The position numbers and the translations under genes are program-made. A stretch of 64,000 nucleotides of DNA from NCBI RefSeq assembly GCF_027595985.1, contig NC_073303.1, positions 27,227,347 through 27,291,346 on the forward strand. Direction: 5' to 3'. Shown piece by piece: positions 1-64,000 of the stretch. The notes beneath the pieces were generated by a model. It saw nothing but the letters and a program-made list of their open reading frames with translations. It did no database searches and was not told the DNA's origin. Positions within the stretch are counted from its first letter, which is position 1, and each line of letters opens with the position of its first letter. This DNA comes from Sorex araneus (lineage: Eukaryota > Chordata > Mammalia > Eulipotyphla > Soricidae).

Positions 1-90
1 AGTCCTGGCCGGGCTCAAGGGACCGAATGTGGAGCTGGGGGTTGAACCCGGGTCAGCCACACGTAAGCGCCTTCCCCTCGGGCCTACCTG
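1..90 (-). repeat. tRNA-derived SINE fragment (antisense), cut by window edge
   Basis: The sequence matches the reverse complement of the SINE middle, including the B-box region (gaacccgggtcagcc at 47-61) and the downstream gcgcctt. It is diverged and truncated by the window start. A further antisense scrap lies at about 230-290. Confidence 0.5.
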
Positions 91-303
91 TCTCTCTGGC
101 GATTGAAAATGCAGGTGACGAGGCGCGCGCTGGCCCCATTCCCGCAGGACCCACGCTGCACCGGCCACGGGGGAGGGGACCCACACCCCCTTGCAGCACA
201 AAATCCTTCGAGTTCCCCCCACTCTGGGGTCCACGCCTGGCAGTGCTCAGGGAACCACATGTTCCCTGAATCAAACTCAGGTTGGGGGTCGGAGCGCGAA
301 CAG

Positions 304-450
304 CAGGTAAAGTGCTCGTCTTGCACGTGACTGACCCGGGTTCAATCCCCAGCACCCCACAGGGTCTCCCCAGAACCACCAGGATGATCCCTGCGCAGAG
401 AGCCAGGAGGGAGCTCTGAGCGGTGCCGGGGGTGGCCCTGAAACAAAACA
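304..450 (+). repeat. Diverged tRNA-derived SINE
   Basis: It has a recognisable B-box (gggttcaatcccc), the 'agcaccccac' segment and a tail of the form gccctgaaacaaaac. It is older and more diverged than the copies near the right edge. Confidence 0.55.
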
Positions 451-618
451 GCACCCCGACAAGCCAGGGTCAGCCCCGGCGAGCAAGTGCCCCACCTGTG
501 GCCCCCGCGAGTCTTATCGACTTGTCACCTGCCGCTGGGCTTCCCAGAGGCCTCGCGCGTTCCGTGTGTCCCGTGCGACCTTCTTCGAGAGCGTCCGTGG
601 ACAGTGGTCTGTGTTCAC

Positions 619-620
<2 letters not shown>

Positions 621-664
<44 letters not shown>
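621..664. repeat. (CA)n microsatellite, 44 bp
   Basis: An uninterrupted AC dinucleotide run. The Thr-His runs in overlapping reading frames are produced by it and are not coding. Confidence 0.97.
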
Positions 665-666
<2 letters not shown>

Positions 667-1587
667 CAGTCTGAGGCCCAGGGCTCACTCGGGTGGCCGG
701 AAGTCACTGTCCCGAGATCTCCACAGCCTCCCCCGGCCGCCCCACCCCCACCCCATGCCAGGGATGCCCTGACTGATGTGGGCCCACGTCGGGGCCCCGC
801 GTGCACTGTGGCTCCGTTGGCGGGAGTGAGGGGACCTCGGGGACATTCCATCGCCTCCACACACTGGGGGTGGCCACAGGGAGAGGGAGAACTGCCAGCC
901 GGCATCCCCGGGGCTGGGGGCGCAGCTTCCGTCTCGGGGTCTGGCCCCCCTGGCGCTGTCAGCTGTCCCCACTCTGGGCCCTGCCTGGGGCCCCGCTTCA
1001 GACCAGGGGCCATGTGGCCGCCGCAGGCTGGTGCCACGCGGTCCACAGGGCCGCTGGGGGACACTCAGGCCCAGACATCAAGCCAGCCGCCAAGGCCGCC
1101 CGTCAGGGATACGGGACCCCAGCCCCAGGACAGGGCGGGGGGGCCTGGGCCTCTGCACTGCGTGTCCACTCGGTGGTGGGGGGGGGCAAGGGTGGGCTTC
1201 AAGCCAAGCTTTTCCGGCTCGGGGTGGGCAGTGGCTTTCCCCAGCCCCCGTTCCCAAGGGTGCAGGGGCGAGGGCAACGGGGGGGAGGGGATGGAGCAGA
1301 AGGGGACTCGGGGCCTTTCCAAAGCACTGAGGGAGCCAGCGGGGTCCGGCCTGCGTCTAGGGGCCGCCTCACCTGCCACCCAGCACGGGCGGGGCTCCGG
1401 GGCCAGCCCCGAGGTTTGCACACGCAGTCAACAGAGCTGAGCGCCTGTCACCCAGCAGCACAGGGCCAAGACAAGAGTCGTCACCCGGCCACCCCAGGGC
1501 CTCGGCCAGTGGGTGGGAGCGTCTAGAGCAACCTGGGCTCCTGACTCTTTGCCCAGTGCTCGGAGGAAATGGAATAGGGCCCCGGGC

Positions 1588-1765
1588 CAGGGAAGCGGCT
1601 CAAAGGACGGATGCACACTTGTGTGCAGGAGGCCCGGGTTTAACCCCCAGAACCTCACGGACCCCACCCAGTACCCCCAGGTGTGACCCCTGAGCACCAA
1701 GCTTGGAGTAGCAGCACCACCTGAGCACCACCAGGTGTGATGCCAAAGCAAAACGGGGGGAAAAA
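1588..1765 (+). repeat. Diverged tRNA-derived SINE with A-rich tail
   Basis: The B-box remnant (gggtttaaccccc), 'gtgtgacccctgagcacc' and the terminal tgatgccaaagcaaaa segment are recognisable. Confidence 0.5.
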
Positions 1766-3609
1766 AAACAGGGCCAGAGGCATTGGCTCAGGCTTCAGGC
1801 CTTGGACAAGGGCAGGGGCTGGGCAGTGTCTGGCAGCTCCAAAGGTTTCTCGGGGACTCCACGGGACGAGCAGGAGGGATGGCGTCACAGGGTCAGCGCC
1901 AAGGGACCCACGCGGCCCCTGCCCCCTGCCGTGGCCGCACCCCTGTCCTGCCCAGGCTGAAGCCACACTGCCCTCCCTCCACCCCTCCCCTGGCCGTGCC
2001 ACGCCCACAGCAGAGTTGGGCGCAGGGGGACGGGGACTCCGTCATCCCCTGGCACCTGAGGACGACCCTGGAGAGTCAGAGCCTCAGTTTCCCCCGAGTC
2101 CAGCTCGGCTGAGAGCAGCTGGTCTCAGAGTGCAGGCGGCCAGCAGTGGATGCGGGCACTCCTGGGCCTAGGGACACCTGACCCCGCCCATGGACACACT
2201 GGGAGGGGGTGGACCCCCAGTGTGGACCCCCCAAGAGGCCCTGAGAAGGCCAGTACCAAGCCCCGCCCATGGTTCCAGTGTCCGCCTGGAACTAGGAAGC
2301 GTCTGTCGCTGGGTGGCTAGAGGAGGTCAGGGTGGGTGGAGCCAAGCCTTGGGGGTCGGGTCCCTGTCCCAGCACAGCCAGTGACAGGCAGGGGACCCGC
2401 TCAAATCCTGCTCACCCTTAGGTGGGTGCACACAGGCAGCTACTTCAGTCAGCGCCTCATCTGCTCATCTGTGAAATGGGCTGATGTCACCACCGACCTC
2501 CCAGCTGACCCGCCCACGCCAAGACCCGGGTCGACTCGTGCCGCATGCCTGTCTGGCCCGGGGTTGCTTGTTTGTGGCAGCTCCCCAGGGATGCTGGGGG
2601 TCACCAGGGCGCCCCCCAGAGATGGTGGGGTTGGGGGACGCAGTGCCGGGACGGTCCACGCGACCGTCCCCAGAGCCCCGACCACTGGCATTGGTTCTTA
2701 CCTATGCCCCGGACCAGCCAGCACGGGACTTCCTGGAGCTCCTTGGGGACGCTGGGGGGAGGGGCTGGAGGTCACCGGCAGCCCACGGGGCAGCTGAGAC
2801 CCGGCCCTCACGCGCGGGCAGTGGTCAGGGGACCAGCGTATGGGCCGGATCCATCAACAGGCTTTGTGACCTGCTGTCCACCCCGTGCCTCTGTGTCCCG
2901 CTCCCCGGGGACGGGTCAGCGGGCAGAGCTGGCTCAGCAGCGTGCCGGCCAGCCGAGAGGCGGGGGCCAGCCCGTGTCCCTCTTCCTGCCTGCCCGGCCT
3001 CTGCCCAGCTTGCAGGCCGCCGTGAGGCCACGTCTGGTCTCCGGGCCGAAGCCCACCCGCCACTGCCTGCAGTCCCGTGGCCATGGGGGGACAGGTGCCC
3101 TGCCCTCCCGGGCCTCCGCGGCCCTCTCCGGGTAACAGTGCAGGAGAGGCCGGGGGCCCTGATGGGCCAGGCCCAGGCTCCCGGTGCCTCCTGGACAAGC
3201 GACGCAGAGGCAGTGGCCGTGCGCGGGGGCTGGGCTGGAGGTCACCAGAGGGTTAATGGCGCCGCTCGGCCCAGACTGCGGTGTCCTGGGCCCGGAGTCC
3301 AGCCGAGGAGACGGGTATTAATAACCCGCGGTGACAGGACCCCCTGCAGGAATGTTCTCCGTGACAGGGCCGGGGCGGCCAGCAGCAGCCTCGAGGAGGG
3401 ACGCTTCCTGCCGAGGTTCCGGCGAGGCTGCCCTTGGGGAGGGCGGAGGCGGCCAAGGAGCACTGCCTACGTGCCTCTGTGCCGCCTGGCCTGGCGCTCG
3501 TCTCAGGCCCCGCATTCCTCCAGCAGGTGTGCGGGGGGAGAGGGGCGGTGGGGACGGGACCACGGCGGCCAGGGCGCAGCAAGCAAGCCACGTCCGGCCG
3601 GAGCCTCAG

Positions 3610-3720
3610 TCCAGCGGGCAGGGTGCGGCCGTGCATGCAGCCGACCTGGGTTCAATCCCCAGCGCCCCGTCTGGTCCCTCGGGCACTGCCAGGAGTGAGC
3701 CCTGAGCACCGCCCAAGAGG
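3610..3720 (+). repeat. Diverged tRNA-derived SINE
   Basis: It contains gccgtgcatgcagccgacc, a B-box (gggttcaatcccc) and the gcactgccaggagtgagccc segment. It ends about 170 bp before the first coding exon of IP6K3. Confidence 0.6.
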
Positions 3721-3961
3721 GCCCCGACCACACACCCACGTGGCCCGGATTCAAATGCAAAAGTGTCTCCTGGCGTGTCCTTCCCAGCCCGGTTTGGGTT
3801 CCTGTCGCTGCTCTCCCCCAGAGGGAGTGGCCCCGACAGCCTCGTGGGACCCCCGCCCAGCACCCCCTCACTCGGCCCCCCCTGCCCCCAGAACCCGCCG
3901 GGACTGCGTGCGGAGCCAGCCTCAGGCCTCGGGACTCCCGGCCGTGGATCTGCCGGGCAGC

Positions 3962-4151
3962 ATGGTTCTGCAGAGCGGCATGGACCCCGGGCACCCCGTG
4001 CGGCTGGAGCCCTTCCTGCACCAGGTCGGGGGGCACCTGAGCGTGATGAAGTACGACGAGTCCACCGTCTGCAAGCCCCTCATCTCCCAGGAGCAGAAGT
4101 TCTACGAGTCCCTGCCCCTGGCCATGAAGCAGTTCACCCCCGAGTACAGAG
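3962..4151 (+). CDS. IP6K3: IP6K3 coding exon 1 (residues 1-63)
   Basis: The exon begins at 3892 after a tgcccccag acceptor; 3892-3961 is 5' UTR. It encodes the conserved N-terminus, with [11 protein letters not shown], the KYDE segment and the [10 protein letters not shown] block. The donor is gtgagt at 4152, leaving phase 1. Confidence 0.95.
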
Positions 4152-7100
4152 GTGAGTGGGGAGTGTGTGCACGCACGTACGTGCTCACACACACACGCAC
4201 ACACACAGATACATACACAGACACACATACAAACACACAGACACTGATACACACACATATACACACAGACACAGACACCACACACGGACAAACAAGACAG
4301 AGACACACAGACACACACATATAGACTGCACAGACACACACACAACAGACACACAGACACATAGACACACATAGAGACAAACACATATTGTGAGATTGTA
4401 ACCCAAACAGGAAAGCTTGTAACTATCTCACGGTGATTCAATAAAATTAAAAAAAAAAGAGAGACACACACACATGAACACAAACACACAGATACACATA
4501 CAGAGGTTCACCCCATAGTACAAAGGTAAGTGCACACACACATATACACATAGACACACACAGAGACACACACAGACGCAGATAGGCAGAGACACAGGAA
4601 CACACACATGCAAGCACACGTGCGGGCCTGGGCCAGGTATGTCCCCCCACCTGCCCTCCCCGGTGTGGAGGGGAGCCTGTGGTTGCCATGGAGACGGTCC
4701 CTCTCCCCCAGCTTCCTCTGAACCCTTGGAGCCCCAGGCCTCAGTGGAAGGCCTGTCGCTGCCCTACGAGCCAGCCTGGCCTGGGGACAAAGTGACCCCT
4801 GTGACCGGCCAGCTAAGGCAGGGCAGGTGGGGGCACCTCACTCTGGAGCCCCGCGGGGGTGGGGCGCCGGGCTGGGCCCCTCATACCTGCACCCCGGCAG
4901 GGGGCATCAGGGCTGGGCTGCACCTGCCGCTCCCCTGGCTCGCTCTGCCCTGCTCGCTGCCCTCTCCCCTCGGGCTTCGGGAGGGAGGGAGCGGGCAGGG
5001 TGGGGGGGGGGCAGCGGGCTCGGCCCAGGGCCACGCTCACACAGGATGCTGTCTGGGGAAGGCCCCCTGCCCGGACGTGGCGAGGCGGCCCAGAGCATCT
5101 GCCCTCCGTGCCCGGGGGAGCGGCCCAGGGGCGCCCTCCCGCCTGGCGTGGGTGAGGGCGACCCCGCGCGGGATCGACCAGCACCGCAGCGAGAGCTGAC
5201 CAGAGACGCGGGCGAGCTGGGCAGGGGGCTCTCCGCAGCGTTCCCAGGCCTGCTCCAGGCCGTGGACCGGAACCTCGGGGGTCAGGACGCCGCACGGGTG
5301 ACCCCCCCCAGCAGGGCTGGCCAAGACTCCACTGCACCCCGGCTACCAGAGTGAGCGTCCGGCGTGACCCCAGACGTGGGGTCGCAGCCTCTGGGGCTCA
5401 GACTGGGGCTGTGCCTCCCGCGGGGGGCTCTCAGGGCGCCCCCGGGTTCAACCTCCTCACTGCACACAGGCTGTGGGGGCAGGGCCTCCTGCCCACCCGC
5501 TTCACGCCTTCCTGTTGGTTCTGGAGCAGAGAGGGTCCCGAGCCTCTGTCCGCAGCGCCCCTCCCCTGCGGGGCATGAGAGGACAGGCCGCCCCTGGACC
5601 GCCCCGGGGCCCTCAGGCCTGGCCTGCGGCCCAGACGGCCCCGGCCTGCCTCCCCCCTGCAGGTCAGGCTGTCCAGGTGCCACAGCCTCGGGCTCCAGCA
5701 ACCTGATAGATTAATTATAGATTCGCGTGGATTCATCTTGAGCCAAAGTGTCGTGGGCGGCTGCCGTGGCCCTGACAGGGCTGGAGGGGCCCCTCGGGCC
5801 GTGGAGGGGAGGCGGGTCTGGACAGTTGGAAGGGGCTGCCCCCTCAGGGCCTCAGCCAGGGCACCCGAGTGTCCCCGCGGCTGCCACGGGGGCTCCCTTG
5901 CCCTCCAGAGCCGGGGGCGTCTCTGCACTCTGTCTCCCTCAGGTCCCGCTGCAGAGCTGTCGGGGGTGGGGGGCCCGGCCCCTTCCCCAAGCTGGGAGCT
6001 CGGCCCACCCCTCTCAGGAGGCCCCCATCTGCTCTGGCTGTGGGCACCCACAGGGGAGCCAGATTCAGGTTACCGGCCGCGGGGCAAAGTCGTGCTCTCA
6101 TGAGCTTAAAAATAAACACATGACGGCATGTCCGCGGATGTGGTGGGAATTGCTCGGCCAAGAGGCAGCTGCTGAGGCTCGGCCCGGCCCCCACAGGGTA
6201 GGGGGGTGGCGGTGCGCGGTCAGGACCCCCACTCTTCCCCTTTAGCGGCCGGACCCACAAGGACGGGCACTGCCCGGGGCCGAGGCGGCCAGGCCGAGAG
6301 GGCACAGACAGGGAGGAAGGAAACGAGTCGGGCTTTATTGGTCTGGGCTACTCGCAGCCCTTCGAGCCTCCACGCAGACGAGCTCGGGCGGAGCCTGGAG
6401 AAGCAGGCGAAGGTCAGGAGCACAAATGTCCTTGCAGGAGGCCTCCCGAGACAGAGGGACCCCGAGACGCCACCACTCGGGGTGACGTGAACTTAAAAGG
6501 TCCCACGGCCCTGGGCTGCATCCCCCGCCCGAGGCGTGGGGGTGCCCGAGCGTCCCGAGGGTGTCCTGCGTCCTGCCGGTGTGGGGCCGGCGACCCCCGC
6601 TCTGAGGACACAGGGCTGGAGGGACCACGTGTCCTCGGGTGTCTAGACCAGCCGGGGGGAGTGGTCAGAGTGCTGCGTGCCCGGTCCCCAGCAGACTGTC
6701 CCTCATCCACACCTGGCTGAGCGGCGCCCGGCGTCCCCCCTCCCCCAGAAGGGCCCGTGTCACAGCCTGCTCCTTCTTCCGGATCTGCCGCGGCTGTGGC
6801 CGTCTTGGGCCTGACGGATGCGTGACCTTGAGGGGGCACTCGCGGCTCGGGAGTGAGCCCGGGGTGCAGGGGACTCGCAGGATCGGCAGAGCCAGCCCGC
6901 GGTGGGCGCGGGGCGCCGGCTGTGACCAGGGCCCCCCCTGCGACCTGCCCTCTGGTGGGGAGCCTTGGGGGGAGGGGTGCGTGCCAAGGCCCAGGTGCCA
7001 GCACCCGGCACTGTGCCAGGGCCAGGGGCCCCGTCGCTTCGGGAACCCGGGCTGGGCCGAGGAAACACAGTTGCTTGAGACACTCGTTCCTGCGTGCAAA

Positions 7101-9815
7101 CCGGGAGCCCTGGGGGTCTGAGAAGAGAGGACGGGGCGGGGGCGGCTCCGAGCAGCCCCCCAGCAGCCCCAGGGAGCACCCCGCAGGCTTACGGAGCAGC
7201 CCCAAGAATGGGCTTCGAGCGGCACAGCAGCTGCCGTGACACGGGCCCCTGGGTCAGCAGAAATTGCCACCATGGCTGGGAAGGTGACGAGGGGAGCTGG
7301 GGCTGTGTGCCGCCCCCTGCCCCCCGGTCAGGGCGCCACAGAGGACACACGGGAAGGGGCCTCGGCAGCCAGGCAGTGCTGGGGATCGAACCCCAGGCCT
7401 GGCGCGTGCCGGCAGGTGCTGACCACCGAGCCACAGTCAGCCCGGAGGCAGGAGGGGCACTCTTGCGTGTGTCGTGGAGGGGCCCACACCTGGCTGTGCT
7501 CAGGGACCACTCCTGGCGGGGTCACGAGAAGCAAGGCAAGCGGCTTGACCCTGCACTCTCTCTCTCTCTATCACGGGACCCTCGGCAGTGCTCACGGCTG
7601 GAGGCCCAGGGGAAGCAGCGCCGTGCCCATCCCCCCGGGCGAGACCAGGAGGCCTCAGAGACCCCCAGCCACAGCAGAGACCCCATGCTGCAGTAGCAGG
7701 AAAACACCTCCCCCCCTCGTCTCCTGCCAACGCGCCCACTGGCCCAGCAACTGGAATCAGGGCGTGCTGGCATCCAGGGTCCTCCCCTCTGTCAGGAGCG
7801 AGGTGGGGGCCGTGGGGGAAGCGGGCTTCAGGCTGGGATGGATCTAGACGCCCGTCTCTCCCCGACCACCAGCCCCCATGTCCCAGGCCCGGGCACAGCT
7901 GGGTGCCAGGCACCCGCAGCAGAGAGACGCCAAGGGCGCCTGGCGCTGTCCCGGGAGACGCCCCCTCAGCACGTCTGTCTCCCCGCCGCAGCCAGGAGGG
8001 CGTCCTGAGGCGGCCTCCAGACCAGCAGGAGGCTCTTTCTGCAGACTCCGTGGGTCCTGGTGCTCCGGAAAGGGGCCCAGCTGGTCCTCGAGAGAAGAAC
8101 GTGTGCACATGTGCGTGCACGTGCGTGCGTGCGTGTGCGTGCGTGTGTGTGTGCGCGCGTGTGTCACTGGCACCACGCTCAGGCTCCAACGCCGTCACCA
8201 TGTGCGCCCGCAGGTACCATCACCGTGCGCCTCCGCAAGGACAGCCTGGGACACCTCAGCCTGGAGGCCAACCCGCTGGTGGAGGGCGGGGGCCCCTTCC
8301 CGGTCTCCCCCGAGTCGGCCGTGGCTCTCTGGCAGAGGCTGCAGCAGAGCGCGGGAGGGGGCGCCCGGCCCCTGGCCCAGCTGGCTCACTCGCTCAAGGA
8401 GAGGTGAGGGCCCGGGGGGCGGGGGCAGAGGGCCGGCCCCCACGGAGCAGAGGCCAGGAGAGCCCCGCCAGCCTGTCGGCGAAGGGTCTGTCTCACCGGG
8501 AGCTGGAGTGCCTCCGGGGGCCCGTGCAGAGCGGGAGGGGGGAGCAGGGCTGGTGGGTCTCAGGAGCCCCTGCCGCGCCCCCCAGGCCACCCTGCGTGTT
8601 AGCGCCCTTCCCTGCGGAAAGGCCCCTGGGGAGCCCGAAACGCGGCTGGGAAACAAAGGGCCTAAGAGGATGTCAGTGCTCCCCAAGGAGCACCGCTCCC
8701 GCCGCGCAGCTAATTAAGCCGCTTGGCCCAGCGACAGGAAGTGGCAGTTATCTCCCTTCTGCAGACGGGCGCCAGGCGCAGCCCTGCTGCCCCGATTTCC
8801 GGTGGCCCTCCCACCCCCTGCGACCTCTCAGAGCCGGACCCCACACCCGGGGCAGGAGGGGGCCTCTGGCGGCTCCCCCCCCCCCCCCCCCGCCAACCGT
8901 CTGTGTCTCCCTCTCGGCAGCCGGGCCACGGCGCTACTGCGGTCCGAGTTCCACCTCCACTCCACGGAGACCTCCCTGGCCGCCCCAGAGGCCGAGGAGC
9001 ACCAGGCTGAAAGCAGCTTCAACCCGTGGGGCCTGCACTGCCACCAGGCCCACCTGAGCCGCCTGTGCGCCGAGTATCCGGAGAACAAGCTACAGAGTAT
9101 CCTTGGCCGACCCCCACTGTGCACCCCTGGGGCGTGTGTGTCTGTGTCTGTGTACAGACCTAGAGCAGAGGTGGGAGAGGAACACACACAGGCCAAAGAG
9201 AGTGACACAGCCCTCGAACCCGGGACCAGGAAGACATGAGACAAATGGAGGGTGAGGGAGTCAGACGGCAAGGTTAGGGGAGCCCAGTGTCACCTGAGCG
9301 GGCAGGATGAGCTGGGCGGGGGGGTCTGGGAGCAGGAGGAAAAGCTCCTGGACCCACCTCCCTTCTCTCCCCCAAGCTGACCGGAGGCAAGAGCAGAGCC
9401 TCGTGCCGGGGCCGGGGGCTGATCTCTCAGGGGACCCCGCCTCCTTCTCAGCTCCCTGAACTGAGGCTGGAGATGCCCCTTTGCCACGGTCTGGAACGGG
9501 TGGCCGCCTTTCCCGTGTTCTCGGAACACATCTGCAGTCCTAATCCCTAAGAAGCTTTCACGGGATAATTACTCCACCCAAATTAATATTCCTGCCACTC
9601 ATCTCCGGAACGAACACCAACCCACTTCTTCCCCAAAAGGTGTCCGCCGGCCCGTGGTTTCAGCCTCCCAGGTTTTAGCTTTGTGATTTTCCGCTGTGAG
9701 ATGTAAATTGGGCCGGGCCTGCCAGGGATTTCACGCCTGCGTTTAAATTTCATCCTCAGAGGGGGGTGGGGGGAATGGAGACAGAAAGAAGCTGGCACAC
9801 ACGCGCGCGCGCGCG

Positions 9816-9848
<33 letters not shown>

Positions 9849-12800
9849 ACACACTCCTCCTAAGTAAACGGGTGTATTAAGGCGGCCTGCAAGGCTCACA
9901 CTGCGAGTTCTGAACCGCGACGCCGGCCGTCTGGAAGGGCGGGACAGCGGCCGGGGCGCGGCCTCTGCTCCCAGACCCTCCTTCACTCAGAGCTCCAGGG
10001 TTCCTGCTGCTGGAGAACGTGGTGTCGCAGTACAAGCTGCCGTGCATCCTGGACCTGAAGATGGGCACGCGGCAGCACGGGGACGACGCGTCCGAGGAGA
10101 AGAAGGCCCGCCACATGCGCAAGTGCGCCCAGAGCACCTCCGCCTGCCTGGGCGTGCGCATCTGCGGCATGCAGGTGCGTGTGGCCGCGCGCGAGGGGCC
10201 GGGCTTCCGGCAGTGCTGGGGACAGGGCTCAAGGGGCGGGCACAGGACCACTGGGCACCCCCGGCCCCCCTGGAAGGAGAAACAGCCACTTTAGCGGGCG
10301 GGGTTGTTCCTGGCTCTGAGCTCAGGAGTGACCCCTGCTGGCACTTGGGGGAACCGCATGTGGTGCCGGGATTTGCACCAAGGTTGACATGCAAAGCAAG
10401 AGCCATACAAACTCCTGTACTGTATTTATTTATTTGGGTTTTGGGTCACAGCTGGAGTGCTTAGGGCTACTCCTAGCTCTGCGTTCAGGGATCTCTCCTG
10501 CGAGGCTCAAGGGAAGGGGTACCAGGGATTGTAAAAGGCAAATGCCCTGCCCACTGTATTCTCCGGCCCTGGATCTCAGGGTCTTGGTGGCAGAGACTTG
10601 TCACTGTGGCCATGTGGGTCGTGCCTGTGTGGAGGGCAGAGCTTTGCTGTCAGTGTGTGCAGGAAGCAGGGAAAGAAGACAAGGGGCTCTGTACTGCAGA
10701 TGCTCGCTCTCCTGAATGAGGCTGAGTGTGCACGCACACACGCATGTACACACACACACACAGAGGCACACAGGTGCATACACACAGGCGAGCATGCACA
10801 CACACACAGAGGCACACAGGTGCACACACACATGCACACACATGCACACACAGGCACACACAGGCGAGCATGCACACACACACAGAGGCACACAGGTGCA
10901 TACACACAGGCACACACAGGCACACAGGTACACACACAGGCACACACAGGCGAGCATGCACACACACACACACACACACAGAGGAGCACACACGCGCACC
11001 CGGCTTTGCAGAGGCTCCGAGGCGGTCTGCTCTTCGAACCCTCGGCAGCCACTTGCTACTCTTCTGATGCCTTTTTGGCTACCTGTTCTGCTTAACAAAG
11101 CCGGGAGGTTCACCACCCGCTGCCCCCGGCAGAGGAACGGTTAATATTTTATTACGCTTCATTTTGGCGGCGGCTCTGATGTGGCTTATGGCGGGGATGG
11201 CAGGCTGCCGCACAGGAGGAAATAAACTTCCTCCGTCCGCTCGCTTATAGTCTCTCTACTCGGAGCAAAAGCAGACACCGGCCTGACGGTAAATGTTATA
11301 GCTTTCCTTAATTGAAACTGCCACCCCTTGAAACTGGAAGTTGAGTCTATAAATTTGTTGCGCAGATGTCCCCGGGAAGGCTTGGGAGGCAGTCCTCAGA
11401 GGACGGGGGCTGATGATTTGTGGTGTAAATGGAATCTCTCTCCGGACCTCAGAGCCTCCGGAAATTGATCTGATTTATTTGGAAAGTGAGGCCTGTCATG
11501 TCGCTCTGACGGCTAATTTAGCAGCCCGTCTCCAGCCTTCACAGCCAGCAGCACGTCCATCATCTCCTCTGATTTCCTGCCCTCATAAACACAGCATCAG
11601 TCCTGACTCGGTACTGGCCCTTCCCGAGCGTGCCGGGCCAGGCAGAGGTGTGCCAAGTCGCCCCCCGGGCCTGGCAGCCTCGCCTGCTGCCCGTGCCATC
11701 TGAACGAAGGGGGCAGCCACCGCGGTCCCCACCAATCAGCATCTGCTCCTTCCTGCTAGCCAAGGCAGGGTGGGGAGAGGGGCGGGCGCCCCGAGGAGTG
11801 ACTGGGAATCCCCTGCTCAGCCCTGGCCCCACGTCCAGCCCCTCGGGTTGCCTGAAAACTCCCCGAGCCCCGGCTGCTCATCTTCAAACCGTCCACCCCG
11901 CTCCTGCACCAGAGCCGTCCCTGTCTCCTGAGAACCCGCAGTACTTTGTAAACTTTGCCGGGGAAATTGTCATCTCGCTGCCTTTCCAAGGCCGTTGGCC
12001 GTGATTTCAGATCCCGGCTCGGGTCTGCTAATATTTGAACTGAAGAGGGCCAGGAGCCAGGGTTTAAATCATGAGTCGGAGGCTGGCATTGGTGGGAATT
12101 CCAAGAAAAAAGATCCAAACCCTTCCCCTTGCAGATGGAGGGTCACCTCTGCAGGGCGAACGAGCGGTAGGTCTTGAACGCCTATGGAAGGCTTGCGCAG
12201 AAAGCGTTTTAAAATGTAAAAGCTACACTGCTAGATTTAAAAAAAAAATCATCTTTGTGTTGTTTTTTTTTTTCCAGCCAAGCCTGCCTCCTGCGTCCTG
12301 GAAAAAAGCTGCTTCTAGATGATGTTAGCTTGTAGCCGTAGCAGATGCAATTTTTCCTTCACGATTTTTCATTCCTTTTTTTTTTTAAATGCCAGGTTTA
12401 TCAAACTGATAAGAAGAACTTCCTCTGCAAAGACAAGTACTACGGGAGGAAGCTCTCGGTGGAGGGCTTCAGACAAGCCCTCTACCAGTTCCTGCACGAC
12501 GGGACCCGCCTGCGGACGGAGCTCCTGGCGCCCGTGCAGGGCCAGCTCCGCGCCCTCCTGTCCGTCATCAGAAGCCAGTCTTCCTACCGCTTCTACTCCA
12601 GCTCCCTCCTCATCATCTACGAGGGCCAGGAAGGCCCAGACACCCCACCAGGCACCCCCGCCGGCCCCGGGACCCAGGACTCGGCTCTGCAGACAGCCGG
12701 GGGCGACTCTCTCGAGGGCCTGGCCAAAGTCGACATCCGGATGATAGATTTTGCTCACGCCACGTACAAAGGCTCCTGGAACGAGCAAGCCACCCACGAC

Positions 12801-12875
12801 GGACCCGATCAAGGCTATATTTTCGGCCTGGAAAACCTCCTTCAGATCCTGCAGGACATCCAAGAGGGAGAATGA
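3962..12875 (+). CDS. IP6K3: Inositol hexakisphosphate kinase 3, complete coding span (5 coding exons)
   Basis: The gene encodes an ATP-dependent kinase that adds a beta-phosphate to InsP6, making the pyrophosphate 5-InsP7. It is the isoform known for muscle and brain expression. Joining 3962-4151, 8214-8403, 8921-9096, 9999-10174 and 12396-12875 gives 403 codons plus stop with every splice phase consistent (1, 2, 1, 0) and GT-AG borders throughout; human IP6K3 is about 410 residues. Motifs seen: the inositol polyphosphate kinase signature PxxxDxKxG as PCILDLKMG at residues 200-208, the SSLL block at 313-316, and the metal-binding IDF at 361-363 followed by AH. The C-terminal GYIFGLENL block is typical of IP6Ks. 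The start ATG has A at -3 and G at +4 and fits the conserved N-terminus. The variable stretch at about 320-350 is Pro/Gly-rich, as in orthologues. IP6K3 is chosen over IP6K1/2 because of synteny with UQCC2 and ITPR3 and the length. No lesion is seen. Confidence 0.96.
4186..4383. repeat. CA-rich simple repeat
   Basis: Imperfect ACAC/ACAGAC runs starting 35 bp downstream of the first coding exon's donor. Confidence 0.93.
4384..4460 (+). mobile_element. LINE-type 3' end, truncated
   Basis: The sequence ends in 'cttgtaactatctcacggtgattcaataaaatt' and a poly(A) run. The same 3' end occurs at 57460-57645 and 62400-62560, so it is a dispersed retroelement with its own polyadenylation signal. It is placed inside the CA-rich tract. 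Confidence 0.6.
4463..4620. repeat. CA-rich simple repeat, second block
   Basis: Imperfect ACAC/ACAGAC repeats directly following the poly(A) of the LINE fragment. The split suggests the LINE was inserted into a single older CA tract. Confidence 0.9.
7480..7575 (-). repeat. Decayed SINE, antisense
   Basis: It contains cacacctggctgtgctcag followed by 'gaccactcctggcggggtcac', 'gcaaggcaagcggctt' and a short CT run. These match the reverse complement of the SINE with the central part rearranged. Confidence 0.4.
8101..8165. repeat. GT/GC alternating purine-pyrimidine tract
   Basis: Runs of gtgcgtgcgtgt and gtgtgtgtgcgcgcgt lie about 50 bp upstream of the second coding exon's acceptor. Confidence 0.85.
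8214..8403 (+). CDS. IP6K3: IP6K3 coding exon 2 (residues 64-127)
   Basis: It follows a cgcccgcag acceptor. It encodes [18 protein letters not shown]-type sequence and then the isoform-variable linker. The donor is gtgagg, leaving phase 2. Confidence 0.95.
8921..9096 (+). CDS. IP6K3: IP6K3 coding exon 3 (residues 127-186)
   Basis: It follows a C-run and a ctctcggcag acceptor. It encodes the [18 protein letters not shown] block shared by all IP6Ks and then EYPENK. The donor is gtatcc, a weaker 5' splice site than the others, leaving phase 1. Confidence 0.95.
9530..9780. other. AT-richer intronic block, candidate conserved noncoding element
   Basis: The base composition changes sharply from the GC-rich surroundings (gggataattactccacccaaattaatatt and following), with no repeat signature. 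A role is inference only. Confidence 0.3.
9796..9854. repeat. CA/CG alternating repeat
   Basis: A (CA)n run contains a central (CG)n core of about 16 bp. It is strictly alternating purine-pyrimidine over most of its length. Confidence 0.9.
9999..10174 (+). CDS. IP6K3: IP6K3 coding exon 4 (residues 186-244), catalytic signature
   Basis: The acceptor is agctccag. It encodes [11 protein letters not shown], then PCILDLKMG (PxxxDxKxG) and [20 protein letters not shown], the most conserved part of the enzyme. The donor is gtgcgt, phase 0. Confidence 0.97.
10296..10410 (-). repeat. Diverged SINE, antisense
   Basis: 'ttgttcctggctctgagctcaggagtgacccctg' and 'gcatgtggtgccggga' are the decayed reverse complement of the SINE. 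Confidence 0.5.
10426..10571 (-). repeat. Diverged SINE, antisense
   Basis: It begins with tttgggttttgggtcacag and ends attctccggccctg, so it spans nearly a full-length copy in reverse orientation. Confidence 0.6.
10731..10985. repeat. CA-rich minisatellite with higher-order unit
   Basis: Units of the form gcgagcatgcacacacac then agaggcacacaggtgca recur at about 10790, 10864 and 10950. This gives a higher-order period of roughly 75-85 bp over the CA base repeat. Confidence 0.85.
11120..11560. other. AT-richer intronic block, candidate regulatory element of IP6K3
   Basis: This is non-repetitive sequence of lower GC content than its surroundings. It has a MEF2-like ctataaattt at 11347-11356, an E-box cagatg just after it, and TAATTT/TTAATT motifs. 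IP6K3 is muscle-expressed in other mammals, so a muscle enhancer is plausible, but this is inference. Confidence 0.3.
12396..12875 (+). CDS. IP6K3: IP6K3 coding exon 5 (residues 245-403) and stop
   Basis: It follows a T-rich tract and gccag. It encodes [20 protein letters not shown], the helical region before [10 protein letters not shown], the acidic/Pro linker, then [16 protein letters not shown] and [10 protein letters not shown]. Stop TGA is at 12873-12875. Confidence 0.97.
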   Translation, partial: VYQTDKKNFLCKDKYYGRKLSVEGFRQALYQFLHDGTRLRTELLAPVQGQLRALLSVIRSQSSYRFYSSSLLIIYEGQEGPDTPPGTPAGPGTQDSALQTAGGDSLEGLAKVDIRMIDFAHATYKGSWNEQATHDGPDQGYIFGLENLLQILQDIQEGE

Positions 12876-12968
12876 GATGTGTCAGGCCCATCCCGAGTTC
12901 TTCGAGACTTGAGAACTCGAAAGGGGCCTGTGGGGCCGCGAGGGTAGTCTAGATGCCCCCTTCAATGG

Positions 12969-12974
12969 AGTAAA
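12969..12974 (+). terminator. Possible proximal polyadenylation signal (AGTAAA)
   Basis: A known AATAAA variant about 95 nt after the IP6K3 stop, followed by a T-rich stretch. It is weak evidence by itself. Confidence 0.25.
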
Positions 12975-14284
12975 CCCTTTGTAATCATCATGCCTATGTT
13001 CAGACGCCGTATCTGTGCCTATCAGGCTGCAATCCTAGCTGCTAAAGAAACCAGCGCCGGGAGCCGGGACGCCAGGATGGCCTGGCCACCCCAGCCCCAG
13101 CCCGCTGGCCTCCGAATCCCTGTGACAGGGCGCTTTGATCAGGCTGAGCTGAGCGCTCCCCGCCGCCCGCCCGCCCGCCCGGCCTCGGGAAGGAAAGTCC
13201 ATTAGCATCAACCCCGGAAATGCTCCTGTTCTTCACTGCTCCGGCGATCACTGTTCCCACTGGGTTATTTTTCACAGGCAAGTCTTCCGTATCCAAAGGC
13301 TCCTCTGGGACGTCTGGAAGGGACAGCTCATTTCTACGCTGCCGTGGTTACGGGGGCCACCAGCCACGCGGTGCCGGCTGCTCTCTGGCCCAGAAGGAAG
13401 CTCCTGGCCAGCCGGAGAGGGGGGCGGGGGCCTCGCCCTGGGACAGCGGCCGAGCTTTCTGCCTTGATGGGAAGCATCTGGAGTAGTCGTGATTCAATTA
13501 CGGTGAGAGAACATGTTCAAACAAACGAGAACAGGGAACCAACGCTGGCCACAGTCCCATGGACCCCGCATCTGTGCACATCTGGCCAGCAGACAGGACA
13601 GTCAGTGGACACTGGTACCACCTGGCGGGGGGGGGGGGAGGGAGTGGCACGTATCGCAGGCTGGCGTTCCTCAGAGTCAGGAATACTTGCACCGAGAGAC
13701 GCTTTGGGGCTGCAGTCTTCACAAACAGTGAGCACCCTCCTTACTCGAGGAACCGGGGAGAGGGACTTGTCGAGGCCAAGGCCGGGTGCTCCCGAGGGCT
13801 GCCCGAGCCGGGCAATGGTGCAGGGAGAGGCCACCGTGCCTCTCACCTCCTCCAGGGGCCATGCAGGATGAAGCTGGACACCTTGGTCCATCTTGCCCGC
13901 TTCGTAACCCCCACCCCGAGCGTGGAGAGCCAAGACTCCATTTTTGCCCCTGGAGAACAGGGTCTTACAGACTTCAGCTGCCCAAGTGCTGATTTATGAA
14001 ATGCAGCTTCTGCAGGGAGGTGTGGACACGCACACGCGCCTGCCAGAGCCCAGAATGCCGAACTATACTCAGCTTTCATTTTCTTTTTTTTTGGGGGGGG
14101 GGAGATGATGGGGAGGGGGAGCCTGGTGGACCCAGGAAATCAGGCGCGATGTTTACAAGACTGGCGGGCGTGTGTAAATATGGAACAAAGAGCAAACAGT
14201 TGTAATTAATTCCTTCTTCTGCAGCGTGGAACCCTATTACAGCGCCCTGGAGTCCAGCACGGAGCTCCGGTACCCAATTAGGGA

Positions 14285-14302
14285 AATAAATTTGTTAATA
14301 AA
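14285..14302 (+). terminator. Candidate distal polyadenylation signals (two AATAAA)
   Basis: AATAAA occurs at 14285-14290 and 14297-14302, followed by a GT-rich stretch, about 1.4 kb after the IP6K3 stop. They would define a long 3' UTR. Whether they are used cannot be seen here. Confidence 0.35.
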
Positions 14303-16854
14303 ATTGCTGAGGTCACCAGTGATTATTTGGCGCGCCTTATTACCCTTTCTGTTTGTTCATTCCCTTCGTCATGTCACACGGCGCTTCCAAATTATGGGCG
14401 GCTGGAGGATGCGGCAAGAACACACCGCCGATTTTCGGGCGCCTTTCGGGAAATCAGGGGTGGGAGGCGGGGCTGGTGAAATACTTGTCTGTGTGGCAAG
14501 CACCAGGCCTGAGAAGGAACGGTCCTTTCACCTGAGCCTTGTAGCCGGGAAAAATAAAATCATTTTTGGACTCCTGTGGCTGATCACCATCAACAGACCC
14601 AAGCCCACACGAATTCTGTGACAGTGTGGCCTGGCTGAAAAGCACATTCTGTCTCACTGGACGGCTGCAGTGGAGGGAGTACTAAGCAGATGAGGTTCCC
14701 GAATCACATCCGGCTGACCCGAGTCCAAGGCACCCCGAGCGGGAAGGGGCGAGAGGAAGCACAGCAGGTGGTGGAAGGGGACCCGCCGAAAACCAAGTAG
14801 TTGCCAGTGACAAAATGGAACCCAAAATACTGCTTTTTCTGGGTCACTTTCTCGCCTGAGAACCTGGTGCCACATCAACCAAGTCCCCAGTGCGCTGGCT
14901 CCCGTTTCCTTCCTCCGATTCTCAGCCCCGGGGCTGCCGGGCCTGGCTGAGAGCCCGGGTGGGAATTCTCCACTAGAACCGGAGCCTCTCTGGGCCGCCC
15001 ACCCACACCACCGGCTTGCTGTGATCTTGCCTGTGGCTGGCTCCGTGCCCCTGTGATGGGTCCCCAACCCCATCGGTGGCTGGTTTACCCGATGATGCCC
15101 TTCTTCCTCTGAAGCACACAGGTCTGAGTCAGGCACCTGCCGAGATGGGACATTCCCAGTGGGCAGCAGCTGCACATCGCAATCCGGGCTGAGTCTCTGC
15201 CCTGCCCTGTCACGGGTGGGAGGGACACGGGGAGACACCCCCGACCGAGGGGAGACACCCGAGTCCCACACCCGGGAACTGTCACCGCATTACAGAAACT
15301 GACGGAGAGTCAGACGCGGGCACCTGAGAGGCGAGAGGCCGCCACGCTTCCTGCATGCGGGTGCCACTTGGCCAACACCGGCAGGCCAGGCTCCACGTGC
15401 AGCTTGCGCCGAGGGACAGACCGGGCACACGGCTTCCGTGGGAGCGACTCTCTCGCCTGACGCGCCATGGTGCTACCACATGCGACGCGGCGATGAGGAC
15501 GCTGCTCGGAGTTCCACGGAGACGCTGACGGGCTGTTCCCGCTCCGGCAGCCAGATGGGCCCGGCTCTGCTGTTCTGGCCACGACTTCCTGATTTACGAC
15601 CTGTGTGTCACTTGTCTCTGCCCAGCTCCCTGAACGGGCGACTCCGAGCCCTGCTTCTGGATGCTTCTGCTCCCGACTTTCTCCCGACGACAGGGCCCTG
15701 CCCGCTGGGCACCTCAGAAGTGGGTTTGATGAGAACACGCCGGCTTGCGTCTTCTTAAAGGCACCACCCCCCGTCCAGGAGCAGACGGGGGTCGGGCATC
15801 CAGGGGGTCGGGCGTCTGTCTGTTCCACGTCCTCAAGGCGTGAGGGTACCCGGAAGGCGCTTGGCCTCCCCCTTCCTCAGTTTCCTTCCCTCTCTCACCA
15901 GAACTCGACTCTGCCCCCAGAAGCGGGTGAGGTGGGAGAGAGCCCTCCCTGCCCACCGTGTCCCTCTGCGGGCCCGTGCCGGAGAGAAAGGAGCAGACAG
16001 TCCCCACCGTGCAGTGTCCTCCGGGCCACACCCGCGGTCCGTCACTCTGACAGCAGCTGCTCTGGGCCCGCTGGACCTGCCAGGATGTGACCCGTGAAGC
16101 AAAGGGTCCGGTACCACCGCTCCGCCGGCTCCCGGGTGACCTAAGGTCCCAGCTCTGGATTTAACTCTCTCTCCTGGGCGCCCGAAGACATAAAAGGGAG
16201 GACGGGGGAGGGAGGGAGGGAACTCGGAGGGAGGTGCGGGCGCTTGGGGTGGGGGCAGGATGTGAGAGAGGAAGCCGCCCTGCGACCACACTAAGGTGGG
16301 TGCCCGCCAGGCCAGCTGACCCGTTGCCCAGTGCTCCGAACGCCTCCTGCTGCGGCTGCCCTGACAGCAGGCAGGCACCCCCACCCCGCCCCACCCCCGC
16401 CGTGCCCCGTTCTGGTCCCTCCTCAGTCCTCGGAGGAGGTGAGGCTTCTGGGGGGGGGGCTGGCGGGGGGGACCCAGTCCCGGCTCTGTGGCATGACGTC
16501 ACCTGTCCACTTCAGAGTCCTTCCTGTGTGCGCCTCTTGGCAAGTGGCACCTGCCACCGGGGCCGGCAGTGAGGGGGCAGCTGCCCCGTGACAGCCACCG
16601 GGAGCAGGGCCAAGGGAGGGGACAGAGCGGGCGGCAGTCCCGGTACTCTCAGGCTGCGCCTCACCTGCCCCTGCACCTCATAAATGCCCCCCCCCGCCTG
16701 CGAGGGAAACCCGGCCCCCTAGAAAAAAAGGGCGGCGAGGAGCGCCAGCACGACCTCCCGCAACGCCTTCTCGCCCGAGGGAGCACTGACTCCCCGAGTC
16801 CAGGCCCTCCCCGGGAGCAGAGCCGGGGCCGGCAGCCAATCTCTTCCTCCAGTT

Positions 16855-17033
16855 GAATAAGTTGAAAGAAGAAAAATCAGGCAATCGTGCCCTACAATAC
16901 GGCTAAGTATTTAATTCCTTTTTAATGTTTACATTATTAACACCAGCATTACAAAACGATATTTTTTACTTTCAAGCGATTCAAATGTGCAATTCGGAGT
17001 CTCAATTACTGGCATCATTATAACCTGAAAAAC
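16855..17033. other. AT-rich island in GC-rich intergenic DNA
   Basis: About 180 bp of AT-rich, non-repetitive sequence (tatttaattcctttttaatgtttacattatt and following) is abruptly bounded by GC-rich DNA. This is typical of a conserved noncoding element; its function is unknown. Confidence 0.3.
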
Positions 17034-17546
17034 TGGAGCCGCGCTCCCTCCCCGCCCCGCCTCCTCCTCCCCCAGTGGGGCCGATTTCTATGAAGCGAGA
17101 CCAGGGCTGCATTCAAAGGGATGTGGTGGGGCAGGTACAAACCCCCAGCCCACGGGGCGCCCAGGGACTGCTCCAGGGGCTGGGGGCGGGGAGGCTGCGG
17201 TCTCTGAGAGCCAGCAGGTGCGTCTTTATGGTCAGCGACCCGCCGAGGACACAGCAGAGGCGTGTGCAGGGCACACTGGGTGACCGACAGGCCAGAGGGC
17301 TCCAGCAGGGCGGGGGTGGGGGACGTACAGGCCCTGGGCCCTGGGGAAGCGGCCACACTTGTACCCTGGCCTGAGGGTGCGGGGCTGAGCAGAGGCGCCC
17401 GTGCCAATCTTGACGCCGCTGCTGCCCGGTGGCCCTCGGCCTCCTTCCTCAGTCTCCGCTTCTGTGAGACGTGGGTGGCAGAGGGTCTTTCTCACTCACC
17501 CTGAACTCGCACTTGGTGAAGCCGTCTGGGTGGCCTTTAAAACAGT

Positions 17547-17740
17547 GGGGCTGGAGCGACGGCACAGCGGGGAGGGCGTTTGCCATGCACGCGGCCGACC
17601 TGGGTTCGATCCCCGGCATCCCATATGGTCCCCCGGCACCGCCAGGGGTAATTGCTGAGTGCAGAGCCAGGAGCAACCCTGAGCAGGAGCATCGCCAGGT
17701 GTGACCCAAAAAGCCAAAAAATAAACAAAAACCAAAAAAA
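17547..17740 (+). repeat. tRNA-derived SINE, near full length
   Basis: It starts ggggctggagcgacggcaca, has the B-box gggttcgatccccgg, and ends gtgtgacccaaaaagcc plus an A-rich tail. Confidence 0.85.
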
Positions 17741-18339
17741 AAAACAGTGTCGTGGCGAGAAAGATGGTGCGGGGGGGAAGGCCTGCACTCAGTCGCCCCA
17801 GTCTGGTCCCCAGCGCCTCCCCTGGCCCCCCGGGACCACCTGGGCGAGCAGCACTGAGTCACTGGCCTGCTGGCCGGGAAGTGCCGGAGGCCCCGCATCT
17901 CCTGTGCTGCCCAGAGCCGGCGGGAGAGCAGTGCGGGCACACGGGCAGTGCCCGCCCTCGGCGTCTGTCGCCGTCGCCCCAGTCAGGCCGGGGCACTCAC
18001 CACAGAGGGAGCTGCAGCGCCCGCCCGCCTGCCCGCCGCCCCGGACCCCCAGGCCCCACCCCTGCTCCAGCCGCCCACGCAGACCAGCACCGGACCCTCT
18101 CGCTCCGGAAACCATCTTGTCTGATGGAAGGGCCGAACGCAACAGAGACTGCAGTGACTGTGTCTGTTGGCTCAGCTGTCGCCCCCCCCCCCCGCCCCAA
18201 AGTGTAGGACCCTTCAATGGGGGGTCAGGGCGCGCGGCCTGCTCGTGAGTGGGGGCTGGCACTGCTCGGGGTCCTCATGCCGAAGGGCCCCGCACTCGCC
18301 TGATGCTCTGGAGCTACTGTGCTAGGAAAAGAAAATCTT

Positions 18340-18469
18340 TTGTTTGCTTTTGGCCACAGCTCTGAGCTGTGCTCAGAACCGACCCTTGGCTCTGTGCTCA
18401 GGAGTCACTCCTGCAGGTCAGCTGCGTTCGAGGCAAGCGCCTTAACCACTGTACCACCTCTCTGGCCCA
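18340..18469 (-). repeat. Diverged SINE, antisense
   Basis: It runs from tttgcttttggccacagctc to taccacctctctggccc, the reverse complement of the whole element with substitutions and deletions. Confidence 0.6.
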
Positions 18470-18559
18470 CGACTGTCTAGAAGTTCTTAGTAAGTTTTCA
18501 ATAAGGAGCTTCACAATTTTATTTTTTACTAGGCCGCTGAAAATTCCATCAGTTCTTAA

Positions 18560-19448
18560 ATGACGGGTGGATGGGTGGGTGGATGGATGGGCAGATAAAT
18601 AAATGAATAAAAGGATGGATGAAAAAATAGATGGGAAGATGACTGGATGGGAGGGAGGGAGGAAGGGAGGAAGGAAGGAAGGAAGGAAGGAAGGAAGGAG
18701 AAAGGAAGGAGGAAGGAAGGAAGGAAGGAAGGAAGGAAGGAAGGAAGGAAGGAAGGAAGGAAGGAAGGAAGGAAGAAAGGGAGTGAGGGAGGGAGGAAGG
18801 AAGGAAGGGAGGGAGGGAGGGAGGGAGGAAGGAAGGAAGGAAGGAAGGGAGGGAGGGAGGGAGGGAGGGGAGGGAGGGAGGGAGGGAGGGAGGAAGGGAG
18901 GGAGGGAGGGAGGGAAGGGAGGGAGGGAGGGAGGGAGGGAGGGAGGGAGGGAGGGAGGGAGGGAGGGAGGGAGGGAGGGAGGGAGGGAGGGAGGGAGGGA
19001 GGGAAGGGAGGGAGGGAGGGAGGGAGGGAGGGAGGGAGGGAGGGAGGGAGGAAGGAAGGGAGGGAGGGAGGGAGGGAGGGAGGGAGGGAGGGAGGGAGGG
19101 AGGGAGGGAGGGAGGGAGGGAGGAAGGAAGGAAGGAAGGAAGGAAGGAAGGAAGGAAGGAAGGGAGGGAGGAAGGAAGGAAGGAAGGAAGGAGGGAGGGA
19201 GGGAGGGAAGGAAGGAAGGAAAGGAGGAAGGAAGGAAGGAAGGAAGGAAGGAAGGAAGGAAGGAAGGAAGGAAGGAAGGAAGGGAGGGAGGAAGGAAGGA
19301 AGGGAGGAAGGAAGAAAGGGAGGAAGGAAGGAAGGAAGGAAGGAAGGAAGGAAGGAAGAAAGGGAGGAAGGAAGGAAGGAAGGAAGGAAGGAAGGGAGGG
19401 AGGAAGGAAGGAAGGGAGGAAGGAAGGAAGGAAGGGGGGGAGGGAGGA
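18560..19448. repeat. Polypurine tract, (GGAT)n then (GGAA)n/(GGGA)n, about 0.9 kb
   Basis: A GGAT/GGGT tetranucleotide stretch (18560-18650) passes into about 800 bp of interspersed GGAA and GGGA tetranucleotides on the + strand. All six frames appear open because of the period-4 composition; nothing is coding. Confidence 0.97.
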
Positions 19449-19717
19449 CAGACAAGTCCACATTCCAACCAAGGTGTGTTGGACTCCAAGGCTTGACTCC
19501 TGAACCACCGAGTCAAATCATCCTGGGGTGGAGAGAGGTGGGCGGGCTGCACGAACCAGAGGTGGACAGCCGCAGCCACAGCTGCAGCCACAGCCACAGC
19601 CACCACAACCTGCTCACTAGAAGGAAATGAGAACCCTGGGGAGGGTGCAGCCTGTGTCTCCCCAGACACCCTTGTTCTTCCTCACCACTCGCCTCCCTTG
19701 GGCCTCACGCTGGCACA

Positions 19718-20143
19718 TTCACACACGCACACACAGAGACACAAAGACCACACACAGACACACAGAGACCACACACAGACACACACAGACACAAAAACAC
19801 AGAGACACACACAGACCACACACACAGACACACACACAGACCACACACATAGACACACAGACACACAAAGACCACACACAGACCCAAACACAGAGACACA
19901 CAAAGACCATACAGACATACACACACAGACACAGAGATATACAAACACGCACGCACACACACATGCACGCACACACACATACACAGACACACAGATACAC
20001 ACAGAGACACACACAAAGACATACAGACACACACGCACACATGCACACACACAAAGACACACACACATACACAGTCACATGCACAAACACACAGACACAC
20101 CAGACATACAGAGAAACATACAGACACTACACACATGTGCACG
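19718..20143. repeat. CA-rich repeat (ACAC/ACAGAC/CCACACACAGA)
   Basis: Imperfect CA dinucleotides with recurring AGAC and AAAGACC interruptions over more than 400 bp. Confidence 0.95.
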
Positions 20144-20465
20144 TGCACGTCGGGCCCTGCCAGCCGTGCATCTGTCCCAGAGGCAGGTGTTCTCACAGCT
20201 GTGGTGGGGCCTCCGGCACTTACGCGGCCTTGGGGCACCCGCTATCCAGGGAGGTGCCTGGGGCGTGAGAGTAAATAGATAAAACCTTTGCTCCCGGCTC
20301 TCAGGGCAGCCGCCAGACCGCCGGGGCCAGGCCCCCAGAGGTGGCTCGGAGGGCCAGGGCACAAGGCCTGCGAGAGGGGGCAGAAAGATCAGTGGCGGGC
20401 TGGAGTGATCGTTCTCCAGGGCTGGAGGGCTGGATCCCGAACACCCCTGGATGTGCCCCCCAGTG

Positions 20466-20528
20466 AAAAGAGAGAGAGAGAAAGAGACAGAGAGACAGAG
20501 AGAGACAGAGAGAGAGACAGAGAGAGAA
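20466..20528. repeat. (GA)n/(GACAGA)n simple repeat
   Basis: Runs of agagagagac and agacagagag. Confidence 0.9.
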
Positions 20529-20719
20529 CTACGTGGCTATAAGAAGAGCTGATGGTGAGGGCGGAACAGAGAGGTATTGTTGGGGACACAGAGACAGACC
20601 GGGGTGAATTTTCACCTCCCCTGGACTCTCCTACCCCAGGTGGACATCCCTCGATTCACCTGCCTCAAATGGACATCAGACATCCTAAGTGCCCAGAGGG
20701 TCTCATTCAAGCATTCTTT

Positions 20720-20861
20720 GTTTTGTTTCGGGATCACACCCAGTGGTGCTCAGGGATCACTCCTGCGGGGCTCGGGGACCGTATGAGGTGCGGGAGATCG
20801 AACCCTGATGAGTAGCACGCAAGGGGAGTGGCCTGACTGCTGAACTATCTCTCCAGCCCCT
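20720..20861 (-). repeat. Diverged SINE, antisense
   Basis: It contains the antisense segments ggatcacacccagtggtgct and 'cagggatcactcctgcgggg', and ends ctgaactatctctccagcccc. Confidence 0.7.
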
Positions 20862-21221
20862 GCCCTGACCGCTCTGCAAATCCCTTCGCCTTCCTCTTGC
20901 TCCCAGGCCTGCCCCAGCGCCAGCACGTTCGGGCTCCAGCCTGAACCCATCTTCAGAAGCCGCTCTCATCTTCCTCCCTGTAGGCCCCCCACAGCCAGGG
21001 TCCCAGGCTGCCATCCCTCCCCCACCCCAGTCTTCTCCAACACTCCAGTGAAAGCCCAGGACACTCTGAACTTTGTGTCTGGGTAGGGTAGCCTGGGGCA
21101 GCCCCTCCCCCTACAGTCTAAGGCTAAGTCTTCCTGATTCACCTCTCCAACAGCGGTGGGCAAGAAGGAAGAGGGAGGTCAAGTGTGTGCTTGGCATGGC
21201 TCTGGCTAAAAGGAAGATGGT

Positions 21222-21330
21222 GTTGGGGTCAGAGAGATAGTACGGCGGTAAAGCCCCCGCCTTGCACACGGCAGCCCAGGGTTCAAGTCCCAGAACCCCA
21301 CATGATCCCATGAGCCCTGCCAGGAGTCTT
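21222..21330 (+). repeat. SINE, interrupted
   Basis: It begins ggggtcagagagatagtacg and reaches gccctgccaggagtc before being broken by an antisense SINE. A possible remainder resumes at 21515-21560 (cctgccagtgagccccgagc). Confidence 0.6.
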
Positions 21331-21513
21331 GTTTTTTTTTAATTGGGGGGGGCAGGGCACACTCAGTGGTGCTCAGAGGTTATCCTGGCTCTGCACTCAG
21401 AAATTACTCCTGGCAGTGCTCGGTGGACCATATGGGATGCCAAGGATCAAAGCTGGGTAGGTAGGCCACGTGCAAGGCAAGCACCCTACATGCTGTACTA
21501 TCTCTCTCACCCT
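21331..21513 (-). repeat. SINE, antisense, nested in another SINE
   Basis: It runs from a T-run to tactatctctctcaccctg and reads as a nearly complete reverse-complement copy inserted into the 21222-21560 element. Confidence 0.7.
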
Positions 21514-21561
21514 GAATCCTGCCAGTGAGCCCCGAGCACTGCCAGGTAAAGAGACGGTGAT

Positions 21562-21750
21562 GGGGCTGGAGCAATAGCAATAGCACAGCGGGTAGGGTGT
21601 TTGCCGTGCACGGGGCCAACTCAGGTTTGAGTCCCAGCATCCCATATGGTCCCCTGAGCACCGCCAGGGGTAATTCCTGAGTGCAGAGCCAGGAGTAACC
21701 CCTGTGCATCGCTGGGTGTGACCCAAAAAACAAACAAACAAAGAGAGATG
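21562..21750 (+). repeat. SINE, near full length
   Basis: It starts ggggctggagcaatagcaat, with a small internal duplication of 'agcaat', and ends gtgtgacccaaaaaacaaac. Confidence 0.85.
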
Positions 21751-22254
21751 GTGATGTCGCAGAGTGGGGCCAAGGGTTATACTGACAACATGCAGGCTGG
21801 GGATGTCTTTTGAAAAGGAAAACCTGGGTATTCCACATGACGCTGCATCTGGAGGTGTGCAGGAGACAGCTTGGCGAAAGAAGTCTTTCCAGATCACATC
21901 AACGCCCCCTCCCCCGTCACTGGCCAAACCTGCGGTGGTGGGGGGGGAACATCAGGCTGGGGAGGGGCCCTGGGCAGGACCTGATAGGGGTTGCATGGGG
22001 GTGCGAGGAGAGAGGGACAAGAGCCGGGAAGCACAGAGGAGGAAATGCGGCAGAGAAGCAGCGGGAGCGAGAGGCCCTGGGGCTGAGAGAAGGGGCGGCG
22101 GGCCCCCAACCATGAAGTGCCTGAGACGGAGTCCAAACACATCTTCATCCAATAAACCACCTGTGTTTACATGCAAATGCATCCGTTTATGCAAAACGGC
22201 AGAAGTCCCGCAGGAGGGATTTCTAGTCTGGGGCTTGTGCAGTCACTGAGAAAG

Positions 22255-22800
22255 AAGCAAAGCTGTCCCCGGGGCCTCGGCGCCTGCGTGGCCCCTGGGA
22301 GCCCGCGCGTCCCGGAGGCGGCTGGCTCACGCCGCACAGAAGGACTCGCAGCGCCGCTCTCCGGCGGCCGCGCGGCGCGCCCGGGCGGCGCATGCGCGCT
22401 CCTCGCCCCGCCCCTCGCGCCGGTCGCGCGCCCGTGCGCACGTGCGGCCCCGCCCTCGGGGGCGGGCACTCGCGGGGCTCAAGATGGCGGCCGGCCGCTA
22501 CCGGCGTTTTCTTAAGCTCTGTGAGGAGTGGCCCGTGGACGAGACCAAACGGGGCCGAGACTTGGGTGCTTACCTGCGGCAGCGGGTGGCACAGGCCTTT
22601 CGGGAGGGAGAGAACAGCAAGGTGACCGGACCGTGGGGGCCGCCCGCGGCGGGCGCGGTGGCGGCGCGGGGGAGGAGGGGCCACTGCGGCGCCTGCGCAT
22701 GCGCGCTCGCTGCGCCGGCACGTGCGCGCGGACCCGCTGACCGCCCCCGGCACCCGGCTGCACCCCGGCCGCGCCTCTGGGGGAATCCGGCGGCCGGATC
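22255..22800 (+). promoter_or_regulatory. UQCC2: CpG-island promoter of UQCC2
   Basis: The region is dense in CpG and has no TATA box. It contains a perfect NRF-1 palindrome GCGCATGCGC at 22388-22397, a second NRF-1 core TGCGCATGCGC at 22694-22704 inside intron 1, an NRF-1-like TGCGCACGTGCG near 22434-22446, Sp1-type GGGGGCGGGC at 22458-22467 and a YY1 motif AAGATGGCGGC at 22481-22491 covering the start codon. NRF-1 and YY1 are established regulators of nuclear genes for mitochondrial proteins, which fits UQCC2. The transcription start is not determined. Confidence 0.8.
22484..22621 (+). CDS. UQCC2: UQCC2 exon 1 (residues 1-46)
   Basis: It encodes the conserved N-terminal [12 protein letters not shown] block through EGENSK. 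The donor is gtgacc, phase 0. The start codon lies within a YY1 motif. Confidence 0.95.
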
Positions 22801-25800
22801 GTAGGGGGATGTGGTGGTCCCGCGTCGGGGCAGCTGGCGACCGCCTCAGAGTCCATTGCCCCTGCCCCTGCTCCAGTTTCGCGGCGCTGGGTTCGGGCCG
22901 CGCTTGCCCCACGAAGCCCTTACCTGGGGTCCCGGCGGGGCGTCTCCGTCTGCACCCGGGGGCAGAGAGGATCGGGTCCCCGGGTGTGGGGGGCAGGCCT
23001 GAAGACGGGGTTGCGGCCCCGGGGGGAGAGCACCTCTGTCGGCCCGCCCCGTTCCCAGGTCTGCACGATGCCACGCGGGCAGCGATGAATCCCAGGTCTG
23101 CCCGCGCGACGCTTCTGGGACGTTCTAGTTCCGGGACAAATAGTAGGCAGATGTGACATCCTGGAGGAGTACCTCGATGGATAGAGAAAATGACTTTAAA
23201 AAAAAATAGTCATTTTAGCGATGGCAAGGCCAGCTAGGTGACATATGATGGGTGTGACCTAGGGGAAGATGCACAGTCCCGCGCCCTTGGGCATTCCAGA
23301 AGGGGCCAGAGCCCCACGCAGCCGACACTTGGACGTGTGCACAAGCATGTGGCCCCGGGGTCTGGACCCTAGGGCAGCAGGAAGAGCAGAGAGGCGGTGG
23401 AGGGTCAGTCCCCGAGCCGGCTGGGACCGGATCTGGGGTGCCGTAGGGAGGCGTGTCAGCAGGGCTCCTGAGAAATTCGGTGCCAGGTAAAGAGAGAGGA
23501 ACCAAGGTTACCACTGGAATTGTTTTTCGCCCGAGCGCTGGGTGGACCGGGGTGCCATTTACGCGTGGGAAAGACAAGATGACAACAGGTGGGTGTGGGA
23601 AGAACATCCCGGGTTTGGTATTGGACACCTTAAACTTGAGCTGCCCCGGGGACGGACTGGCTTCCAGTGGAAATGTCGAGTCGGCAGCAGTTATATTTGC
23701 GCGTAGGGCTCCCGGGCCGGAGGTCAGAGTTAAGAAATGTGATGCCCACAGCTGAAGGAACGCCTCTGCAGACGCGGGCTAACGCCTGCCGGAGCAGCTT
23801 CCCGTTTTCCTTCTCGGCCTTGTCCCGTCTAGTTGCGCCCTCGGAGCAGGAAGGTACAGTGTCGCCTCTTGGAAACGAGGCTGCAGGTTGGCAGCTGAGA
23901 TGCATGGATGGAGGGTCTAGCTCATGGCCTCTGTTGAAAGGAGGGGCCTTTTCCTACTCCCTTTACAGTGCTCTTCCCAGGCCAAGGCCTCAGGCCCTCG
24001 AAGGCCAGCGTCCCGTCAGATCCCAGCTCTGCAGACCCCAGATGTGTTCTCCGGTGCTGCTCCCTGCTTGCTCTTCCCTCGAGCTTTGCAAGAAGAGATG
24101 GAGCTGTGTTTCCTTCAGGACATCAGTAACTGTCCTGAAGGAAACATGGTTGGTTATGGCTAGGGAGGCAGATTGTCGATTGGGTTGCAGATGTAGCAGA
24201 GATTGAGTTGCAGATGTAGCAGAGGGCGGTGGAGCCCCCAGCAAGGAGGCGGGAAATGTTGGCGGCTTGTGCGGGGCCTGGGGGCGCCCAGTTGGGCGCT
24301 GTTGGACCATCGGACTTGGTGTGTGAGAGGACAAGGGGAGGAGGGGAGAGCTCGGTCTTCGGGAGGTGTCACCTTTGCGTCCCTGTGCTGGGGAAGGGCC
24401 CCGAGGTCTGAGCCGTGACTGGATGCGCGTCCTGGCCGGGCAGGTGCTCCCAGTGAGCACTGAGTCCTGGTGAAGAGCACAGACACAGGGGCCTGGCTCA
24501 CCGGAGGCATCACAGTGCTCCCAGCTTAGGAACTCACGGACGTCGTGTTCGGAGGGATCCTTGCTGCAGTTCAGGATTGCCTGCGAGGAAGGAAGGTGCT
24601 TCCGGCCAGTGTGTCACCCAGCTGGCAGCTGACCGCAGGCAGTGGGCATTGGGTCCGGTTGGCTAAAGGGACTGGCCCGGCCAGCGCCGCCGCCAGCCCT
24701 GCAGTGGAGGCAAGAGGCAGGCAGCCTCCGCGTGGCCTGTTGCATCTGAGCCACAGGACCGGACACCATGGGCACATTCTCGGGGACCGCACGCGGGGTG
24801 GTGCACGTTCAGCTGAGGGGGCTGTTCCTCGTCCCATTTTACATACTTGGGGTCCGTGGCAGGACAAGGCAGACAGGCAGGGGCAGCGGGCGGTCCCTGG
24901 CCCCGCCCACGTGGCTGTCATTGTTCCCGAGTCACTGCTTCCTGCAGGAAAGGCCCCTCTTGCTCATGAGCACTGGGCACCACCACCCCACTCATGCTTC
25001 CGGGCCATAGGTGACAAGGAATGACAGGTCTCCCTGTGTTGGGGTCAACCCCTGTCTTCCTGCTGAGGACAGGACCACCCCGGAAAGCCAGACTCACTAG
25101 AAAGCCAGGCCACCCGACGGGACGAGTGCGGCCTGTGTCTGACCTCCCGGGGGCTCTCACTGTCCACCCCTCACGCACACCCCCAGGGGAGGGGGGCGGG
25201 CTGCTCCAGCCCCGACAGCTCTGCCTCGCCCTGGGGTCTTTTGCGGCCACTCGCAGGGTCCTGCCCCGCCCTTGAGTCCAGGTCCTGGAATACATGCACT
25301 TCCTGCAGCCCGCAAGGGACAGCAGTGATGTAGGGGTGCAGTGACGGGTCAGCACTGATACGGGGGTCGGCAGCGAGGAGGATGCAAAGCCACTGTGGCC
25401 GTCGGCAGGAGCCAGCAGGAGCAGATCCTTGTGAGTTTAGCGAGCCAGAGAGCCCTGACTGCACCAGTGCTCACCAGCCGGTGGCACGCGTGGCTCTGGG
25501 GGGCATGGAGGAAGGGACTGGCCCTCCGGGAGCTGCCCGGCGTGGCTGGCCGTCCAGGTTGCAGCATGCACGGCGGCGGGCGGGAAGGACGTGAGCCTTG
25601 TCTTGGCTTTGGGGCTGTGTCAGTAGGGGCTGCAGAGGTCTCCGGAGCCCGGTGGTCTCAGTCCTCCCAGTGGGCGTCTGGCTCCCAGGGCTGCTGCCAC
25701 CTCCCGGTGTGGCAGTGACCTCAGAGCTGCTTGTGCTGTCCCCAGTTCTGAGAGTGACCCTGTTGCCGGTCTGCGTGAGGCGGGAGGCAGGGCCCGTGCG

Positions 25801-28800
25801 TGCGTGCCCCTCCTCCTTGAGTGCCGATCGTGTGAGGTCCTTGCCGTCCCCAGAGGTCTCGAGTGATCTCTGCGAGTGGCCCACTCTCCCCAGAGGTCCC
25901 TGGCCTCGGCGAGGGGCCCCACTCCCCTCACGGGCGCTCTGCCACGCCACCCTTGGGCTCACCTGTCACTCCCGCCTGTGGCCCGCCCCAGCCAGCGTGT
26001 CCTCACCACCTGCCCTCCTGCCCGTCCTGCAGGGGCTGTGGCTTCCCAGGCCTCGAGGCCCTCCTTGTCCCTGCTGAAGACACCCCGCCACTCCCCTATT
26101 GGGCCCTGAGGTGTGGGGCTCGGACTGTCCCTGCAGTGGCACTGCCGGCCGAGCAGGCGCCCGTCGGGGTCGGGGTCTCCGGGCCAGGCTTAGTCTTCCT
26201 GGCGTCTCGCCTCCCTCCCCTCCTGTCTGTCAGTGCTCAGGTAACTTGTTTCCGGTTGACTCGGGGCTTCCTTCCATCATGGAGTGACTCATCCCAGAAG
26301 TCCGTTAGCTGGTCATGAGCACCGTCCTCCGTGGCCCGCCTGGCCCGATTCCAGCACCACCTAATTAGCAAAGCGGTCTGCAACACGCTCTCCCCCAGAA
26401 AGTGCCTCCCTCCCTCCCTCGGTGCCGCTGGGACAGGGGCCATGCCCGTGGCTGTCACCACCCAGACTTCAGTTTTAAAAATCAGCCTCACTGCCTGCAG
26501 CACCAGTGTAGATTTGTATGTATAAAAGTTTAATATGGTAAAGAGAAATTTACCGAACGACTGAGCAGGGGGAAATGCGAAAGGCGCAGAAATAGAGCCC
26601 TAAAGGACACTTTGTCAGCTGAACATCTATTTCATTCACGTGGAGGAGCCAGCGCTGAATTTTTCATCCTGCCCTTCCGCTGCCTTCTGCAAACCCGGCG
26701 CTGCCATTAGTCCTAAAACAGCCGTAATCTCATTAGCTGCGAATGCAAACATCAGGTTATTTAAAGCTTGTGTGTGAGGCTGTTTCTGAAAGTGCAGGGT
26801 ACGTTTCGTCAGGGAAACTGTTTCAGGTGTGGGGGTGCTGGGACGGGGTGAGGGGCAGGCGTGCGTGAAGCCTCTGGGGCTAGACAGGACGTCCGTCTGT
26901 CTGTCTGTCACTGCTGCCCACCAGGCACGCCGGGTTACTGAGCTGGGGCAGGTGTGGCCACGGTGACGGGAAAGTGGCAGACCTCAGTGTCCCTCCCCTG
27001 CTTTCACTGCCGCCTGCAGACGCGGGCAGACCACAGGTGCGGAGTGGGGTGACCAGTTGTGGGGAGTTTTTATTGCCCCAGCATCAAGTTCATGAGCTGG
27101 TGGTTGATCCCGGGCCCGTCAGTTCCTCTTCTCGTCCCTCACTGTGGCCTGTGACACGGGGACGGGCCTGGCACATGGGGTCACTCTGTATTACACACAC
27201 AGACCCTCTGCTCTTCTCCCCGTCTCCCCTCTGCCCTGCCGCCCCGTCACGAAGGGGACCTGGGCCGTGGCTGGGGGTCGGGGCTCAGGGCTTGTTGCCT
27301 GGGGACCGTGCCTCAGGGACAGTGCCAGAGGCATCGGCCAGACATGCTCCCCCCGCCCCCTGCCCCTGCTGTGTGTGGCCCCCCTGGGCTGACCTGCCCC
27401 CTCAGCCTCAGTCTAAAGACTGGTCATGCGGGAGCGAGGTGAGGCCCGGCCACTTCCCATCCCGTCCCCACTTCCCCTCTCGCACTCCCTGCTCCCTCCC
27501 TCGCCTGCTGATGACAGCCTATGACAGCCTAACCGCTGCCCTGGGGTCAGAGGCACCAGCACTGGGCCCCCCCACCCCACCCCCGCCTTTGCGGCACAGT
27601 TGTGCGGCCTGTCTTTCCCGCCGTGGCTGTGTACGGCCTGACCAGACCCTGGCCTTAGCATCCCGCTCCCAGCAGGCGGGCGGGTCGGCCGCGGCCTCGA
27701 GCGTCACCTCCCACAGCCCCCCGGAGTCAGGAGGGACTATTAATATCTCCCCTTTAAGAGACCGGTGGAGGTGGACTGCTGGTTCGGGATTGGCCGTGCC
27801 TGGGCGACAAGGACCGAGGAACCCCCCCCCCCCCCCGAGAGACGAGACGGGGCGAAAGGGCCCCAGGAGTGAGGACCAGGACTGTGGGCAGGGCCGTGTG
27901 CTGAGGGGGAGGGAAAGAGGTGACGAGCGGTGGTCAGTCTGACAGGTCGGCGGTGCTGGCATCAGAGGGTCCTTGCTCCAGGAGACGTGCCGAAACCTGG
28001 CAGCGTGGAGGGCAGGGGCTGCGGCCACTCCTGGCGGGGCGGGGAAGCTGCACGGGCAGAGGAGCGCAGTGACGGGCCAGCGAGGGGAGGAGGTGGTGCC
28101 CGCGTCGCCAGGGGCCCCGCTCTCTGGGGCCCACCCCTCTGACGAGGATGGCCAGCCAGCAGAGGGTGAAGCAGCTGTTTTCTGAGTCTCTAGACTAGTC
28201 TTTGAAGCTGGGTGCCGGCTTTCCCCCGGCCTGTCCTGCTGGGAACCTGCGGCTCATCGCCTTGGCTGGCTTGGGGGCCATGCCCGGCCACGCGGGGACA
28301 GTGCCCAAGCCTGTGCGGGCATCACTCCCAGGGGTGCCCTGCCCGGCAGGTCCTCCCCCCAGGTGCAGGCCGAGAATTGTGTTCACGCTGGACTTGCCTC
28401 TGGCAGTCGCTCCCAGGCGGCCTGTCCCAGCCCCTCAGCCCATACCCCGTCGGCTCAGCGAGCGCTGCCGCCTCCCCCGCCTGGAGTCTCCTGCTGCAGT
28501 GGCCTGAGCCTTCCCCAGTGGGTCGCCCAGGCCGCATCTGCTGGGTCCATCAGAGTGTCGGTCATCTTTCTCTTGGGGCCTTGATGGTCATCGCAGAGGC
28601 AGAGGTGGAGCTGCCTTATTAAGACGCTTAGCAAATGTTTTATGTATGTTCTGCCTTCTCTGAGAAAGAGTTTGCGTTGGGAAAATCCATCATCTGAATT
28701 CTGTGGAGGAACAGAGTTTTGTTCTGGGGAGCTTGGGAGAATTCTTGGCAGATTGATAAATAATAACTAGGGCAGAGCGAGGAGAAGACTAGAAAGGGGT

Positions 28801-31800
28801 GTGGAGGGAGAAGCTTCTGCTCTCTCGTCCCAGCGGGAGCGTGGACGGTCTGGGGAGCAGGTGTCCGTCCCCGCAGGCCATGGGCCTCCGGGCCTCCTCC
28901 ACTCCCCCGGCCCAGTCTCATGTTTCTCTCCTGGTGCAAGTTCAGCCGCCCCCCACTTAGCGCAGATGAAAGCTGCTCAGATGATTCCTTTCCTTTGCCT
29001 TTCATAAAAGATGCTTTATTTAATACATTTCATATTGAAGGCTTAACTCAAAAAAGCTCTTTGGGGGCCGGGGAGATGACTCAGCGGCTGGAGTGCTTGC
29101 TTTGCATACCGGAGCCCGGCTGGTCCCTCTCACCCCCTGGGTCCCGCCCTGATCACTGCTGGGGAGCGCCCAAAACAGAAAGCAAGGGGGGGGGACACTT
29201 TGATCCTCCCCAGTCCGGGCTCCTTGTCCTGCAGTCAAAGACCTTGGGATAGCGCGTTCCTACCGCTCCCCCTCCGTGCCAGCCTCTGCCCCAGCCCGAC
29301 CCTCCCCTCTGCACCCGTGTGTCTCCCTCCTGCCGTCCACCGCCCCCTGAGCCTGTTGTCCTCCCTGTCTGCAGCCGTCTCTTCCACTGCTGCCCAAGGG
29401 GCAGCTCCCGGTCCCAGAGTTCTCCTCGAGGCTTGCTGCCTGGTGGGGCGCTGTGGGCGGGCCGGTGGGGGTCCGTCCTTTGCAGAGGTGATTTCTGACG
29501 CTCTTCCCAGGGAGCAGCCAGGCCCGGGGTGAGCGGGAGCTTCCGTGGGGCCTCAGGGCTAACTTGCAGGTCTCTCCGACAGGTCCAGGAGCCCGAGGTC
29601 TGCGACGAGATGTACGAGAGCTTGGCGAGGCTGCATTCGAACTACTACAAACACAAGGTGAGTGTTTGCAGGTGGGGCGGGACAGCCGCTCGGGATGCAG
29701 GGAACCCTGTGGGTTCACATGCTTCGTGCAGAGGTGCGGCTTTGCTCCTTTCCTACGCGGCCGGTAGTTTCCAGCAGGCCCTCCGAGGCTCCCCGAGGGT
29801 CTTTCAGGCCATGTGCATGGCTGCTCCTGCTAATCCCGGGGGAGAGCCGTGAAAGGGGTGCTCCCGTGTGGCCCTCACGACCCTCCGCTCTGACAGAACT
29901 GGGGTGGCTGACAAAGTCCTTTCGGAGGGGTTTCTCGAACTCAGTTGTGACGGGATCACTGTCAGGTCCCACTTGGTGTTGACTTTTCCCAGACTTGAGA
30001 AATGTGTCCAGTCACTCCACAAAGGCCACGTGCCCGCCCGTGGAGTGTCGGTATCTCCCGCACATTGACCTGTGCATGTGAGCCGCCCCTGAGCCACAGC
30101 CCTGTTCCCTGTGGGTTGGCGGAAACAGGGTCTTGCTGTGTTACGACTTGACCTGCAGGTGGCGCTGCTCTCCGTGTCGGCCTCTGGCCCCCAGACTCCC
30201 TCCACCGTGCGTGGTGCCAGAGCTTCCCCCAAGATGCCCAGGTTCTGGTGGGCTCGAAGAAGCCCCCCTGACCTCTCTTCTCTCTATCTCCTTGCAACTA
30301 GTACCCTCGTCCCAGAGAAACAAGCTTCAGCGGCCTGTCCCTGGAGGAATACAAGCTGATCCTGTCCACAGGTACTGGACACGACCGTCCGTTCCAGTTG
30401 GGTTCTCAGTGATGGGGTCCCAGGGCCAGGGGAATTGGCTCGTATGACAGCTTGGCTGGATGGAAAGGCTTGTGAGGACAGCTCAGCTCCGAAAGCTCCA
30501 AAGCTGCAGGGCTGGGGCCTGGCGAAGGTCAAAGGCATTATTCAAAATAGCGAGATCCATCTTTAGAGCGTTTGCATTCAAGGGCCGGGCAGCAGGGGAC
30601 GGGGGAATTGTTATCTGCCAAATGGAAGTAGTCGGAATCAGGATGGAAGGAAAATGAATTTATTTTTATGGTCCTAAGGGGGCTTTATAAACAATGAGGG
30701 CTTTAATTAAAACAAAAAGCCATTTGGTAACAGTCTGTGGGGATATCCGCCTGAGAGCGCTCCAACCTGGGGCGGGCACGGTGTGTGCGCTAGACAGGGG
30801 TTAGCTCGATGGAGTCCGGCGTTAACGAGGGGCCCCAGTTACAGAGAAGGACCCTCTGAAGGGAGAGGCAGGGTGATGGCAGGGTGACCTGGGGTAAAGA
30901 AGGCAGGTTCTGGAAAATTGCTATTTTTATTTTCAGGGATATGCTATATAAAAATAGGCTAACCTTTCCTGGGAAGGTGTGGCTCTAAAACATTTGCCTT
31001 CTGGTACTCTAGAAATTTCTCTTTCATCTCCCTCTGGCAGTGCTTTTCCAGCTAAGCTTCGGGGATTTGACCTTCCAGAAAACTCTTACTCAGAGCAGAT
31101 TGAAACCCTGGTGGCATCACCTGCCGTTGTATGTCACTGTGATCCTATTTTTATTACAATGCTCCCTGGAAAACTGGGGTGAAGAGACTTTTATTTTATT
31201 TTGGCCCATGACTTTATTTCCAATTTTAAAAATATATTTTACGGCATATATCTGTATAGAGATATAACTGTCTCCCCCACCCCGAAGCTCACGTGAGGAA
31301 CCTGCACGGACGCATGGTCTCCTTGCAAGGGCCTCAGAGGTGGACGTGAACTTGCAGGTGGGCTGGAACTGAGTCCTGGAAGCTCAGCCTCTGCCCTTGT
31401 TGATCCTCAGGGGTGCCCCCGGTGGCGCAGTGTGTGGGCTAGGCACCAGGCCGGCGACCGCTGCAGGGTCTGTCCTGACAGCAGCCTCTTGTTCGCGCTG
31501 CCACCACGAGAGTAAACCTACAGGATGCTCCTCTCCCCTCCCCTCCCGGGACAAGGAAACACCTGCCCACTTCCCAGGCCCACATGCGAGCTCACGTGTC
31601 CAGCAGGGCCAGAAACTAAGGCCTCATGTTCTATTTTGTGCCCTGCAAGGGAGCTTGTAGAAACGGCAGGTCCAGAACCTGGGCTGGGGGGACAGCCGGT
31701 GAGAGATGTGACTGATCTCGTCACAAGCCCACGGACGGTGCTCGGGGCCAGGATGTGGCTACTGTGGTAGAGCCGTGCCCGGCATGAGGACCTGTCTGGC

Positions 31801-33242
31801 GTCTGTCCCCGGCTGCCGGTGGGGTCCAGGACAGTAATAGTGCAGGCAGGGGGGCCAGAGTGATAGCAGAGAGGGGAGGGCGTTTGCCTTGCATGCGGCT
31901 GACCCGGGTTCGATCCCCGGCATCCCATATGGTCCCCCAAGCACTGCCAGGAGTAATTCCTGAGTGCAGAGCCAGGAGTAACCCTTGAGCATTGCTGGGT
32001 GTGACCCCAAAAGAAAAAAAAAATAGTGCAGGCAGACTGCAAGTCACCGTCCTCCTGGGACGTGCCTTTGTGAGTTTGTTTGGGTTTGGGTTTGATGGGG
32101 CACCCAGATTGGGAAAGCTTCCCCCCGCCTTTTCCTTTCTTTGAGGGGCCGTGGGCTCAAACCCAGGGTCTCACACAGTCAGGGCAAGTCCCTTACACTC
32201 GGCCCCAGCCCTTCTCCAGTGTCAGCAAACACAGTTCAAGCTAGGAGATTCACACACTATTGTGAAAAGCTAAACTGAAAACAGGAGTAAAAGTAGGTAC
32301 CGTAAAAGTTTAGCTACGGGGAAGCTTCCTCTGTGGCATCTCCCGAGGGTGGGTTCGCACGCAGGCTGTGTACTGTGTGTGGAGAAGCTGGTCACGGCTG
32401 GGGCGGGGGCGGGGAGTGGTAGCCTCTAACGCGTAAGGGCCCACGTGCACGTCAGCTGCCGAATAGGATTTTCTGGCTCCAGATGCCCTCGACTGGGAAA
32501 CCCTTCCGGGACCTTTTGGAGGCCGTGTCTGCCTGACACAAGGACCCCTCCAACTCTGCCACCACCTTTGTCTGCTTTCTGAATCCCCCCTGGGGGTGCT
32601 CAGGGACAGCGTGGTGCCAGGGAGGGAGCCCCGGCCCCTGGCGTGCAGCCATCGGCGGCCCCATCGCCACCTGTTCCTGAGTGCCAGATAAGTCACCTCC
32701 GTTACTTCCTCGCGTCCCACAGCCTTCCAGGCAGGTATCTGTGTCCCTTTTACTGAGTCCCGTAGGATGAAGAAATTGACTTAACAGGACTTGGCAGGGG
32801 ATGGGGGTTGGGGGGTCCCCCTCCTTGTGGCTGCACACCAAGGAAGGGTGCTGAGCTAGCGAGCCCCAAGACAGACCCAGAGACACTGTGCCCGCAGGGT
32901 GTGGGCTGGAGCTCGGGGCGAGGGGGGCCCCCGCCGAGAGCCCACAGCTGCCCCTCACAGTTCCTTTCCCATTGCCTTATCTCAGTGCCTTATCAGATGG
33001 GGCTGCACTTCCCTTTTCCTAGAACCTACTCTGTGAGAAAGAAAGAGCAACCCAGAGGAGCGTGCACGTGTGGGACAGAGTTCACACCCGGGTTTCTCTT
33101 CCCCGCCTTGGCAGACACCCTGGAGGAGTTCAAGGACATGAACAAAGGCCTGTGGAAGAAACTGCAGGAGAAGTTCACCTCCCGGAGTTCCGACGAGAAG
33201 CACAAGGCCTGGACTGAGCCCTTGTCTCGCACGCGCACCTAG
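22484..33242 (+). CDS. UQCC2: Ubiquinol-cytochrome c reductase complex assembly factor 2, complete coding span (4 exons)
   Basis: UQCC2 (MNF1, the counterpart of yeast Cbp6) works with UQCC1 in mitochondria to stabilise newly made cytochrome b and start complex III assembly. Exons 22484-22621, 29583-29657, 30302-30371 and 33115-33242 join in frame (phases 0, 0, 1) to 136 codons plus stop, all with GT-AG borders. The N-terminus [20 protein letters not shown] is nearly identical to the human protein. [15 protein letters not shown] and [18 protein letters not shown] follow, then KKLQEKF near the end. Up to HKA at residue 126 the length equals the human protein. Here the next codon is TGG instead of a stop, so ten residues ([10 protein letters not shown]) are added before TAG. 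No transmembrane segment is seen. The 3' end carries AATAAA 29 nt after the stop. Confidence 0.95.
24107..24146. repeat. Perfect 16-bp inverted repeat with 8-nt loop
   Basis: The arms are TGTTTCCTTCAGGACA (24107-24122) and its exact complement (24131-24146), separated by TCAGTAAC. It could be the core of a small DNA-transposon relic or a hairpin in the intron RNA. Confidence 0.7.
24185..24230. repeat. Short tandem duplication
   Basis: The unit gttgcagatgtagcagag occurs twice with a short spacer. Confidence 0.7.
26480..26800. other. AT-richer intronic block, candidate conserved noncoding element
   Basis: This non-repetitive block contains homeodomain-type TAAT cores (gtaatctcattagctgcgaatgc) and an E-box, flanked by GC-rich DNA. 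The role is inferred only from composition. Confidence 0.3.
29063..29190 (+). repeat. Strongly diverged SINE
   Basis: It begins tgggggccggggagatgact and ends gcgcccaaaacagaaagcaa. The middle B-box is no longer intact. Confidence 0.45.
29583..29657 (+). CDS. UQCC2: UQCC2 exon 2 (residues 47-71)
   Basis: The acceptor is ctctccgacag and the donor gtgagt, phase 0 at both ends. It encodes [10 protein letters not shown] and then [15 protein letters not shown]. Confidence 0.96.
29658..30301. other. UQCC2 intron 2
   Basis: Unique-looking sequence of 644 bp with no feature recognised beyond its splice sites. Confidence 0.6.
30302..30371 (+). CDS. UQCC2: UQCC2 exon 3 (residues 72-95)
   Basis: The acceptor is ccttgcaactag and the donor gtactg, leaving phase 1. 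It encodes [20 protein letters not shown] and LST. Confidence 0.95.
30372..33114. other. UQCC2 intron 3 (2.7 kb)
   Basis: It contains AT-richer blocks at 30540-30730 and 30900-31270, a well preserved SINE at 31849-32025 and otherwise unique sequence. Confidence 0.65.
31849..32025 (+). repeat. SINE, near full length
   Basis: It starts ggggccagagtgatagcaga, has B-box gggttcgatccccggc, and ends gggtgtgaccccaaaagaaa. Confidence 0.85.
33115..33242 (+). CDS. UQCC2: UQCC2 exon 4 (residues 95-136) and stop
   Basis: The acceptor is ccttggcag. It encodes [20 protein letters not shown] and on to HKA (126). TGG at 33210-33212 sits where the human gene stops, so the frame continues to TAG at 33240-33242. 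Confidence 0.93.
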
Positions 33243-33270
33243 GTGCCAGGACACGAATATGGCCGCCGGA

Positions 33271-33276
33271 AATAAA
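33271..33276 (+). terminator. UQCC2: UQCC2 polyadenylation signal AATAAA
   Basis: A canonical hexamer 29 nt after the stop codon, followed within 30 nt by a GT-rich stretch (ggcagtgtttgggc). Confidence 0.85.
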
Positions 33277-33299
33277 AGGGTCCTGATCCTGTCGGCAGT

Positions 33300-34130
33300 G
33301 TTTGGGCATGACTCAGATCGCGGATGGGAGCAGGGCTGCTGTCCCGAGGAACGCCCCGGCCCGGCCGCGGGCACCTGGAGAGCCTGGGCCCTTTCTGTCC
33401 GCAGGGGAGTCCCCGGGAGAGGAAGCGCAGCTGTTCTGCCCCGTCTGAGCGCAGGGCTGAGAGGGGAGGGTGTTTCCTGCGCGGCCTGCAGGGCCCCGAC
33501 TGGCTCCTGGCAAGTTTCTCAGGCTCCCCTTTGTTGTAGGAGCTCCTGGGAAACGGCCAGAAATAGCAGTAAATATTGAGAAAGGCATCCTGTGGCAAGC
33601 AGGAGCAGAGGGAGGTGGCAAGCCTGGCTGGCACGCCCTCCATGCCCTCTGACCCCCAGGCCCCCGGGGCAGAGCACGTCCTCCTCCCTCCCCATCAGCT
33701 TGGGGTCTCGGTGGGGTTGCAGGCGGGCCAGGGCTTCACTCTGTGACCCTTAGCTTTCACTGGCAGACACGTGCTCCCTGCCGCCGATCGGGGGGGGGGG
33801 GGTGGGGGCCCACAGCACCCACTGCTGGGAGAAAGCCAAAGTGGGTCTTCGGGGTTTGGCTTGCTTTCTGGGGTGCTGGGGGCTGCTCCTCACTCCCTGC
33901 TCCCCAGTGGTGCGGGGACCAACCCCAAGTCTCAGAACACGCCCAGCCCTCCTCGCCCCCGTGAGGCCGTGGGTCCCAGACTTTGTTAGTGCCTACGTGC
34001 CCCCGGGAATCCGGGAGTGCACTAAATGCATAGGGTCGCGGGTCCGGGAGTGGTGAGAATGTCGTGAGACGCATCCTTCCCCGAAGGCCTGAGGCCAGCG
34101 TGCGAGCCCAAGCCCCGGGAACAGCCTCTC
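33300..34130. other. Gap between convergent UQCC2 and ITPR3 3' ends
   Basis: It is mostly GC-rich unique-looking sequence with a G-run at 33790-33802. No gene or repeat is recognised. Confidence 0.6.
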
Positions 34131-34151
34131 CAGACGGCTAAAGTCTCTTCC

Positions 34152-34157
34152 TTTATT
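34152..34157 (-). terminator. ITPR3: ITPR3 polyadenylation signal (AATAAA on the - strand)
   Basis: tttatt on the + strand reads AATAAA on the - strand, 517 nt beyond the ITPR3 stop. It is the first canonical hexamer I see downstream of the coding end. Confidence 0.65.
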
Positions 34158-34673
34158 TACGGCGACGAACATACTAGTTCTCAGGTTGGCGGTTTGTAAA
34201 ACACCACAGAGGGGGAAAGCAGTCGGAACCAGCTCCGGGGACAGGGCCTGGGGACAGGGCTCCGCGTCCTGGGGTCCCCAGCGCGGCTGGGCCAAGCCAG
34301 GCGGCCTGGACGGAGACAGGGCGGCACCGAGGGTTCTGCGCGGTCCCGGGAATAAGTTAAGGAACAAGCTGCAGAGTCAGAGCAACAGCATGACCAGCTC
34401 CCCCAGAACAGGCAGCCTCCAAGTGTAGCACTTGCAACACCCTCAGCAGGAGGACAGGCGTGTCCCTGCGGGACAGAGCGACAGGCTTCCCGGAGACGTC
34501 CCGCAGGCTAGGGCGTCGAGGCAGACCGGCCTCCCAGGCTCCGAGTCTGCGGCTCTCTCAGGACCCTCCGCTCCGCGGCTCCCCTCCACGCTGGCCGGAG
34601 CCAGGCCGGGCAGCAGGCCCCCGGCCCGGGGCGAGCACTCGCACTCGTGCCCAGGAGACAGCGCTGGCCCTCC

Positions 34674-34742
34674 TCAGCGGCTCATGCAGTTCTGGACGTC
34701 CACGAAGCCCAGGCGCTGCCGGCGTTTCCGCTGCTCCGTCAT
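34674..34742 (-). CDS. ITPR3: ITPR3 last exon (residues 2650-2671) and stop
   Basis: It encodes [13 protein letters not shown] and then VDVQNCMSR. The stop TGA reads as tca at 34674-34676. Confidence 0.97.
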
Positions 34743-37700
34743 CTGGGGCGAAACGTGCCAGCAGGTCGGTTGGCCCCGCGCCCTCCCCGAGGGCGGCACC
34801 CACCCTGCTCCGGAAACCCGGCTGCCTGCTGTGCAGCGCTGGCAGCCCGCCCGGCCCCCGGGGGACGCCGGGGTGTGGGCCCGGCCCCTCGCCGCTGTGT
34901 CCCAACCCCGTGATTTGGTGCAGCTGTGGGAGCAGCCCACCCGCGGGCGGCCGGATGCAGAGGGTGCGGGCGAGAGGGCGGCCGCCGTGGCCTCTCACCC
35001 CACACCCTCGAGGCTGCCCGGGGGAGGGGGCCGGCTGCAGGCCTCCAGCTGGGCCTGACTCGTGTGTGTATGGGTGGGGGCGGGGACCGAGGGCCCAGCA
35101 GAGCCCACCCCTCCCGCACACTGCCCTCCCCCCGCCGCGTGAAGGGGGAGGCTGTGGGGGGTGGGGGCCACACCTGCTCCTTGAGCTCGTTGAGCTGGGC
35201 CGTGAGGTGCGACACCAGCTTCATGGTGCAGTTGAGCTTCTCCTGGAGGATCCGGATCTCGTTCTGCTCGCCCTCGCCCTCGTTGCTCACGAGGGACATG
35301 GCCCGCATCCGGGGGAACCAGTCCAGGTTCTTGTTCTGAAACGCACCGCGGAGGGGTGAGGGAGCCCGGGCCTGGCCGGAAAGCAGTAACGGGGGCAGCC
35401 TTCCGCCACACCCGCGACGGAACGGCTCCCCCGGGGAGCCATATCAAGGCCGCGGGCCTCTGTCCATGAGCAGGGCCGGCTGTTTACGCCCAGGACTGGG
35501 AGGGGAGGGGGGCTCTGCACCCAGAATCCACTGCCCTCCTCCCGCAGCCCTGCACCCCGGGAAGGTGCGCGTCAGAGGCTGGGAGGGAGGCCCGGCTGGC
35601 ACGGCCACGGGTCCGCACAGCACACCGGCGTTTCCTACGACTGCGGGAGGGCAGGGGAGGCCCCCACGTGGCCCCTGGTTCCTGTCGCCACTGTGAATTC
35701 TCAGACCAACAGATCAGCCTCCGGGACCAGTTCAGATAGGGACTTTAAAAACAAGTCACACGCCCTGGCCCCCTCCCCCACCTCCCGGAGGGGCCCGGCA
35801 GCCCCATGAGCAGTGCTCCTTCCACCCCACACGCTGCCTGCCGGGCAGCCACCGGAGAAGCACAACACCACTGGCGGGACTCCTGGAGCCTCTCGCGCTC
35901 GGTGCTCAGTGCTCCGAGCCCCTGTTCACCCACTGCCCTCTCGGCCTAGAAACTGGACAGGTCAAACTTGATTCCTCCAAATACTCCGAGGCTGAGACCC
36001 CACGGGGCAGGGGGCGAGAGACCCACCTCCCCTGCCGTCCCTCCCCCTGGGCAGCTCCGTGAGCCGGGGCTGAGGGGAGCGTGGGAGCACCCGAGGTGCA
36101 GCCCTGCCTGACGGCCAGCCGGCTCCCCACACGCGTCCCCGGCCGTCCCCACCCCCGGCCTCCCGAGGCCGCACCTTGATCATCTGGGCCACGTAGCTCT
36201 CGGGCCCCGTGTAGTCCGTCTTGTTCTTCACGCGGACCAGCACGATGAAGTACAGGTAGTTCCACATGTTGTGCTCGAACTTGATGTGCTCCTCAAACGA
36301 CACCGTCTTGTTATCAAACTTGTCGCGCTCCAGCCCTGGGGTGCAGGGAGCCAGGGCAACCATCGGCCTCGGTGGTCGCGTGCGGACGGCCTGGCGCCCC
36401 CGTGCCGGCCCACTCAGCCTAGCCCGGGAGACCCCACCCGCGCAGCTGTAGCCCTGCATGCCGGCTGCACGAGCCAGGGCTCCCGGCCTGAACAGCAAAC
36501 ACCTGCTCCTTAGCCCGCCCTGGGACTAGGGGGATGGCGGGAGGGGGGGAGAGGGGACGGGGGCTGGGCTGGGTCTGGGGGCCAAGGCCGCAGGCTGGGC
36601 TGCAGCTTCTGCCCCCACAGACAGGCTTTAAAGGAGGAGCCTCTGCAGCCGTCCCACCCCTTTCGGCAGCTCCGGCGGGGCAGGCGCCTGCCCCCCACTG
36701 CAGGGGTGAGCCCGCACGCCCCGCGGCCTCACCGCAGATGAAGCACGTGGTCTTCAGAATCTCCTCCTTCTTCTGCTTCTCGCTGCGCAGGTCGGCAAAG
36801 GTGTCGATGATCACCCCGAAGATGAGGTTGAGCACGATGATGATGACGATGAAGAAGAACAGGAGGTCGTAGACCACCCGGGCTGGGAAGAGGGACTCCT
36901 GCAGGGCGAGAAGGGGGCTGGGGTCAGGGCAGCCACCCCGGGGGGCCCTGCGCCGAGGGGTCCCCACGTCACCCATGGGGCACAACTCCCAGCCCGAGAC
37001 CGAGTGCGGGCTGAGAAACGGCGGCCCCGGAGAGCAGCAGGATGGAGCCTGGGGGTCCGGGGTGGGTGGGGGGAGGCAGGGCTGGGGCCCCATGTGCTGG
37101 CTGCCCCTGAGTCAGCTCTAAATTTCCTCCTCAGGACCGTGAGCCTCTCACAGGCTCCTCCCACAGGTCCTGCTCCTCTGGAGATAATCATGTTCTGGGG
37201 AGCTGGGCGACGAAGCCCTGCCTCAGTTTCCCTGCCCTCCCCTGGCCTGCTGGACACTGTGGCCACAATCTGACCTCCCCCCTCCCTTGGGCCTGGACAG
37301 AGCTGGGGCACGCTCCTTCCTGAGAACACAGACAGAGCGGACAACCCGAGACCCAGGTGGGCCAGCACGTGCAAGGACCCGGGGGTGCAGGCACTCACGT
37401 CCTTGGAGGGCTTGCGGAGGATGTCGCCCACGCCGCCCCCGTTCCGCAGCCCGTGGTTCATGACGGTGACAATGCACATCAGCAGCGTGTCACAGGCCCG
37501 CTCCGTGTCCTCCAGCTCCTCGTGCACTATAGGGGAAGCCTGCACTCAGAGCCAGGCCGGCCACCTGCCTCTGTCCCCAGCCCGGCCTGGCCCCGCACAC
37601 CCCCTCACCTTCCAAGGTCTTAGGGATGGAGACCTCTGAGTCACAGTTCACGCTGTCGCTGTCACACGTGCCCATGAAGGCGGCAGCCCCTGGTGTCATC

Positions 37701-40700
37701 CCCAGGGGGTTGGCTGGAAGGAGCAAGGGGAGGTCACCAGGAGGCACTGACCAGCCACCTGGCTCACCTCCTCCAGAAAGCCTTCCTTGATGCTCCTTCC
37801 TCTGGCTCCCAGGGAGGATTCTTCGTGTTCCTGCTTCCCACCCCCTGGGGCACATGCTGGCCAATTTAACAGGAGTCTGCGAGCTCATCCCTGAAGGTGC
37901 CCTCCCGCTCCGTCTGTGTCGGGGGGGGGGGGGGGGGCGGCGGGGAGGCCGACAGGTGGGAGGAAGGCCTCCCAGAGCCAGGGACTCGGGAGCGGAGGGA
38001 AGACCTCGCGAGGGGCCCCACCTCGGGAGTGGTTGCCGGGCAGCCGGTCCACCTCGAGGATGAAGTCGTCCTTGAGGAAGAGGAAGCCGACGATGGAGAA
38101 GAGGTAGACCAGGATGAGGGCCAGCAGCGCCGTCAGCAGGATGGAGCGGCCGTTGCGCGTCACGCTCTTGATGACGTTGAACAGCGTCTCCTCTCGGTAG
38201 ATGAGGTCAAAGAGCTGCCGCGGGGCCAGGCCGTGAGGGGCTGGACCCTGGAGGGTCCCACGCACTGCCAAGACCCCCCCTTCCCTGGGGCCCCCTGCAG
38301 CTCCCCCCGAGCAAGGCCCACACAGGCCACGTGAGAGCGGGCGGGGGAGGCCCCTGGAGAAACCAGAGGGGGGAGGGGGAAGGGGCAGGTGGCCACACGG
38401 AGCGTGCAGGACGCCGCGCTCAGGGCACGCTCGCTCTGTTCAGGGACTCGCCTCACCCTGCCAGCAGCCCTGTCTGACCGACCAGGGGGCCCGGAGAACG
38501 GTCCCAAGTGACAGAGCTGCAGAGCAAGCGGGCTGACAGGCACAGCCGCGGAGGCAGGCGCCAGAGGTCGGAGGGGGCCCGGGAATGACCCTTCGTGCCA
38601 GCTGGCAGCAGGTGAAGGGCCCCAAACATACTGCCTGCCCCCAGTAAGAGGACCAGGGAACTGTGAGGACCCCAATTACCCCCTACCGCGCCCCAGCCAG
38701 GACCCCGCAAGGGCCTCACCAGGATGCTGTAGAACAGCTCGTGGGCAAAGAGCCCCAAGACGCTGGTCAGGATGTAGCCCACGTGGTACAGGAACTCCAT
38801 GTCCATGACCATGGCCTTGTAGCCCCGGATGAAGGTGCCACGGTTACCCACAAAGCTCACCACGAACACGATCTTGTTGGTCAACTGGAAGGGGGGAGGG
38901 GGGAACAAGGCATGTGGTCAGTACCTGATCCTCCACCCCAGGATCCACCAGCCTGCCAACTGCCTCAGTCTAGGGGCTGTGCTTCTTGCAGATGTTTGAA
39001 AACGTTTACAGAAATGCACGTGGGCCCCTGGGACCAGAACTGGGGGCGCCCCTAGCCCACAGCACCAAAAGAAAGAGAGGTGAAAGTGAGGGGGGAGGGC
39101 AGGGTCAGAGAGCGGCCCTTCACCTTGGCGTGCCCCCACAAGTCAGGACATATCTGCATGCAGCTCTGATGGTCTCCGGGCTGCGGGTGGCCTCTGGGGT
39201 GATCTGGGGCCGCAGGGTCGCGGGGTCGCGGGCTGGCTCAGCGCCTGCAGCCCCCGCCACCCATGGCGACATTGGGGAGCAGAGTGGCCTGGACTACAGG
39301 GTCGAAGGCCCCCCCACCGGGGCGGGCCCACTCACGTTGAGGGCGCCAAGGATGTGGAGCGTGGGCCCGATGCCCAGGTAGTAGATGGAGCGCAGGATGA
39401 GCGCCACGATCAGGGCGCGGATGCTGCAGCGCTTGGTGAACAGCGCCGTGACGGAGAAGCAGACGAGGATCCAGAAGAGCAGGGAGATGAGCGGGGAGCC
39501 CAGCACGCCTGCGCGGGGAGGGGGCTGAGTGTGGCCACGCCCCCCACCCCCAGCAGCTCCCCTTCCTGGAAGTCGGCCCCCACACCTGCCCCCAGGCCCC
39601 CGGAGTCCCGCCCAGCACCTCCCCCAAGTCACAGCCCAGAGGGCAGTGCGGGGCTCTCTCCCCATTCTGCCTCCTCCCATCACAGCCTGTTGGACCCCCA
39701 AAGCTGGGGAGAGGCACGGTGGGGCCCAGTAGCCCAAAGCCCCCACCTGTGGATGCGCCCTCCACATAGGGGTAGAAGAAAGCGATGATGATGTTGATGA
39801 ACACGGCCAGGTTGAAGGAGATGCTGCCCCACAGCGTCATGCGGCGGGAGAACCAGTAGATCAGAGGCATGCCTGGGGGTTGAGGGGGACACGAGTCAGT
39901 GGGTCCCTGGGAGCAGCATTTGCCCAGGCCTGGGAAGGCTTCACTGTCCACACAAGCTCCAGGTTCTCATGATGAGAAATGAGAGTGGGAGTCCTGTGTA
40001 TATGTGCGGGGGGGCAGCATCATCCTCTCCTGACTGCCCAGTCCCGCCCCTCGTTGCCACGCCCCTCACTGACCAGCCACGCCCCTCCAAGCCCAACCAC
40101 GCCCCTCTCAGTCTAGCCACGCCCCTCCCAGTCCAGCCACGCCCCTCGCTGCCCAGCCACGCCCTTGCTGCCCTGCCCCTCCATTGCCCCACCATGCCCC
40201 TCGCTGCCACCCCGTGCCCAGTGCTCACTGCGGAGCTTGCGCTGCCACTCCATCTCGTTGTGCAGGAAGGATGACTGGTCGAAGAAGTCGCTCACTTTGC
40301 TGCCCTGCTCATCCTGCTCCGTGGTGGTGAAGAGCCGGTGCTTGGTCTCCTCCGTCAGGAACTGGCAGATGCCGGGCACGGGGAACACGATCTGCTCCAT
40401 GCTGCGGTCCTGCCGCACGATCTGGGCGGGGGCCAGGGGGGTGTCACACCAGCTCGCCCCCTCCCCACCCCCGCCCCGATCCTGCCCCCGCCCGCACCTC
40501 GATCTGGGACGTGTGGTTCTCGTAGTAGGCCAGGGGGTCCTCCTCCTCCTCCTGGGCCGGCTTGGACGACTTGAGCATCTGCGTCAGCTGCTTGTTGTTC
40601 AGGCTCAGCTGTTTGGGGGTGCGTGCCGACGTCAGGCCCGCAGCCGCCCGCTAACAGTCCTCTCCACCACACGCTGACCCCTCCAGCCAGGCTGGGCCCG

Positions 40701-41794
40701 GCTCGGAGCCGGGCCGGCCGCCCCTACAGATCAGGCGCGGGTGTAGCCCAGCCCCAGCTCGGCGATCCCAGACCCACCCCAGCCTCTCCCACAAGTGATC
40801 TAAGCCACACCCCCAGCCTGCGGCTCCGCCCCCACCGGGGGCCTCACCTACCGCTCCCCGCCCTCAATTCTCCGTCCCGGCCCCGCGCTCCCCTTCCCGC
40901 CTCTACACCTAAGCCCAGCTCGGCCAGCAGAGCCGGGACCCCCACCATGGAGGAGATGCCCTCCGCCTCCTCCTCTTGGATGCGCTTCACTGGCTTCAGC
41001 AGGTGCTGCAGCTGCTTGTTGTGCCTGGAAAGCTGAGGGGGACAGCAGAGTCACGGCAGGCCCGTGGGGCGGGGCCAGGCCGCCGGGGGCGGGGCCACGG
41101 GAGCTGTACCTGCAGCGCCAGGATGTAGATGTTGTGGCCCACTTCGCGTGGGCTCACCTCCGAGTTCTCACGCTCCTCCTCTTGCAGGTAGGCCTTCTTG
41201 ATGACGTCCACCTAGCGGGGCAGACCTGTTCAGTGGCCTCTTCGCGCAGCGCAGGGCAGGCTGGGCCCCCGCGCGCGCCCCACCTGTCCGGCGGCCTTAC
41301 CAGCTCCTGGGGCCGCAGGCTGATGAGGATGCGCTCCGCGTTCTCACTGTCGTGCCGGCTCTCCATCAGGGCCAGGAGCAGCTTGGAGGCGTTGTCCTGC
41401 AGGAAGGGCAGGCCGCGGGGTGAGGGCCCTCCGACCCCCGTCCCTGGCAGCCCCTCTGTCCACTCGCCCTTCCGGGGAGCTGAGCTGCTTTGGGGCCAGG
41501 CCCGAAGCACATACATGCATGACCCACTCCTTTGCTTGTACACTCGTGTGTCCGCACCAGCTGCACGCACACCCCCCACCCCGTGCCCCCACTCGCCCCC
41601 GCCCCCGTGCGCGGCCCCACCTTGAGCTGCAGCACCAGGTCCATGCGGTACTTGCACAAGGGGCTGATGTCGTTGAGAATCAGCGCAGTGATGATGTCGA
41701 TGCCGTTGGACTCGTGGGTCACAATGCAGGTCTGGGGGGCACAGGGCCTCAGAACTGAGCCAGCTCTGGGATTGCTGATCCTCCCAGGCCCCCT

Positions 41795-41871
<77 letters not shown>

Positions 41872-44800
41872 CTCTCTCTCTCTCCGCAGCGCCCAGCCCA
41901 CACACACCTGGTTCTCGTGGCAAGGGCCCTGGCAGTACTCGGTGAGGGTCTCCAGGGTCTGAATGACGAGGCCCACGTTGTCCTCGTTGATGTAGAGCCC
42001 CAGCAGCCCCAGGCCCCCGGTGGTGCTGCCACACATGATGTCCAGGAACTGCAGCGTCTCACACACCAGGTTGTAGTTGGTCTTGTTGTTCTGGCAGCGC
42101 AGGAAGTTCTGCAGAGCAAAGAGGGGTGGTCTGGCTGGGCGGGGTGGGAGGGCAGCCCGGGGGGGGGGGGGGGGGGGCTGCACGGGGAGGCAGGCTCGGT
42201 GGTCCAAGGCAGAGGCGCCTGCTGGTACTGGGCCAGAGTGGAGCCAAGCGCGGTGGGCGTGCCAGGGGCAGGGCTCTCCGTGAGGGCGTGGCCGGGGCGG
42301 GGCGGGGCGCGGGGGCGTGGCCGGCGCACCTGCAGGTCCCTGTTGTGGTTCTCGCACAGCAGCTGCAGGAAGCGCAGGATGGGCTGCATGATCAGCACCG
42401 AGGTGCCCATCTCGTTGCTCTGTGCGCGCTCACCCACCTCGTGGCCGGGGTGCAGGCTGGAGCCCAGCGAGAAGCGGGACGGGGAGCCAGGCATGGAGAA
42501 GGAGGCCACCCTGCCTGCAGGGAGAGGCCTGGTGAGGCGCGGCGGGCCCCTCTCCCTCTGTGCCGCCCCCCACCCCATTCCCAGCCACCCGCCCTCACCT
42601 TTGGCAGCCACGTCGGCCGGCTCCCGCTCCTCGCGCGGCTGGCTGCCCAGGTCACTCATGTTGACGGCCACCGTGGACTTGGTCTCCTGCTGTGCCCGCC
42701 TCATGCGGTCGTGCAGCACTTTGAAGAATCGCTCCGACTTCTTGTCGCTGGTCATCAGGTTGTAGAAGGATTTCTGGGGGCAAGGGGTGAAGAGATGGGG
42801 TTGGCACCGCCCCCCTCGTGGAGCCAGCTATAAGCAGCCCCAAGGGCTCCGTCGTGGGCTGCTGGGACAAGGACGGGGCTCAGAAGGGCCCCAAATACAC
42901 CCAGACCTAAGGACGGGGGACACAGTAACCCGGGCCTGTGCCGAAGGCCAGGTGGAGATAAGGGGGTTTCCGGGCTGCCTCCTGCTTCAGTCTTGGCTCG
43001 ACTCTGTCCCCACAGCTGCCAGGGGGTCCCTGCAGACTGACCCCATCTCCTATCAGCTGGAACTTCTGGCTCCTTCCCCCAGAGGGAAAGTGATGCCCCC
43101 AGGTCCCCCAGGGCCTCGTGACAGCCGGTCCCCTCTGTCCCCATCCTGCCACAACACCCACAGCAGCCACTTCCCTTCCCCCCTGCACCCACGGGCTCCC
43201 TCTCCCTCTAGCCTCCCAGCAGCTGCCCCCAAAGTCCCAGCACCAGAGAACCGTGGTTTGCCTCAGGCCCTAACGCAGTGCGGGGCGCACGGCGGGCCCC
43301 AGGCAGGCTCCCTACGGAAATGACGAGTTCCGGCTCGGAGCCGCTGGGAGGGCGCCTGCCTTGCACACAGCTGACCCTGGGACGAGCCCTGTGTGCAGAG
43401 CCAGGAGGAACCCCTGAGCACCACTGGTGTGGCCCCCGAACCCCTCCCACCCCACGAGGAGAAAGAAATGGCAAGTGTGTGAGGCCCCAGCACCAGCGGG
43501 CAGATCTGCCTGGGCACGGAAGGTGGAGGAGGAGGAGGGGAGGAGGCAGGAAGGAGGCCCCAGCAGAGCCTGAGAGGCATGAAGGGGCGTGACGGGAGGC
43601 AGGAGGCCGAGGGAGAGGCCAAGCGTGGCTGGAGCAAGGGGCCGCCCCACCCCCGGCAGCGACCCAGCACCGGCCCCCCCGCCCCCCAACCAGGCTCCCG
43701 GCTGCCCGCCCCTCCCCACACCTCTCTCCCGGCTCCCTGCCACCCCCGCCTGTGTCCCAGCTCCCCATCACCCACACCTGGATCCTGCCCACCCCCAACC
43801 TGGATGCCAGCTCCCCCCTCCACACCCTGCCCTAATCCCAGCTCCCCGCCACCCCCACCACCCCCCACCCCAACGCACACACCTGGATCTCTGTGTTGCC
43901 GCCATCCAGCAGGCGGATGGCCAGGCCGAGGCTCTCCTGGAAGACCTTCTCGTTCTTGGTGCTGGTGATGAGGTCGCACACCAGCTTGGTGGCCCCCTCT
44001 TTGTCCAGCCGGCACTGGGTGGCCGCGATCACCGACCAGTCCTGGTCCGGGCCTGGGGTGGGTAAACCCACTTGAGGGGGAGCCCATGGGGCTGCAGGGA
44101 GGGGCTGTGGCCTGGGCAGATGGGCCCAGCCCCCAAGATGCTGCTGGGACAGTACTGACCGGGCTCCTGGGGTCGGGGAGGTCACCCCGAGAGCTGGAGG
44201 GGACAGTACTGACCGGGGCCCATGGGGTCAGGGAGGTCCCCAGAGCCGGAGGGGGACAGTACTGACCGGGGCCCATGGGGTCAGGGAGGTCCCCAGAGCT
44301 GGAAGGGACAGTACTGACCGGGGCCCTTGGGGTCGGGGAGGTCCCCCGAGAGCTGGAGGGGACAGTACTGACCGGGGCCCATGGGGTCGGGAAGGTCCCC
44401 CCCCAAGAGCTGGAGGGGACAGTACGGACCGGGGCCCATGGAGTCTGGGAGGTCCCCAGAGCTGGAGGGGACAGTACTGACCGGGGCCCATGGGGTCAGG
44501 GAGGTCCCCAGAGCTGGAGGGGACAGTACTGACCGGGCCCATGGGGTCGGGGAAGTCCCCCCTGAGAGCTGGAGGGGACAGTACTGACCGGGGCCCATGG
44601 GGTTGGGGAGGTCGCCCCCCCGAGAGCTGGAGGGGACAGTACTGACCAGGGCCCATGGGGTCAGGGAGGTCCCCCTGAGAGCTGGAGGGGACAGTACTGA
44701 CCGGGGCCCATGGGATCGGGGAGGTCGCCCCGAGAGCTGGACTTGCGGTTCTGGAGGTAGTTCTGTAGCAGCATCTTGCGCAGCTGGTTGCCCTGGGGAC

Positions 44801-47800
44801 AGGAGGACCACAGACACACGGTCCTTCATCTAAGGATCTGCTCGAAAGTTCTAGAACCCCCTGGCCAGGTCCTCCCACTGTCTGTCTGTCCACTGTCCAC
44901 CAGCCTGTTGTCCATCTGACTACTTTCCCCTGCCCTCTGTCCACCCACCTGTTGTCCCTGCCCTCTGTCCACTCTACCTGCCATCCCCTGCCCTCTGCCC
45001 ACCCACCTTGAGACCACCACCCATGGCCCATCCTGTCTGCTGTCCATCCTATCACCCGCCTACTGTCCCTACTGCCCACTGTCTGACCTGTCCACCTTGT
45101 CTGCTGTCCCTCCCTCCCACTCCCGACCCAGCCCACCACCGCCATCCACCCGTCCCACTCAACATACATCCATCCTGCTGTCCACCCCGTCCCTCTGACC
45201 CATCCTCATCCACCCGCTGTACACCTCGGCCCTGCCCCCTGCCCTCACCCTGCCCTGCCCTCCCCTGTCCCTGCCCCCTGCCCCCACCCTCCCCCCTGCC
45301 CTGCCCTCCCCTGCCCTGCCCTCCCCTGTCCCTGCCCTCCCCTGCCCTGCCCTCCCCTGCCCCCACCCTCCCCCCTGCCCTGCCCTCCCCTGCCCTGCCC
45401 TCCCCTGTCCCTGCCCTCCCCTGCCCTGCCCTCCCCTGTCCCTGCCCTCCTGCCCTGCCCTCACCTGTCCCTGCCCTCCCCTGCCCTGCACTCACCCTGT
45501 CCCCGTACTTGCTCTTCTTGGTCAGCATCTGCTGCAGAGTCCGCAGCACCTTCACGCACAGCTTCTCCTCCGACTCCATGAGCTCCTGGGTGTGCTGGAT
45601 CAGCCTGGCGGGATGCGGCTCTCCGCTCACCCACTGCCGCCCCGGCCCGGTGCCCGCGGGAGCCCCGCCCGCCCGCCTGCCCGCCTGCCCGCCGTGCTCA
45701 CTTGGACAGGAAGCCCCCGCTCTCGCAGCGCACGTAGGCCTCGCTGCCCTCCAGGAAGAGCAGCTCGGGCCAGTGCAGCATGTCCACCAGCACCGACAGC
45801 TCGGCCTGCACCAGGGGCTTCAGCCGCTCCTCCAGGGCCGTGATGATGTCCTGCGCGGACAGGACCCTCACTGCCGGCTCCCGGCAACCCACCCCGCCAC
45901 CCAGGGAGGGACCTGGCCCCGCCAAGCCACCCTGCACGAAGCTGGGGCCCTGTGGAGCCCCTCGCCAGGGGAGTGAGCCCCAGGTTCTCAGGGGTCCTGG
46001 GGAAGACCCCGGTCTCCTGCCACAGGGCTCCGGGCCCACCCAGGGAAAGGCAGAGTCGGGAGCAGGGGGCCCAGCCCCCTCTGCGAGCACCACCCGCACC
46101 TGCTGGGCTCCTGCTGTCTTGGGGGCCCTCGCCTGGCGCCCACGTCCCGGGGGTGCCCAGAACCCCCCCGCCCACCTGCAGCTTCTCGATGATGTTCTTG
46201 TAGTCCCACTGGTTGGCCGTGGGGGTGACCCGGGGGAAGGTGCGCGTGGTGGCCTTGTAGTTGGCGGCGTTGCGCTGGGCGGCCGTCACGCAGCTGGCCC
46301 CGCTGCTCAGCAGCACGCTGATGTGGGCGTCCAGGTCCATGGGCAGCGAGATGGCCCTGCCCTTGGCTGCGGGGGACACGCAGGGGGCGGAGCTCAGCCG
46401 GCCAGACACGCCCATCCCAGAGCTGCCTGCTGGGGGCGCAGGACGCAGGCGCTCCCGCTCCAGCCCCCACAGGGACTGGGCCCTTTCCCCTTTCAGACTG
46501 GGCCCTGACCCCGCCTTCCCCCTCCCTCACCATCCCCCCTGAGGCCACCCACCAGCAGGAAACCTGGGGACTCGCCCCCAGCACTTGGAGGAGGAGTAGC
46601 CCCTCCCGGCCGGGCACTCACGGCTGCAGGGGAGCCGCCCACGCACGCGCTCAGGGCAGCCGGGAGCGGGCAGGCCGCGCACTCACCCACCATGGCCAGG
46701 GTCCGGATGCACGCCTCCACGGAGGCCTTGTGTTGCTGCTGCAGCCACGGACACTCGAGCAGCCGCGTGGTGGACTGTAGCAGCTGGACCACGATCGTCT
46801 GGTGTGTCTGCGAGAGGCAAACGGCCCCATGCAGCCGGCACCGCCCCTCACCCCCACCCCGGACAGCCCCAGGCCCACTGAGGCGGGGCATGGTGGAGGG
46901 ACGAGTCTGCAGGCAGCTGCCAGGGGCACGTGGGCCAGTTCGGGATGAGGCAGTCTCTCAGCGGTGCATGGCAACCCCACTGTGCATGGCAGCTTGGGAG
47001 GCCCAGGACTGGGCCTTCTAACCTGACCGCTCACCCTTCTCTTCCTTTAAAACTACTTAAGGAGGAGCCGGAGCGATAGCACAGCGGTAGGGCTTTTGCC
47101 TGGCACTCAGTCGACCCCGGTTCGATTCCCAGCATCCTATATGGTCCCTGGAGCACCGCCAAGAATATTCCTGCGTGCAAAACCAGGAGGAACCCCTGTG
47201 CATCGCCAGGTGTGGCCAAAAGAGCTAAAATAAATAAATAAATAAAATTTAAAAAATTAAAAAACATAAAGCTCCTTAAAGGAACCAAAGAGATAGTGCA
47301 GTGGGTAGGGCGCTGGCCCTGCATATGACCAATCTGGGTCCAACCCCCTGCATCCCGTATGGTCCCCCGAGCACCATCAGGAGTGATTTCTGAGCGCAGA
47401 GCCAGGGGCAACCCCTGAGCACCACCAAGAGTGGCCCAAGAAACAAAAGTCAAAAAAAATTTTTTAAAACACCCTAAAACTGCTTAAACTCAAACCTGGG
47501 TCAGCCGTGTGCAGGCCGAGTGCCCTCCCGGCTGCCCCAGGCCTTGGCCCCAGGGGTCCTACAGGTGGGCTCCCGCCCCTGCCCGTCCCCACCTGCAGGG
47601 ACGTGCTGTTCTCGGAGAACGGGGAGCTGAAGAAGGCGTTGATGGTGTCCAGGACCACGGTCAGCACGTACTTCTCCAGCGTGGTGTCCGCCACGCGCTT
47701 CTCGCGCTTGATGCAGACCTGCGGTGGGGGAGCGTGAGGCGGGGGCGGGGGCCAACGCGGGGCCCCCCACACCGGCCCCCAGGGGCTTCCCGGGCCCCGC

Positions 47801-50800
47801 GGAGGGACACACCCGCGCCATGTCCAGGGTAAAGTTCTCGAAGAGCGTCCAGATGTGGTTGCTGGTGTAGATCTCCTTCATCTCCACCTCGGTGTCCACG
47901 TAGCAGTGGTTCACGAAGTTCACGTAGGCCATCTTCACCTGCACGCACGGGGGTCAGGCCCGCGCCCGCCCCGCGCCCCGCCCCGCGCCCGCCCCGCGCC
48001 CCGCCCCGCGCCCCGCCCCGAGACCGCCCCGCGCCCTCCCGCTGCCTGGGCCCGCCCCGTGCCCACCTCGGTGATGCAGTCCTCGTGGGTCACCACGGAC
48101 ACCACGTCCTCCAGGGGCAGCAGGGACGTGCACTTGATCTCCGTGTACACGTTCTTGCCCTCGGCGCAGGCGGCCAGCAGGTCCACCAGGGAGATGTGGT
48201 ACATGAGGGGGCTGTGGTCCTCCACGCCGTCCCGCGCGGCCTTCATCATGTCCAGCAGGTGGGCCAGCGAGGCTTTGTCGTTGTAGAACACGACCACGTC
48301 GTCGCCCGCGTTGGTCAGCTGCGCGTGGGGGCACAGGGCGGCACCCGGCTGAGCCCCTCCCCTCTCCCGTGCGTCCCTGGGATGGGGACCCCACCTCCCG
48401 AGTACTCAGGAAAGCCTCCCCTGCCCCCAGGGCAAGAAGCCCACTTGGAACCCCGTCAGGCAAGGCACTTCCTCCAGGAAGCCCCTGCCAATCCCGCCCC
48501 TGCACTCCCAGGTCAGGTTGACTTCCCATGTTCTGGGCTGCGTCTGCAGTGTGGTGCTGGGGACAGGCCCCAGGGTCTCCACTCTCCAGGCAAGTGACCT
48601 CCCCGGGAGCCACGTCCCAGGCCCAGACAGGGCACGTGTCCCTGAGCTCTGCTGGACACTGCTCTGAGTCCCCCATGCCCTGCCCCCCCAACCCCATGCC
48701 ATAGCCCCCAGCCCTCACCTCAGTCATGATCATGTCCTGGCACTTCTTGACGTACTTGCCCTCGGCCTTGATGACGGTGTGCAGGAAGTCCAGGTACTGC
48801 ACGTGGCGGCCGTGCGTGGCCAGCAGGTGCACGAAGTGCTGCAGCACCGGCTCGCTGATGTCCGAGCAGAGCTGGTAGTTGTTCAGGAAGATGTGCTGCA
48901 TGGTCTCCGCCTCCAGGAGCTGCGGGGGGCAGGGTCAGGAGGGGCTGCAAGCCCACCCGCCACCCGCCCGCCCGCCCGAGGCCGCGCCGCCCTCACCCCA
49001 GGCGTGAGGAAGAGGTGCAGGTGTTTGTGCAGCAGCGCCTGGTTGCCGGGGTTGCCCGCACAGAATTTCTGCAGGAACTGGTGTGTGTAACGCAGGATCT
49101 CCATCATCTTGGCGTCGCCCTGGCGCAGAGAACAGGGACCCGGTGCTGGGCTGCCCCACCAGGCAGGGGGCAGGGCGGGGGAGGGGCACGGAACAGCAGC
49201 ACAAGGCTCAAGGGTCGGAGGATGGGGTCAGAGGTTGAGGGTCAGAGGTTGAGGGGAGGCTGGAGTGAGTGGGGATCAAGGGTCAAAAGGGTGGTACATC
49301 TGCGGCGATGCCTGAGGTGGTGTCAGCATCCGGGGTCAGGGGGAGGCCTGAGATATGTCAAGTATGCAATGAAGGGTGAAGGGTTAAGACGGGTTGGGTT
49401 GGAGTCAGGACTAGGGTGGGCCTGGGGACGGTCCAGGGTAAGAGGTCCCAGGGTGAGAGGCTAGGGCTAGGGTCACAGTGAGGACAGAGGTTGGGGTCAG
49501 ATTAGTGTCAACATGGATTAAGGTCAGCAGGCTGCAAGTCAAAGGTTTATATGAAGCCGAGGTGGTCCAAGAACGATACAGCAGGGGAGGGCGTTTGTCT
49601 TGCACACAGCTGGCCCGGGTTTGATCCCCGGCATTCCATATGGCCTCCCGAGCCTGCCAGGAGTAATTCCTGAGTGCAGGACGAGGAGTAACTCCTGAGG
49701 ACTGCGGGTATAGCCCCAAAACAAACAGAAAAAATTTAAAAATAAAACTGAGGGGCTGGAGCGATAGCACAGCGGGTAGGGCATTTGCCTTGCACACGGC
49801 CAACCCGGGTTCAATTCCCAGCATCCCATATGGTCCCCTGAGCACGGCCAGGGGTAATTCCTGAGTGCAGAGCCAGGAGTAACCCTTGTGCATCGCCGGG
49901 TGTGACCCAAAAAGCAAAAGAAAAAAATTTTTTAAATAAATAAATAAAATAAAAAAGCTGAGCTGAGGTCAGGCTCCCTAAACTGGGAGGACATGTTCTT
50001 CACACAGAAGGCCCAGATCCAGCCCCCACCACTGCATGACACCCCAGGAACGGTCCGGAGCAGGGCCGGAGAGACAGTACAGTGGGGAGGGAGTTTGCCT
50101 TGCATGCAGCAGACCCAGGTTCAATCCTGGGACCCATATGATCCCCCTGAGCACCCCCAGGAATAGTTTCTGAGCACAGAGCCTGGAGTGACTCCTGAGC
50201 ATCTCTGGGCGAGTGACCCCAAAACACGATACAAAAAAGAATGGGCGACGAAAGTTTTTAAATAAGTGAAATGAAGCGGAGATGGCCCTGATTAGGCCAG
50301 AGAAGGGGAAGGAAGCTGGGGTCAGGGTCAAAAGTCAACCTGAGATCAAGTCGAGGCCTACGGGGATGGGACTGAGAGGGTGGCGGGCACTGACGCGGGG
50401 GTCAAGGTGTGGGGGCGCGAGGCGGGGGCTGGCACGGGGAGCCTGTGGGACAGGGGCACCTTGTCGTAGGGGATCTGCAGCAGGTCCAGCATGACCTTGT
50501 GGGCGTCCATGTTCTTGAGTAGCCGCTGCTGCTTCTTCCGCATCTGCTCCCCAACACCGCACATCCTGTTCAGTCGCTCCAGGATCTGGGGGGGGGGAAC
50601 AGGGGTGAGCCCCGGGGCCCCTCCCCCCACTGAGCTCCAGCTCACAGCAGGGACGGGAAGGCGGAGGGCTGAGGCTATCCGTCACGTGCGAGCCGGAACC
50701 CGCTGCAGCCTCCTCCGTGTCAGCCCCCAGAGTCCCCCAGCGCGAGACTCGTCCCATCTGGCAGGGCGGCTCTCGCGGCCCAGGGACAGGCTGGACGATG

Positions 50801-53800
50801 TCTCGTCTGCCCGGGCCCCGCACTCACGCCCTTGACGATCTGGTAGTTCTCACTGCTCTTCTCCCCAGGCGGCGGCAGGAAGCCCTCCTCGTCCGTGGGC
50901 CTCTGGGGACGCGGGGGGACAGGTCAGCGAGGCCCCGCCCACACAGCGCCCGGGGGCCACCCTCTCACCTCCTTTTTTTGGTTGTATTTTGTTTTGGGGC
51001 CACACTGGGAAACGCTCAGAGATCGTTCCTGGGTCTGCACTCAGGAATCACTCGTGGCAGTGCTCAGGGGACCATACGGGATGCCGGGGATTGAATGTGG
51101 GTCGGCCGCGTGCAAGGCAAGCGCCCAACCCGCTGTGCTATCACTCCAGTCCCCCTCCTGGCCATTCTTGGGGTATCATGCAGTCGTGGGGGTTGAGTCG
51201 GGGCCCCCGTGTGTAGAACACGTCCTCCAGTTTGGGGAGCCTGACCCTCAGCTTCGTTTTCTTTTCTTTCTGTTTGGGGGCCACACCCGGCAGTGTGCAG
51301 GGGTTAGTCCTGGCCCTGCCCTCAGGGATCACTCCTGGCAGGGTTTGGGGGACCCAATCGGGGATGCTGGGGATTGAACCTGGGTCAGGTGCCTGCAAGG
51401 CAAGCACCCCTCCTGCCGTCCTACTGCGCGCCAGCCCCCCACTGACCTCCTTCTTGTCTTTGGCCGCGCCAGCCTCCACCTCCTCGCCCTTGCCGCTGCC
51501 CTTCTTGTCCACCCACAGCTCCGACTTCTCCACCATGGTCCGCAGGCGGTCCAGCTCCGACTTGATCACTTTGTAGTTCTCCACGTCCTGGGCTGAGATC
51601 AGCAGCTGCACCTGGAGGCCGAGCACACGCGTGGCTGGTGAGCCAGGAGACACTGCCCATGGGGGCACCGCGTGTGGAGGCACGCAGCTGACCACGGTCC
51701 AGCCCTCTCCCCCCCAACCCCCACTGCTATGCACTGAACCAACGCCAATGCCTACTTAGCACGGATGGTGCTACCATAAGGATGCCGCTTCCAGGAAGCC
51801 CTTGTGGATGACCAGACCTCCCTGCCTGCCCGGCACACACTGACTTTGGTTACCCGCTGACTCTTGCCACCTGCTGCCAGACCCTGAGCCAGGCGGGACA
51901 AAGCATTCTGGCATCCCTAGGGGCCTCCCCAAAGAGGGGCACGACCGCTGATCCCCACCTTCCTGCCCTGTGGATCCTAATTTCCCCTTTCCAGGGCCCA
52001 AGCGGTAGGCCGCTTGCCTTGCACACAGACAACCCGGGTTCAGCCCTGGCATCCCATACGGTCCCTGAGCCCTCCCAGGAGTAATTCCCGACTGCAGAGC
52101 CAGGAGAGACCCCTGTGCATCGCTGGATGTGGCCCAAAAACAAAAGCAAAAAACCCCCTTCCACGAGGGGAAGCAGAGAGACCACACAGTCTGCGGGAAC
52201 GCCACAGCCTGGTGCTCCGTACCTGCTACGAGGTGAACACCCGCAAAATGCCCCCGGCAGAGCCCACCTGGCGGGCAGCATGGAGGAGTCCCCGCGGTGC
52301 TGGCCCAGACCCGGCGAAGCCCGACTCGGCCGCTGAATGCAAACCACAGCTCTCGGCCCGGGGGCGCGCGGTGGGGCCTGCACCCAGGAAACACGGCACG
52401 CCACACGCAGGCGGCCACTGAGGGGCGCAGGGACACCAGGTGGCCAGAACCCAGCCTCACCTCACAGAGCTCAACAGGGCAAAAGCCCCCAAACGTGAGC
52501 CCCGCGGGGAGCCCCCTCCTCACTGTCCTGTGCTTTAGGCTGTAATGTATTCATTTATTCCTGATGAAGACTCCATGAGCGTCACAATAGAATCGTTTCG
52601 GGCTGAAATGTCCCAACACTGACCCCCCTACCAGTGCTCCCGGGGGCCCAGTCAGCCCTAGCCGCTGGGTGGCAGGCGTAGGACTAACGTCTGTGTGTCC
52701 GTTTGCTTGTTTTGGGGCCACACCTGGTGAGGCTCAGCCTTACCCCTGGCGCTGCACTCAGGGGACCCTGCGGGAGGCCGGGATGGAGGCCGGGCCAGAG
52801 GCCGGGCCGGGTCCCCGCTGTCCCACGGCCCCGGCGCCCGGGCAGTACCTGCTTGAAGGTGTGCATGGCCTCCTGGCGCTGGCTGAAGTGCTTGAAGAGC
52901 AGCTGCAGGGCCCCCGAGACGAGCGGCGCGTAGTTGTGCATGGTGAGGTGGATGAGCACGCGCAGGAACATGCGGCCGCCCTCGTCGTCCACCTCGAGCA
53001 TGCTGCTCGTCTTCCTGCGGCGGGAGCGGCGTGCTCAGCCCGGGCAGGGCCGCGCCGGCTAGGAACCGCGGCCCCCTCGGAAACAGCCACTCCCCGGGAC
53101 CCCCAAGGTCCCCGGATGAAGCAAGAGGAGGAGGAGCTCTTCCCACGGGACCCACAGATACCCCCGGGGCACTCCGGGGGGCTCGGACGGAGCCGAGCAC
53201 GACGCCATTTTTTGTCTCTTTGGGTGGAGCTCAGGGCTGACGCCTGGCTCTGCACTCAGGAATGACTCCTGCTGGGGCACACGGGATGCCGGGGATGGAA
53301 CCCAGGTCAGCCGTGTGCGAGGCAAGCGCCCTCCCCGCTGTGCTGTCACTCCTGGGCCTGTGCTCACTCACCACGGACCTAACCTCCGTGGAGCACTTCC
53401 TTCCACGGGGAAAAACTCGAGCGGCACCTGTGACATCATCACCCCGAAAGGTCATAGATTTGGGGCCAGAGAGAGAGTACAGTGCAGGGAAGGCTCTCGC
53501 CTTGCACATGGCTGACCTGGATTTAATCCCCAACTCTGGTCCCAGGAGCCCTGCCAGGAGTGATCCCTGAGTGGAGCCGGGAGTAAGATTTGAGTACAGC
53601 TGGATGTGGCAAAAATAAACAGAGATGCTTTAGTGTTTTGTTGTTTGTTGGATATCATTGGTTTGTCGTGCTCCCCTTGCCACTAGGAGCTTAGGTTTAT
53701 CAGTCACACCCATCAAAGTGCTCCCGAGTCACTCCCATTCCTTTGTTAATTTTAATGCAAATAGGAGAATTAATAATTTCCTGAATCTGTGCATTTTCTT

Positions 53801-56800
53801 GAAAATGTCTTTCAGCTGCTGTATATGGCTCTCTTTGAGGTAGATTCAAAAATTTTAAAGATAACAATGACAAGGAGTCAAACGGGACATACCTCTTTTT
53901 TTTTTTTTTTAAACAACCTCCCTGGTGTGGCGCCCCTTTCTTTTTATTTTTGTGTTTTACACAGTTGTTGTTTTTAAAATGGGGGGAGCATTGGCTGTCA
54001 CCTTGCCATGCGGGTTTCAATAAAGCTTTGTAAAGAAAAAAAATAATAAAAATAAATAAATAAGGGGCTGGAGTGATAGCACAGCAGGTAGGACTTTTGC
54101 CTTGCATGCGGCCGACCCGGGTTCGATTCCCAGCATCCCATATGGTCCCCTGAGCACGGCCAGGAGTAATTCCTGAGTGCAGAGCCAGGAGTCACCCCTG
54201 TGCATCGCCAGGTGTGACCCAAAAAGAAAAATAAGTAAATAATGGGGCTGGAGTGATAGCACAGCGGGTAGGGCATTTGCCTTGCACGCGGCCAACCCGG
54301 GTTCGATTCCCAGCATCCCACATGGTCTCCTGAGCACCGCCAAGGGTGATTCCTGAGTGTAAAGCCAGGAGTAACCCCTGTGCATCGCCAGGTGTGACCC
54401 AAAAAGCAAAAAAAAAAAAAAGTAAATAAGTTAATTAATTAATTAATTAAATGGGGGGAGCAGAGAAACAGTACCGTGTGCCGGGAGCTTGCCATGCATG
54501 TGGCCAACCTAGGTTCAATCCCTGGCACCCCATATGGTCCCCCAAGCACTGCCAGGGGTAACCCCTCAGTGCAGAGCCAAGCGTAAGTCCTGAGCACCAC
54601 TGGGTGCTAAAAACAAAAAGCACCACTCGGTGCCAAAAACAAAAAGATCTGATATCTCCTCATCACCTCCAAGTTGTTCCCGAAATCACAAAAGAGCCTT
54701 TACCCGCCTCACTACAGGAGGTTGGGGCGCTAATCATGCCTGCCAATGCGGCTCCCCCTTCGCTGTATGAACACAGTCGCGGGCACACCTACTGCTTCCA
54801 AGCCCTAGAACTGACCCCGGTGCCTGCGCTGTGTGGGTGTGGGAACGCCGCTGAGGGAAGCCTGCCTCGGAGACCCCCCTCTCGGACCACGCGGGTTTCC
54901 TGCCTTCACCCCGTCCTCCTAGTCTAAATAAAGGCTGCGTCTGGAGCAAGAGTACAGTGGGGAGGGCATCTGCTTGCACGTGGCCGACCCAGGTTCAATC
55001 CCTGGCACCCCTGTGGTCCCTGAGCACTGCAAAGAATGAGCCCTGAGCATTGCCGGGCGTGGCCTAAGACCAAAATAAACAATAAAAATGCTACTGAGAA
55101 GGGGTCCAAGGCTTCAGCAGATGCCTGTGGCATGGCAGTTACGAGTCCCCAACTCTGGGTGATCTCTCCCCACTCCAGGACGCTGCCCGACAGCCCCACA
55201 CCCCTGCCCGGCCGGGGACACGACATCCTTTGTTGTGACCAAATCCAGCGTGCTCACACCAGGGCCCTGACATGGAGCCCAGGTTTGGGGGGGTGGGGGG
55301 CGGTCGGAGCTCAGAGCCAGAGGTCAGAGCCACAGAGCAGGGCCTGGCAGAGGGAGGGGTGGCTGCACCCCCCCACCATCCCAAGAAGGGTCTGAGGCCT
55401 GTGTGATGCCATTCACCACCCCCGCCTCAATCATAGCCTCACCCGACTCCAAACATGGCCTCCGCCTGCTCCCCGATGCGATCCAGGTTCATGTTGGCGG
55501 CTGTGGGAGCAAGAAAGGTGGGGAGCACGGGAGGGAGGGGCAGAAGGACCCAGCCCCCTCTCTCCCACCCAGGCTGGGTGGGCCCCTTCTGCCCGCCCCT
55601 TTCCCAGAGATGTGGGACCGCCCAGAGCAGGGACAGAGCTGGGGTGGGGGCAGAATCCTGGGCCCGGGTACCCTGGTCATCGCCTGCCACCATGGGCAAG
55701 TCTCTGGGCCTCGGTTTCCCCCATTTAGGGAACAGGGGAAGGCTCTCGCCCTCTGCCCTCCCCACGGCAACTCAGGCGACCGAGAGTGTGGGGACAGAGC
55801 GGGGGTGAGCCTGGGCCTGGGGCGGAGGGGGGCGGGGGGCTCACTGGTGGAGTCGAAGGCGGGGGCGGTGCCGTCGGCCCCACTGTCCTGCATGGGAAAC
55901 ACCTCCACAAACTCCTTCTTGAAGACGGACAGCAGGTAGGAGATGCGGTAATCCAGCCGCACGTTGAGGATGAACTGTGGGGGCGGGCAGGGGGTGAGGG
56001 CCGGCCGGGCAGGAGCACCCCGGGGGGCCCAGAGCCCCTCTCCTGGGGAGCGGGAAGGGAGCCCTCGGGTCTCCGGGTGGACTTGTCTTGTTCCAGACAG
56101 ACCCTAGGGCTCCCCTGGGCCGAGGGGGGGCACCGAGGCCCTTAGGGAGCCGGAGAGGCCTGAGGGGTGCAGGGAGGCGGGAGGGACCCAGTCCCCTCAA
56201 CTGGCCCCTACTCGTGGGCACGGGACTCAGATCAGAAGCCCCCCACCCCCAGAACAAGCTGGAAGCCCCCAGGCCCAGTGCGGCTGGGACCCCTGGGCTC
56301 AGAGCTCCTCGCTCTGTGGGGTGGCAGGCCCCGGGCGGGCCCTCCGGGCAGCAGAGCGGGAAGGACCCTGCCCCTCCCAGCAAGACTTCGTGCCTCAGGG
56401 ACGGCTGGTCCCAGGAGCCCGTGTCGTTAGTGCCCAGGCCAGGCTCCACACCAGCAGCCTCGCGAGACAGCGATGCCGGGGAGCTGGGCCGTGACCCGAG
56501 GGTGCCCAGCCGGCCCCCACCGTCTCCTTCCCGTCAACCCCAGGCCGGGCCGTCACCTGCAGGATCTCCAGGATCTTCAGCTTGGTCTCCATCACCACAA
56601 TGTCTTCATTCTCCTCAAACTTGCTTCTGTCCAGGGACTCGGCGGCCCCGGTGCCCGCAGGCAGGCTGGGGCCGCCAAAGACGGACTGCTTGCGGTTCAG
56701 CACCATGGTGGACATCATCTGGCCCACGCCCTGAATGGACCGCCGCACGTTCTTGCCTGCAGGAGGCAGGGCCATAATGACACAGGGCAGACGCGCCTCA

Positions 56801-59800
56801 CCCACACCTGTTCAGGCTCCTCCTGGAGGGCTCCCTGGAACAGGTGAGCTCTAAGTCAGATCTGGGGGCAGGGGGCAGGGAGGGCAGGGTGTGGGGGGAG
56901 CACAGGGCAAAGGTGAACTACGTGGGAGGTCCGTGAGAACGCTCAGCGCATGGGGAGGTGGGGGAGCCCTGAAAATGAGGTGGTGGTCAGCTTGGCATCT
57001 GGAGTGTCTCTGAAGGCGGGTCCCCGTCTGCCACCCCCGGTCGGCGGAGGAGAGAGACACGCCCACAGAGCCTCACCGCCCGTGTCCTCGTAGGCCTGCA
57101 GCATGGCCGGGGGGCCCTGCACGCAGTCGATGATGCCCAGCAGGGTGCGGGTGAGCCGCAGCAGCTCGCTGAAGCTGTAGAAGCCGAAGTAGATGAGGTT
57201 GTGCGCCAGGCTGACCACCTGCGGACAGGGGGCGGGCCGAGTGAATGGGGCGGAGCCAGCGCGGGGTGGGTGGGGCCGAGTGAATGGGGCGGAGCCAGCA
57301 CGGGGGTGGGGCCGAGTGAACGGGGCGGAGCCGGCATGGAGGCGGGCCGAGTGAATGGGGCGGGGCCACGTGGGGCGGGGCCAGCACAGGGCGGGGCCAG
57401 GCATGCACATAGAAGCAGGGGTCCCCGAAAAGGGTGTCCAGACCCCAACGAAAGAAATTAAGAAGGAAGGAGGGAGGTATATCGTGATTCTTGGTGGTGG
57501 AATATGTGCACTGGTGAAGGGATGGGTGTTTGAGCATTGTATAACTGAGACTTTAACCTGAACGCTTTGTAACTTTCCACATGGTGAATTAATAAAAGAA
57601 TTTAAAAAATAATAATAATAAAATTAAATTAAATTAAAAAAAAAAGAAATGAAGGAGTGTCTGAGGAAGAGATGTTCACAGAGGAGACCACGGAAGCACA
57701 GAAAGGCAGGGGCAGAGGGTGGCAGGGCCCCTGGGTGAGGCGCTGGGAGAGCACCGTCACCCAGACACCAAGAGTGAGCCTCGGGCGTGGGCAGCTGCCG
57801 GTGCCAACCATCCCTTGCTGGCTGGGAGCACTGCACGGTGCTGTAGACCACACTGCCACACGCAGGGTCAGCGCGAGCCCCGGGGCCACCCACCTCAAAG
57901 GTGAGCTTGTTTTTCTCCTCGTTGGCAAAGGGCACAGCCTCGCTGACCACGTTGTTGAGGTAGTCCTCCACGAACTCCATGGTGCTGGCAAACTTGTTCT
58001 TCTTGTCATCCCGGGAGGCATTGAGGTTGGAGTCGTAGCTGGGGGTGTGGAGTGAGGTGTAAGGGGCTCCGAGATCCACCCCCAGCCTGGCCCGGCCCAG
58101 CCCACCCCACCTGCCCATCTCACTCCTTGATGGTGATGGCCGTGGGGATCTCGGTCCAGAGGCGGGCAAACTTGACGGGCGTGACCAGCTCCTGGGGGTC
58201 TCGGTCCACATGCACATGCAGCATCAGATGGCAGAAGGAGGCACGCAGGTCAAAGGGCAGCATCTCGTCGGCCATGCACAGGAAGATGAGGTCGATGCCC
58301 AGCTGCTGGGAGATCTCGTGGATGGCCAGGTACTGCCTGTCCAGGCACATGCGGGCGAAGAGCTTCAGCTGGTACCTGCAGAGCCGGGAGCGAGGTGAGG
58401 ACGCGGCAGGCGGGTGCCGGAGCCTCAGCTCGGGGAGGACTTGAGAGAGAGTGCCAACGGGGCTCTGCAACCGTCGACTGTGACAGTCACGCTTGGGGTC
58501 TGGAAACACAGCCCAGAATCTGGAGGGCTGGCAAGTCTCCCCTTGCTAAGGAAAATGCGTCTGGCTCAGCGAGGTCAGATCACAGAGAGAGCAAGGGCTG
58601 GAAAGTTAGGGGGGACGGAGAGAGGAGCGGGGTGAGAGGGTGCACGGCCAGGGCCAGAGAGGGAGGCAGGGCTGAGAGAGGAAGGAAGGCGAGCAGCCGG
58701 GTGGGGGGGGAAGATGCTCGCGGTGGAGGACCAAGGGAAGCTCTATTTGCATGATTTCCTGCCCAGAGAAGGAAGCGGTGATGTGCCTTGCCACGGATGG
58801 CTCTGCATCCTCAAATGAGACCTTTCCCTCTCTGTGCCCGCCTCCCAGCCTGCCAATGGTTGGGAGGGCAGTCCCCATTTCACAGGGCTACTGCAAGGCA
58901 GGGAGGAGTGAGCGGGTGACGTGCTCTCACAGGGCCTGGTGTTCAGGCAGGCGAGCGTCTGCCGCGCGGTGCCTAGTGTCCTTGGAACACATCCATCTGA
59001 AGCCAGGCTTGGGCTCCCGAGGACGTGGGCTGTGCTGAGCCTGGCGTCGGGGCTACCCCAAGCTACACGCGCTATATCCACTCCCCTGGGGGGGCTGCAG
59101 GCCGGGAGAGCCAGGAGCCCACCCGGAGCCCATACGGCTCGTTGTTCAGCGGGGACCAGCTGAAGACCTCCCAGGGAGGCCAGGTGGCCGGAAGCTGTGC
59201 AGGAGGGGTGGGGCCGGGCCGGGGCACCTGTAGTAGCTGAGCACATTCTCGTCGTGGGCATTGCCGGCGCGTGCCTCCTGGGCCAGCTGGCGCACACTCT
59301 TCTCGTGGTGCTCGTTGTTCTTGTCGGTCCAAGTGAGCCACACCTCCTCCTCGGAGTACTCGATGCTCAGGTACTCGTGGGACTGGGCCATCTCCTTCAG
59401 GGGCCGGAGCCTGCAAACCACGGGATGGGGGATCAGGCCCGGACCCTCTGCCACGTGGAACGCAGCGCCAGCCTGGCACCCCAAACAGACCCTGAGCTCT
59501 GGCAGGGGAGGCCGCCGCTCACTCTGCTGTGTCCTCGTCCCTCCCTCCCTCCCCCTGTACTGCCATGCGCAGGCCGGGCACATGGGGAGCACTGCACAGA
59601 TCTGCAGAGAGCTCTGGGACCAGGTCTGGCTGAACCCGGTGTGCCCGAGCTCCAAAGCAGCTGGGAGCCCTGGGTGCGGGCTGCCAAGGCAGCGGGCGCC
59701 TCTCAGCGCCTCACTCACTCGGTCTGGATGAGGATGTCGCTATTCTTTGGGTCCAGCACACACTTGCAGATGAGCTCCTGGGTGACGGGGATGGCGATGT

Positions 59801-61387
59801 GGTTGGACACACACAGGTCGGAGAGGTAGTCCAGGAACCTGGAGAGTGACAGCACGAGTGGGGCTGGGACTGGAGGCTACCCCTGCAACCCTTCTCCGGG
59901 GGGCAGCGCCCTTCTCCAGGGCAGTCTGCCGCTCCTGGTCCCTCCCCAAAGCATGCAGATGCTGGACGGCGCGCCCAGCTGCCAGGGGAAGGACATCCTC
60001 TGGGCAGCACCCTGGCGCACACAGGGGTCCAGGTGGGGGCTCCAGGAGGCAGAGTAAAGGAGGCACAAGGACAGGTAAGAATGTTCAGCTGGGGAGCTGG
60101 AGAGCTAGTACAGCAGGAAAGCCTTGCACACCGCCCACCCAGGTTCCATCCCCAGCATCCCACATGGTCCCCGAGCGCAGCTAGGAGTAATTCCTAAGTG
60201 CAGAATCCCTGGGCATTGCCGGGTGTGACCCCAAAAAAGCAAATAAATAAATTAAATAAAAAAGAATGTTCAGCTGGTTTAACGTTGAGTATAAACGTGG
60301 TTTGCGAGAGGGGCAGCATGATGTATGGGGCGTGGCTTGTGAGGGGGCGTGCCTCGTGGGCGGGGCTGGCGAGGGACTTGGCACTTGGACGTGACTGGGG
60401 AGTGATTATGGGAGGGGCGTGGTGTGTGGGCGGGGCTGGCTAGAGAGGCGTGGCGATGGGAGGGCGTGGCCTATGCGAGGGGCCCATTGTGGGGCGTCCG
60501 CGAGGGCCCACCTGGGCTCACGGTTCTTCCGCACCAGGCTGACGAAGGTCTCCACCTCCGTCTTGGTGATGTGCTTCTCCAGGAGCTTGCGGTTGTTGTG
60601 CAGCAGCGCGGTGATGGTGTCTTCAGCCAAGATGTCGTAGCCGATCTGGGACTGCATCATCCCAAACTGCTTGGCTATGTGCTCCTGAAGGAGGGGCCGG
60701 GGATAGACTGAGCTGGCCCTGACCCCGCACACTCCCGCAGACACACCCCAGGGAACCTGGCCCTAGAAAGGTGGGGGTCTGGGAAGAGAAGGCAGCTCCA
60801 GGAACACGCGCGGGTGTGTATAATTCAGATGCACGGCTGGGGGGGCGGGGTCTGGTCTGTCTCCCCAGAGAAGCCTCTGGGAGGCACCAGCCTTGTCTGT
60901 CTGCCAGGACTAGGTAATAATTTATGGGGCCCAGTGCAAAATGCAACCACAGGACCCTTGTTCAGAACTTAAGACTCGGCGGGCAGCTCAGCATAAACTC
61001 CATCCCCCGGCCCTCCTGAGCCCGGGGCCAGGTTACAGGGTGGTTCTGGTTGGTCCTGGGACTGGGTTGGTGCCTCCTGTATCATTGGGGCTGAAGCAGT
61101 TCCTGCACAGGGCACTTGCCTCAGTATTTGCAGAATGAATGAAAGTGAGGGAAGAAGCAACAGAGGGCCAGCAGGCCTGTGGCCAGGGGCCCGGCGGGCG
61201 GCCAGGGTGGGTGGCGGGCGGGCACCTGGTTCTTGCGGTAATCCTCCTGGGAGTGGCGCAGCACGCGGTAGCACAGGCGGAACATGTACTGGTAGGGGGC
61301 GTTCTTCTGGTCACTCAGCTCCTCCAGGCGCACCAGGGGGCCTTCACCCCCCTTGTCCCGGAAGGGAGCCTTGAGAATGCCGAAGAT
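34674..61387 (-). CDS. ITPR3: Inositol 1,4,5-trisphosphate receptor type 3, partial (44 C-terminal-side exons; 5' part beyond the window)
   Basis: The product is a tetrameric Ca2+ release channel of the ER membrane gated by Ins(1,4,5)P3 and Ca2+. Forty-four exons join without a frame break into 6,465 nt (2,154 codons plus stop), all with GT-AG borders. Taking the family length of 2,671, this is residues 518-2671. Seen in order: the end of the IP3-binding core with the contact triad Tyr-Arg-Lys at 567-569, the long helical regulatory region, six transmembrane helices S1-S6 (about 2190-2525), an N-glycosylation sequon at 2405, the selectivity filter GGGVGD ending at Asp2478, gate residues Phe2513 and Ile2517, the C2H2-type linker (Cys2538, Cys2541, His2558, His2563) and a C-terminal coiled coil ending in NCMSR. 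Every functional residue checked is intact. It is assigned as type 3 because of synteny and isoform-specific sequence. Several short introns carry GC-rich tandem arrays. Confidence 0.97.
35174..35335 (-). CDS. ITPR3: ITPR3 exon (2596-2649), C-terminal coiled coil
   Basis: It begins [15 protein letters not shown] and continues into a heptad-like helix ending [11 protein letters not shown]. Phase 0 at both ends. Confidence 0.97.
36175..36335 (-). CDS. ITPR3: ITPR3 exon (2542-2595), linker domain
   Basis: It encodes [16 protein letters not shown] and the next His (2558, 2563), the second half of the zinc-binding linker, then [19 protein letters not shown]. Confidence 0.97.
36733..36898 (-). CDS. 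ITPR3: ITPR3 exon (2487-2542), S6 and gate
   Basis: It encodes the S6 helix ([20 protein letters not shown] then GVIIDTF), with gate residues Phe2513 and Ile2517, and the first zinc-site cysteines in TTCFIC. Confidence 0.97.
37399..37526 (-). CDS. ITPR3: ITPR3 exon (2444-2486), selectivity filter
   Basis: It encodes [19 protein letters not shown] and the filter GGGVGD (codons at 37423-37440), then ILRKPSKD. Confidence 0.97.
37609..37713 (-). CDS. ITPR3: ITPR3 exon (2409-2444), luminal loop
   Basis: It encodes the variable S5-pore luminal loop ([12 protein letters not shown] and following). This is the most diverged exon from the human sequence, as expected for the loop. Confidence 0.93.
38022..38214 (-). 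CDS. ITPR3: ITPR3 exon (2345-2409), S4-S5 linker and S5
   Basis: It encodes [18 protein letters not shown], helix S5 ([20 protein letters not shown]) and the luminal sequon NHS at 2405-2407. Confidence 0.97.
38720..38884 (-). CDS. ITPR3: ITPR3 exon (2290-2344), S3 and S4
   Basis: It encodes [18 protein letters not shown] (S3) and [20 protein letters not shown] (S4 region). Phase 0 at both ends. Confidence 0.97.
39336..39508 (-). CDS. ITPR3: ITPR3 exon (2232-2289), S2 region
   Basis: It encodes [20 protein letters not shown] and then [19 protein letters not shown]. Confidence 0.97.
39747..39872 (-). CDS. ITPR3: ITPR3 exon (2190-2232), S1
   Basis: It encodes [19 protein letters not shown] and the S1 helix [16 protein letters not shown]. 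Confidence 0.97.
40050..40220. repeat. Minisatellite, about 25-bp unit with CCACGCCCCTC core
   Basis: About seven imperfect copies of a unit containing the CACCC-type core CCACGCCC lie in the 356-bp ITPR3 intron, close to the donor of the exon at 40229-40421. Confidence 0.85.
40229..40421 (-). CDS. ITPR3: ITPR3 exon (2126-2190)
   Basis: It encodes [33 protein letters not shown] and [14 protein letters not shown], the segment before S1. Confidence 0.97.
40498..40608 (-). CDS. ITPR3: ITPR3 exon (2089-2125)
   Basis: It encodes [19 protein letters not shown] and an acidic run, then [14 protein letters not shown]. Confidence 0.96.
40946..41032 (-). CDS. ITPR3: ITPR3 exon (2060-2088)
   Basis: It encodes [19 protein letters not shown] and [10 protein letters not shown]. 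Phase 0 at both ends. Confidence 0.96.
41110..41211 (-). CDS. ITPR3: ITPR3 exon (2026-2059)
   Basis: It encodes [20 protein letters not shown] and [14 protein letters not shown]. Confidence 0.97.
41301..41396 (-). CDS. ITPR3: ITPR3 exon (1994-2025)
   Basis: It encodes [20 protein letters not shown] and [12 protein letters not shown]. Confidence 0.97.
41621..41731 (-). CDS. ITPR3: ITPR3 exon (1957-1993)
   Basis: It encodes [19 protein letters not shown] and [18 protein letters not shown]. Confidence 0.97.
41796..41883. repeat. (CA)n microsatellite with (CT)n flank in a 176-bp intron
   Basis: 74 bp of uninterrupted AC is followed by CTCTCT, only about 25 bp from the donor of the exon at 41908. 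Valine/cysteine runs in readthrough frames come from it. Confidence 0.97.
41908..42108 (-). CDS. ITPR3: ITPR3 exon (1890-1956)
   Basis: It encodes [40 protein letters not shown] and [15 protein letters not shown], a highly conserved block of the helical domain. Confidence 0.97.
42330..42514 (-). CDS. ITPR3: ITPR3 exon (1828-1889)
   Basis: The start is set at the first of two nearby AGs so that the previous exon's G plus GC gives Gly, followed by [20 protein letters not shown]. It ends [11 protein letters not shown]. Confidence 0.94.
42599..42773 (-). CDS. ITPR3: ITPR3 exon (1770-1828)
   Basis: It encodes [20 protein letters not shown], the Gln/Lys-rich stretch and [19 protein letters not shown]. 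Confidence 0.96.
42774..43882. other. ITPR3 intron, 1.1 kb
   Basis: It contains one decayed SINE (about 43340-43445), and C-rich sequence before the donor of the upstream exon. No other feature is recognised. Confidence 0.6.
43340..43445 (+). repeat. Decayed SINE
   Basis: 'ggagggcgcctgccttgcacacagctgaccc' and cagagccaggaggaacccct match the SINE with a central deletion. Confidence 0.5.
43883..44052 (-). CDS. ITPR3: ITPR3 exon (1713-1769)
   Basis: It encodes [39 protein letters not shown] and [11 protein letters not shown]. Confidence 0.96.
44149..44755. repeat. Minisatellite of about 54-bp units built from an ITPR3 exon end plus its 5' splice site
   Basis: Eleven occurrences of acagtact/acagtacg spaced 52-58 bp start at 44149, 44203, 44256, 44308, 44362, 44419, 44471, 44523, 44578, 44636 and 44691. 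The last is the authentic donor region of the exon at 44702-44792. On the - strand each unit repeats about 40 nt of the exon's 3' end (coding GDLPDPMGP in the real exon) followed by GTCAGTACTGTCC. All ten extra copies lie in the intron; nine keep the GTCAGT hexamer and the one at 44419 reads GTCCGT. Confidence 0.95.
44702..44792 (-). CDS. ITPR3: ITPR3 exon (1683-1713), source of the minisatellite unit
   Basis: It encodes [18 protein letters not shown] and [12 protein letters not shown]. The donor is GTCAGT. The end at 44702 is chosen because it gives the in-frame Gly that joins PDQDWS of the next exon; intronic copies of the same junction follow. Confidence 0.93.
45237..45495. repeat. C-rich tandem array (CTGCCCTCCCC-type) abutting a 5' splice site
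   Basis: About 260 bp of degenerate CCCTGCCCTCCCCTGTCC units fill the donor side of this 703-bp ITPR3 intron. On the - strand a near copy of the exon-donor junction (GGGACAGGTGAGGGCAGGG) lies about 31 nt after the real one (GGGGACAGG then GTGAGTGCAGGG). Confidence 0.9.
45496..45604 (-). CDS. ITPR3: ITPR3 exon (1646-1682)
   Basis: It encodes [20 protein letters not shown] and [16 protein letters not shown]. The donor is GTGAGT. Confidence 0.95.
45702..45850 (-). CDS. ITPR3: ITPR3 exon (1597-1646)
   Basis: It encodes [35 protein letters not shown] and ESGGFLS. Confidence 0.96.
46176..46366 (-). CDS. ITPR3: ITPR3 exon (1533-1596)
   Basis: It encodes [34 protein letters not shown] and [15 protein letters not shown]. 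Confidence 0.96.
46687..46807 (-). CDS. ITPR3: ITPR3 exon (1493-1533)
   Basis: It encodes [20 protein letters not shown] and [20 protein letters not shown]. Confidence 0.96.
47061..47260 (+). repeat. SINE
   Basis: It starts aggagccggagcgatagcac and ends gcatcgccaggtgtggccaa with an (AAAT)n tail. Confidence 0.8.
47281..47465 (+). repeat. SINE, older
   Basis: It starts ggaaccaaagagatagtgca and ends gagtggcccaagaaacaaaa. It is more diverged in the B-box (gggtccaaccccc). Confidence 0.7.
47593..47718 (-). CDS. ITPR3: ITPR3 exon (1451-1492)
   Basis: It encodes [19 protein letters not shown] and [17 protein letters not shown]. Confidence 0.96.
47813..47938 (-). CDS. ITPR3: ITPR3 exon (1409-1450)
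   Basis: It encodes [20 protein letters not shown] and [20 protein letters not shown]. Confidence 0.97.
47957..48045. repeat. GC-rich tandem repeat filling a 128-bp intron
   Basis: CCCGCCCCGCGCC-type units (period about 11-17 bp) occupy most of this short ITPR3 intron. Confidence 0.85.
48067..48318 (-). CDS. ITPR3: ITPR3 exon (1325-1408)
   Basis: It encodes [40 protein letters not shown] and [18 protein letters not shown]. Confidence 0.97.
48719..48919 (-). CDS. ITPR3: ITPR3 exon (1258-1324)
   Basis: It encodes [35 protein letters not shown] and [10 protein letters not shown]. Confidence 0.97.
48997..49119 (-). CDS. ITPR3: ITPR3 exon (1217-1257)
   Basis: It encodes [20 protein letters not shown] and [20 protein letters not shown]. 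Confidence 0.97.
49557..49748 (+). repeat. SINE
   Basis: It runs from aggtggtccaagaacgatac through B-box gggtttgatccccgg to tagccccaaaacaaacagaa. Confidence 0.75.
49753..49950 (+). repeat. SINE, full length and little diverged
   Basis: It starts ggggctggagcgatagcaca and ends gtgtgacccaaaaagcaaaa with an A-rich tail. Confidence 0.92.
49983..50062 (+). repeat. Older SINE-like fragment
   Basis: 'gacatgttcttcacacagaaggccc' through 'ccaccactgcatgacacccc' recurs in reverse orientation at about 51160-51240, so it is a dispersed repeat related to the SINE 5' half. Confidence 0.55.
50063..50245 (+). repeat. SINE
   Basis: It starts gggccggagagacagtacag and ends gggcgagtgaccccaaaaca. Confidence 0.8.
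50460..50585 (-). CDS. ITPR3: ITPR3 exon (1175-1216)
   Basis: It encodes [20 protein letters not shown] and [20 protein letters not shown]. Confidence 0.97.
50828..50902 (-). CDS. ITPR3: ITPR3 exon (1150-1174)
   Basis: It encodes [20 protein letters not shown] then QIVKG. 75 nt, phase 0 at both ends. Confidence 0.95.
50970..51156 (-). repeat. SINE, antisense
   Basis: It runs from ttttttggttgtattttg to cgctgtgctatcactccagt, the reverse complement of a full-length copy. Confidence 0.85.
51254..51438 (-). repeat. SINE, antisense
   Basis: It runs from ttctgtttgggggccacacc to ctactgcgcgccagcccccc and ends only 8 bp from the donor of the ITPR3 exon at 51447. Confidence 0.8.
51447..51611 (-). CDS. 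ITPR3: ITPR3 exon (1095-1149)
   Basis: It encodes [38 protein letters not shown] and the charged [16 protein letters not shown] tail. The donor is GTCAGT. Confidence 0.96.
51992..52155 (+). repeat. SINE, 5'-truncated
   Basis: It starts at agggcccaagcggtaggccg, passes 'ttgccttgcacacagacaacccgggttca' and ends gtggcccaaaaacaaaagca. Confidence 0.75.
52697..52790 (-). repeat. SINE fragment, antisense
   Basis: 'gtttgcttgttttggggccacacctgg' and ctggcgctgcactcagggga mark the 3' half of the element in reverse, about 60 bp from an ITPR3 exon. Confidence 0.65.
52849..53014 (-). CDS. ITPR3: ITPR3 exon (1039-1094)
   Basis: It encodes [40 protein letters not shown] and [15 protein letters not shown]. 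Confidence 0.97.
53206..53363 (-). repeat. SINE, antisense
   Basis: It runs from ttttttgtctctttgggtgg to gctgtgctgtcactcctggg. Confidence 0.75.
53460..53625 (+). repeat. Diverged SINE
   Basis: It starts ttggggccagagagagagta and ends gctggatgtggcaaaaataa. The B-box is decayed. Confidence 0.7.
53640..54060 (+). mobile_element. Retroposed 3'-UTR-like sequence (source unknown)
   Basis: About 400 bp of AT-rich unique-looking DNA ends in AATAAA (54019-54024), then 12 nt and an A-rich tract. This is the structure of an inserted mRNA 3' end. I do not recognise the parent gene. It does not look like the LINE ends elsewhere in the window. Confidence 0.4.
54064..54240 (+). repeat. SINE, full length
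   Basis: It starts ggggctggagtgatagcaca and ends gtgtgacccaaaaagaaaaa. It sits directly after the A-rich tail of the preceding element. Confidence 0.92.
54243..54450 (+). repeat. SINE, full length, with (TTAA)n tail
   Basis: It follows the preceding SINE head to tail. It ends gacccaaaaagcaaaaaaaa then a ttaattaattaatt tail. Confidence 0.92.
54452..54645 (+). repeat. SINE, older
   Basis: It starts ggggggagcagagaaacagt and ends accactgggtgctaaaaaca, with a short duplication of the last 30 bp. Confidence 0.75.
54646..54945 (+). mobile_element. Unclassified inserted unit ending in AATAAA
   Basis: It is flanked by SINEs and ends in tctaaataaaggctgcgtct, which resembles the polyadenylation end of an LTR or retrocopy. 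There is no identifiable coding match. Confidence 0.3.
54937..55085 (+). repeat. SINE
   Basis: It starts tctggagcaagagtacagtg and ends gggcgtggcctaagaccaaa. Confidence 0.8.
55443..55500 (-). CDS. ITPR3: ITPR3 exon (1020-1039), 58 nt
   Basis: It encodes [18 protein letters not shown]. It is the shortest ITPR3 exon here. Its split codons at both ends rejoin to Thr and Gly. Confidence 0.94.
55845..55974 (-). CDS. ITPR3: ITPR3 exon (977-1020)
   Basis: It encodes [35 protein letters not shown] and TAPAFDST. Confidence 0.97.
56557..56756 (-). CDS. ITPR3: ITPR3 exon (910-976)
   Basis: It encodes [20 protein letters not shown], the less conserved [20 protein letters not shown] and [12 protein letters not shown]. 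Confidence 0.96.
57077..57218 (-). CDS. ITPR3: ITPR3 exon (863-910)
   Basis: It encodes [35 protein letters not shown] and AYEDTG. Confidence 0.97.
57231..57400. repeat. Minisatellite, about 33-36-bp unit
   Basis: Four to five imperfect copies of GGGCCGAGTGAATGGGGCGG with a GAGCCAGC segment lie just upstream (on the transcript) of the acceptor of the exon at 57077-57218. Confidence 0.88.
57400..57893. other. ITPR3 intron remainder with LINE end
   Basis: It contains the truncated LINE 3' end at 57457-57645 and unique sequence next to the donor of the exon at 57894. Confidence 0.6.
57457..57645 (+). mobile_element. LINE-type 3' end, truncated
   Basis: It shares 'gcattgtataactgagac', 'gctttgtaactttccacatggtgaatt' and AATAAA with the elements at 4384 and 62400, then ends in an (AATAAA/TTAAA) A-rich tail. 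The adjacent 'aagaaat...aaggag' on both sides may be target-site duplication. Confidence 0.65.
57894..58038 (-). CDS. ITPR3: ITPR3 exon (814-862)
   Basis: It encodes [35 protein letters not shown] and [10 protein letters not shown]. Confidence 0.97.
58124..58375 (-). CDS. ITPR3: ITPR3 exon (730-814)
   Basis: It encodes [38 protein letters not shown] and [18 protein letters not shown]. One difference from my memory of the human sequence is His in YLAIHE where human has Asp. Confidence 0.97.
58376..59227. other. ITPR3 intron, 852 bp
   Basis: Unique-looking sequence. I see no SINE and no exon in it. Confidence 0.6.
59228..59410 (-). CDS. ITPR3: ITPR3 exon (669-730)
   Basis: It encodes [39 protein letters not shown] and HDENVLSYY. 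Confidence 0.97.
59719..59838 (-). CDS. ITPR3: ITPR3 exon (629-669)
   Basis: It encodes [20 protein letters not shown] and [19 protein letters not shown]. Confidence 0.97.
60091..60265 (+). repeat. SINE
   Basis: It starts agctggggagctggagagct and ends gtgtgaccccaaaaaagcaa with an (AAAT)n tail. Confidence 0.8.
60315..60480. repeat. Degenerate GGGCGTGG/GGGCGGGGCTGGC repeat
   Basis: The sequence ggggcgtgg or gggcggggctggc recurs about seven times at irregular spacing. It is close in sequence to the CCACGCCC array at 40050 read from the other strand. Confidence 0.7.
60512..60684 (-). CDS. ITPR3: ITPR3 exon (572-629)
   Basis: It encodes [40 protein letters not shown] and [11 protein letters not shown], the end of the IP3-binding core. 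Confidence 0.97.
61226..61387 (-). CDS. ITPR3: ITPR3 exon (518-571), most 5' exon in the window
   Basis: It encodes [39 protein letters not shown] and [11 protein letters not shown]. The Tyr-Arg-Lys codons at 61232-61240 correspond to ligand-contact residues 567-569 of the family. Upstream exons are outside the window. Confidence 0.97.
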
Positions 61388-62045
61388 CTGGGGGAGCAGG
61401 GAAAGCGAGCTGGGACTCCCCAACAGGTGCCCACATTCCTAATCTCTCCGGACAGCGAAATCCCGAAGGGACGCTTCCTCCGAGCCACCTCCATCTAACT
61501 AAGGCAGAGCTGGCCTGCCCGGGGGCCACCTGCCTGTTCCAGCCCTGTCCTCTTCCACTTCCAGTGGGAATTCTGAACTGGCCTCAGCCCCCCTTTCCCA
61601 CGTGAATGCTAATCCCGGCTCAGACCCTGGGCCTGGAGCATAAGCAGCAGGCGGCATGGCTCAGGGGTCTGAGGCTCTGAGAAAAGGCAGGCCAAGCTGG
61701 TGTGGACAGATTAAGGAAATAAGGCAGACCAGGGAAAATGAAGTCATGACGTTTGCTTATACACGGATGGACATACAGAGTAGCATGCTGAGTGCCATGA
61801 GTCAGAGGGGGAGGGACAGATGAGATTTGTTGTATTCACTTGCGAGATATTAAAAAAAATAGTATGAGACTAATACCCAAAGACAGTAGAAACAAGGGCC
61901 AGAAGGGCCATGGTTGGAAGCCTGCCACAAGAGGGGAGGAGAGGGCAGGTAAGGCAGAGAGGGGACCGCTATGACAACGAGAGTTGGAAATGGTCACTGT
62001 GGACAAGAACTGAGCACTGAAAGGAGGTAAAGGAATATACATGAT

Positions 62046-62224
62046 GGGGCTGGAGCGACAGTACAGTGGGCAGGGCATTTGCCTTGCATGCAGCCGACCC
62101 AAATTCAATTCCCAGCATCCCATATGGTCCCTTGAGCACGGCCAGGAGTAATTCCTAAGTACTAGGAGTAACCCTTGTGCATTGCTGGGTGTGACCCAAA
62201 AAGCAAAAAAAAAGTTAAAAAAAA
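62046..62224 (+). repeat. SINE with 17-bp target-site duplication
   Basis: It starts ggggctggagcgacagtaca and ends gtgtgacccaaaaagcaaaa plus poly(A). AAAGGAATATACATGAT flanks it exactly at 62029-62045 and 62225-62241, showing insertion by L1-type retrotransposition. Confidence 0.95.
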
Positions 62225-62294
62225 AAAGGAATATACATGATAACCTTTCAGTACCTGTACTGCAAACCATAATGGTTAAAAGGACAGAGGGGTG

Positions 62295-62400
62295 GAGAGA
62301 GAAAAGAGAAGGAGGGGGGAGGAAGGGATGGAAGGAAAGGGGAAAAGGAGGGAGGGAAGGAGGGAGGGAGGAAGGGGAGAGAGGAGAGAGAAAAAGCCGA
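62295..62400. repeat. Purine-rich (GGAGGAA/GAGA) low-complexity sequence
   Basis: Imperfect ggagggagg/gaaggag runs inside the LINE-like segment. Confidence 0.8.
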
Positions 62401-62704
62401 CTGGGTAAGGATGGTGGGAGGGAAACTGGGGACACTGATAGTGAGAAATGTACACTGGGGAAGGGACAGGTGCTGAAACATTGTATGACTGAAACCCAAT
62501 CATGAATAGTTTTGTAACTGTGTATCTCGTGGTGATTCAATACAATTTTTAAAAAGAAACCAGGCAGGTTGGCCTGTTTTTTTTTTTTTAAAAAGTATTC
62601 TAATGTAATTACAAAAAAAAATTAAAAGGGGCAATGGGGTGATGGGAGGTAAAATTTGTTCTAGAAAAAGAACCCAAAAGTGTGGAACCAAAAGAAGTGA
62701 GAAG

Positions 62705-62890
62705 GGGCTGGAGAGATAGCACAGCGGGTAGGGCGTTTGCCTTGCACGCGGCCGACCCAGGTTCAAATCCCAGCATCCCACATGGTCCCCCGAGCACTGC
62801 CAGGAGTAATTCCTGCGTGCATGAGCCAGGAGCAACCCCTGTGCCTTGTTGGGTGTGACCCAAAAAGACTCCCCTCAAAAGCAAAAAAAG
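62705..62890 (+). repeat. SINE, full length
   Basis: It starts ggggctggagagatagcaca and passes gtgtgacccaaaaagactcc before an A-rich tail. Confidence 0.9.
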
Positions 62891-63114
62891 ACAAGAGGAA
62901 ACCTTAGCTGGATCCTGATTCAACAGAACAATAAATAAAAACAAGTGGGATCTGTGTTTAAGGAGTCACGCCCTGCACCAGGGGACACCCATCAGTGCTG
63001 TAGGGACAAGGGGTGTTGGCAGCAAAGCCACAACTTACACATGCGAAGCATCTGCTCCACCACGTGACCTGCCTCCCCAGCCTCAACAAAAACCAGCTTG
63101 AAAAGGATGTTTGA

Positions 63115-63300
63115 AGGGCCAGAGCGACAGAACAGCAGGGAGGGAGTTTGCCTTGCATGCGGCCGACTCGAGTTTGACCCCCGACAACCTGCATAGTCCC
63201 CGAGCAATTGCCAGTAGTAATTCCTGAGTGCAAAGGCGGGAGTAACCCCTGGGCATTGCTAGATGTGACCCCAAACTAAAAACAATGCCCCCCAAAAAAA
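63115..63300 (+). repeat. SINE, diverged
   Basis: It starts agggccagagcgacagaaca and ends agatgtgaccccaaactaaa with a long A-run. Confidence 0.8.
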
Positions 63301-63319
63301 AGGACAAAAACAGTACTGG

Positions 63320-63377
63320 GGTTAATGTGGCCAACCCGGATTCAATCCCCAACACCCCATATGGTCCTCTGAGCCCC
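63320..63377 (+). repeat. SINE fragment
   Basis: Only 'tggccaacccggattcaatccccaacacccc' and catatggtcctctgagcccc remain. Confidence 0.65.
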
Positions 63378-63394
63378 TTTTACAAGAGGGCAAC

Positions 63395-63640
63395 TGATAT
63401 GAGAAAGGGATCTGAGGTGGTCAGGATATTATTACTGATTTCCCGAGGGGTGATAACGCCCTTGTTCTTAAGCGGTGCATGCCGTAACGCTTTAGGGTGG
63501 CACACGCCTTCAGGTCAAATGGGCGGGTGGAGGACAGGGCAGTGAGTCAACTAGGAAGAGCCAAGATGGCAACATGGTATGCGTATATATTCTTTTGTAA
63601 CATTTGAAATTTTTTCAGAATAAAACTTTATTTAAAAAAA
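63395..63640 (+). mobile_element. Ancient mammalian L1 3' end
   Basis: 'ggatctgaggtggtcaggatattattactg', gaggggtgataacg, ttgttcttaagcggtgcatg and the terminal 'tttgaaattttttcagaataaaa' correspond to the well-known 3' UTR of old L1M-type elements, followed by an A-rich tail. Confidence 0.8.
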
Positions 63641-63650
63641 AAACAATTTT

Positions 63651-63825
63651 GGGGCTGGAGTGATAGCACAGCGGGTAGGGCGTTTGCCTTGCATGCAGCC
63701 GACCTGGGTTCGATCCCCGGCATCCCATATGGTCCCCCAAGCACTGCCAGGAGTAATTCCTGAGTGCAAAACCAGGAATAACCCCTGTGTATCGCTGGGT
63801 GTGACCCAAAAAGCAAAAAAAAAAA
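63651..63825 (+). repeat. SINE, full length
   Basis: It starts ggggctggagtgatagcaca and ends gtgtgacccaaaaagcaaaa with poly(A). A short AAAACAATTT-like sequence flanks it on both sides, consistent with target-site duplication. Confidence 0.92.
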
Positions 63826-63840
63826 AAACAAAACAATTTG

Positions 63841-64000
63841 GGGGCTGGAGTGATAGCACAGTGGATAGGGTGTTTGCCTTTCACGCGGCCAACCCAGGCT
63901 CGATTCCCAGCATCCCATATGGCCCCCTGAGCACCGCCAGGAGCAATTCCTGAGTGCAGAGCCAGGAGTAACCTCTGTGCATCGCCAGGTATGAGCCAAA
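63841..64000 (+). repeat. SINE, truncated by window end
   Basis: It starts ggggctggagtgatagcaca and continues to aggtatgagccaaa at the window edge. Confidence 0.9.

Follow-up and report, generated by a model that had tools for sequence, protein, structure and literature searches.

We found that an intron of the ITPR3 gene in Sorex araneus is largely occupied by a minisatellite whose unit joins the end of the preceding coding exon to that exon's own 5' splice site. The array adjoins the coding exon and includes its authentic donor, in a window of 64,000 nt (NC_073303.1, positions 27,227,347 to 27,291,346) that was analysed as a whole. The reading that we favor, with a probability of about 0.7, is that a tandem duplication spanning the exon-intron junction was kept by descent, and that splicing would go mainly through the first donor, a part of it probably leaking into transcripts prone to nonsense-mediated decay. 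The anatomy, the reading frame and the stop codon in this reading are direct observations and are described first.

The gene lies on the minus strand. The exon pair flanking the array matched IP3 receptor type 3 (6dqj, which we take to be the human protein) over residues 1683-1767 without gaps (E = 8.5e-46), in agreement with the original prediction, which had named the gene as ITPR3; the ITPR3 exons as a whole gave 11 matching stretches with the receptor, reaching residue 2649. The first exon of the pair codes for 30 residues plus one base and ends in CCG, and the 649-nt intron that follows starts with GTCAGTACTGTCCC, the G of the authentic donor GTCAGT being at 44701.

Splitting the array at the donor gave a seed unit running from exon position -40 to intron position +14, followed by ten intronic copies of 55, 58, 55, 52, 52, 57, 54, 52, 53 and 54 nt in order, with length differences lying mostly within a G run. 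TRF called the array at 44146-44741 with a period of 52, 11.0 copies, 88% matches and a score of 879, and called it also at a period of 216 with a score of 962. The ten copies account for 542 of the 649 intron nucleotides, and their donors lie at 44646, 44588, 44533, 44481, 44429, 44372, 44318, 44266, 44213 and 44159. GTCAGT is kept in nine of them, the exception being GTCCGT at 44429; the donor context is CGGT in the units and TGGT in one copy. Aligned with the exon end plus donor, the intronic copies showed 84-91% identity (n = 10), and the mean pairwise identity of the units was 88% (best pair, 98%). A 25-mer over the donor and the unit junction found nine matches at up to 3 mismatches in the 64-kb window, all in the array and its first junction, with 0 expected from 100 shuffles. 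The predicted composition of the unit, its relatedness to the exon end and the count of ten copies beyond the authentic junction, nine with GTCAGT, were all reproduced.

Table 1 Features of the ITPR3 exon pair and the array in its intron
Feature	Position	Strand	Remark
ITPR3 coding exon, 91 nt	44702..44792	-	aligned from residue 1683 of 6dqj
Seed unit, 54 nt	44688..44741	-	last 40 nt of exon and first 14 nt of intron, with authentic donor GTCAGT from 44701
Ten intronic tandem copies, 52-58 bp	44146..44687	-	
In-frame TGA in first intronic copy	44661..44663	-	common to all ten contiguous exon extensions
Intron remainder outside array, to authentic 3' splice site, 93 nt	44053..44145	-	
Next ITPR3 coding exon, 170 nt	43883..44052	-	frame and match to IP3 receptor type 3

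We then considered the products of alternative donor use. Extension of the exon to the next donor adds 55 nt and brings in the TGA 38 nt past the junction, both as predicted, and the exon, if extended without a break as far as any of the ten further donors, runs into this same stop. Among the 11 donors used as exon end, the first alone gives an uninterrupted ITPR3 frame. An extended product would stop near residue 1725 of 2671 in 6dqj numbering; frame and stop position support the prediction that splicing at the next donor would yield a truncated receptor. The in-frame TGA in the first copy and the unit lengths of 52-58 also argue that the array is not a translated coding repeat.

The units carry the other splice signal as well. 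An acceptor-like AG (TCCAG before CTCT) is present in nine of the ten, whereas unit 9 reads CCGG and is without it. With a crude weight matrix, these acceptor-like sites scored 1.6-3.5; the authentic 3' site (44052) scored -0.2, and the 3' site of the exon itself (44792) scored 5.8. Read as mini-exons, the units are 32-38 nt long and none of the ten is a multiple of three. Joining them to the exon pair gave a stop inside the pair in seven cases, one of which is unit 9, and an open but out-of-frame product throughout in the other three. A mini-exon join to unit 1 is improbable, since the intron to be removed would be 20 nt long.

By its energy of pairing with the U1 5' end (-6.6 kcal/mol), the authentic donor is weak. 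It ranked 23 among 24 placed ITPR3 donors, and 8.7% of 3305 GT sites scanned on the same strand paired with U1 as well as or better than it did. The same energy was obtained for eight of the ten copy donors, with -6.4 and -4.6 kcal/mol for the others, and the 11-nt donor context is identical to that of the authentic site in eight of the ten downstream copies. U1 may meet many equivalent choices among the copies, as had been proposed. Local RNA folding gave a mean unpaired value of 0.30 for the first donor and 0.17-0.40 for the other ten, and RNA accessibility was rejected as a cause of the first donor winning, the eleven donors being similarly paired. Since the copies match it in U1 energy and folding, nothing that we computed explains a preference for the first donor.

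These donor data bear on the alternative that the minisatellite is neutral and its copies silent, with exon definition confining splicing to the first donor. The single frame-keeping donor does adjoin the exon, and the array gave no significant signal of selection (see below); against this stand the weakness of the authentic donor, the eight copies that equal it in U1 energy, and the leakage documented for the human ABCA7 precedent (PMC5954066). We regard silent copies as unlikely.

Selection on the donors was assessed from the columns of the unit alignment. In the ten intronic copies, one deviating cell was found in 15 donor-side columns versus 15 in 35 other ungapped columns; this difference was not significant by permutation (p = 0.07, and 0.57 when any window was allowed). 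Selection on the donor hexamer is therefore unsupported, and common descent would suffice to account for the conservation of the donors. The same p values weigh against an expression rheostat, in which copy number would set the choice of frame-breaking sites, array length would tune ITPR3 dose through decay, and the donors would be under selection. The uniform outcome of misuse speaks for it, with ten of ten downstream extensions reaching one TGA and no mini-exon of a length divisible by three, as does the ABCA7 VNTR, where expression is lower and exon 19 is skipped more often with longer alleles (PMC5954066). In that study, however, unit retention is the same whatever the VNTR length, and unit-retention transcripts are stated not to be the cause of the lower expression (PMC5954066). 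We consider such a rheostat quite unlikely.

Bolder still, and in our view a long shot, is the idea that the array regulates ITPR3 as a poison-exon rheostat whose setting depends on copy number, and that it provides a natural test of the positional ranking of identical 5' splice sites. Near-complete mini-exons (acceptor-like AG, 32-38 nt, donor) occur in nine of the ten units, and one intron holds 11 donors, of which ten differ little in U1 energy, and nine additional acceptor-like sites whose scores on the crude matrix exceed that of the authentic one. An assembly artefact is very improbable, for although tandem arrays are generally error-prone, units that differ to this extent (mean identity 88%, best pair 98%) do not resemble the spurious repetition of one read segment; the copy number in the assembly could still be off.

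We infer the duplication history, the splice choice and the decay in the favored reading of a junction-spanning duplication as follows. A tandem duplication would have placed a copy of the stretch between exon -40 and intron +14 in the intron, and short common words near the borders (TCC, AGC) could have seeded it. Later unequal exchange or slippage would have produced the ten intronic copies, and the intron would have grown from about 107 nt, the figure left by subtracting the ten copies (542 nt), to 649 nt. Unit identity peaked at lag 4 (0.902 versus 0.866-0.891 at lags 1-3, 5 and 6), which together with the 216-bp TRF period suggests block duplication of units. The last unit continues as GTCAGTACTGTCCCAGCAGCATCTTGG, which we read as pre-existing intron. 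The intron would predate the array, because 14 nt of the unit are intronic and the intron goes on with other sequence past the last copy. Intronic sequence both in the units (14 nt) and beyond the array (93 nt) would not fit intron gain by tandem duplication, and AGGT, which the duplicated segment contains in the original Rogers form of such gain, was absent from all 11 unit rows when read by eye. The donor and acceptor-like motifs would be present in the copies by descent. Splicing would most likely occur mostly at the first donor, while probably a minority of transcripts are spliced at a downstream donor, or include a unit as mini-exon, and would carry a premature stop or frameshift leading to nonsense-mediated decay.

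We compared 24 hand-placed ITPR3 donors, which are part of the gene's donors, each with its next 600 nt and with 100 shuffles; those past about residue 1767 were placed by frame and GT. The array donor had a junction score of 57 (z = 14.8) and was alone among the 24 in having its junction copied near-perfectly within that distance. The next exon's donor at 43882 reached z = 6.5 against shuffles; it is unexceptional because, among the 1212 decoy GT sites that lie beyond the array, 110 reach its score. The previous exon's donor at 45495 had z = 1.9, with its score reached by 88 of the 1212, and the remaining 21 donors had z of at most 1.6. A general tendency of ITPR3 to duplicate its donors was rejected, as decoys often reach the scores of both neighbouring donors. 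A score of 57 was reached by 30 of 1246 decoys, comprising 19 of the 34 that lie in the array and 11 of the 1212 beyond it. Among the latter, 17 scored at least 50, and these lie at 54.3-54.4 kb (3), 45.37-45.46 kb (2) and an AC microsatellite near 41.8 kb (12), loci that are other TRF-listed tandem repeats.

Several other repeats were observed in the window. A G-rich array at 45237-45503 (periods 5, 15 and 31) reaches donor 45495 and contains a near junction copy, GGGACAGGTGAGGGCAGGG, at the z of 1.9 given above, which is not above its own composition. Degenerate G-rich repeats occupy 43680-43882 in the next intron, with a copy of exon end and donor, GATCCAGGTGTG, about 95 nt downstream. A 180-bp element with 2.1 tandem copies at 54048-54420 resembles a tRNA-like SINE, and a GGGA repeat of about 800 bp (198.5 copies) lies at 18649-19447.

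Spaced at 52-58-nt steps, the donors offer a natural system in which the influence of position on the choice between equal 5' splice sites can be measured. The array also shows how a duplication across the junction can make an intron about six times as long and expose a conserved gene to mis-splicing. Among the open-access papers listed on ITPR3 minisatellites or on minisatellites and VNTRs with splice sites, none was seen to report the ITPR3 array. The arrangement had been called unusual; its anatomy stands, and the ABCA7 intron 18 VNTR and the IFI6 minisatellite are precedents for it. The kind of array is already known, and what is special here is that the unit takes in coding exon and carries both splice signals, and that the donors are nearly identical. 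The IFI6 (6-16, G1P3) minisatellite has a short unit of 12 bp and gives in-frame isoforms, unlike ITPR3, in which the extensions meet a stop. Two downstream repeat units of IFI6 act as donors, in the passage of the source that cites Turri 1995 (PMC4526556), and the downstream ITPR3 units likewise carry donors, as candidate sites.

The human ABCA7 VNTR is also a minisatellite that abuts a coding exon and includes its donor, the first two bases of its 25-bp unit being the exon 18 donor (PMC5954066). One unit is retained through a donor in the VNTR, giving an out-of-frame transcript with a premature termination codon (PTC), and cycloheximide raises PTC transcripts (PMC5954066). By analogy, such arrays may matter for gene dose. 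The smallest observed ABCA7 length is 12 units, while the ITPR3 unit, of about 54 bp, includes 40 nt of coding exon as well as an acceptor-like AG. For ABCA7, polymorphism and RNA use are known; the ITPR3 array is known here from one DNA sequence. Length of the miR-137 VNTR has been linked to splicing, with donors placed outside the repeat in the relevant passages (PMC6692358). Donor choice is shifted towards intron-proximal sites by SRSF1 and towards intron-distal sites by hnRNP A1 (PMC5585400). Reviewed cases of intron gain by tandem duplication include potato RdRp, duplicated across an intron-exon boundary, and a multiple duplication of 24 bp in fission yeast (PMC4974935). Like these cases, the ITPR3 array is a tandem duplication of a segment with splice signals. 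Unlike them, the ITPR3 intron appears to have existed already, and the array would merely lengthen it.
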